Shown piece after piece: positions 1 through 34,582 of a DNA stretch of 34,582 nt. The DNA lies in the IMG/VR virus record IMGVR_UViG_3300025120_014818, positions 1 to 34,582 of that record. One strand, given 5' to 3'. The position numbers and the translations under genes were made by a program. The stretch comes from a virus. Every line of letters begins with the position of its first letter. The first letter of the stretch is position 1. The notes beneath the pieces were generated by a model. It searched no databases and was not told where the DNA came from. It saw only the letters and a program-made list of their open reading frames with translations.

Positions 1-464
1 ACCGGTGATTTTAACTCATTAAACAACTTATCAACTTTACGATGTAATTTATCGACTTGTGTAGTTAGTTTATCAATCTTATCAAATAGTAAATCCTTTT
101 CATTTACATCAAAATTAAACATTAATTGATCGTCATTGAATGGTTCATCATCTTGAATTTCAGGTGGTACTATCGTATGTTGATCTACATGTTGAACTAT
201 CTCTTGCTGTTGTACTTCAACTGGAGGAGGTGGTGGAGGAGCAGGTCTTGGAGCTTGTTGAAATTGAGGATTATTATTTTTTAAAGTATTAGTAATAACC
301 TCTTTCATGCTTTCACTTTTACTTCCCAGTGTACTGGACGAACCAACAATTTGGCCGTCCAGCTTTTTGAGTTCACCGTAGGTATTACCCATAAAGTTGA
401 GCAAGACATCTTGCTCTTCTTCAGGAGATAATTGCCTTTCTAAAGGAGGTCTTTCTTCAGACAT
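1..464 (-). CDS. hypothetical protein with Pro-rich linker and C-terminal coiled coil (3' end outside window)
   Basis: The open frame starts at ATG 464 and runs off the left edge without a stop, giving at least 154 residues. It begins one base after the stop of gp32, so it is probably the next gene in the same transcript. The N-terminal third is acidic (RQLSPEEEQDVLLNFMG). The middle has a run of prolines and is rich in Gln. The visible C-terminal part has a heptad-like segment (IDKLTTQVDKLHRKVDKLFNEL) typical of a short coiled coil. I do not recognise a family. An oligomeric or adaptor role next to gp32 is possible but is inference from position only. Confidence 0.75.
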   Translation of the reverse strand, partial: MSEERPPLERQLSPEEEQDVLLNFMGNTYGELKKLDGQIVGSSSTLGSKSESMKEVITNTLKNNNPQFQQAPRPAPPPPPPVEVQQQEIVQHVDQHTIVPPEIQDDEPFNDDQLMFNFDVNEKDLLFDKIDKLTTQVDKLHRKVDKLFNELKSP

Positions 465-465
465 A

Positions 466-1317
466 TTAAATATCTATTCCGTCTAGTAAATCTTTTAAGA
501 CTTCATCTTCATCTTCAGTCTTTTTTTCTTGTTTATTTTCGACTGCTACTGATGGTTCAGAATAAACTGGTTGAGATACCGGTACAGAAACTTTTTCTTC
601 TTTACCTTCATCAACATAAAAATGTTCATTCATCATATCTTTAAGTTCATCATAACTCTTAATATTAAAAATTTCAGTTAAATCAAAAACTTTATCGTAA
701 ACACCTTTATGATCATCTTCGTCTAAATTATCAATTGCACTAGGCATAGCAAATTTAGATGACACATAACTAGGATAATCACCTTGTTTCTCTACTTTAA
801 CTCTTAAATTAACACCATTAGGACTCAAATCAAATATTCTAGGACCTAAATCTGCTGAATCATCTCCTTCAATAGCATCAACAACTATATTATGAATTTG
901 CTTACCATATCTAAGAATTTTTACTTTACCATTATTTTCTGGATTGACTGGGTCATTAACTACATATACATTAACTAACCATTTTTCTGATCTTACAATA
1001 CGTTTAGCTTTTTCTTTCTCTTCTTCTGATCCAGTTCTTAAGATTTTATATCTTTCTTCTGCAATTGGGTCTCTTTCACCAAAGGTTTGTAATGAAATTG
1101 CACTGGTATATTGACCAGTTGCAAAACTATTCCAACCATGTTGGTAATAATGAAAAAAGGTCTTTTTAGGATCCTTTGCGAATGGTAACAATCTTACTGT
1201 ATAGGTATTACCTACTTCAGTTCTTAAGATATCGGTAATACCACTTTTGCTACTCTTATCATCTGCAGCTAAGGCAGACTTAATACTATCAAACATTGAA
1301 CTCGTTATACTACTCAT
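466..1317 (-). CDS. 32: single-stranded DNA-binding protein, T4 gp32 type
   Basis: A 283-residue homologue of T4 gp32, which coats single-stranded DNA at the fork and coordinates polymerase, helicase loader and recombinase. Segments match the gp32 core: VRLLPF (about 42-47), the aromatic FFHYYQHGW, VNVYVVNDPVNPENNGKV and the RYGKQI segment. The C-terminus is acidic and ends DLLDGIDI, like the T4 tail that contacts partner proteins. The N-terminus is shorter and differs from the T4 basic cooperativity arm. There is no cysteine anywhere, so the T4 His-Cys3 zinc site is absent; from memory cyanophage gp32 also lacks it. A TTGAAA-17-TATAAT promoter ends six bases before the ATG. Confidence 0.93.
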   Translation of the reverse strand: MSSITSSMFDSIKSALAADDKSSKSGITDILRTEVGNTYTVRLLPFAKDPKKTFFHYYQHGWNSFATGQYTSAISLQTFGERDPIAEERYKILRTGSEEEKEKAKRIVRSEKWLVNVYVVNDPVNPENNGKVKILRYGKQIHNIVVDAIEGDDSADLGPRIFDLSPNGVNLRVKVEKQGDYPSYVSSKFAMPSAIDNLDEDDHKGVYDKVFDLTEIFNIKSYDELKDMMNEHFYVDEGKEEKVSVPVSQPVYSEPSVAVENKQEKKTEDEDEVLKDLLDGIDI

Positions 1318-1352
1318 TCATATATTATAGATACGTTCCTATTAGTTTTCAA
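1318..1352 (-). promoter_or_regulatory. sigma70-type promoter of gp32, start codon at predicted +1
   Basis: On the minus strand TTGAAA (1347-1352) and TATAAT (1324-1329) are separated by exactly 17 bases. The six bases after the -10 lead straight into the ATG at 1317, so the usual +1 falls on the A of the start codon. The spacer carries AGGAAC, also seen before the polymerase and 5492 genes. The upstream sequence CTTGAAAACTAA is shared with the uvsX promoter. Confidence 0.75.
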
Positions 1353-1980
1353 GTATTTCTTGTATTTTTTTTACTAAAACTTTAGCCTTAGTACTACTAT
1401 AGAATTTAGTTCTAATATAATTCATTCTATTCAATGCAGGGCAATACAATTCAATTGCCTGATTATCAGTTCTTTTTAAAACATCTTCCAACTTAGTAAA
1501 AGCAAATAATATGTATAAATTTATTTTACGCTCTTTTAAATGCGTTAAAAAAGTATTATAAAGGTTACTATTTCCTAAATGTTCACAGTAATTTATATAT
1601 TCTCTTAAATTTATTTTTTGATCATTACAGTATGTTTTTATAAAATCAAAACTTTCTTTTATTTTTGTTAAAGTTTGATTACCATCAGGATTATTAATCA
1701 AATAATTATCATGATATAAAGTATAAGTTTTTATAGCTTTAGGTGAAAGATAAAATTTTAAATCAAAATAATCTTCATTATAAACGAAATACGGAGCTTC
1801 AATAAAATCTTTTATATTAATATGCTTAAATTTTTTAAAAAAATTAGATAGTTTGTTAATTATAATAAACTTTTCATCATCAAAATTATCAAAATTTTTT
1901 CTATAACGAAAAGGTTTATTATTAATCTTTTTTGAAACCTCTAAAAATGTGTTATAAATTTGTTTTTCTTTAATGTTCAT
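1342..1980 (-). CDS. probable helicase-assembly (loader) protein, T4 gp59-like
   Basis: A 212-residue basic protein, almost the length of T4 gp59 (217), which loads gp41 helicase onto gp32-coated DNA. It sits directly upstream of gp32 as 59 does in T4. The spacing of features is compatible with gp59: a tyrosine/aromatic segment with basic residues (KPFRYRKNF), a KFIIINKLSNFFKKF helix resembling the T4 KYFFQKLSEKYK region, then an aromatic FVYNEDYFDL segment where T4 has the WIGD region. Overall identity looks low and the assignment rests on length, position and pattern. It overlaps the preceding 93-residue gene by four bases (ATGA). Alternative: an unrelated hypothetical protein. Confidence 0.5.
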   Translation of the reverse strand: MNIKEKQIYNTFLEVSKKINNKPFRYRKNFDNFDDEKFIIINKLSNFFKKFKHINIKDFIEAPYFVYNEDYFDLKFYLSPKAIKTYTLYHDNYLINNPDGNQTLTKIKESFDFIKTYCNDQKINLREYINYCEHLGNSNLYNTFLTHLKERKINLYILFAFTKLEDVLKRTDNQAIELYCPALNRMNYIRTKFYSSTKAKVLVKKIQEILEN

Positions 1981-2258
1981 TCTAATCCGGAAAATTTATT
2001 TAAAAATTTAGTAACATATTTACTTTTAGATATTGAAGGTTCAGTTTGTATAAATTTTTTTATAGCATTGAATTCATTATCTTCATCTATTAAACTTATA
2101 AAAACATCTCTCAACCCTTTATTTTCAAGCAGCTTTAAAAATACAGTTGCAAAATTCATTTTTTTATCATAACATAATGAAACATAGGTACAAAAACTAT
2201 AGAATATATGATTATACTCATCAGTCTGTAAACTTTCATATGGTGATTTTTCTTGCAT
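1977..2258 (-). CDS. small hypothetical protein (gene 33 position)
   Basis: A 93-residue protein coupled on both sides: its ATG shares one base with the DHH gene stop (TAATG), and its stop overlaps the next start by four bases (ATGA). It looks helical, with a C-terminal basic/hydrophobic end (KFLNKFSGLE). In T4 the late co-activator gp33 lies immediately upstream of 59, so position and size fit gp33. I cannot see the gp33 clamp-binding tail or a convincing sequence match, so no function is assigned. A structure comparison with gp33 would decide. Confidence 0.65.
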   Translation of the reverse strand: MQEKSPYESLQTDEYNHIFYSFCTYVSLCYDKKMNFATVFLKLLENKGLRDVFISLIDEDNEFNAIKKFIQTEPSISKSKYVTKFLNKFSGLE

Positions 2259-3151
2259 TAATTAATTTGATCTAATCGTTTAGTAAGATTTATTATATTT
2301 TCATTCAGATTTCCACCAGCTGCTGCATCATGGCCGCCTCCATCCATAAGTTTTTCTGCTAATTTACCTAAATGTATATTACATTCTTTACTTTTTCGGA
2401 TATAAACAGCTTTATTTTTTAAGTTAATTAAAAAAACTATATCACCAGCATATTTATCTAATATTATTTGGCTTATTTCATTAGGTGCTATACCTATAAA
2501 ACAACCTATAATATCATATTCATGATCTTTTATTTTTAACTTACCTTTATAAAATTTTTCTTCATCTAAATATTTGTTTATACGTTTATTGATAATATTA
2601 AGTGCATTTTTATGATATTGATTAAACCCGTAAAAACCTTTTTCAAAATCTCTTAAAAATTTATCTACTTTATTGCCAGTATAACTCCAAAATATTTTAT
2701 TAAGATCTTTACTATACGGCAATTTCAGTTTATAACTATCATAATCATTAATTAATTCAAATAATAATTTTAGATTTTTATTAATTTTATTCTTTATATC
2801 ATCGTTAGTATCGTATATTAATTTAACTGTTGATGTATAATCTCTAATAGTTGTTTTTGCATGTTTATACCTATCTATATATTCAGCATGCTCACCGTGG
2901 TGATCTATTACGTGTACATTTTCTTTATCTACTAATTCAAAACTATTTTTTAAATTTAAATCACACACATAAATTTTATCATAGTCAGTAAAATTATTTT
3001 TATAGTTCCAGTTAAGTATGTCTTCTCTTAGATTTTTCTCCGTAGTGACAGAATAAGTTAAGTTACAATCACTATGTAAAATTTTCAAAACTAAGAAACT
3101 ACCAGCACCATCCAAGTCTGCATCTGTAAAAACATGAATCTTTTTAGACAT
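2258..3151 (-). CDS. DHH-family phosphoesterase (RecJ/NrnA-like)
   Basis: A 297-residue protein with the hallmarks of the DHH superfamily: TDADLDG at residues 9-15 (motif I), VIDHHGE with DHH at 83-85 (motif III) and the DHHA1 substrate-binding signature GGGHDAAAGG at 271-280. Such enzymes use Mn2+ to hydrolyse phosphodiesters, as 5'-3' exonuclease (RecJ) or oligoribonuclease (NrnA). The gene sits between gp41 and the gp59-like gene, near where T4 carries its RNase H/5' exonuclease, so removal of primers or short oligonucleotides is a reasonable inference. An in-frame TTG at 3154 could extend it by one codon; I chose the ATG. Confidence 0.85.
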   Translation of the reverse strand: MSKKIHVFTDADLDGAGSFLVLKILHSDCNLTYSVTTEKNLREDILNWNYKNNFTDYDKIYVCDLNLKNSFELVDKENVHVIDHHGEHAEYIDRYKHAKTTIRDYTSTVKLIYDTNDDIKNKINKNLKLLFELINDYDSYKLKLPYSKDLNKIFWSYTGNKVDKFLRDFEKGFYGFNQYHKNALNIINKRINKYLDEEKFYKGKLKIKDHEYDIIGCFIGIAPNEISQIILDKYAGDIVFLINLKNKAVYIRKSKECNIHLGKLAEKLMDGGGHDAAAGGNLNENIINLTKRLDQIN

Positions 3152-3173
3152 CAATATTACTTAGTTCCTCTTT

Positions 3174-4511
3174 TTAATTACTCAACATACCTAAAGTGTT
3201 AGATAGACCTTGTAAATCGCTATCGCTATCATCATTAAGAGTGTCATCTTCACTCAACGTTAATGTATTATAATCTATACGCATAGTATTGGTACCATAG
3301 TTAGCACCGAATCTATTTTTCATCATACCAACTTTCACTACACCTAATTCTTTATCTTCATCATCTTGGAAAATACTAAATATACAATCAGCTGTAGCCG
3401 CCATACCAATTGATTCAGATATTGTATCTAAACCAGGGTTATCTTCATCATAACCTGATCGATTTAATTGAGTAGCACTTATAATAGGGCATTCAAAAAC
3501 ATAACTTAAAGCTCTAATATCTTCAGTAACGTACTTAATTCTTTCATATGAATTATTACCCATACTGCTTTTTAAAAGATTTATATAATCCAATACTATA
3601 GCATCAATTTGAATACCTTTATTTTTAAGTTGTGTTATATAACCTTGTAAATTTTGCGGTGTAATAGTACTAGGAGGAAATTCTTTGATTAATATCTTAC
3701 AGTCAGGATTATCATCACTATGATTTTTAATTTGATGCTTTAAACTCTTACTATCCATTCTTAAATCTTTCATAGGTATACGGGATATATTAGAAGATAA
3801 TCTTCTTGCATAAATTAACTCAGACATCTCTAAACTAACTAATAATACTGTTTTACCTTGGTTAGCTATATTAGTAGCTATATTACCTAAGAAAATACTT
3901 TTACCAACATTAGTCTCACCTGCAAATATATATAACGATCTACCATTTTCTAAGAAACCTCCATCAATTTTATCATCAAGCCATTTCCACTGAGAAGGTA
4001 TAGTAGGCTCATCCCTATTAAGATCTTCTATAACTTTATCAAAATCTTTAAGTAGATCCAAACCTATATCACTTTTTAAATCAATATTACAACTCTTTTC
4101 AAAATTATTAAGTATAAAACTAGTATCAACTTTACCTTGTGAAACGTCTTCAGCAACTTCAAGCATAGTTTTATAAATTGCTCTTTCTTTTAAAAATCGT
4201 TCAGTATTAGATAATAATTCTCTATCATTAAAATTTTTATCAATATTAACAAAATTCTTAACTATATCTTTAAAGCTAGTTTTAAGTTCATCATTAATTA
4301 GATATGCTTTTAATTCAGTCACGGTAGGTAAAACCTGACGTTTATTATAAAAATTCTTTATCAAAGAAAATATAACACGTATATTTTTATTATTAAAATA
4401 TTCCGGCTTTAGATGGTCTATAATATTACCTAAAAAAGCCTCATTAGTAAGGCTTTTGTAAATTATTATCTCTTCGTAAAAATCTAAATCTAACTTATCT
4501 ATTTTTTCCAT
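3174..4511 (-). CDS. 41: replicative DNA helicase, T4 gp41 / DnaB family
   Basis: A 445-residue DnaB-like hexameric helicase that unwinds DNA 5'-3' on the lagging strand and stimulates primase. The N-terminal all-helical domain covers roughly 1-150. The RecA-like motor has Walker A GETNVGKS at 198-205, Walker B IQIDAIVLDYINLL, and a TQLNRSG segment typical of the DnaB H3/sensor region. The acidic C-terminal tail resembles gp41, where it contacts partners. Length is near that of T4 gp41 (475). Its ATG overlaps the end of the upstream glycosyltransferase gene, so it is probably translated from a polycistronic message. Confidence 0.93.
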   Translation of the reverse strand: MEKIDKLDLDFYEEIIIYKSLTNEAFLGNIIDHLKPEYFNNKNIRVIFSLIKNFYNKRQVLPTVTELKAYLINDELKTSFKDIVKNFVNIDKNFNDRELLSNTERFLKERAIYKTMLEVAEDVSQGKVDTSFILNNFEKSCNIDLKSDIGLDLLKDFDKVIEDLNRDEPTIPSQWKWLDDKIDGGFLENGRSLYIFAGETNVGKSIFLGNIATNIANQGKTVLLVSLEMSELIYARRLSSNISRIPMKDLRMDSKSLKHQIKNHSDDNPDCKILIKEFPPSTITPQNLQGYITQLKNKGIQIDAIVLDYINLLKSSMGNNSYERIKYVTEDIRALSYVFECPIISATQLNRSGYDEDNPGLDTISESIGMAATADCIFSIFQDDEDKELGVVKVGMMKNRFGANYGTNTMRIDYNTLTLSEDDTLNDDSDSDLQGLSNTLGMLSN

Positions 4512-5176
4512 TTATTAATAAAATATTTTTGACCATCAAAAAATTCTTTACTTGGATTACTCAATCCAGGGCTTTGATGTATAATTGGTATATCCACTAC
4601 ACCTATTTTAACTTTGTTCCTATTACATTCAAGACTGAAATCTAAGTCATAGTAGTGAAAATTGGAAGGGTATGTTTCATCAAATCTAATATTTTTTGGT
4701 AATTGTTTAATATTAACCCCAATAAACACCCCATCAATAAGTAAAACCCGAGAAGGTATATTACCAAACGAAGTGTATGCATATTCATCTTGATTACCAT
4801 GAGCGACACAACCTCTTTGATCTTTCCGTTCTGACATAAGATGCCATAAAGCTGGTTCTTTAATTTTACAGTTTGTAGCTCCAGCCAAACCAAACACTGT
4901 ATATTTTTTTGAACTTTTTCGTAACCTTTCATAAAAATCTTCACAATTAATATATACATCATCGTGAATAAAGCAAGCAATATCGACATTATTTTTATTT
5001 GCATCATCTAAAAACTCATTATAAGTTTTCTGCAAACTTTCTTTATTGTTTTCTTTAAAATAGAACGGTATATCATAATTATAATGGTCAATAAAGATTG
5101 ACTTATATAATCTTGTTTTTTCTTTTTTGCCTTTTGTAGCACTATAAATTTTAAATTTCATAATTTTTTCTATCAT
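4499..5176 (-). CDS. GT-A glycosyltransferase-like protein, StrF (GT2_5) type
   Basis: About 225 residues resembling the StrF-like glycosyltransferase domain common in phages. Visible features, numbered from the 5176 start, are a metal-binding type HDD at 71-73 in ACFIHDDVYI, the acceptor-loop LLIDGVFIGV at about 145-154, FHYYDLDFSL at 173-182 and the C-terminal IIHQSPG at 198-204. It probably transfers a sugar from a nucleotide donor; the acceptor is unknown (phage DNA, virion protein or host glycan). Two starts are possible: ATG 5176 or ATG 5161 (MKFKIYS), which shortens the overlap with the upstream gene from 26 to 11 bases and looks more natural. It lies between nucleotide-metabolism genes and gp41. 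Confidence 0.8.
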   Translation of the reverse strand: MIEKIMKFKIYSATKGKKEKTRLYKSIFIDHYNYDIPFYFKENNKESLQKTYNEFLDDANKNNVDIACFIHDDVYINCEDFYERLRKSSKKYTVFGLAGATNCKIKEPALWHLMSERKDQRGCVAHGNQDEYAYTSFGNIPSRVLLIDGVFIGVNIKQLPKNIRFDETYPSNFHYYDLDFSLECNRNKVKIGVVDIPIIHQSPGLSNPSKEFFDGQKYFINKWKK

Positions 5177-5492
5177 CCATTTCAGGTTTAAAATCTCTAT
5201 TATATATCATACCCATTATATTCCATAAAGCTGCTCCTAAATGATCTTCACTACAATCTCCTTGAAAATCTTGCATTAAATGTCTCATAGCACTGTCATA
5301 TAAAATAGAATGCTTCATACCTTTCTTCCAATTATTTTCACCGTAGGTCTCAGCCCCTTGCAGATATCTTTTCATTACTGAATTTAATGCATTATGAGGC
5401 ACTAAACTCATTCTCAATTTATCGTCAGCACAATCTCGTTGAGCTCCTGTATCAAATTGACGTGGATTACCTGTTATTTTTAGCTTTTTCAT
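5151..5492 (-). CDS. dATP/dGTP diphosphohydrolase N-terminal-type protein (DUF5664-like)
   Basis: A 113-residue protein with the pattern of the phage dATP/dGTP diphosphohydrolase-type family: FDTGAQRD at 13-20, GAETYGENNWKKG at 46-58 and EDHLGAALWN at 82-91. The conserved acidic and histidine residues in the helical EDH segment suggest a metal-dependent, MazG-like all-alpha nucleotidohydrolase. A role in adjusting dNTP pools would fit its place in the replication block. The gene overlaps the end of the GNAT gene by 26 bases and appears to have its own promoter inside that coding sequence. The family is recognised with good confidence; the precise substrate is not. Confidence 0.8.
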   Translation of the reverse strand: MKKLKITGNPRQFDTGAQRDCADDKLRMSLVPHNALNSVMKRYLQGAETYGENNWKKGMKHSILYDSAMRHLMQDFQGDCSEDHLGAALWNIMGMIYNRDFKPEMDDRKNYEI

Positions 5493-5952
5493 CTATTATA
5501 TTATAGATAGGTTCCTTAAAAATTAAATCATTTGAATTAAATTCATTTTCACTTTTTTCATAATTATTACCTAACCATTTTTTATAGAAAACAGAACCAT
5601 TACTATTTTCATCAGTATTAACATAATAAAACTTTATAAAATTTTTGTGAACAGTTAATGCGTTTTTAATTAAAGCTTTTGCGATTCCTTTACCTCTATA
5701 ATCTTTATTAGTTACGATATAATATGTCTTTAAACAATCCGGGTATTTATCATAAACTGTATAAGCATGTAACCCTAGTATTTTATTATTATTATCAACA
5801 CAAAGTTCTATAGGAAATTTATTCCACCAATTTCTTTCTGACCAAATATATCCAAAAGTATTCATTATAAATGAATCAGTATTTTTAAATACAAATTTAG
5901 TAATTTGCATTTTTTCATCTTCAGTTAAATTTTTTAATATTGCAATTTTCAT
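5467..5952 (-). CDS. GNAT-family N-acetyltransferase
   Basis: A 161-residue Gcn5-related acetyltransferase. The acetyl-CoA pyrophosphate-binding motif A is clear: KDYRGKGIAKALIKNAL, with RGKGIA at 86-91 following a hydrophobic strand (LKTYYIVTNK). Upstream FPIELCVDNNNKILGLHAY fits strands beta2-beta3, and the C-terminal FYKKWLGNNY resembles motif B. The substrate cannot be predicted; phage GNATs may modify small molecules, peptides or nucleic acids. The stop lies inside the next gene and the start overlaps the glutamine amidotransferase stop by four bases (ATGA), so it is co-transcribed with it. Confidence 0.85.
   Translation of the reverse strand: MKIAILKNLTEDEKMQITKFVFKNTDSFIMNTFGYIWSERNWWNKFPIELCVDNNNKILGLHAYTVYDKYPDCLKTYYIVTNKDYRGKGIAKALIKNALTVHKNFIKFYYVNTDENSNGSVFYKKWLGNNYEKSENEFNSNDLIFKEPIYNIIDEKAKNNR
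5493..5516 (-). promoter_or_regulatory. putative promoter with AGGAAC element and TATAAT, inside the GNAT coding end
   Basis: On the minus strand TATAAT lies at 5500-5505, seven bases before the ATG at 5492, and AGGAAC at 5511-5516. The stretch from AGGAAC through TATCTATAATATA matches the gp32 upstream region almost base for base. A -35 is weak. The bases also encode the last residues of the GNAT protein, so conservation could partly be chance. Confidence 0.5.
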
Positions 5953-6626
5953 AATGTTAAAAATGGTGAGTTGTTTATAAAACCATCTACAGATATGAGA
6001 CCTTCAGTTGTGTAACTGTATAAAATACCTTCAGCTACTTCTTTATAACCTTCACCTTTTATCGAACTTATATTACTATCTTTATAGAATAATGTACTCC
6101 CTTGTCTTGCAATATAAACATTCATAGTCTTTATATTAACTATCCATAATGCAAAGGTGCCTTTAAGTCTTTCTAATACAGTTAAAATAGTTTGTTGCTC
6201 AGATTCAGGATCTTCACAAGGGCCAAAATTATATTCAATTTCATCTAACATTGCTGGTATAATACTCGTATCTACTTCATTCCAATGACCAGGTATATAA
6301 TCATCTATCAATTGCTCAGTATTAGTCAAAACACCGTTATGAGCTACAACCCAATCACCGTATATAAAAGGATGACTAGTTTCATAGTCCCATTCTCTTT
6401 TGCTACTAGTCGGCGCTTGATTGTGACCTAAGTATAAAAAATCACTAGCTTCTTGAGAAGGTAAATTAAAATCTCTCCATCTATTAGTACCTTCTTTCTT
6501 AATAATCTTATATGTAGAATTTCTGAACTTATAAAATATACCTGTAGAAAAATTGCCTCTTTCTTTGTTAGCGTCTCCCAACACCTCAAAACTACTTAAA
6601 TTATTACTACCGTATATTCCGCACAT
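5949..6626 (-). CDS. class II (Ntn) glutamine amidotransferase domain protein
   Basis: A 225-residue stand-alone glutaminase domain. It begins MCGIYG, so Cys2 becomes the N-terminal nucleophile after Met removal. AHNGVLTN at 95-102 is the oxyanion-hole signature. GHNQAPTS at 67-74 occupies the place of the glutamine-binding HTRWAT of GlmS, with Gln instead of Arg; I recall this variant from other phage members. Such domains release ammonia from glutamine for a partner synthetase, but no synthetase domain is fused here. QueC, which needs ammonia, is encoded about 1.2 kb away. A TTGATT-16-TATAAT promoter precedes the ATG. Confidence 0.88.
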   Translation of the reverse strand: MCGIYGSNNLSSFEVLGDANKERGNFSTGIFYKFRNSTYKIIKKEGTNRWRDFNLPSQEASDFLYLGHNQAPTSSKREWDYETSHPFIYGDWVVAHNGVLTNTEQLIDDYIPGHWNEVDTSIIPAMLDEIEYNFGPCEDPESEQQTILTVLERLKGTFALWIVNIKTMNVYIARQGSTLFYKDSNISSIKGEGYKEVAEGILYSYTTEGLISVDGFINNSPFLTL

Positions 6627-6659
6627 ACCTTATTATAATTGGTAATTACAAAAAATCAA
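6627..6659 (-). promoter_or_regulatory. sigma70-type promoter of the glutamine amidotransferase operon
   Basis: On the minus strand TTGATT (6654-6659) and TATAAT (6632-6637) are spaced 16 bases apart, and only five bases (AAGGT) separate the -10 from the ATG at 6626. A second -10-like AATCTATAAT lies upstream at 6659-6668 and may mark a tandem start. It should drive the run from 6626 leftwards (GAT, GNAT and beyond). Confidence 0.65.
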
Positions 6660-6660
6660 T

Positions 6661-6692
6661 TATAGATTTTAATAATAATTTATCAATCTATA
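6661..6692. repeat. 8-bp inverted repeat in divergent promoter region
   Basis: TATAGATT at 6661-6668 is the perfect reverse complement of AATCTATA at 6685-6692, with a 16-base spacer. It lies between the -35 of the minus-strand amidotransferase promoter and the late promoter of the plus-strand 6738 gene, so it could be an operator. AT-rich sequence produces such repeats by chance, so this is weak. Confidence 0.35.
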
Positions 6693-6724
6693 TATTGGAA
6701 AAGGTTATAGATCATACAAAATAC

Positions 6725-6737
6725 AATAAATAATAAT
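6725..6737 (+). promoter_or_regulatory. T4-type late promoter, start codon at predicted +1
   Basis: Octamer AATAAATA at 6725-6732 followed by exactly five bases and the ATG at 6738. It differs from the T4 late box TATAAATA only at the first base. It opens a plus-strand island inside the minus-strand replication block. Confidence 0.7.
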
Positions 6738-7862
6738 ATGAATAACTTATTTACTAGTAGCTGGATTAAAAATTCAGAAAAAATAATTTTAGAAGATACA
6801 ACAGATTATATCGAAGAAGCAAGAGGCAAAAAAATTGCTGACCCTTTAAGAGCAAAACTTATGGGTATGCAAGATATAAGAGACCTAAAAGGTACAATGA
6901 CACCTCGTTATTTTGCTACTAAAGTTATTAGACAATTGCAAAAAGAATTTCCGGATATGGAAGTTGATAATCTTGATGATTCACAAATACAGCAAGCTAT
7001 TAATGTTATTGCTAATATTTCAAAACCTTTAGCAACTAGAAGTGATATTCAATTAACTACTAAAGAAAGAGGTACTTCAGAAAGAGAACTTAAAAAAGGC
7101 GATACTGGTTTTGAAACTTTACACCTTAATTTAGATGATGATGCAGTTCTTTCACATGAAGGTGATGTTGGTAATAATGATCTTTATACTATAGTAAAAA
7201 ATGGTTTAAAATATAGAGTTACATTAAACGATTTTGCAGGTACATCAGTTAATTTAAATGATCTGAATAAAGATGCAATAGTTTCAGTAGTTATAGTTAA
7301 ACCTAGTGAAACTGAAACAGTGGATAAATTTGCTGGAGAAATTCCGTTAGGTCAAAGAGAAAAATTAGTTGCTGATTACCCTGAAGGTGAAGAAGGTAAT
7401 GAAAAGGATAAATTGCATGATAATTTTTATGAATTAATGAATAAAGGTGATAGAGATGGTGCAAAAAAAGTTATGATGGATATGTATGATCATGACCCAG
7501 CAACGTATAAACATTTATATAACGTGTTTACTGGCTTAGATGATGAAGCAGATACTCCTGAAGATGCTGAAGTTAATGTATCTAAATCCGATCTTAATAA
7601 AGATGGTAAATTATCAGAGTATGAAAAGGTAAGAGGTCAAGCTATTGCTGATGCAATGGAAAAACAGCATGGTAAAAAAATTGATAAAGAAGAAGATGCT
7701 GAAAGATGCCCAGTGACTGGTAAATTAAGAAAAAGTGATGAAGAAGAGGATGAACAGGTTGCTTTATCACCTCAAGAAATAGCAAGACAAATGCAAATTA
7801 GTAGATTACAGGAATTGCAGAATTTTTATCAACAAGAAAGAGTAAATCGTCACGGGTATTAA
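6738..7862 (+). CDS. late acidic protein with EF-hand loop, candidate internal/structural virion protein
   Basis: A 374-residue acidic protein of unrecognised family. Residues 25-28 (IEE then A) match the T4 gp21 prohead protease cleavage rule, after an N-terminal amphipathic stretch. Residues 285-296 (DLNKDGKLSEYE) form a complete 12-residue EF-hand/dockerin-type calcium loop. Residues 233-264 resemble residues 62-93 of the late protein encoded at 21789 (LxxKGxRxxAxKxxM..DP), so both share a helical module. A short EDAERCPVTGK segment near the C-terminus echoes other late proteins here. The gene has its own late promoter and its stop overlaps the convergent queC stop by four bases. A virion or core role is inference. 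Confidence 0.75.
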   Translation: MNNLFTSSWIKNSEKIILEDTTDYIEEARGKKIADPLRAKLMGMQDIRDLKGTMTPRYFATKVIRQLQKEFPDMEVDNLDDSQIQQAINVIANISKPLATRSDIQLTTKERGTSERELKKGDTGFETLHLNLDDDAVLSHEGDVGNNDLYTIVKNGLKYRVTLNDFAGTSVNLNDLNKDAIVSVVIVKPSETETVDKFAGEIPLGQREKLVADYPEGEEGNEKDKLHDNFYELMNKGDRDGAKKVMMDMYDHDPATYKHLYNVFTGLDDEADTPEDAEVNVSKSDLNKDGKLSEYEKVRGQAIADAMEKQHGKKIDKEEDAERCPVTGKLRKSDEEEDEQVALSPQEIARQMQISRLQELQNFYQQERVNRHGY

Positions 7863-8599
7863 TAAACTATAGATTTGCAGTTATTTTCTTTATAAATTTT
7901 GTATAATTTATCTTGCTGTATATATTGAAGAGGGTCAACAAATCCCGCATCAATAAATCCCTTCAATCGTAATGCACTGCTAGCACTATTAGCATCGCAT
8001 GGATACTCTCCTGAATAACAAGTATATGTATCACCGAATTTAACACCTAATTCAATACCATTTAAAATAATCTCTTTTTTAGATTTAGTTAGTAATGGTG
8101 CTTCTACCTTAATATTTTTTTCTCTATTTAAAGCGGTCACTTTATTAATTTGTTCTACAAATTCCTTTGAACCATCCCAATAACCAGCTAAACTATCAGC
8201 TTCTGCTGCTCCGTACCATACAGCTTCTGCTTTAACAGATTCAGCGTATGATAATAAAGTACTTAAAAACATTAAGTTACGAAAAGGTACGTATGATTTA
8301 GGTTGAGCTTCTCCCATAACTTCTTTAACATCTGGTGTATTTATATTATCATTAGTTAATGATGAAACTGGGGCTATATCCTTTATGTATTTAACATCAA
8401 GAACTTTATTAATAAATTTAACACTTGGAAAATCATGAGATGCATTTATTAATTGTTTTTCTGCACATTCTAATTCTTTACTATGTCTTTGACCATAATC
8501 AAAAGTTACAGTATATACCGTTTTATACTTTTCAGCAGCTTTATATAAAAGAACAGATGAGTCCATCCCTCCACTGAGAGTTATTACAATTTTTTTCAT
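7859..8599 (-). CDS. queC: 7-cyano-7-deazaguanine (preQ0) synthase, QueC-like
   Basis: A 246-residue member of the QueC/ExsB N-type ATP pyrophosphatases, which convert 7-carboxy-7-deazaguanine to preQ0 using ATP and ammonia. The PP-loop is SGGMDS at 9-14. FDYGQRHSKE (33-42) and SYVPFRNLMFLS (102-113) are strongly QueC-like. The C-terminal zinc site is degraded: Cys194 and Cys201 remain, but the following two cysteines of the CxxCxxC run are replaced (CDANSAS at 201-207). In phages preQ0 feeds tRNA queuosine or 7-deazaguanine modification of phage DNA. No QueD, QueE, FolE or transglycosylase is visible in this window. It overlaps the upstream 54-residue gene by four bases. Confidence 0.88.
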   Translation of the reverse strand: MKKIVITLSGGMDSSVLLYKAAEKYKTVYTVTFDYGQRHSKELECAEKQLINASHDFPSVKFINKVLDVKYIKDIAPVSSLTNDNINTPDVKEVMGEAQPKSYVPFRNLMFLSTLLSYAESVKAEAVWYGAAEADSLAGYWDGSKEFVEQINKVTALNREKNIKVEAPLLTKSKKEIILNGIELGVKFGDTYTCYSGEYPCDANSASSALRLKGFIDAGFVDPLQYIQQDKLYKIYKENNCKSIVY

Positions 8600-8760
8600 T
8601 TTTTATTTTCAATTTTTTTCATTATTGCAATATCAATTTTTTTTGTTACTTTATGACCTACATGTTCATTATATACTAATGGTCCTAAAGATCTACCCAT
8701 TGTCTTACCAACAAGTCCGTGTTTAATTTTCGTTCTACCTTGTAATGTTTTCTTACTCAT
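8596..8760 (-). CDS. small basic hypothetical protein (54 aa)
   Basis: An uninterrupted frame from ATG 8760 to TGA at 8596 encodes 54 residues, rich in Lys and Arg (begins MSKKTLQGRTKIKHGLVGKT). It fills the gap between uvsX and queC with one spare base on the uvsX side and an ATGA overlap on the queC side, the packing typical of real genes here. The composition suggests nucleic-acid binding, but no family is recognised. Confidence 0.7.
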   Translation of the reverse strand: MSKKTLQGRTKIKHGLVGKTMGRSLGPLVYNEHVGHKVTKKIDIAIMKKIENKK

Positions 8761-8761
8761 A

Positions 8762-9877
8762 TTAAAATCCTAATTTTGGTTCTTCATCGTTTTCGATTTC
8801 TTCTTCTGGAATATCTTCATCATCATTTTTATTACCGTATTTCCATTCATTTTTAATCTTTTCTTCTATAACTGGTATAATAGTATTATCCCACAGTTCC
8901 GAATCATTTTTCCACTTACTATAATAACCTAATTTCTTTTCATCAGGTAATTGATATGTAGATCCAGTTTGTATAACTGCACCTAAACCTACTGCTAGAT
9001 CTAATAACCCATAATATTTATTAAGACCTTTATCAAACGATAAATACATTTCACCTTGTAGGTACTGCTTTACAAAACGATTTTTTACAGTTAATGCTCT
9101 TAAAATAACACCAGAATAATTTTTTTGACCTACTGCTAGTTTACCATCTGTATTTTTATCTTCTTTAACTGGCTTACGAGCTAACTGAACCGTAACTGAA
9201 GGAAGATAGACTGTTGCCTTACCACCTGGCATATCTTTAACTAAAGATGGAAATAAAGCAGATGGATCCTCAAAAATATGATTTGTAGCTAATATAGTTG
9301 TTTTAGTTATACCTGACAATTGCGTACATGTTCGTAATAAGGATTTCATCGCTTTAGCTCTACTACCCATGTCAGCACTAACATTTCCTTTTTCTTGGCG
9401 ATTAATCTGCAATTGACTTTCCATATTACCTAATGAATCTATTGCGATAATAAATTTACCTTCTTGACCCTTTTCTTTTACTTTAGTAAGAAAGTCATAA
9501 ATTGTATTCCGACATTCTTCGATACTAAAAGTAGGTACATATTTAACCTTACTGGTATCTAATCCTAAATTTTCTGCTCCATCTTTATCGATAGCATTTT
9601 CACTATCAAAAATAACAGGTATTAAACCTTCTTTTTGCGCATTAGCTAAGATCTTTTGAATTATAAATGATTTACCGGTCATACTAGGACCGGCAAATAA
9701 AGTCATTCTATTTCTTGGTATACCACCAAATAAAGAACCGGATACAATGCCATTTAATACCATTGATCCGGTGTCTATATATTCTTCTACATTACTTAAT
9801 GCACTTTCATTTAAAAAAGATGCATAAGGATTTTTTTTATCAATTACTGAAAGTACATCATCAATTTCTTTACTCAT
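8762..9877 (-). CDS. uvsX: UvsX recombinase (RecA family)
   Basis: A 371-residue RecA/RAD51-type strand-exchange protein used by T4-like phages for recombination-dependent replication and repair. Walker A is GPSMTGKS at 63-70 and Walker B KFIIAIDSLGNM at about 141-152. The loop ATNHIFEDPSALFPSLVKDMPGG contains the conserved L2-type region. The acidic C-terminal tail (IPEEEIENDEEPKLGF) matches T4-like UvsX. Length is close to T4 UvsX (about 390). A TTGAAA-16-TATAAT promoter ends six bases before the ATG, so it can be transcribed apart from the late-type genes upstream. Its partners UvsY and UvsW are encoded near 20 kb. Confidence 0.93.
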   Translation of the reverse strand: MSKEIDDVLSVIDKKNPYASFLNESALSNVEEYIDTGSMVLNGIVSGSLFGGIPRNRMTLFAGPSMTGKSFIIQKILANAQKEGLIPVIFDSENAIDKDGAENLGLDTSKVKYVPTFSIEECRNTIYDFLTKVKEKGQEGKFIIAIDSLGNMESQLQINRQEKGNVSADMGSRAKAMKSLLRTCTQLSGITKTTILATNHIFEDPSALFPSLVKDMPGGKATVYLPSVTVQLARKPVKEDKNTDGKLAVGQKNYSGVILRALTVKNRFVKQYLQGEMYLSFDKGLNKYYGLLDLAVGLGAVIQTGSTYQLPDEKKLGYYSKWKNDSELWDNTIIPVIEEKIKNEWKYGNKNDDEDIPEEEIENDEEPKLGF

Positions 9878-9911
9878 TAATTAATTATAGATTATCTTTC
9901 TTAGTTTTCAA
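9878..9911 (-). promoter_or_regulatory. sigma70-type promoter of uvsX, start codon at predicted +1
   Basis: On the minus strand TTGAAA (9906-9911), a 16-base spacer and TATAAT (9884-9889); six bases (TAATTA) then lead into the ATG at 9877. The upstream CTTGAAAACTAA and the ATCTATAAT around the -10 are shared with the gp32 promoter, which argues against chance. Confidence 0.75.
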
Positions 9912-10121
9912 GAGATCTTCTATAATTTTTTCTTTTTGAATAATAATATTTTTTAATTCATTTATTTCACTATCTTTATGCTCACAAACACCTTTGATAG
10001 TTTGTTCAGCCATCTTCATGTGATGTTGAGTAAGTTCATCACGCATTTTATCTAAATAAGAATGCCTTTCACCTTCTGGTCTGAATGATCTAGCTACTGT
10101 ATCAGACCTATTCATCATCAA
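9885..10121 (-). CDS. small coiled-coil protein
   Basis: A 78-residue charged protein. Residues from about 40 onward (EHKDSEINELKNIIIQKEKIIEDLLKTKK, shown in parts) read as a regular heptad pattern, so the C-terminal half is probably a coiled coil. Three ATG codons in a row (10121, 10118, 10115) can serve as start. It overlaps the end of the preceding 124-residue gene and should be translated from the same late message. Function is unknown; it could be an oligomeric partner of that neighbour. Confidence 0.65.
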   Translation of the reverse strand: MMMNRSDTVARSFRPEGERHSYLDKMRDELTQHHMKMAEQTIKGVCEHKDSEINELKNIIIQKEKIIEDLLKTKKDNL

Positions 10122-10482
10122 ATAATTTAATTACTTCAGGCTGTTCATTTGAAGCAGCTTGAGTAGGTACTGGTTGCAATGTTGGGTTGACAATTTTTTC
10201 ATATTGCTCAATAATACGTGGCTCTACATTAAAATCTTCCCCCATCGCAATACTACTTTTTTTATAAACAAAGAAATTAGATCTTTTATTTTCTCCTTCT
10301 TGTACAAACTCTTGAAAAAAGAGCGGAAACAACTGCACAGCCATTTGACCATTTTGTTGTTGTTGAACTGTAATCATTACAGGATTTTCAACTTTAACGT
10401 TAGAATCATCTTCTGATGAAACTACTCCTAAAATATTCCTCCCGGCGTTATCAATGAATGTTGTAATTTTTTTATCTGACAT
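10108..10482 (-). CDS. small beta-rich hypothetical protein, late expressed
   Basis: A 124-residue protein. The first 80 residues alternate in a beta pattern (TTFIDNAGRNILGVV, KVENPVMITVQQ, MAVQLFPLFFQEF), which could form a small Sm/SH3-like barrel; this is a fold guess, not a match. The C-terminal third is linker-like and ends in the acidic VIKLFDDE. A late-type octamer GTTAAATA lies five bases before the ATG, unlike the uvsX gene downstream, so this gene and the 78-residue one probably form a late unit within the replication block. No family is recognised with confidence. Confidence 0.7.
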   Translation of the reverse strand: MSDKKITTFIDNAGRNILGVVSSEDDSNVKVENPVMITVQQQQNGQMAVQLFPLFFQEFVQEGENKRSNFFVYKKSSIAMGEDFNVEPRIIEQYEKIVNPTLQPVPTQAASNEQPEVIKLFDDE

Positions 10483-10495
10483 AATTTTATTTAAC
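10483..10495 (-). promoter_or_regulatory. T4-type late promoter on the minus strand
   Basis: On the minus strand GTTAAATA (10488-10495), then five bases (AAATT), then the ATG at 10482. Spacing is identical to the plus-strand late promoters, which supports it despite the two mismatches to TATAAATA. Confidence 0.6.
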
Positions 10496-10516
10496 GTTAT
10501 AACCTTTTATAATCAA

Positions 10517-10702
10517 CTAACTCTCATTACATTTACTAAATTTATCTGATAATAATAACAAAGTAGGAGCCCATAAACCAATAAAGGTACCTAATTGTTG
10601 ATCGTTACGATAAATCCATAATGATCCAATAATTGAAGCCATAGCTCCAACGAATAATATACCTGAAAACAGGCCATTCCATAATCCATATTTACATTTC
10701 AT
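10517..10702 (-). CDS. small two-helix membrane protein
   Basis: A 61-residue protein with two hydrophobic stretches long enough to span a membrane, about residues 10-28 (LFSGILFVGAMASIIGSLW) and 38-53 (GTFIGLWAPTLLLL region), joined by a short polar turn with Tyr-Arg. It has Cys at positions 3 and 58. It resembles the small membrane proteins often found in phage early regions, with roles such as superinfection exclusion, but there is no recognisable family. A TTGATA-16-TATAAT promoter lies just upstream, giving it independent early expression. Confidence 0.7.
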   Translation of the reverse strand: MKCKYGLWNGLFSGILFVGAMASIIGSLWIYRNDQQLGTFIGLWAPTLLLLSDKFSKCNES

Positions 10703-10737
10703 AGACTATATTATAAATTAATAAAAAAAAATATCAA
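10703..10737 (-). promoter_or_regulatory. sigma70-type promoter of the small membrane protein gene
   Basis: On the minus strand TTGATA (10732-10737), a 16-base mostly T spacer and TATAAT (10710-10715), then seven bases to the ATG at 10702. The -35 overlaps the last codons of the polymerase gene. Confidence 0.65.
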
Positions 10738-13295
10738 CTTAAGAGTTCAAACAAATTAGTTTGTACCGCATTACCAGGTTTAAGAGCATGCCATTTTACA
10801 TTATCATAAAATCTTTCTATAACATTGTATAATATTTTTTCAAACATTTTATCATAATCAGCATGAAATATGTTTTTAAATTCTTCAGGTAGATAATACT
10901 TATATGCTAAACAAGCTAAGTTATATGGGTTTGGTTGTTCAACATAAAAATATCTAACTTTATCACCGGAGCTAATATCTTCATACTTATTTTCTATATT
11001 AAACTTTTTTAATAATAAGTTATGGAAATAAGCTGCTTTTACATGAATAGGCATACCTTTAGCAGTTTTATACCCATCACATTGACCTGCATATCTTTCA
11101 TATCCTTTGATACCTGATACAAAGGTAATATCTTCAATAGGCAGTTCTTTAAAAATCTTATACACATTATCTAATGCTTCATTCGTTTTAGTTATACTTT
11201 GTGTTGAAAGCATCGTTTCAATAATATTTTTTACATGAGGTTTAATAGCATCTGGCATAGTACTACGCACAACTTCCACCCCAGTATACTTATACTTATC
11301 CATAGTGATTCCCTCGTCATCTAATATATGAAGAACGTAACGTTTCTTCTGTAAGAATATACCAACATCTGCAATTACCTCACGTTTAAACACAAATCTA
11401 CAATCTTTAGAGTTTAATGATTTAACACCCCAAACTTTAATTTCATCATTTAAAAAATCCTCAATATTCTGAACTTCGTCATAAAACTCTTTAGTTAATT
11501 TACCTTTATCATTAGTAAATGTAAGACCAGCTGTAATAAGAGGTTTAACTGAAATATAACTAGAATCAGTATCATTATATACAATACAATCATTAAGAGT
11601 TTTTTCATCATTAATACCTGTTTTTTGTTTAATATATTTTTTAAGTAGTTCATTAGACTGTTTAATTACTGATTGACCAGTTAAAGTAATTGATGAAGCA
11701 ATATCATCATCACCAAACGGCGCATGTTTATTACCAAAATAACCGTAAATAGAATTAATAAAAACCTTAATACATAACTGCTTAGCATCTAATTGATCAA
11801 TTTTAAATTTTAAATTTCTATCTTTATCTACACTATTAGCATACTCACGTTTTAACTTACCTAATTCATTTTTTACTTCTACTCTCTTTTTATAGTAATA
11901 ATCTAAAATTTCCGGCATTACACCTTTGCGTTTCTGCGTAAATAATACGTTTGCTTTACTAATACCTATTTCCTCTTTCTTACAAAAATCTATAAACTTT
12001 TTAGTCGGTAAACTAAACACTTGACCATTTACATGTCTTAAAGTTACATCATCATCAGTTTTATCTTCAATTTTACCTACTTTAGTTTCTGGTGACATAT
12101 TAAGTGATATCATCACGTTCGGATATAGAGAGTTCGCATCAAATGATATAATATTTTCTTGAAATCCAGGTAATGGTTCACCAACATACGCACCAGGATT
12201 TTTACCAGTATCAGCATTTCTAATAAATGATGGTATCTTTTGATTTCTATATCTCGATGTTACCGCGGTAGCTCCATTAATAACTGATAATGAGCCAAGA
12301 GCTGCTTCAAATGATGTTAACCCTACATAAGCTAACATCTTAATCAATTCAGTATATCTAAGTTTTTCTTCTAAATGCTTTAACAATCTAACGTCTTGAA
12401 TATTATATTCTACAAATAATTGCCAATCGTTGTCAGATAAAGTAGCTAAATTTTGATTACCAAAATCAATTTTTTTCTGACCTAACTCCACCGCACCAAT
12501 ATTATCCAATTTATAACTTTCTTTAACACCAACTGAAAATCGTTTATAAACGTCTAGATAATCAATTAATGATATACCTTCTATATAATGTCTAACTTGC
12601 TCAATACCAAATTGACCTTTAATAGTTCTACTATAAACTTTACCAGATGGTGATAATCGATTTTTCCATTCTTCACCTAATAGACGTTCACATCTATTAA
12701 TAATATACGGCATATCAAAAAACTCAGAATTCCAACCAGACATAATATCCGGATAATCAGATTCAATATATTCTACAAACTTTTTAAATAACTCTCTTTC
12801 GTTATTACATTTAACATACGTAACGTCATTATCTTTTACTTCAAAATCTTTTAACCCCCAGGTTACAAAATTATTATTAAGAGAATCGTAAACAGTAATT
12901 ACGTTACATGTATGGGTAGGATCTTGAGGTTTAGGAAATTCATCAGGTGAATAAGTCTCAATATCTAAAAACAATACTTTAATAGGGTTAGCACTAAACT
13001 CAGGTTTTTCATTTTCCTTCCAAAACGTATCAACTAAATACTGTTGTGTAGCAGGTAAGTTTTCAAAAACTCTTTTTATATTAGTATCCTTTATATATTT
13101 GTATCTATCATATTGTGTTCTAAAAGTCTTTTTAATAAGCTTAGTTCCAAAGATAGATTCATCTTCACCTTTCCCTTCAACGTAAAGATAGGGTTCATAT
13201 GAATTAGTTATTTTAATTCTTTTACCATCTTTATCCCATGTAAATAGGTGTATACATCTTTCACCAGGATCATAGTATATATTTCGATAACTCAC
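10734..13295 (-). CDS. 43: family B replicative DNA polymerase, T4 gp43 type
   Basis: Replicative polymerase with 3'-5' proofreading. The exonuclease I motif VLFLDIETYSPDEF carries the catalytic Asp/Glu pair near residue 110. Polymerase motifs are FDANSLYPNVMI (A), KVFINSIYGYFGN (B) and YNDTDSSYIS (C, the catalytic Asp pair). KKRYVLHI is the conserved KxY-type segment. The product is 853 residues against 898 in T4. I chose a GTG start at 13295 (reads MSYRNIYYDPGE): it lies six bases after a TATAAT, as in other promoters here, and the upstream extension to 13331 would translate the promoter itself. The N-terminal IHLFTWDKDGKR segment agrees with T4-like marine polymerases as I recall them. Confidence 0.95.
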   Translation of the reverse strand: MSYRNIYYDPGERCIHLFTWDKDGKRIKITNSYEPYLYVEGKGEDESIFGTKLIKKTFRTQYDRYKYIKDTNIKRVFENLPATQQYLVDTFWKENEKPEFSANPIKVLFLDIETYSPDEFPKPQDPTHTCNVITVYDSLNNNFVTWGLKDFEVKDNDVTYVKCNNERELFKKFVEYIESDYPDIMSGWNSEFFDMPYIINRCERLLGEEWKNRLSPSGKVYSRTIKGQFGIEQVRHYIEGISLIDYLDVYKRFSVGVKESYKLDNIGAVELGQKKIDFGNQNLATLSDNDWQLFVEYNIQDVRLLKHLEEKLRYTELIKMLAYVGLTSFEAALGSLSVINGATAVTSRYRNQKIPSFIRNADTGKNPGAYVGEPLPGFQENIISFDANSLYPNVMISLNMSPETKVGKIEDKTDDDVTLRHVNGQVFSLPTKKFIDFCKKEEIGISKANVLFTQKRKGVMPEILDYYYKKRVEVKNELGKLKREYANSVDKDRNLKFKIDQLDAKQLCIKVFINSIYGYFGNKHAPFGDDDIASSITLTGQSVIKQSNELLKKYIKQKTGINDEKTLNDCIVYNDTDSSYISVKPLITAGLTFTNDKGKLTKEFYDEVQNIEDFLNDEIKVWGVKSLNSKDCRFVFKREVIADVGIFLQKKRYVLHILDDEGITMDKYKYTGVEVVRSTMPDAIKPHVKNIIETMLSTQSITKTNEALDNVYKIFKELPIEDITFVSGIKGYERYAGQCDGYKTAKGMPIHVKAAYFHNLLLKKFNIENKYEDISSGDKVRYFYVEQPNPYNLACLAYKYYLPEEFKNIFHADYDKMFEKILYNVIERFYDNVKWHALKPGNAVQTNLFELLS

Positions 13296-13318
13296 TAATC
13301 TATTATATAATAGTTCCT
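13296..13318 (-). promoter_or_regulatory. polymerase promoter with AGGAAC element, GTG at predicted +1
   Basis: On the minus strand AGGAAC (13313-13318) precedes TATAAT (13302-13307), and six bases (AGATTA) lead to GTG at 13295. AGGAAC plus TATNTATAAT also precedes gp32 and the gene at 5492. A canonical -35 is not evident, so an activator-dependent (middle) promoter is possible. Confidence 0.55.
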
Positions 13319-13336
13319 TAAAAAATACCACTTTTT

Positions 13337-13349
13337 ATTAAATAATAAT
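13337..13349 (+). promoter_or_regulatory. T4-type late promoter
   Basis: ATTAAATA at 13337-13344, five bases, then ATG at 13350. The 13-base stretch ATTAAATAATAAT is identical to the one before the gene at 26416. Confidence 0.7.
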
Positions 13350-13703
13350 ATGACAGACAAAGATTCTAAATTAATTTACGAAGCATATAATTCTAAAAAA
13401 GACGAAGTTGTCGAAGAAAATTTAGATATAATCGATGCGTTAACAAATTTAACCCAACAAAGTGAAGAAGAAGAACATTCTGATGAAGATGCTGAAAATT
13501 GCCCTATGAGTGATGAAGAACATGATTCTGAAGAAGAACATGATGCAGAAGAAGATCAAGAAATAGGTGATGATGCTAAACAAATTAGCAAACATTTAGA
13601 AAGTTTAGTTTTTGAATTGCAACGACTTAATGATTCAATTGGGTTATATGTAAGAGGTAAAAGACCAGCATCATTTGTATCTGGTCCTGAACAACAGCAA
13701 TAA
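13350..13703 (+). CDS. small highly acidic late protein with DKDSxLIYE N-terminus
   Basis: A 117-residue protein whose middle (about 35-75) is nearly all Glu/Asp. The N-terminus MTDKDSKLIYEAY is almost the same as the start of the otherwise unrelated protein encoded at 25502-26038 (MDKDSNLIYENY). The IYE-A step fits the T4 gp21 cleavage rule, so it may be a capsid-targeting signal. The C-terminal part (KHLESLVFELQRLNDSIGLY) looks helical. A late promoter lies five bases upstream, and the stop shares one base with the next start (TAATG). Perhaps an internal head or scaffold-like protein; this is inference. Confidence 0.75.
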   Translation: MTDKDSKLIYEAYNSKKDEVVEENLDIIDALTNLTQQSEEEEHSDEDAENCPMSDEEHDSEEEHDAEEDQEIGDDAKQISKHLESLVFELQRLNDSIGLYVRGKRPASFVSGPEQQQ

Positions 13704-13891
13704 TGACTAAAAATTTTGATGCAGTTATCAGGAGATATGCACAAAAATATGGTATAAGTTTTCGTGATGCTGCAAGTATGTTAGGTAAACGAAATGCTAA
13801 AGCAAAAAAGCCAATCAAACCTAAAAAGCCTGTTCAAACTAATTTAGATTTTTTTGATCCACCTACACCTACTTATGGTACTGGTATTTAA
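13703..13891 (+). CDS. small basic late protein (62 aa)
   Basis: A 62-residue protein: an N-terminal helical part (NFDAVIRRYAQKYGISFRDA) that reads like a small DNA-binding helix pair, then a Lys/Pro-rich linker (residues about 30-43) and a QTNLDFFDPP tail. It is coupled to the acidic protein upstream by a TAATG junction, so an acidic/basic pair is made from one late message. Its stop overlaps the convergent glycosyltransferase stop by four bases. No family is recognised. Confidence 0.7.
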   Translation: MTKNFDAVIRRYAQKYGISFRDAASMLGKRNAKAKKPIKPKKPVQTNLDFFDPPTPTYGTGI

Positions 13892-15093
13892 TTATATCTA
13901 CTTAGATTAATTCTATTAATATCACCAACATTATATTGATATAATTCCATATAACAATCTATATTTTTATCGTCTTCTAACCACCTTGTCTCAGCGTATT
14001 GACGACCTTTTTTACATAAAGCTTTATACCGTTTTCTATCATTTAAAGTTCTGTCAATTTGATCTATCATCTCATCACCTGTTTTAAATTTAATAGGTGC
14101 ATTTTCATATGTACATAAATCTTGACATGCAATTGGTATTCCAAGTGCACTAGCTTCTATATATTTCAAATCAGATTTTGAACGGTTAAATATATTATCT
14201 TGTAAAGGTGCAACCATCATGTTAACGTTTAAATCATATAGACCTTTACCATATTCGAATAATCTTCTCCATGGATGAAACTCAACTTTACCAGATCTTA
14301 CTAAATCCATTAATGGTATAGGATGAGCTCCCATAAACACCCATTGATATTTATCAACAGTTCTTCTTATAACATCATTAACGTGATGGAAATCATCCTT
14401 GTATTTAACTCTTTGATCAACATCAAAATGAGCCCCAGAACCAGCATATAAAATTCTTGGCTTACGTTTATTTATTTCTAAACTTTCCATTGTTCTATTA
14501 TGGTTATAATGATTGCCTATCCAAAATTTAGGCATAAAATTAGGTATTACTGTAACGTTATTATTACCGGTTTTTTCCTTATAATAATCCCTCATAAATG
14601 GGCATGTAACTGTCATTTCATCGCACATTGACATCATTTCTTGTGCTGATTTTCTTATCGCAGGGTCTTCAAATGCTGTTTTATATTTGTTATAATCTGG
14701 TATATCTTCTTTAAAACAAATATCATCAATTTCATATATTAATCTTATATTATGCTTATCTGCTATTTGTCTAAGCATTTTAACAAATTCTAATTGATGA
14801 GGGGTAGCCTGTCTTTGTATTCTTATACCCTTACAACCACCGTAATATCTTTCGTCTAAATTCATTACTGTAGATCCATGAACTACAGCTTTACTATGAG
14901 CATTCATAATTTGTTCTGGCCATATCATTCTCCAATGACCACAACCAGAATAATCAGCATAATAATTTAAAAATCTAGGTAAATTTTGCTCTGGCGGTTG
15001 ATCCGGCTGTTGTTGTTGCTCTTGCTGTAAATTATTAACAATATTAAACGGTGTATTACCGTTAAACGGCATTTTATTTGGTTGGACAAGCAT
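13888..15093 (-). CDS. GT-B glycosyltransferase (GT4-like)
   Basis: A 401-residue glycosyltransferase of the two-Rossmann-domain type. The N-terminal domain includes YSGCGHWRMIWP and IRLIYEIDDICF (a phage variant of the donor/acceptor region). The C-terminal domain has KPRILYAGSGAHF, YQWVFMGAHP, APLQDNIFNRSKSDLKYIE and EASALGIPIACQD, the typical nucleotide-sugar site with its Glu. The first 35 residues are Gln/Pro-rich and look disordered, possibly a linker or tether. Unlike the adjacent gp46 operon it has a late-type box five bases before its ATG, suggesting action during virion assembly or on phage structures. The acceptor is unknown. Confidence 0.85.
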   Translation of the reverse strand: MLVQPNKMPFNGNTPFNIVNNLQQEQQQQPDQPPEQNLPRFLNYYADYSGCGHWRMIWPEQIMNAHSKAVVHGSTVMNLDERYYGGCKGIRIQRQATPHQLEFVKMLRQIADKHNIRLIYEIDDICFKEDIPDYNKYKTAFEDPAIRKSAQEMMSMCDEMTVTCPFMRDYYKEKTGNNNVTVIPNFMPKFWIGNHYNHNRTMESLEINKRKPRILYAGSGAHFDVDQRVKYKDDFHHVNDVIRRTVDKYQWVFMGAHPIPLMDLVRSGKVEFHPWRRLFEYGKGLYDLNVNMMVAPLQDNIFNRSKSDLKYIEASALGIPIACQDLCTYENAPIKFKTGDEMIDQIDRTLNDRKRYKALCKKGRQYAETRWLEDDKNIDCYMELYQYNVGDINRINLSRYN

Positions 15094-15106
15094 ATTATAA
15101 TTTAAT
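15094..15106 (-). promoter_or_regulatory. putative late promoter on the minus strand
   Basis: On the minus strand ATTAAATT (15099-15106), then five bases (ATAAT), then the ATG at 15093. The final T departs from the AAATA core, so this is a weaker member of the set. Confidence 0.45.
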
Positions 15107-15118
15107 TACTTTTATAAA

Positions 15119-16924
15119 TTAATCAACGAAACTAACACGTTTTGTTATACCGTTATATTTTTCTAAAAATATAATATCACCGGACGCAGATTTAATACTT
15201 TCTTTTCTATGACTTATAACAAATACACACTCATTATATTTTTCTACTCTCTCATTTAATATTTCTAATACTAATTCAACCCCTCTTTCATCTAAACTAC
15301 TATCAAATAATTCATCGTAAAAACTAATATTATAATGCACATCACCTTGTGCTTTTCTCATATCCATAAATGAAAATAAACAAGCAAGGTCAATAGCTTT
15401 TCTTTCAGCTCCAGAAAAATTATTATATGTACATATTTTACCTTTTTCATTTACAATTTCTTCTTCAAAATATTCATTAAAAACGCAAATACAATTACTA
15501 TCTAGCTTTTTCAAAAAGTGAGTTAATTTACTATTAAAATGTTGTAATATTTTTTTAACAATAAAACTCTTTACTCCCTCTTCACTCACTACAAACTTTA
15601 CGACATCTAATAAATTTAAAACCTTTTTAATACTTTTTATTTCATCTTGAATAGTATCTACTTTAAGTTGAAACTCCTTTACTGATACATCAAAATTATT
15701 AGTTTCATTTACAGTAGATATAATTTCTTCAGCTATCTCATTTATACACTTAGAAATATAATCGATGGATTCATTTACATGGCTTATACTATAACGTTGC
15801 TTTTCTATATTGGAAATTTTACCTTCAATAATATTGATAGCCTTATCAATTTTTATTTTTTCCTCATCTAATTCTTTTATCTTTTTAAGACCGTTTTCAA
15901 CTCCTAGCGTTTCACCTATTAAAAATTTACGTATAGTTTTTTTCTCTTCCTCAACTCTTTTATGATCATGATCTTCCATAGGTCTCAAACATACAGGACA
16001 AGTATCCTCTTCAGTACCTAATTTCTTAAGAATTTCAGCATTTGTTTTAATAATTTGTTTTTGTAAAATGACACTGTGATTTACCTCTTCTCTCTCTTTA
16101 TCAATATTTTTTAATTTATTTTTTAATTCTGACAATTTATCAATGTATGGTTGATCGTCTAATTTATTAATAGCTTCTAATTTATTTTTTGCGTCATTTA
16201 AATCTTTACCATGCCCACTTTTTACATTTTTAAGATTTGATAATTTTTGATCTCTTTCACTGTCAAAATTATTTTTTTGTTCTTTTTGCAAGTTAAGATA
16301 ATTATTACTTTCTTCAAGTCTCGTTATTTCAATATCAAAATTTTTCTTTACTTCATTATATTCATTACGCAATTCAAAAAGCATTTTACTAAATATCTCT
16401 AAATTAAATATTTGCTCAATAAATTTACGCTTTTCAGTTTTACTTTTACCCATAAAAGGTATATGATTATTAAGTGTCATAATAACACAGTTTTGAAATA
16501 TTTCTGGTGTAGAAGATAAAACTGTATTAATGTATTCATTTGTATTAACTATACTATCTCTAGTCTTATCATCTCCATTTTTATAGATATAGCATTTTGA
16601 AGGATTTAAAGTACGTATTATATCAAATTCATTGACTCCATGCTTAGGATCATCTACTGTAAAAGATAATTGAACCCAACAAGATCCTCCGGTTAAATTA
16701 TTAGGTATAAAGTTTTTCTTTATATCTCTTAAAGTATTACCAAATATCGCAAAATATAACGCATCAGCAATAGTACTCTTACCAACTCCATTACGTCTAT
16801 CCTCTTTATCTCGGTTAATACCAGTAATTATATGCAGACCTTTTTCAAAATTTATAACTACAGGTTCTTCACCTACAGATAAAAAATTCTTTATTTTTAA
16901 TTCTTTAAAACTTACGTATTTCAT
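15119..16924 (-). CDS. 46: recombination nuclease ATPase subunit, T4 gp46 (SbcC/Rad50)
   Basis: A 601-residue SMC-like ATPase that with gp47 resects DNA ends for recombination-dependent replication and host DNA degradation. Walker A lies in GINRDKEDRRNGVGKST at 35-51, with an insertion before the GxGKST. Long coiled-coil arms (about 180-300 and 320-430) flank a zinc hook CPVC at 309-312. The ABC signature is FSGAERKAI at 502-510 and Walker B ISFYDELFD at 532-540. Length is near T4 gp46 (560). It overlaps the gp47 stop by four bases. Confidence 0.94.
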   Translation of the reverse strand: MKYVSFKELKIKNFLSVGEEPVVINFEKGLHIITGINRDKEDRRNGVGKSTIADALYFAIFGNTLRDIKKNFIPNNLTGGSCWVQLSFTVDDPKHGVNEFDIIRTLNPSKCYIYKNGDDKTRDSIVNTNEYINTVLSSTPEIFQNCVIMTLNNHIPFMGKSKTEKRKFIEQIFNLEIFSKMLFELRNEYNEVKKNFDIEITRLEESNNYLNLQKEQKNNFDSERDQKLSNLKNVKSGHGKDLNDAKNKLEAINKLDDQPYIDKLSELKNKLKNIDKEREEVNHSVILQKQIIKTNAEILKKLGTEEDTCPVCLRPMEDHDHKRVEEEKKTIRKFLIGETLGVENGLKKIKELDEEKIKIDKAINIIEGKISNIEKQRYSISHVNESIDYISKCINEIAEEIISTVNETNNFDVSVKEFQLKVDTIQDEIKSIKKVLNLLDVVKFVVSEEGVKSFIVKKILQHFNSKLTHFLKKLDSNCICVFNEYFEEEIVNEKGKICTYNNFSGAERKAIDLACLFSFMDMRKAQGDVHYNISFYDELFDSSLDERGVELVLEILNERVEKYNECVFVISHRKESIKSASGDIIFLEKYNGITKRVSFVD

Positions 16925-17961
16925 TTAACTCTTTCGTATAAAGATTGTGTGTAATCTATAACGTCATTCTTATTTTCTATATCCAACAGATTAACAAAAT
17001 CATCAATTGCTCTATTAATATCTACACCAGATAAATCATAATCTTTATCATTTTCTATTTTAAGTTTATTATAATTTACATCATAATCAATTCTTAATTC
17101 AACTGGTTTATAAGACATCATTTTTGCAACTAATAAATCTAAATGATCAGTACTTATATTTTTATCAATAATTAATTTTAAAATATTACCAGGAATAACT
17201 TTATTGAATGTATTATCCACTTTATCTATTTTAATTAATTTTGATAACATTATTTTTATATGTTTAGGTGTTATAGGATTTTCAATAAATTCATATGAAA
17301 TATTATCATCAACATTTAAAATATAAAACCCTTTTGTTGAACCACTATCACCGAAATCCATTTCAAATGGATTACCTACATAAACAATCTTACTATCATC
17401 AAATATTTTTTCATCTCGTAAATGGAAGTGTCCTGAAAAAATTAGATTTGATTTTTTAATAAGCTTTTCAGGATCATCTCCATGATCACATATTTTATAT
17501 GAATTCATTTTAAAATTCTCTAACTCAAAATGACCGAAAATTATATCACTTTCAGGTATTTCTTTTATTGATGTACCCCAAGGACAGAAAGTAAAAGATT
17601 TACCATTTATATTTTTAGATTTTATCTTATCAAAAACTTCAATATTTTTTTTACCTTTTAAAATACTTAAACTATTAATTTCACTGGTATCTTTATACCA
17701 AGCATCATGATTACCAGTAATCATAGTTATATTAAAATCTTCAAATTTATCTAAAAGATCATTTGCAAAGTTTAAAGTTTTAACAGAAATTTCATCCCTA
17801 TAATGAAAAAAATCACCACAAAATATTATTTCATTTATACCCCGTTTCTTAAGTTCATCTATATACCACTCAGACCATTTTTTAGCTACACCTAACCAAA
17901 AATCGTTATTTTGATGAACTCCAAGATGTAGATCTGAAAATAAAGCTATTTTTTTACTCAT
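16921..17961 (-). CDS. 47: recombination nuclease subunit, T4 gp47 (SbcD/Mre11)
   Basis: A 346-residue calcineurin-like Mn2+ nuclease, partner of gp46. Metal-binding motifs are in order: SDLHLG (Asp10, His12), CGDFFH (Asp50), TGNHDAW (Asn84, His85), IFGHFELE and FSGHFHLRDE. I place the start at ATG 17961 (MSKKIALFSDLH), which gives a length like T4 gp47 (339) and the first strand right at the N-terminus. The upstream extension to 18012 adds 17 residues lying entirely over the end of gp55. The gene overlaps gp55 by eight bases and gp46 by four, so gp55, gp47 and gp46 form one transcript. Confidence 0.94.
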   Translation of the reverse strand: MSKKIALFSDLHLGVHQNNDFWLGVAKKWSEWYIDELKKRGINEIIFCGDFFHYRDEISVKTLNFANDLLDKFEDFNITMITGNHDAWYKDTSEINSLSILKGKKNIEVFDKIKSKNINGKSFTFCPWGTSIKEIPESDIIFGHFELENFKMNSYKICDHGDDPEKLIKKSNLIFSGHFHLRDEKIFDDSKIVYVGNPFEMDFGDSGSTKGFYILNVDDNISYEFIENPITPKHIKIMLSKLIKIDKVDNTFNKVIPGNILKLIIDKNISTDHLDLLVAKMMSYKPVELRIDYDVNYNKLKIENDKDYDLSGVDINRAIDDFVNLLDIENKNDVIDYTQSLYERVK

Positions 17962-18430
17962 CTGTTTCACCGTCATTATTAGGCTTAACATAAACCATAC
18001 CATCCGTTGCATCGATCATTTCTTGCTCGTAAACTTTTTCTTTATATTGATTAAGTGTTTCGGTATGTTTCTTTTCTTTTTTAATCCTATTAATAAACGC
18101 ATGGAATGCAATAGTAGTAAAATATGAAAATGGGTTATATTCTGAATCAATATTAAACTTTTTATTTTTTACCGCGGTATACATTTTTACTATAGCATCT
18201 CCAACCATTTCATCTTTGTATGTATAATTTATAAAATTAGATGAAAAACTTAAACCATGAGCTATTTTTTGTATCATATCACCTAACTCTCTAGTACAGT
18301 TTTCTGAACTATAAAAGTTAACTAATTCTTGCTTAAAATCAGCAGGGTTTACATAATAAGCTGTTTTTTTAGGTTTAGGTCCTCTTTTTTTACCCTTAGG
18401 TTTAGGAACTGTAGGTTTTTTATTAGCCAT
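17954..18430 (-). CDS. 55: late-transcription sigma factor, T4 gp55
   Basis: A 158-residue sigma70-family protein that directs host RNA polymerase to late promoters of the TATAAATA type. The best-conserved segment is the region-2-like NPFSYFTTIAFHAFINR at 99-115 followed by IKKEKK, close to the T4 NPHAYITQACFNAFVQR segment. The N-terminus has a Lys/Pro-rich extension (residues 4-22). The C-terminus ends PNNDGETDE and lacks an obvious hydrophobic LDFLY-type tail, which T4 gp55 uses to bind the sliding clamp. The numerous late-box motifs in this window are its expected targets. It has its own TTGAGA-16-TATAAT promoter. Confidence 0.92.
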   Translation of the reverse strand: MANKKPTVPKPKGKKRGPKPKKTAYYVNPADFKQELVNFYSSENCTRELGDMIQKIAHGLSFSSNFINYTYKDEMVGDAIVKMYTAVKNKKFNIDSEYNPFSYFTTIAFHAFINRIKKEKKHTETLNQYKEKVYEQEMIDATDGMVYVKPNNDGETDE

Positions 18431-18463
18431 ATTTAATTATAACATATATATCTTATTTCTCAA
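18431..18463 (-). promoter_or_regulatory. sigma70-type promoter with extended -10 for the gp55-gp47-gp46 operon
   Basis: On the minus strand TTGAGA (18458-18463), a 16-base spacer and TATAAT (18436-18441) preceded by TGT, an extended -10. Five bases separate the -10 from the ATG at 18430. The -35 overlaps the last codons of uvsW. Confidence 0.72.
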
Positions 18464-19883
18464 CTATATCCGTAACTTTAAAATTTATTTTTTCTTGCGA
18501 ATATATTTGTTTTCTTTTTTGAGCATGTCGTTCACCGTACGTTAATTGATCAGCTAAATCTAAAATTACTAATTTATTTTTACTCTCATGCAATCTCAAA
18601 CCCCGACCAATAGATTGTATAGTTCTAATAAAACTTTTACCTCCTGATGCAAACATAATCATATGAATATTTTTAATATTTATACCAGTACTAAAAATTG
18701 AACTCATAGCTATGCAAATAACATTATTATTAGTTTCCATTATTTTTTTAACTCTATCTCTCTCTTCAACCTCCACCTCACCTTTAACAAAAAATACTTG
18801 CTTATTTTCACACTCAGTAAGTTTGTCATATAAAGCATCACCATGAGCTAAATGATTAACCAAAATAAGTGAATTATTATTAAATTTACCGCATAACCCT
18901 TTTATAAGATTGTTCCTATATTCACTAGTATAAATAAAATCTAATTCATTTTTAAAATTATTTTCACCAGAAGCATATTTAGGTTTTGTTTTGTAAGATA
19001 TATCAATGAAACTAACTGAGACATTAGTTAAATATTGTTCCAATCTAAGGGAATAACTATCCTTATCATATATAACACTTCCGATTTTACCTTTAATATT
19101 CCATTCATCAGGTTTACTATCCGGTAAAGTACCTGTCAATCCAAACTTATTATTTGTAAAAATATTACTGACCATTTTACTTATTTTATTTGATTTTTTT
19201 ATGGTATGACACTCATCTATGACTAAACAATCAACATACTGAATCCAGTCATTATTCTCAAACTGACTCTGTAAAATACCTCTGTTAGCTATAATACAGT
19301 TTGCAGTCAAATCAGGTTTTATTTTACCAGTCCATCTTGTAAATTTAAATTTAACATCATAATCTTCAAAATCATTAAACGTTTGATTAACTAATCCTAA
19401 ATCAGGTACCACTATTAATATTTTTATTTTATCATTATGCTTAAAAAATGACATCAATAATGATGCAATAGTTAAAGTCTTACCTCCTCCAGTACCTAAT
19501 TTAATAATACCTCTACCTAATTTTAAAGCTTGCTTTACCGATTCTTCTTGATAATCTCTAAGTTTATGCTTTAAAGAATTATAAACTTCATAATCTTTAT
19601 ATTTTTGAGGTTTAACAACTGATAAAAAATTTTCACTATCTTCAATTTTTATTTCTTCATTAGATAATGTATTTTTACAATAACTCATGATATCATAAAA
19701 CAATCCAGGTTCAAATAAACCGGTTGGTGTAATGCAGTAAATTCTTGTATTAGCGTAAAATCTTGCTCGACCTCGCAATCTAAATCGAGCAGTTTCATCT
19801 TTAACGCTAAAAAATTCTCTTATTGAATCTAATGCATCTGTCTCTATTTTAATTTTACTATTTGATAAACTAAATTTTATCAT
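18453..19883 (-). CDS. uvsW: UvsW-type DNA helicase (SF2)
   Basis: A 476-residue superfamily 2 helicase related to RecG/RecQ function, which in T4 unwinds D-loops, R-loops and regressed forks and switches replication from origin- to recombination-dependent mode. Motifs are LRDYQEE (108-114), Walker A LGTGGGKT (129-136), the DEAH-like DECH at 223-226 and motif VI QSIGRGLRLHES. The N-terminal 95 residues correspond to the small DNA-binding domain of T4 UvsW. It overlaps the uvsY stop by four bases, preserving the T4 uvsY-uvsW adjacency. Confidence 0.93.
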   Translation of the reverse strand: MIKFSLSNSKIKIETDALDSIREFFSVKDETARFRLRGRARFYANTRIYCITPTGLFEPGLFYDIMSYCKNTLSNEEIKIEDSENFLSVVKPQKYKDYEVYNSLKHKLRDYQEESVKQALKLGRGIIKLGTGGGKTLTIASLLMSFFKHNDKIKILIVVPDLGLVNQTFNDFEDYDVKFKFTRWTGKIKPDLTANCIIANRGILQSQFENNDWIQYVDCLVIDECHTIKKSNKISKMVSNIFTNNKFGLTGTLPDSKPDEWNIKGKIGSVIYDKDSYSLRLEQYLTNVSVSFIDISYKTKPKYASGENNFKNELDFIYTSEYRNNLIKGLCGKFNNNSLILVNHLAHGDALYDKLTECENKQVFFVKGEVEVEERDRVKKIMETNNNVICIAMSSIFSTGINIKNIHMIMFASGGKSFIRTIQSIGRGLRLHESKNKLVILDLADQLTYGERHAQKRKQIYSQEKINFKVTDIVEK

Positions 19884-20275
19884 AATTGTTCCATTTTCAT
19901 TATTTCAATAATATTTTTTATATCGAATCCCACTGCACTAAAAGTTTTTTCCGTTTTTTCTAAAAATTCAACTAATAGTTCTTCTTCATGTATATCTTTA
20001 CTTATAGTTTTCATTTTATCATGGTTCCAACTAGCTTTTTCTGCTACAGGTATTGTAACTTTAATAGGGCTTTCCTCCATTATTTTTTTAACTACGTCTT
20101 TTTTGATTACATCTCTTTTTTGTTTTAAATTAATAAGATTTTTTTTATGTCTTATTAATTTTGAAACCCAATAATGTTTCCTAGCAGGAGTTTTCATTGA
20201 TGAATCCTTTAGATTAAATTCATTAATATTTAAATCTTTTTCAATTTCATTTATATATTGATCTAATATTTCCAC
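19880..20275 (-). CDS. uvsY: UvsY recombination mediator
   Basis: A 131-residue helical protein matching T4 UvsY (137) in length, pattern and position next to uvsW. UvsY loads UvsX onto gp32-covered single strands. Comparable features are the acidic N-terminal helix, a basic WVSKLIRHKKNLINLKQKR segment and the C-terminal GFDIKNIIEIMKMEQL, which parallels the T4 GFAIKHIQDMRAFEAG. The start is a GTG at 20275, supported by a TATAAT exactly six bases upstream; the ATG three bases before it is out of frame. Confidence 0.87.
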   Translation of the reverse strand: MEILDQYINEIEKDLNINEFNLKDSSMKTPARKHYWVSKLIRHKKNLINLKQKRDVIKKDVVKKIMEESPIKVTIPVAEKASWNHDKMKTISKDIHEEELLVEFLEKTEKTFSAVGFDIKNIIEIMKMEQL

Positions 20276-20309
20276 ATTTTAATTATAAATACTATTATGA
20301 AGAAAACAA
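20276..20309 (-). promoter_or_regulatory. minus-strand promoter of uvsY/uvsW, overlapping a plus-strand late promoter
   Basis: On the minus strand TATAAT (20282-20287) is followed by six bases (TAAAAT) and the GTG at 20275. A poor -35 (TTGTTT, 20304-20309) is 16 bases upstream. The -10 shares four bases with the plus-strand late box at 20284-20291, so the two directions probably exclude each other. Confidence 0.55.
20284..20296 (+). promoter_or_regulatory. perfect T4 late promoter, start codon at predicted +1
   Basis: The 13 bases TATAAATACTATT equal the extended T4 late consensus, which spans -13 to -1. The next base is the A of ATG 20297. This is the anchor for the other, more degenerate late promoters in the window. 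Confidence 0.85.
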
Positions 20310-20539
20310 GTCTTTTTGAAAAATATTTTAGTAAACTATTAAAAAAGAAAAAGAAAGTAAAAGAAGAAGATGATAATACTGTAGGTGGTGGTGCACTCGG
20401 ACCAGCAGCTGGTATAGGTCATCAAGGTTTAGAAAATACTGATTTTTATGCTCCAGGTGATGCTAGAAAACCAAAAGCTTTAGGAACATATACTAGAAGA
20501 GGTAAGGTAAAACGTAGAAAAAAGAAAAAAAATAAGTAA
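20297..20539 (+). CDS. small very basic late protein (80 aa)
   Basis: An 80-residue protein with basic N- and C-termini (Lys-rich runs at about 15-22 and 70-80) around a Gly-rich middle (TVGGGALGPAAGIGHQG) and a NTDFYAPGDARKPKALGTY segment. It has the perfect late promoter. The composition resembles small prohead core or internal head proteins of T4-like phages (the gp67/gp68 size class), but there is no clear match and I assign no name. A structural, DNA-contacting role is inference. Confidence 0.75.
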   Translation: MKKTSLFEKYFSKLLKKKKKVKEEDDNTVGGGALGPAAGIGHQGLENTDFYAPGDARKPKALGTYTRRGKVKRRKKKKNK

Positions 20540-20547
20540 ATAAGAGT
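20535..20547 (+). promoter_or_regulatory. T4-type late promoter
   Basis: AGTAAATA at 20535-20542, five bases, then ATG at 20548. It overlaps the stop codon of the preceding gene. Confidence 0.55.
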
Positions 20548-20796
20548 ATGAGTATTATTAATGTAAGTTTAGATTCAAGCCAAACTATTACAAAAGTAGC
20601 TGCAGTTACAGAAACAATAACTACGTTTTCAATTGAAAGAATAATTGATATACCAAGTAAAAATAAAGTTAATGTAAAATTAAGTTGTTGTGATGATATT
20701 ATGACTGTAGAAGCATTAAGTGATGGCAATTACGGTAGTGATTGGACATATAATTCTCTTAAAAGTGCATGTAAAACAATGATAGAAGCTATGTAA
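20548..20796 (+). CDS. small hypothetical late protein (82 aa)
   Basis: An 82-residue protein with a beta-rich N-terminal half (SIINVSLDSSQTITKVAAVT, FSIERIIDIP, KVNVKLSCC) and a C-terminal helix (SLKSACKTMIEAM). It has a late-type box upstream, and its stop shares a base with the start of the GIY-YIG gene. No family is recognised. A small virion or assembly protein is possible by context only. Confidence 0.65.
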   Translation: MSIINVSLDSSQTITKVAAVTETITTFSIERIIDIPSKNKVNVKLSCCDDIMTVEALSDGNYGSDWTYNSLKSACKTMIEAM

Positions 20797-21230
20797 TGGA
20801 TACTGGTATTTGGAAAGTATATGGTTCTGTTCCCGAAAATGCTTTTGGGTTTATATATGAAATTACTAATATTAATAATGGTAAGAAATATATAGGTAAA
20901 AAACAAATGATACGTAAAATAAGGCGTTTACCGTTAAAGGGTAAAAAGCGTAAACGTATAGATTATAAAGAGAGTGATTGGAAAACTTATACTGGATCAT
21001 CTGATTCTTTAAACATTGATATTGCAACTTTAGGATTAGAAAAGTTTGTTTTTAAAATTTTAAAATTTTGTAATAGCAAATTTGAACTTTCATATTTTGA
21101 AGCAAAAATGCAATTTGAAAAAGACGTTTTATTAAGTGAAGATTATTATAATGGTATTATAAATTGTAGAATAGGTAAACCTCCTAAACAATTATTGGAA
21201 CAGTATTATAATAATATTAATGATGGCTGA
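20796..21230 (+). CDS. GIY-YIG nuclease-like protein (SegE type)
   Basis: A 144-residue protein with a GIY-YIG nuclease core: FIYEITNINNGKKYIGKKQ (about 19-37) supplies the first two strands with Tyr and the YIG triplet, followed by the basic RKIRRLPLKGKKRKR and a catalytic-type Glu in FELSYFEAKMQF. It resembles the SegE-like GIY-YIG proteins of T4-like phages. It is coupled by TAATG to the gene before and overlaps the gene after. Being embedded in a late gene string, it may be a mobile homing-type nuclease or a fixed phage function; no DNA-recognition domain is visible. Confidence 0.8.
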   Translation: MDTGIWKVYGSVPENAFGFIYEITNINNGKKYIGKKQMIRKIRRLPLKGKKRKRIDYKESDWKTYTGSSDSLNIDIATLGLEKFVFKILKFCNSKFELSYFEAKMQFEKDVLLSEDYYNGIINCRIGKPPKQLLEQYYNNINDG

Positions 21231-21780
21231 TTTAAAATTAGACAACTATGATATAGAGTTAATTGATTACAATAAACTATTCAGTAGTATTATACAATAT
21301 AATATAGTTAATAATTTACATGAATTAAATTATCTTCACAAGCGTATTTCTAATAGGTTAGTTAAAAAAATATTTTTACATTGGATAATATATGAAATGT
21401 GTGAAAATATTTTAAATAGAAAAAATAAAAGTGTAATATATTTTAATTTCACTCAAATTGAAGAATGCGATATAATGAAATATTATAATGAAAAAGATAT
21501 TTTAACCTTTTTAAGTTATTCACTTAGAAAAATAGAAAAACTTTTACCAATTAAAATATACATTAGTAAATATTCTATAGATTATCTTTCACATCTATTA
21601 AGTAAAAATGACGGTAAAGCTTATACTACAGTTAATTCAATTGTAACTAAAATGAATAATATTGATATTACTAAATTTACATTTTCTGGCGTTAAAAAGT
21701 TTACTAAGCAATATGAATTGAGTTTTTTAAATAATGACTACTTTAACCGTTTATCAACAAAACAACTGATGTTAAAATAA
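21220..21780 (+). CDS. hypothetical protein, 186 aa
   Basis: A 186-residue helical protein rich in Tyr, Ile, Leu and Lys, with no signal peptide or membrane segment. The ATG at 21220 or the adjacent one at 21223 could start it; both overlap the GIY-YIG gene end. The stretch IEKLLPIKIYISKYSIDYLSHLL and the C-terminal FTKQYELSFLNNDYF are the most distinctive. I do not recognise it. It is co-transcribed with the nuclease-like gene. Confidence 0.65.
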   Translation: MMADLKLDNYDIELIDYNKLFSSIIQYNIVNNLHELNYLHKRISNRLVKKIFLHWIIYEMCENILNRKNKSVIYFNFTQIEECDIMKYYNEKDILTFLSYSLRKIEKLLPIKIYISKYSIDYLSHLLSKNDGKAYTTVNSIVTKMNNIDITKFTFSGVKKFTKQYELSFLNNDYFNRLSTKQLMLK

Positions 21781-21788
21781 ATATTAAT
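21776..21788 (+). promoter_or_regulatory. T4-type late promoter
   Basis: AATAAATA at 21776-21783, five bases, then ATG at 21789. The box overlaps the preceding stop codon. Confidence 0.68.
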
Positions 21789-22289
21789 ATGGATAAATTT
21801 ACCAGAACTGCAAATCATATACTTTCAGAAAAAGTTTATATTTTTACTGATGAAGATGATAATGATCAATATGAACCTGAAGAATCACCTGCTGATGATA
21901 ATATGGGTCAAATGGAACCTTTAGATGATGAAGATAATGAACATCAAGATATTAAATCTATGATTATTGATCTTTTAACTAAAGGTAAAAGAGAAGAAGC
22001 AACTAAAATTTTAATGAGTTTTAAAATAAAAGATCCAGAAGGGTTTAATAATTTTATTAAACAATTTGAACAAGAATCCATACCTAGCGAGCAAGAAAGT
22101 ATTACAAATAGAGCAGAAAAAATAGATGGATTAGCTGGTGCTATAGATTTAGTTAGTAAATTAGGAATAACTCCTCAGAAAAGATTTGGAGGGTTTGTAA
22201 GTGGCGCTAAAAATGCTGGTAAAGAAATGGATGCATTATTAGGCGATGTTGCTAAACAACTTAAAGGTTTTAGAAAGGGACTTAAATGA
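21789..22289 (+). CDS. late acidic protein sharing a helical module with the 6738 gene product
   Basis: A 166-residue protein. The N-terminus (MDKFTRTANHILSEK) is amphipathic like the other late N-termini here, and an acidic linker (21-55) follows. Residues 62-93 (LLTKGKREEATKILMSF then KIKDPEGFNNFIKQF) align without gaps to residues 233-264 of the 6738 protein, about 10 of 32 identical. The C-terminal half has a glycine-rich FGGFVSGAKNAGKEMDALLG stretch. It has its own late promoter and overlaps the next gene by four bases. Possibly an internal or assembly protein; family unknown. Confidence 0.72.
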   Translation: MDKFTRTANHILSEKVYIFTDEDDNDQYEPEESPADDNMGQMEPLDDEDNEHQDIKSMIIDLLTKGKREEATKILMSFKIKDPEGFNNFIKQFEQESIPSEQESITNRAEKIDGLAGAIDLVSKLGITPQKRFGGFVSGAKNAGKEMDALLGDVAKQLKGFRKGLK

Positions 22290-22663
22290 GTTTTTTAAAA
22301 AAATTACATAAATTTACAATTGAAAATTTAAACGAAGATACATTACCACCGGCTAATTATCCAGTACCTGATTTAGAAGAACCTCAACAACAGCAACCAG
22401 TACAACAACAAGCTATACCCGGTGCTCCTGAAGCTCCGGTAATACCTGATGTTCAACCTGAACCAGAAGTTGAAAAATTATCCCCGGAAAGTGAAGTTTT
22501 GTTAGTAAGATTAATTAAAAAAGCATTAGTTACTGAAATAGACCCTAACGATGTAGATACTATTTCAGATTTAGGTGATATAAATGAAAAAAATACTAAA
22601 TCATCATTAAAAATGTTAATTAATATTATGAAAAAATATTCATCAGATATAGATGTAGAATAA
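22286..22663 (+). CDS. Pro/Gln-rich late protein, 125 aa
   Basis: A 125-residue protein: amphipathic N-terminus (MSFLKKLHKFTIENLNED), a Pro/Gln-rich linker (about 20-65) and a C-terminal helical acidic domain (SEVLLVRLIKKALVTEIDP and KSSLKMLINIMKKY). It overlaps the gene before by four bases and shares one base with the gene after. The layout (targeting-like N-terminus, flexible linker, small helical domain) suggests a virion-associated adaptor, but I do not recognise the family. Confidence 0.7.
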   Translation: MSFLKKLHKFTIENLNEDTLPPANYPVPDLEEPQQQQPVQQQAIPGAPEAPVIPDVQPEPEVEKLSPESEVLLVRLIKKALVTEIDPNDVDTISDLGDINEKNTKSSLKMLINIMKKYSSDIDVE

Positions 22664-23712
22664 TGAATTGGAAATCACTAGATCAAATTTATATTGAAAA
22701 TAGTGCTTTTAAAAAGGTACCTAATTTAAATAGACATGTTATAAACGAAGCAAATGTAGATGAAATAATTTCTATGATAAAAGAGCTTGACAAACAAGGT
22801 CTTTTTACTGATACTAATGATTTAGATAAAGTAAAAGCATTTTTAAGTAAAAAGCCTTTCAGTAAAAAGGTTAAAGAATATCTTACTAATAAAAATTTAA
22901 ATGAAAAAACTATAGGACAAGGTGATATAAGAGAAATTATTATTGATGTATTATCAGAATTTGGAGATATAGCTAATTATGCTGAATATATTAATAATCC
23001 TGCTGATTTAAAATCGATAGGTATGCAAGGTAGACTATCAGATAATATAAGTAATGTTTCTGGACTAAAAAAAGAAACAGCTGAAAGATTAGTAAATTTA
23101 ATAGGATCAGAAAGTGGTAGAGGGGTAGGAAGAGGAGAAATAGCATTAGCTACTATATTTGACGATGTAAAAATGAGTCTATCTAAAGGGGATTTAGATT
23201 GGGATGGTAGATATTTAGAAGTTAAAGGATCTGCTGCTAGATGTGGTAAGAGAGATAGAGCTTCAACTAATTTTACAAGAACTAATCTTGGTAAATTAAC
23301 TCAAAAATATAATATTGATACAAGAGCAGCTAAAGAAAGGTTGGATATTATTACATCAACGTTATCTGATCAAGAAGGATTAGATAGAAATGTATTATTC
23401 GATGCTTTGAATGATTTTGTAAGTACTGAATATCCACATTCAACTTATAAATTACCGCAAGATATTAATTTATCTAGTCCAATTGAAGTAAGAAATGAAT
23501 TAACGAAAATTTATATTACAAATTATGCGGAAGATGAAGGAGTTGAATATTTTATTTTTATTAACACTGATACCAGAGAACCAAAAAATATAGGTAGTTA
23601 TATAATTTTTACTAAACAACAAATACCGGATCTTATTGATCAAAATAGAATAGGAGCTGATACAATTAAGTTTACTAATTTAGATCCATCATTGAGAAAC
23701 GTTAGAGTATGA
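22663..23712 (+). CDS. PD-(D/E)XK-like nuclease, late expressed
   Basis: A 349-residue protein whose central part fits a PD-(D/E)XK nuclease core: GRGE with Glu159 on the preceding helix, then GDLDWDGRYLEVKGS with Asp177, Glu186 and Lys188 (D-x8-E-x-K). Basic residues follow (RCGKRDR). Residues 27-30 (INE then A) after a 26-residue leader fit the T4 gp21-type cleavage rule. It is translationally coupled to its neighbours on both sides, next to the ligase-like/nucleotidylyltransferase gene. A virion-packaged or late-acting DNA nuclease is a plausible inference; the substrate is unknown. Confidence 0.7.
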   Translation: MNWKSLDQIYIENSAFKKVPNLNRHVINEANVDEIISMIKELDKQGLFTDTNDLDKVKAFLSKKPFSKKVKEYLTNKNLNEKTIGQGDIREIIIDVLSEFGDIANYAEYINNPADLKSIGMQGRLSDNISNVSGLKKETAERLVNLIGSESGRGVGRGEIALATIFDDVKMSLSKGDLDWDGRYLEVKGSAARCGKRDRASTNFTRTNLGKLTQKYNIDTRAAKERLDIITSTLSDQEGLDRNVLFDALNDFVSTEYPHSTYKLPQDINLSSPIEVRNELTKIYITNYAEDEGVEYFIFINTDTREPKNIGSYIIFTKQQIPDLIDQNRIGADTIKFTNLDPSLRNVRV

Positions 23713-25496
23713 AATCATTTAAACAATTTATAATAAATGAAGGTGGAGCTGCAGGTCATATGGCACATCCTTTTGATCTTGAAAGTATACAAAAAGGTAA
23801 TGATTTAATTGAATTTTTTAATCGAATAATAAGTTCTATTACATCGTCCGCACCATCTTTAAAAATTGATGGTGTGAATGCGAGTTTTAGGTTAATTGAT
23901 ACATCTGATGGTAAGCAATTTGCTTTAGATAGAGGTTCAATGAAACCTCTTGATGTTGAAGGTATAACTGTTGATAAACTTTTAGCTAGATTCGGTCAAG
24001 GGCATGGTATGGTTAATGCAGGGTCTAAGTTGCTGACTATAATGAATGAAGCATTACCCTCTATTACACCGGAATTAAAAAAATTAGGCATGTATGATAA
24101 TCCAAATAGATTTTTTAATACAGAATTTGTTGAAGGTCAGACTAATGTTTTACAATATGATACAGATTTTTTAGCAATTCATGGTATTAATGAATTTTAT
24201 CAAGCTACACCTAGACGTAGAGCTAGTAAAGAGATAGATTATGATGAAAAAGCTTTAGTTAGTTTAATAAACAAATTGAATAAATTTTCAAAACAATATA
24301 ATTTTAAAGTTTACGGGTCAGTACCAGTTAAAAAAACAAAAAACCCTAACTATGCTAATGTGTTAAATAAAAATTTTAACGTTATTATAAAGAATGAAAA
24401 AATATCTAAAAGATTAAAAGAGTTTTTAACTGACGCTATAAATCCATTCAGTGAAAAAATTACTCTACAAGACGGTAAACAAGTAGGTGCCTTATCAAAA
24501 TACGTTTATTTGCAAATTTTAAATGGTGTACCAGTAGATACATTTGTTAAAAATGAAAATGATTATCAAAAAGCTATTGACGGTGCGGTAATTTACCATG
24601 CTACTAGATTATTAGGTGATGAATTACTAACAACATTAACTTCTGATATGGGTGATGTTAAATATCATGAAGGTATAGTAGTAAGAGATAAGAGAGTTAG
24701 TAATAGACCAGTAAAAATTACTGGAGAATTTATTGTAAGCGGTATGGAATCACAGTTTAGAAAAGAAGATAATGAAATTGCACCATATTATGGTAATTAT
24801 ATTAATAATCCTCCGGTTTTTAATCAAGGGGAAGGTACGAGACTTAGATCATCAGTGAATACATTCGGGGAAATGTATGAATATTTAACAGAATTTGATT
24901 CAGTTAATAATTTTAAAACTGTAGTAATTTATCCAGGTAGATTTCACCCGTTTCATAGAGGACATGCTGCAGTTTATAATAAAATTAAAGAAAAATTTCC
25001 ATATGCTGATGTTTTTATAACAACCACTGATAAAACCGGTGATAAATCACCATTTTCATTTGATGAAAAACTAGAAATGATGAAAAGTGCTGGTATAGAT
25101 GAAAATTCAGTAAAAAAAGTTAAAAACCCTTATCTTGCACAAGAAATTACAAGTTTATATAATTCAGACAATACAAAAATAATATTTGTGGTATCTGAGA
25201 AGGATATGGACGGTGATACAGCAAGATTTAACTTTAAACCTAAAAAAGACGGTTCACCATCATATTTTCAACCATTGGAAAGTGTTGGAGATAGTGAATA
25301 TTTAGGTAAACATGGTTATATAGATACATTACCTACAATAGATTTTAAAATTCTAGATAAAGAGGTAAGAAGTGCATCAGAAATAAGAAATTTATTTAAA
25401 AATTCTGATAGTAAACAACGGAAAAATTTAATTCAAGATCTATATGGTAGTATGGATAATAAAATTTACAATATTTTTAATAATAAATTAATTTAA
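23709..25496 (+). CDS. ligase-like covalent nucleotidyltransferase fused to HxGH nucleotidylyltransferase
   Basis: A 595-residue two-domain protein. The N-terminal part has motifs of the ATP-dependent ligase/capping superfamily: KIDG at 52-55 (adenylated Lys), TEFVEG at 138-143, EGIVVRD at 321-327 and VKITGEF at 335-341. The C-terminal part is a nucleotidylyltransferase with VVIYPGRFHPFHRGH (HRGH at 416-419) and SASEIR at 555-560, the ISxxxxR equivalent, as in NMN adenylyltransferase. The N-terminus MKSFKQFIINE-G closely resembles the T4 internal-protein targeting signal MKTYQEFIAE-A. Similar proteins occur in T4-like marine phages, often labelled only as nucleotidyltransferase. Substrates are unknown: RNA or DNA repair and NAD metabolism are both possible. 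Confidence 0.78.
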   Translation: MKSFKQFIINEGGAAGHMAHPFDLESIQKGNDLIEFFNRIISSITSSAPSLKIDGVNASFRLIDTSDGKQFALDRGSMKPLDVEGITVDKLLARFGQGHGMVNAGSKLLTIMNEALPSITPELKKLGMYDNPNRFFNTEFVEGQTNVLQYDTDFLAIHGINEFYQATPRRRASKEIDYDEKALVSLINKLNKFSKQYNFKVYGSVPVKKTKNPNYANVLNKNFNVIIKNEKISKRLKEFLTDAINPFSEKITLQDGKQVGALSKYVYLQILNGVPVDTFVKNENDYQKAIDGAVIYHATRLLGDELLTTLTSDMGDVKYHEGIVVRDKRVSNRPVKITGEFIVSGMESQFRKEDNEIAPYYGNYINNPPVFNQGEGTRLRSSVNTFGEMYEYLTEFDSVNNFKTVVIYPGRFHPFHRGHAAVYNKIKEKFPYADVFITTTDKTGDKSPFSFDEKLEMMKSAGIDENSVKKVKNPYLAQEITSLYNSDNTKIIFVVSEKDMDGDTARFNFKPKKDGSPSYFQPLESVGDSEYLGKHGYIDTLPTIDFKILDKEVRSASEIRNLFKNSDSKQRKNLIQDLYGSMDNKIYNIFNNKLI

Positions 25497-25501
25497 TTTA
25501 A

Positions 25502-26038
25502 TTATTCAAATCCAAGTTTTTTAGCAGCAGGATTATCATCTAAATCATCTATTTCTAAATCATCTGGTTTTACAAAAGCATCTTCTTTATCTTCCTCTTG
25601 TTCAGATCTTTTTATATTATCTTCATAATCAAGATAATGAAAGACTGATGATAGGTAATCAGATGCTTTTGTAATTTTACTTGCTACCCACCCTTCTATA
25701 TTGTCTTTTTTACCTATATGATCAAATAATTTTGCAGCATATTCGTTAGCTTTAAGTAGTTCAGCTCTTGCCATATCTATTTCACCATCATAATCAACAT
25801 CTTCATCGGTATTATCATGGCATCTGCAATCACTATCACAACCGCAACCGTGATTATCAGGTTCTCCAGCTTGAATATATATTGTTTCATCTTCTACCGG
25901 TGGTTCAACTTTTTTTCTTAATGGTTTAGTTTCACCTATTGAAGTAATACGTACCATAGTAGGTACGTTATGACCTAAACCAATATTTTCATTTATTTTA
26001 GTATAATTTTCATAAATTAAATTAGAATCTTTATCCAT
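25502..26038 (-). CDS. late protein with DKDSxLIYE N-terminus and Cys/His cluster
   Basis: A 178-residue acidic protein. The N-terminus MDKDSNLIYENY nearly equals that of the 13350 gene product. A dense Cys/His patch (NHGCGCDSDCRCHD, about 82-95) could bind metal. The stretch YDGEIDMARAELLKANEYAAKLF, followed by IEGWVASKITKASDYLSSVFHYLDYE, matches a helical motif I recall from several T4-like marine phage proteins. The C-terminus is acidic. It is the only minus-strand gene in this late region, with a late box upstream, back to back with the promoter of the 26063 gene. Probably virion-associated; exact role unknown. Confidence 0.75.
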   Translation of the reverse strand: MDKDSNLIYENYTKINENIGLGHNVPTMVRITSIGETKPLRKKVEPPVEDETIYIQAGEPDNHGCGCDSDCRCHDNTDEDVDYDGEIDMARAELLKANEYAAKLFDHIGKKDNIEGWVASKITKASDYLSSVFHYLDYEDNIKRSEQEEDKEDAFVKPDDLEIDDLDDNPAAKKLGFE

Positions 26039-26052
26039 ATTAATTATTTATT
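26039..26052 (-). promoter_or_regulatory. minus-strand late promoter of the 26038 gene
   Basis: On the minus strand AATAAATA (26045-26052), then six bases, then the ATG at 26038. It overlaps the opposing late box at 26050-26057, so both divergent promoters share one 24-base gap. Confidence 0.58.
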
Positions 26053-26062
26053 AAATATTATT
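26050..26062 (+). promoter_or_regulatory. T4-type late promoter
   Basis: ATTAAATA at 26050-26057, five bases (TTATT), then ATG at 26063. Confidence 0.65.
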
Positions 26063-26401
26063 ATGACATTTGATAATATTGTAAGTAAATTGCTTAATGA
26101 ATATGGTTCTGTAATATCTTCATCTGAAGATGCTGAATATAGGGGTAGAAAAGTATCTTTAAATAAACCTACTAGAGGTGATGTAAAAAAATTTAAAGTA
26201 TATGTTAAAGACCCTAAATCTGGTAATGTGAGAAAAGTTAATTTTGGACATGGAGGTACTTCAGCTAAAAGGCGTGGTGAAAAAACAATGAAAATCCGTA
26301 AAAGTAACCCTAAAGCCCGTAAATCTTTTAGAGCTCGTCATAATTGTGATAACCCTGGACCTAAAACTAAAGCAAGATATTGGTCATGTCGCAAGTGGTA
26401 A
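26063..26401 (+). CDS. small basic late protein with conserved Cys/Arg C-terminus
   Basis: A 112-residue basic protein. After an amphipathic N-terminus (MTFDNIVSKLLNEYGS) and an EDAE segment, it has KKFKVYVKDPKSGNVRKVNFGHGG and ends ARHNCDNPGPKTKARYWSCRKW. I recall this C-terminal block (RKSFRARHNC, PGPKTKARYWSC) from many T4-like marine phage proteins. Two Cys and many Arg/Lys suggest nucleic-acid contact. It is the first of four consecutive small basic genes under late promoters. The function of the block is not known to me. Confidence 0.78.
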   Translation: MTFDNIVSKLLNEYGSVISSSEDAEYRGRKVSLNKPTRGDVKKFKVYVKDPKSGNVRKVNFGHGGTSAKRRGEKTMKIRKSNPKARKSFRARHNCDNPGPKTKARYWSCRKW

Positions 26402-26402
26402 C

Positions 26403-26415
26403 ATTAAATAATAAT
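26403..26415 (+). promoter_or_regulatory. T4-type late promoter
   Basis: ATTAAATA at 26403-26410, five bases (ATAAT), then ATG at 26416. This fixes the start of the downstream gene at 26416 rather than the upstream in-frame ATG at 26380. Confidence 0.7.
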
Positions 26416-26748
26416 ATGATAGAATCTTTTAAATTTTTTACCGAATCATCTAATAAGGCTATTGAAGATCTTAAAAAAATGATTCAAAACCCAGATCCAG
26501 AAAGAGTTAAAATGTATGGTGGTACTAGCTATGTAGATATGCTTCAACTTAAGTTAAATAGAATGCTTAAAGTTGAAGCATTAAAAGATCATTTAAGAAA
26601 ATCTAAAATGAGCGGTTATTATAAACATGAGGATGCTGAAGATCGTTGTAAGAGAAAAGCTGATAGCGTATATGGTAAAAAAACTTCAGCATATAAATCC
26701 GGTGCAATAGTAAGATGTCGTAAAGGTAAAATCTGGAAGAAAAAATGA
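26416..26748 (+). CDS. small basic late protein with KSGAIVRCRKGKIWK tail
   Basis: A 110-residue protein from the ATG at 26416 (MIESFKFFTESS). An in-frame ATG at 26380 would start inside the previous gene and upstream of the late box, so I reject it. The N-terminus resembles a capsid-targeting segment, with FTE-S as a relaxed cleavage site. The middle is helical (YVDMLQLKLNRMLKVEALKD). The C-terminus has EDAEDRCKRKA and KSGAIVRCRKGKIWKKK, a basic Cys-containing tail I recall from other T4-like phages. It overlaps the next gene by four bases. Probably packaged with DNA; inference. Confidence 0.75.
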   Translation: MIESFKFFTESSNKAIEDLKKMIQNPDPERVKMYGGTSYVDMLQLKLNRMLKVEALKDHLRKSKMSGYYKHEDAEDRCKRKADSVYGKKTSAYKSGAIVRCRKGKIWKKK

Positions 26749-26903
26749 ATAAATTTGATACAATTTTAGAAGGTCTTTGGGCTAATATTAATAAAAAGAA
26801 AAAATCTGGTCGTAAATCTGCTAAAAAAGGTAGTAAAGCATATAAAGCTGCTAAAAAAGCTGGTGATAAGTTACATGCATCTAAAGAAGCAAAAGGAATG
26901 TAA
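26745..26903 (+). CDS. tiny Lys/Ala-rich histone-like late protein (52 aa)
   Basis: An uninterrupted frame from ATG 26745 to TAA 26903 encodes 52 residues. It is joined to its neighbours by ATGA and TAATG overlaps, which strongly supports it as real. The N-terminus MNKFDTILE-G fits the strict gp21-type cleavage rule (I-x-E before G). The rest is a Lys/Ala/Gly-rich string (such as KKGSKAYKAAKKAGDK) like histone H1 tails, so DNA condensation in the head is the natural guess. Confidence 0.75.
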   Translation: MNKFDTILEGLWANINKKKKSGRKSAKKGSKAYKAAKKAGDKLHASKEAKGM

Positions 26904-27178
26904 TGAATTTCAATGAACTATATGAATTTTATGTTAATGAAGCTAGTGATAATCTACATCAATGGTTTAAACGTGGAGGTAAAGATCCTAAAACAGGTAA
27001 AAAATTTAGTGGGTGGATAAATTGTAAGACTGGGGGACCTTGCGGTCGTAAAAGTAAAAAATCTGGCGGTAGTTACCCAGCTTGTAGACCAACTAAAGCA
27101 GCATGTAAAAAAATAAAAGGTAAAATGTATAAGAAAAAAAGTTCAAAACGCATTAATTGGAAGAAAAATAAAAAATAA
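26903..27178 (+). CDS. small basic Cys-rich late protein, DUF5872-like
   Basis: A 91-residue protein. The N-terminus MNFNELYEFYVNE-A looks like a capsid-targeting signal with a relaxed cleavage site. The body has LHQWFKRGGKDPKTGKKF, then GWINCKTGGPCGRK and YPACRPTKAACKK: four cysteines in a pattern typical of the DUF5872-type proteins, perhaps a metal or disulfide knot. The C-terminus is Lys-rich. It shares one base with the preceding stop. Basic charge and position suggest an internal DNA-binding virion protein. Confidence 0.78.
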   Translation: MNFNELYEFYVNEASDNLHQWFKRGGKDPKTGKKFSGWINCKTGGPCGRKSKKSGGSYPACRPTKAACKKIKGKMYKKKSSKRINWKKNKK

Positions 27179-27190
27179 TTAAATAATCAT
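27178..27190 (+). promoter_or_regulatory. T4-type late promoter
   Basis: ATTAAATA at 27178-27185, five bases (ATCAT), then ATG at 27191. Confidence 0.68.
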
Positions 27191-27895
27191 ATGGCAATTA
27201 CTGATACAACAGCTCCGAAAAATATACCATCTACTGGTGCATTAGGCATTGGTTCTACTGCAGGGGTAGATAGAAGTATAAATCTTGTTAGAAATATAAA
27301 ACGAACTACTACTGCAACATCAGAAGGAAGTATGGATAGATTAAGAAATTGGTTTAATGATTATGTAGGTACACCAGGAGGTTTTACAGCTCTATCAGGT
27401 AGTGAATCAATAGCATTAAGTCAGTGGAGAGGTGCTAGAATAACTGGATTTAGTGTACAAGCACGTAATGAAACATCTAATCCAGGTTATGATAATAATA
27501 ACGATGGTAGATTAACATGCCAAGGCTTTTTTGATGATAAAACATCTACTAAATTTAAATTAGTAAGAAGCAGTTATAATAGTACCAAAACTGCACAACA
27601 TGGAAATGCTATAACGTTTACCGGTATCGATGGAGATTCTTCTGGTGAAATGACTTTAACTATTACAAATTCATTAGATAATGAAGCTACTATGTTATTT
27701 AAACCGAAAAGAAGCGGTACATCTTATATGAAAAGTACCACTACAGTTGGTAGATTGAGCTCTAGTGATGGTGTTCAACAGTATAATTTTAGCAGTACTG
27801 CTGAAGGTGGTTTAAGTAATACTATGTATTTTACTTTTGGTTTACAAGCTATGAGTGCAGATAGAGTTTATGGAGCTGGTTACACATACCCATAA
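27191..27895 (+). CDS. putative virion structural protein, beta-rich
   Basis: A 234-residue protein poor in charge and rich in Ser, Thr and Gly, with alternating hydrophobic residues throughout, unlike its basic neighbours. The N-terminal MAITDTTAPKNIPSTGALG and the SLDNEATMLFKPKRSGTSY and TYPgenerally beta-type C-terminal region suggest a tail, neck or capsid-surface protein. It has a single Cys. It has its own late promoter and is followed by an inverted repeat and the promoter of the seven-gene operon. I do not recognise the family; it is a candidate target for modification by that operon. Confidence 0.7.
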   Translation: MAITDTTAPKNIPSTGALGIGSTAGVDRSINLVRNIKRTTTATSEGSMDRLRNWFNDYVGTPGGFTALSGSESIALSQWRGARITGFSVQARNETSNPGYDNNNDGRLTCQGFFDDKTSTKFKLVRSSYNSTKTAQHGNAITFTGIDGDSSGEMTLTITNSLDNEATMLFKPKRSGTSYMKSTTTVGRLSSSDGVQQYNFSSTAEGGLSNTMYFTFGLQAMSADRVYGAGYTYP

Positions 27896-27901
27896 ACATA
27901 A

Positions 27902-27922
27902 TTTGAATAGATAGGATTCAAA
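27902..27922 (+). repeat. perfect 7-bp inverted repeat just before the operon promoter
   Basis: TTTGAAT (27902-27908) and ATTCAAA (27916-27922) flank a 7-base loop. The hairpin ends one base before the late octamer and has no U-run, so it is not a standard terminator. It may be a 3'-end stabilising hairpin for the upstream message or an operator. Confidence 0.5.
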
Positions 27923-27935
27923 CATAAATATATCT
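27923..27935 (+). promoter_or_regulatory. T4-type late promoter of the seven-gene operon
   Basis: CATAAATA at 27923-27930 (one mismatch to TATAAATA), five bases (TATCT), then ATG at 27936. No further late box was seen until 33809, so it should drive all seven genes. Confidence 0.7.
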
Positions 27936-28826
27936 ATGAGTTACTTCATAGATGAGTTGAAAGACCAGTTAAGTAAATATATAGTTGAGTTAACAATTAA
28001 CGAACAACGTTATCTTTATACAACTAAAGAAGAATATATAGGCGTTACTTTAACTAAAAATAGTGTATATAACTATTATTCAAAAAAAGTGGAATTATTA
28101 AATTATAATGAAGTGTCTTCATGTGGATATAATGGCAATGATGAAACTAATAAAGATTTAGCTTTAAAAAGATTAGAGGAAATAAATGAAGATTTATCAG
28201 ATTGTAGTTATGAGTTTGAAACTGAAAAAAATATTAAAAAATTTTATTTTAATGAATATGTAGATAGAAAAGAATTTTTATTATGTAAATTTTTTGATTT
28301 TAGTATTGATTTGGTAAATTTAGCTGAAGATAAAATACCTAATGATAAGAAAAAATATGTTTTTGATGTTTTTAAAAAACATATTAATGAAAGTATAGAC
28401 ATAGCTTTAGAAGAGCTTAATGAATTTAAAAATGAAGTTGAAGATAATGATATTGAAGATATTGATTCAATAATAGAAATTTTTAATGATACAGCTAAAG
28501 AAATAAATTTTGAAGGTATAGAAACTTTTACCGATTTATTTAATTACTGGCCTCCTTTACTTTTACCTGCACCGAATATCATATATGATAATATGTCAAA
28601 TATTTCAACATTTAAACAATTTGTAGATACAAGTTTATATGAAATGAATCAAAATAATTCTAAAAATAATCCTGGTAAAAATGTTAAAACTATCGATGTT
28701 ATTAAAAATATAAATGAGAATGATAAATTCCATATTATAGATATGTTAGAAGACTATTCCCTTAAAAATAATAATAAAAATTTTATTTCAATGAATAAAG
28801 TAAAAGAATTATTCAACAAAAAATAA
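27936..28826 (+). CDS. hypothetical acidic protein, first gene of the radical SAM/glycan operon
   Basis: A 296-residue acidic, largely helical protein with no signal peptide. The most distinctive segment is FNYWPPLLLPAPNIIYD (about 203-219), a Pro-rich hydrophobic block in an otherwise polar protein. After it comes STFKQFVDTSLYEMNQ, which looks amphipathic. It is separated from the first radical SAM gene by two bases. I do not recognise it. As the operon leader it could be a substrate, a carrier or a scaffold for the enzymes that follow. Confidence 0.7.
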   Translation: MSYFIDELKDQLSKYIVELTINEQRYLYTTKEEYIGVTLTKNSVYNYYSKKVELLNYNEVSSCGYNGNDETNKDLALKRLEEINEDLSDCSYEFETEKNIKKFYFNEYVDRKEFLLCKFFDFSIDLVNLAEDKIPNDKKKYVFDVFKKHINESIDIALEELNEFKNEVEDNDIEDIDSIIEIFNDTAKEINFEGIETFTDLFNYWPPLLLPAPNIIYDNMSNISTFKQFVDTSLYEMNQNNSKNNPGKNVKTIDVIKNINENDKFHIIDMLEDYSLKNNNKNFISMNKVKELFNKK

Positions 28827-28828
28827 TC

Positions 28829-29875
28829 ATGGATATAAATTCAGTAAGTTTAGTTAATATTAAGAAAGATTATATAACTAAAAGAAACAATAGAGCTAAA
28901 TTAGATACAGGATTTCATTGTAACTATAAGTGTGAATTTTGTTATTATATAAATAACTTGCATCTTAAAACATCGTTTGAAGAAGTAAAAAGACGTATAG
29001 ATAGAATACACGGTTATGGTATAGCTCAGATTGATATGTCAGGTGGTGAAAGTTCTATCCATAAAGATTGGTTTAAAATTTTAGAATACTGTAAAGAAAG
29101 ATTTGAAAATGTAAGTTGTTTAAGTAACGGTTCAGTTTTTTCTAATGAAAAATTTTTAAAAAAATCAAAAGATCATGGACTAGATGAAATATTATTTAGC
29201 TTACATGGATATGATGAAAAAAGTCACGATGAAATTGTAGGTAAAAAAAGAGCTTGGGTTAAAATAAGAAAAGCAATAGATCTTTGCAAAAAGCATGATA
29301 TAAAAGTAAGAATTAACTGCACAGTTTATCAAAAGAATTATAAAAATTTAGTATCATATGCTAATATTATAAAAGAAATTAAACCTTTTGAAGTAAATTT
29401 TTTAACTTTAAATTATTGGGATGATAGTAAACAGTTTGAACCGATTGATGATTATAGAAAATTAACTGACAATATTAAAAAATGTATTGATTTAATAGTT
29501 AATGATACAAAATATATAAACGTTAGATATACACCTTATTGTTTTATGGAAGGTTACGAAAAATATGTTTGTAATCAGTTTCAACATATATATGATATAT
29601 ATGATTGGAATAAAGAATTTTACGAACATGCTGGTGTAAACGAAACTATAGATATTTCAAAAAAATATAATCATAATGAAAAAATTGATATGGCTTTTAA
29701 AGCAGCTGGTAAGGATAGAATACAGGATTATAAAAAACCTCTTAAGTGTTTTAAATGTAAATTTTTTTATATATGCGATGGTATTGAAAAGCCATTAAAC
29801 ATGGATGTTTACCCAGTAAAGGGTAAGAAAATTACTGAAGTAAATCATTTCAGAAAAGATTTCTATGAAAAATAA
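28829..29875 (+). CDS. radical SAM enzyme with auxiliary Cys cluster
   Basis: A 348-residue radical SAM protein. The cluster-binding CNYKCEFC has Cys31, Cys35 and Cys38 (CX3CX2C), and SGGESS at 71-76 is the SAM-binding GGE motif. The core is TIM-barrel-like (LSNGS, then DEILFSLHGYDEKSHDEI). A C-terminal CFKCKFFYICDG, with Cys307, 310 and 316, plus Cys residues in the YCFMEGYEKYVC stretch, suggests an auxiliary Fe-S cluster of the SPASM/twitch type, often found in enzymes acting on peptides or sugars. It overlaps the next gene by 11 bases. Not QueE: too long and with the wrong C-terminal region. Confidence 0.86.
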   Translation: MDINSVSLVNIKKDYITKRNNRAKLDTGFHCNYKCEFCYYINNLHLKTSFEEVKRRIDRIHGYGIAQIDMSGGESSIHKDWFKILEYCKERFENVSCLSNGSVFSNEKFLKKSKDHGLDEILFSLHGYDEKSHDEIVGKKRAWVKIRKAIDLCKKHDIKVRINCTVYQKNYKNLVSYANIIKEIKPFEVNFLTLNYWDDSKQFEPIDDYRKLTDNIKKCIDLIVNDTKYINVRYTPYCFMEGYEKYVCNQFQHIYDIYDWNKEFYEHAGVNETIDISKKYNHNEKIDMAFKAAGKDRIQDYKKPLKCFKCKFFYICDGIEKPLNMDVYPVKGKKITEVNHFRKDFYEK

Positions 29876-30824
29876 TATAGTTTTAGATAAATCATTTGAT
29901 CTTTATCTTACTATGGCTTGGCCTCATGATAATGATCATGGTATATGTGGTCATGTTTTTGAAATTATTGATTACTATCTATTTTTAAGAAATAAGCTTA
30001 AAGTAGGTATCTTTATAGGGGAAAATATGGATTGGTCTACATTAGAAAAAGCTATTAGAAAAAAATACGATATAACTAATGAAATTATAAATGAGATTAA
30101 AAATAATACTACATTTAAATTAAGACCAAAAATAGTAAAAGGTAAAAATATTTTAATAGTTGACGGAGGTATAAAAGGTTGTTTGTGTTGGGGTGGAGTA
30201 AAGTTAATTTTTAAAAATATATTTAATTTTAGATGTGATTATCTTGATACTCATCACGATTTACAATATAAAAATTTAAAAGTATTACAAGATTTGAGAG
30301 TTTATGATGATGGAGATAACGATATAGCTATTAACTATATAAAAAAAATTAATTTTAAATATTATAAAAAAATTAAAAAGGTAAAAACTAATACAGCTTT
30401 AATTTATGCAACTAAAAATGAAAGGTCTTTAACTAAAGAACAAATAGATGATATAATAAGCAAATACAATTTTAAAAAATATTTAATAATAACTAGCAAT
30501 CCGGAAGAGTATAAAAATGAATTTAAAGATTATAAAAATTTAATTTTCCCTAAAATGCCAGTTGATAATATTTTTGAAAAATTTGATACATTTATATACA
30601 CACCTATAGGTAGATGTTTTGATTGTAGTCCTAGATTCATTGTCGAATGTAAACATTATAATAAAGATGTAATTTATGATAATATAGATGATGAATATTT
30701 AAATAAAGATACTGGTTTAAAGTATAGAAAATATGATATAGAAAATAATTTATCAAGTCTTTACTTACAGGAAGATGATAATATAATAGATATAATAAAT
30801 GAAACAATCAATAAAAAGTTTTGA
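29865..30824 (+). CDS. hypothetical protein, possibly a GT-B glycosyltransferase
   Basis: A 319-residue protein with two apparent alpha/beta halves. The N-terminal half includes FDLYLTMAWPHDNDHGICGHVFEIIDYY and ILIVDGG. The C-terminal half has KKYLIITSNPEEY, FDTFIYTPIGRCFDCSPRFIVECKHYNKDVIYD, given in parts: the TPIGR loop and the Glu-Cys-X-His segment resemble the nucleotide-sugar site of GT-B enzymes. The similarity is of pattern only. It overlaps both radical SAM genes (11 and 26 bases). Co-occurrence with a deacetylase and a GT2 enzyme supports a glycan role. Confidence 0.6.
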   Translation: MKNNIVLDKSFDLYLTMAWPHDNDHGICGHVFEIIDYYLFLRNKLKVGIFIGENMDWSTLEKAIRKKYDITNEIINEIKNNTTFKLRPKIVKGKNILIVDGGIKGCLCWGGVKLIFKNIFNFRCDYLDTHHDLQYKNLKVLQDLRVYDDGDNDIAINYIKKINFKYYKKIKKVKTNTALIYATKNERSLTKEQIDDIISKYNFKKYLIITSNPEEYKNEFKDYKNLIFPKMPVDNIFEKFDTFIYTPIGRCFDCSPRFIVECKHYNKDVIYDNIDDEYLNKDTGLKYRKYDIENNLSSLYLQEDDNIIDIINETINKKF

Positions 30825-31848
30825 ATTATTAGAATCTAATGATGGTACATATCCTAATTTTGATTTAAAAATTATAATAAAACCATGTTTTAGATGTAAC
30901 CATAATTGTTGGTTTTGTCATGAATATGATAACAAATCTAAAATGTGGTCTAAAGAAGATTGTAATTTATTTTTAGAAAAAATCAAAAAAATACCATCAT
31001 ATTATAAAAAAATCTATTTATATTTTTACGGTGGTGAACCAACAATGAGTCCTGAATGGGAATATTTACATTATGAAATGGTAAAAATATTCAACGATAG
31101 AGAATTATTTGTACAAACTCAAACAAATATGAGTGTAAAAACTGATAGGTTAAATACATTTTTAGAAAATATTAATAAAATTAAATCAAATAATCATATA
31201 ATTGACATATGCTCTTCTTACCATTTAGGTAAACAAAAAGTTGAAAATTTTATTGAAAAAATGAAAGTATGCGATAAACATAACGCATTAGGTTTTTGTT
31301 TTTTTAGTACTGAAATGACTAAAGAAGAACAAATGATAGAAGAGTTTTATAAAATTGCAGATGTTTTTCCAGAAAAAATAAAACTAAGATTTACAGAAAT
31401 CACATTTACTAATGATAAAAAAGCTACTAACTGGTTACATACTGGTAAAAAAATAAGTGGTTACGAAAATTATTTTGATGATGAATATTTAGTAGGAGAA
31501 GATCATGCAAATGCTATGGAGTATAGGTATTTTATGAAGAAATATCCTGAATTTAAAAATTTTTTAGAAGATGGATGGAATTTTAAAATTAATGGTAAAA
31601 CTATAGTAAAATATACCGACGTAAAAAATCAACAAATGAATAAATTTAGATTTTTTAAATGTTCATGCGGTAAAAAACAACTAGTAATAGATCACAATTT
31701 AAAGGTAACTCATTGTAATGACGACTTTTATAATAATATAAAAATAAAAGATTTAAAAGATATAGATTTTGAAAGTTATTTAGCTAAAAATGCTATATGC
31801 GCTAACGTGAGATGTTCAGATGGATTGGAGTTTAAAAAATGGAAATAG
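30799..31848 (+). CDS. second radical SAM enzyme, SPASM-like C-terminus
   Basis: A 349-residue radical SAM protein only distantly related to the one two genes upstream. CNHNCWFC has Cys33, Cys37 and Cys40; Cys30 precedes it. FYGGEPT (GGE at 78-80) is the SAM motif. The C-terminus has a CSCGKKQLVIDHNLKVTHC stretch and CANVRC, the spacing expected of a SPASM-type domain with auxiliary Fe-S clusters (the C..G..L.I...L.V..C layout). Such enzymes commonly modify ribosomal peptides or proteins, and some act on sugars. The substrate is unknown. Coupled by 26- and 10-base overlaps to its neighbours. Confidence 0.85.
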   Translation: MKQSIKSFELLESNDGTYPNFDLKIIIKPCFRCNHNCWFCHEYDNKSKMWSKEDCNLFLEKIKKIPSYYKKIYLYFYGGEPTMSPEWEYLHYEMVKIFNDRELFVQTQTNMSVKTDRLNTFLENINKIKSNNHIIDICSSYHLGKQKVENFIEKMKVCDKHNALGFCFFSTEMTKEEQMIEEFYKIADVFPEKIKLRFTEITFTNDKKATNWLHTGKKISGYENYFDDEYLVGEDHANAMEYRYFMKKYPEFKNFLEDGWNFKINGKTIVKYTDVKNQQMNKFRFFKCSCGKKQLVIDHNLKVTHCNDDFYNNIKIKDLKDIDFESYLAKNAICANVRCSDGLEFKKWK

Positions 31849-32672
31849 ATTATGTTAAAAGAGAAAATTTAAAAATACATCTATCACTAAATAAATTAGG
31901 GTTTAAAAATTTTAAATTTATTGATAATTATGGTAACTACCCTTTTAAAAAGGATGATATTCATGAATATAATAAATTTGGGTTTATTCATAATGGTATA
32001 ACCTATTATTGCCTATCTATTAATTGGTTTAAAGACCAGTTTCATGATAGATTAGAAAATAAAGAAGTATTAGATGTTTTTAAATGTTTTAAAAAATTTA
32101 GTGATACTACTACATATTTTGAAGATTCATGTTATGATAATAATTTTTTTATTTTAAAAAAGAATAAAAAATATAAACCATGTAAAATAGAAGAATTAAA
32201 AAATAACAATTTTAAACATTTTTTAATTAAATTTTATAAATTTCATAAAAAATATAAACATGATAGTTATATATCAAGAAAAAAATGGGCAGCATTTTAT
32301 AAATTAATAAAACGTCATCAATATAAAAAAATCGAAATATTGAAATGTTTTAAACATATAGATAAAAAATTTGATCATTTAGGAGAAGATAAATATTATT
32401 CGTTTTTATATAGTCCTAATGATTTTTTATATGACGGTGAAAATTATAAAGTAGATCTCTTTTCTACCCATATAACGTATCATGATTATTTTAATTCCAA
32501 TTGTATTGCTATAATAGATAATACATCTACAGTAAATGATTTATTAGAATTCATAGAAAAGTATAAAGATAAAGTAAATTATTATATTAATAATAAAATA
32601 AATAAAAATGAAAAGTATATTTTATATATAGATAAAGAAATTTCCCATGAAACCGTTATTAATGATACATGA
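31839..32672 (+). CDS. hypothetical basic protein in the glycan operon
   Basis: A 277-residue protein very rich in Lys, Phe, Tyr and Asn, partly reflecting the extreme AT content here. FNSNCIAIIDNTSTVNDLLEFIEKY near the C-terminus looks like an alpha/beta element, and YKVDLFSTHITYHDYFNSN contains two His. I see no catalytic signature and no membrane segment. It overlaps the radical SAM gene by 10 bases and the deacetylase gene by 26. A role with its operon partners is inferred from linkage alone. Confidence 0.65.
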   Translation: MEIDYVKRENLKIHLSLNKLGFKNFKFIDNYGNYPFKKDDIHEYNKFGFIHNGITYYCLSINWFKDQFHDRLENKEVLDVFKCFKKFSDTTTYFEDSCYDNNFFILKKNKKYKPCKIEELKNNNFKHFLIKFYKFHKKYKHDSYISRKKWAAFYKLIKRHQYKKIEILKCFKHIDKKFDHLGEDKYYSFLYSPNDFLYDGENYKVDLFSTHITYHDYFNSNCIAIIDNTSTVNDLLEFIEKYKDKVNYYINNKINKNEKYILYIDKEISHETVINDT

Positions 32673-33177
32673 ATTTAAAGAAGAGTTTTTAGATCTTCCT
32701 TTAGAAAAATACATATTAACTTTTGATGACGGGTTATATACTCAATTTAAATTTATTAAAGAATTAAAAAAAATTAATACAGATAAATATTTTTTTATTA
32801 GTAGTAATATAGTTTGCCCTGAAAATATACATCAAGATAATTCTTTTATAGAATGTAGCGAAGCTCATAAAAAAGCTTTTAAAGGTAATTATGAAAACTA
32901 TATGAAATGGTCTCAAATTAAAAAAATTGATAATTTTAAAAAATGTAAAATAGGTTGTCATAGTCATTTTCATCATATAAAAACTGCTAATTGCGTAGAA
33001 TGTATAATTTTAGATAATAAATTAATGTTAAAAGAATTTAAAGAAAAAATAGGATATGTACCTGAAATATTTTGTTACCCTTACAATCATAAATCACAGT
33101 TATATGAGGAAATTTTATTTAAAAAAGGTTTTAATGAATTTTTTGGAGAAAAAAGAATAGATATATACAATATATGA
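32647..33177 (+). CDS. NodB-type polysaccharide deacetylase-like protein
   Basis: A 176-residue protein with the carbohydrate esterase 4 motifs: TFDDG at 25-29 (catalytic base Asp and metal Asp), HSHFH at 105-109 (metal-binding His pair) and FCYPYNH at 142-148 in place of the RxxPxG-type motif 3. There is no signal peptide, so it should act in the cytoplasm, removing N-acetyl groups from a sugar or glycan precursor. ATG 32647 is the listed start; ATG 32662 (MIHEFKEEF) is an alternative with a shorter overlap. It is short for the family, so the barrel is minimal. Confidence 0.8.
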   Translation: MKPLLMIHEFKEEFLDLPLEKYILTFDDGLYTQFKFIKELKKINTDKYFFISSNIVCPENIHQDNSFIECSEAHKKAFKGNYENYMKWSQIKKIDNFKKCKIGCHSHFHHIKTANCVECIILDNKLMLKEFKEKIGYVPEIFCYPYNHKSQLYEEILFKKGFNEFFGEKRIDIYNI

Positions 33178-33791
33178 AAATAGATGCAGTTACAGTTTCA
33201 ATAGATTATAGTGATTATTTAGAAAAAATAATTTCTAATAAAGAATTATTAGATAATTGGTTAATAGTTACTCATAAAGATGATAAAAAAACAATTAAAG
33301 TATGTAAAGATAATAAATTAAATTTTATATATAGTGAAAAAATTTATGAAAACGCAATATTTGCAAAAAGTAAAGCTATAAATGAAGGTTTAAATTATTT
33401 AAAACCTAATGATTGGATATTACAACTTGATAGTGATGCTAAACTACCATCTAATTTTAGGACTATAATAGATAAAAATGTAAAAGATAAAAGTATAATA
33501 TACGGTAGTAGGAGATATGATGAGATGGGTAATGACATTGGTATTGTTACAGGAATGCCTTATAAAGGAGCAGTTGGTTTTTTTCAATTATGGCATTCTT
33601 CTGAAAAAAACAGATATACTGAAACAGAACATATAAATGCTGAAGGAGATGTTGATCATGATAAATCTTTTAAAAATAGACATATATTACCTTTAAATAT
33701 TATAGATATACAAGATAAAAGAACTAATAAAAGAGTTAATTGGTATGGTAGAGGTATATTAGGCAAAACAAGACATAAATTTTATCAGTAG
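33174..33791 (+). CDS. GT-A glycosyltransferase family 2-like
   Basis: A 205-residue protein starting with a beta strand (MKIDAVTVSIDYSDYL). The strand-loop WLIVTHKDD, AKSKAINEGL, and WILQLDSDAKLP with the metal-binding DSD at 86-88 are typical of GT-A enzymes. The C-terminal VGFFQLWHSSE and RVNWYGRGI resemble a phage glycosyltransferase subfamily I recall. It has a four-base overlap with the deacetylase and is the last gene of the operon. It probably transfers a sugar to a phage-encoded or host glycan acceptor; the acceptor is unknown. Confidence 0.8.
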   Translation: MKIDAVTVSIDYSDYLEKIISNKELLDNWLIVTHKDDKKTIKVCKDNKLNFIYSEKIYENAIFAKSKAINEGLNYLKPNDWILQLDSDAKLPSNFRTIIDKNVKDKSIIYGSRRYDEMGNDIGIVTGMPYKGAVGFFQLWHSSEKNRYTETEHINAEGDVDHDKSFKNRHILPLNIIDIQDKRTNKRVNWYGRGILGKTRHKFYQ

Positions 33792-33808
33792 ATTTTTTAA
33801 AATTAGTT

Positions 33809-33821
33809 TTTAAATAATTGT
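33809..33821 (+). promoter_or_regulatory. T4-type late promoter
   Basis: TTTAAATA at 33809-33816, five bases (ATTGT), then ATG at 33822. Confidence 0.6.
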
Positions 33822-33998
33822 ATGGAAGATAATATTAATTCAATAGAAACACAATTTGAAATTTTTAACGAAAATGTTGCAAAATTTAATGAAAAAAATA
33901 ATGCTTCAGCTGGTACAAGAGCTAGAAAAGCATTATTAGAAATTACTAAAATTTCTAAAGAACTGAGAAAACAAATTCAAGAGAAGAAGAACAGTTAA
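33822..33998 (+). CDS. small histone H1-like protein (58 aa)
   Basis: An uninterrupted frame from ATG 33822 to TAA 33998 encodes 58 residues. An acidic N-terminal half (MEDNINSIETQFEIFNEN) precedes a basic helix with AGTRARKALLEITKISKELR. That block is typical of the small histone H1-like proteins found in marine phages, which probably contact DNA. The start follows a late-type box at the standard five-base spacing. Confidence 0.78.
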   Translation: MEDNINSIETQFEIFNENVAKFNEKNNASAGTRARKALLEITKISKELRKQIQEKKNS

Positions 33999-34001
33999 AC
34001 A

Positions 34002-34014
34002 TATAAATAATTAA
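34002..34014 (+). promoter_or_regulatory. T4-type late promoter with exact TATAAATA, GTG at predicted +1
   Basis: TATAAATA at 34002-34009, five bases (ATTAA), then GTG at 34015. An exact octamer at the standard spacing in front of a GTG supports both the promoter rule and the GTG start. Confidence 0.78.
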
Positions 34015-34428
34015 GTGCAAAGCTTTAAATTATTTTATGAAAAAACATTAGGTTTAATTGAAACAATCGATATTAATGGTATCGGTGAAGTTGAAAGCAA
34101 GGTAGATAGCGGTAACGGTGCATATAATGTATTGCATGGTATTAACATACAAGAATTACCAGATGGTAAAATATCATTCGATACTGTAAAGGATAAAAGT
34201 ATACAATTACCTGTTATTGAATATATTGATATTAATATAGGTTCTGGTAATATCGAAAAACGACCTGTTGTTGAATTTGATATTTTATTTGGTGATAAAA
34301 AACTTAATAATGAAAAATTTTCTATTGCTGATAGAACTGAAAATGAATATAAAATATTAATCGGTAAAGAATTTATTGAACGTATGGGAGGTTTAATTGA
34401 CGTTCGTAAAAAAAATAATTTAGACTAA
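34015..34428 (+). CDS. retropepsin-like aspartic protease (RimK-associated type)
   Basis: A 137-residue protein resembling the retropepsin-like family of RimK-linked putative proteases. VESKVDSGNGAYNVLHG has the catalytic-type Asp31 in DSGN (usual DTGA or DSGA). Two further features are RPVVEFDILFGD and the C-terminal EYKILIGKEFIERMGGLIDV, which matches the family LIGR-FL block. It would work as a dimer. The start is GTG at 34015, fixed by the late promoter. Late expression raises the possibility of a role in virion maturation. There is a strand-switching terminator right after it. Confidence 0.75.
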   Translation: MQSFKLFYEKTLGLIETIDINGIGEVESKVDSGNGAYNVLHGINIQELPDGKISFDTVKDKSIQLPVIEYIDINIGSGNIEKRPVVEFDILFGDKKLNNEKFSIADRTENEYKILIGKEFIERMGGLIDVRKKNNLD

Positions 34429-34432
34429 AAAA

Positions 34433-34465
34433 GAGCTGATCCCATTTCTGGAACCAGCCCTGCTC
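34433..34465. terminator. bidirectional Rho-independent terminator between convergent genes
   Basis: An imperfect stem: GCTG (34435-34438) pairs with CAGC (34455-34458) and TCC (34440-34442) with GGA (34450-34452); an outer GAGC/GCTC pairing (34433-34436 with 34462-34465) is an alternative. On the minus strand the stem is followed by TCTTTTTTAG; on the plus strand by GTTTTCTATTTT. It is the most GC-rich intergenic stretch here. Confidence 0.7.
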
Positions 34466-34487
34466 GTTTTCTATTTTAATAAGTAGA

Positions 34488-34582
34488 TTATTTCCTACTA
34501 GCTTTCCATTTTTTAGCATGGTTTTTAGCCCAAGATTTTTGAGCCTTTTCCATACCAATGTCATGTCCAGCTTTTTCAGATT
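34488..34582 (-). CDS. C-terminal end of a basic protein (5' end outside window)
   Basis: Reading the minus strand from the right edge, an open frame gives 31 residues beginning SEKAGHDIGMEKAQKS and ending HAKKWKASRK before a TAA at 34488. Lys/Ala/His-rich content resembles the tails of other small phage proteins here. The terminator just beyond its stop supports it. Too little is present to name it. Confidence 0.65.
   Translation of the reverse strand, partial: SEKAGHDIGMEKAQKSWAKNHAKKWKASRK

Follow-up and report, generated by a model that had tools for sequence, protein, structure and literature searches.

A seven-gene late operon with two radical SAM enzymes beside a probable tail gene of a T4-like phage, and the modular island to which it belongs

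Operon layout and late-promoter elements

The window, i.e. the whole stretch of DNA analysed here, comes from a virus record and is a fragment of 34.6 kb. Judged from its genes, the marine phage is a divergent T4-like one. Its DNA polymerase shares ~32% identity with those of cyanophages and other T4-like phages, the best matches being other T4-like marine phages, and UvsX, SbcC/SbcD-type and DnaB-type genes are also encoded. A separate glycosyltransferase gene (13888-15093, minus strand, phrog_7162) is found amid the replication genes.

Seven genes, named g1 to g7, lie downstream of a gene called STRUCT (Table 1). Their tight packing between 27936 and 33791, part of the original prediction, was confirmed for all open reading frames: g1 and g2 are separated by 2 bp, and the following pairs overlap by 11 (g2/g3), 26 (g3/g4), 10 (g4/g5), 26 (g5/g6) and 4 bp (g6/g7). 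Small Lys/Arg/Cys-rich proteins, strongly conserved across phages, are encoded at 26380-27178, immediately before the hypervariable STRUCT gene.

Table 1. Features of the operon and its flanks, and window genes preceded by a late element.
Feature	Position	Strand	Description
STRUCT	27191..27895	+	Beta-rich probable tail/virion protein, own late-promoter element
CATAAATA	27923..27930	+	T4-type late-promoter element covering bases -13 to -6 relative to the g1 start codon
g1	27936..28826	+	296 aa, WPPLLLPxP motif
g2	28829..29875	+	Radical SAM enzyme; motif for an auxiliary Fe-S cluster in the C-terminal part
g3	29865..30824	+	Glycosyltransferase-like protein of GT-B fold; FDCSPR motif invariant
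g4	30799..31848	+	Second radical SAM enzyme, C-terminal auxiliary cysteines
g5	31839..32672	+	277 aa, orphan
g6	32647..33177	+	CE4/NodB-type de-N-acetylase
g7	33174..33791	+	Probable short GT-A (GT2-like) protein, DSD motif; weak assignment
Hc1-like protein and ATP-dependent zinc protease-like gene	33822..34428	+	Right flank, own late element each
Genes with a NNTAAATA-type element	6738, 13350, 20297, 20548, 21789, 26063	+	Late element
Further genes with a NNTAAATA-type element	27191, 27936, 33822, 34015	+	Late element
Further gene with a NNTAAATA-type element	10108	-	Late element

The hexamer TAAATA, which forms the core of the late promoter element in T4, is present within 40 bases upstream of 10 of the 25 plus-strand genes of the window. 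Every one of these copies is placed exactly at -11 from the start codon, where ~0.2 genes overall would be expected by chance. Enrichment of TATAAATA across the window was considered as a signal and rejected: there is no overall enrichment, and it is the fixed position before the start that is significant. The T4-type late element NNTAAATA is found at a fixed distance of 13 bases before the start codons of eleven window genes; many other genes, mostly on the minus strand, have TATAAT near the start codon instead. If the T4 geometry holds, late messages would begin at the start codon, i.e. they would be leaderless.

Within the operon, the late element CATAAATA is found only before g1. None precedes g2 to g7, and the next ones downstream belong to the genes at 33822 and 34015. 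Because of this distribution, and as far as promoter sequences tell, we conclude that g1-g7 behave as one late unit, in line with the single shared late promoter that had been proposed.

The overall GC content of the seven genes is low (0.18-0.24), and a recent acquisition was considered. It was rejected, since their GC3 (0.08-0.14) is like that of the phage polymerase gene and equals that of the phage core genes; the low overall GC therefore comes from amino-acid composition. The same match in codon-position bias argues that g5 and g7 are real genes, despite having no homologues. By hydropathy analysis, all seven products lack a membrane segment.

Predicted enzymes and orphan proteins

Both g2 and g4 match the radical SAM family PF04055 in Pfam (E=8e-20 and 5e-10, respectively), and they also match phrog_27238 (E=2e-84) and phrog_24890 (E=2e-60). 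The C-terminal auxiliary cysteine motifs that had been noticed in the two proteins proved to be invariant among relatives: C238, C307, C310 and C316 of g2 in an alignment of 13 sequences, and C288, C306, C334 and C339 of g4 in an alignment of 10. These residues are consistent with one auxiliary Fe-S cluster in each enzyme. No NCBIfam equivalog scored above its cut-off for g2 or g4; MoaA, NirJ and HxsC identities were rejected on this ground, and so was viperin for g2 (NF038283, score 60.8 for a cut-off of 180).

The AlphaFold model of g3 (pLDDT 90, pTM 0.90) has GT-B glycosyltransferases as its best Foldseek matches, all of them distant (top E=2e-4). For g6, matches to Polysacc_deac_1 in Pfam (E=1e-6) and to phrog_26430 (E=5e-21) were obtained. 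The CE4 metal and catalytic residues D27, D28, H105 and H109 are invariant and the TFDDG and HSxxH motifs intact, which bears out the CE4-type deacetylase first suggested. The GT2 signal of g7 consists of PF13704 at E=0.05 and a DSD motif; g7 was not matched by the island GT2 profile, and a single-protein scan of IMG/VR yielded no relatives. Two glycosyltransferase-like proteins had been announced, one of them a GT2 enzyme ending the operon: the GT-B fold makes g3 firm, while g7 is a real gene whose assignment is weak.

The product of g1 has a beta-rich N-terminal part, a helical middle and a conserved WPPLLLPxP motif. Its AlphaFold model (pLDDT 76) had no PDB match at E<=0.001, so that structure-based assignment, the check suggested for the obscure genes, gave a fold for g3 and none for g1. 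Homologues of g1 occur in 14 IMG/VR contigs, all obtained by synteny and a profile, the single-protein IMG/VR scan having given nothing. Wherever the contig extends far enough, g1 sits between a tail-type gene and the radical SAM and glycosyltransferase genes. It has no detectable relation to the c7 family that occupies the equivalent slot. No relatives of g5 were found in Pfam, PHROG, NCBIfam or IMG/VR searches.

The island in related phages

Profile scans of IMG/VR detected 39 loci for g2 and 39 for g3. The g2-g3 core is shared by ~40 IMG/VR contigs and by Firehammervirus phages of Campylobacter; many uncultured phages of aquatic origin carry the island. A clear g2 is always accompanied by g3 on its contig, the single exception being a contig that begins 271 bases ahead of g2 (L045, a weak match, was left out of this count). 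Six contigs were found with g3 only: g2 is nearby in four, and L075 and L077 have other island genes instead. Co-occurrence of the seven families, the proposed search, thus holds for g2 and g3 in essentially all uncultured-phage contigs that are long enough; the Campylobacter homologues of g2, g3, g4 and g6 are scattered, although all present. The refuting condition named at the outset, scattered and independent genes in relatives, thus has a mixed outcome.

Fuller islands add 4 to 8 further radical SAM genes, GT2, a split transketolase, SDR epimerases, and PIG-L and NodB deacetylases, or alternatively an aminotransferase and an amidinotransferase, in a fairly fixed order. Gene maps of 41 loci show that in the marine phages nearest to the window the order reads STRUCT-g1-g2-(radical SAM)-g3-g4-GT2-radical SAM array, followed by the N and C halves of the transketolase, SDR, PIG-L and NodB. 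In a second module type, a DegT aminotransferase and the amidinotransferase replace the transketolase and GT2. Some islands also carry a UDP-glucose dehydrogenase, a longer, probably B12-binding radical SAM protein, or a tryptophan-halogenase-like flavoprotein, the latter found inside the radical SAM island at L023:19347-20615, and also in L034, L035, L021 and L017. With these enzyme names, which are supported by Pfam, GT2, transketolase, SDRs, PIG-L, NodB, UDP-glucose dehydrogenase, DegT aminotransferase and amidinotransferase make up a coherent sugar pathway.

One 185-kb contig, L006, shares the flanks of the window on both sides, with STRUCT-g1 to the left and the Hc1-like and zinc-protease-like genes following its larger island, and this island is ~11 kb long, compared to 6 kb in the window. 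We therefore see in the window a replaceable cassette in reduced form, the smallest observed for this widespread modular island. The only match in a cellular collection is an 8.4-kb contig with an L006-type island (L020, NZIV01000084.1, Neomarinimicrobiota MAG MED589), probably a phage contig binned with this MAG.

The gene content of the relatives bears on two further possibilities. Radical SAM, PIG-L, DegT aminotransferase and amidinotransferase genes together recall aminoglycoside pathways, so a diffusible compound of this kind could be made in the infected cell and freed at lysis. We consider this very improbable: the minimal set of the window is devoid of both the aminotransferase and the amidinotransferase, no self-protection enzyme was recognised, and the anchoring to tail genes described below would be left unexplained. 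The enzymes could also hypermodify the bases of phage DNA, a process in which GT-B enzymes and radical SAM isomerases are known to take part. A thymidylate-synthase-type hydroxymethylase is, however, absent from 13 of the 14 island-bearing records, the 185-kb one among them, although most of the records are fragments. This absence weakens base hypermodification, for which late expression from the tail region would also be an unlikely setting, and we regard it as very improbable.

Hydropathy analysis of the 622 island open reading frames found a hydrophobic segment in 10, some of these being artefactual antisense frames, and no recognisable flippase, polymerase or membrane transferase. With almost no island protein having a membrane segment, no export route is visible. 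This speaks against a role in changing the polysaccharide of the host surface so as to shut out superinfecting phages. Such a pathway would normally need these proteins unless the host supplies them, and no ligase or initiating membrane transferase was seen among the 622 frames either. The late-type promoter and the linkage to tail-type proteins do not fit well with it either. The sugar enzymes do resemble O-antigen pathways, the export machinery of the host could still serve, and similar roles were proposed earlier for pelagimyophage glycosyltransferases (PMC7029224) and for the LPS gene clusters of cyanophage P-SSM2, thought to change the host surface (PMC2984593). On balance we hold the host-surface explanation to be quite unlikely.

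Published modules resemble the island in several respects. Campylobacter phages CP220 and CPt10 carry 11-12 radical SAM proteins, with an interchangeable module of five radical SAM genes and an amidinotransferase for which a metabolic benefit and no function was proposed (Timms 2010, PMC2853527). Homologues of g2 (47% identity), g4 (36%), g3 (28-30%) and g6 (34%) occur in this group II (Firehammervirus) of Campylobacter phages, all four together in one phage, and the module lies after baseplate genes. There the homologues are dispersed over the genome, whereas the window has a single seven-gene late operon beside STRUCT, with two radical SAM genes instead of five and no amidinotransferase. The host recognition cluster of pelagimyophages is likewise a hypervariable island of T4-like marine phages with tail fibres and glycosyltransferases, and close relatives differ in it by gain and loss of radical SAM cassettes, published without a function (Zaragoza-Solas 2020, PMC7029224); its glycosyltransferases were read as modifiers of the host O-chain, unlike the virion reading favoured here. 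P-SSM2 also has sugar-enzyme clusters in a marine T4-like phage, with no radical SAM gene mentioned in the paper (PMC2984593). The statement that no phage system with this gene set had been described was thus too strong, since the first two of these modules were published, although without a function. In the open-access literature, we found no paper uniting these radical SAM modules into one tail-linked pathway. Neither VrlC nor gp14 was identified in the 34.6-kb window.

Linkage to tail genes and proposed role

Counting the window, 11 loci have a STRUCT homologue, which marks the left edge of the island. In L011, L013, L014 and L098 a tail-fibre gene with an S74 chaperone domain directly precedes STRUCT. 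STRUCT identity between phages is 17-39%, compared to 85-94% for its upstream neighbour (26903-27178), as expected for a surface-exposed, diversifying protein. No annotated match was found for STRUCT, and its virion role is a predicted one. The left edge of islands is typically tail-type, with either STRUCT and g1 or a Cys-rich S74 protein that has SPASM radical SAM genes as neighbours. In L094, the longest of three contigs that keep STRUCT and g1 (L094-L096), this pair precedes a different set of radical SAM and glycosyltransferase genes, which makes the tail anchor and the enzymes look like one functional unit. That set (L094:8001-16216) comprises three similar putative glycosyltransferases, named by sequence inspection alone, two radical SAM genes, an amidinotransferase and an SDR. 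A point against a tail-linked role is that the Campylobacter-phage homologues are dispersed, only some being near tail or baseplate genes. We consider STRUCT the probable target of the modification. The earlier idea that the 27191 product is a modified virion part gains from its anchoring to the island in relatives, the attachment itself being presumed.

The Cys-rich tail protein (L028:6904-7623, L042:5623-6306, L024:6138-6803 and others) has an invariant repeat, CICN..C.CN..C.C...C.CNY, before its S74 chaperone domain. In sister islands, a 76-aa gene and two radical SAM genes of SPASM type immediately precede its gene, and all 14 contigs that carry it also carry the g2/g3 island. It looks likely to be a radical-SAM-modified tail protein. 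Radical SAM enzymes with auxiliary clusters act in many cases on peptides and not on sugars, and both g2 and g4 have the cysteines for such clusters. The chief rival explanation is built on these observations: the radical SAM enzymes would modify amino acids of the tail protein directly, in a RiPP-like way that yields a thioether, an epimer or a cross-link, and glycosylation would come on top or be separate. Neither the Cys-rich protein nor the two SPASM genes, however, are present in the window or its close relatives. STRUCT has one cysteine and no detectable relation to the Cys-rich protein; a precursor peptide or Cys-rich target adjoining a maturase is present only in the sister islands and absent from the window operon, and the remaining island genes are sugar enzymes. 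For the window we find direct modification unlikely, though both activities may operate in one system.

Phage virion glycosylation relies on cytoplasmic glycosyltransferases, encoded near structural genes, that decorate capsid or tail proteins. The island appears to share this trait, since the genes for its GT-B protein and sugar enzymes are linked to STRUCT and to those for S74 tail fibres; to our knowledge, radical SAM tailoring enzymes are not part of the described systems. Our favoured reading, with a probability of about 0.5, is that of a late, tail-gene-linked glycosylation cassette making an unusual sugar in the cytoplasm and attaching it to the neighbouring tail protein. Cytoplasmic glycan synthesis for virion parts, which had been suggested at the outset, fits best because GT-B and NodB, together with PIG-L, SDR, transketolase and aminotransferase in relatives, are sugar chemistry, and no export proteins are seen; its product and target are the conditional part.

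The sequence itself supports the enzyme classes, joint transcription, anchoring and lack of export; we infer substrate, product, step order, attachment, target and benefit as follows. In the cytoplasm of the infected cell, g2 and g4 would use radical chemistry to remodel a sugar that is either nucleotide-activated or already attached to protein, and g6 would strip an N-acetyl group from it. The product would be transferred by g3 (GT-B), and probably by g7 (GT-A), to STRUCT or tail fibres before assembly, with g1, next to the tail protein gene, maybe acting as an adaptor or chaperone. The enzyme set is swapped between phages, which is expected if it makes a diversifying decoration of the surface, one that influences adsorption or escapes host or neutralising factors.

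More generally, and as a tentative proposal whose odds we put somewhat short of even, the islands could be a widespread, modular phage system in which radical SAM arrays build unusual sugars or cross-links on tail proteins, as a diversifying chemical code. If so, the code on the receptor-binding apparatus would change by swapping of enzyme cassettes and not by the protein alone, oxygen-sensitive radical enzymes would vary virion chemistry, with a bearing on host recognition, and the islands would offer new radical enzymes that modify sugars and peptides. Phage radical SAM genes, an unexplained oddity since 2010, now have a conserved pathway context and a tail-type anchor gene, and cultured Campylobacter phages offer targets for tests. 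CP220 has its g3 homologue beside another radical SAM gene and its NodB homologue beside PIG-L and epimerase genes; in CPt10, the g4 homologue opens the module directly after the baseplate lysozyme and PAAR genes.
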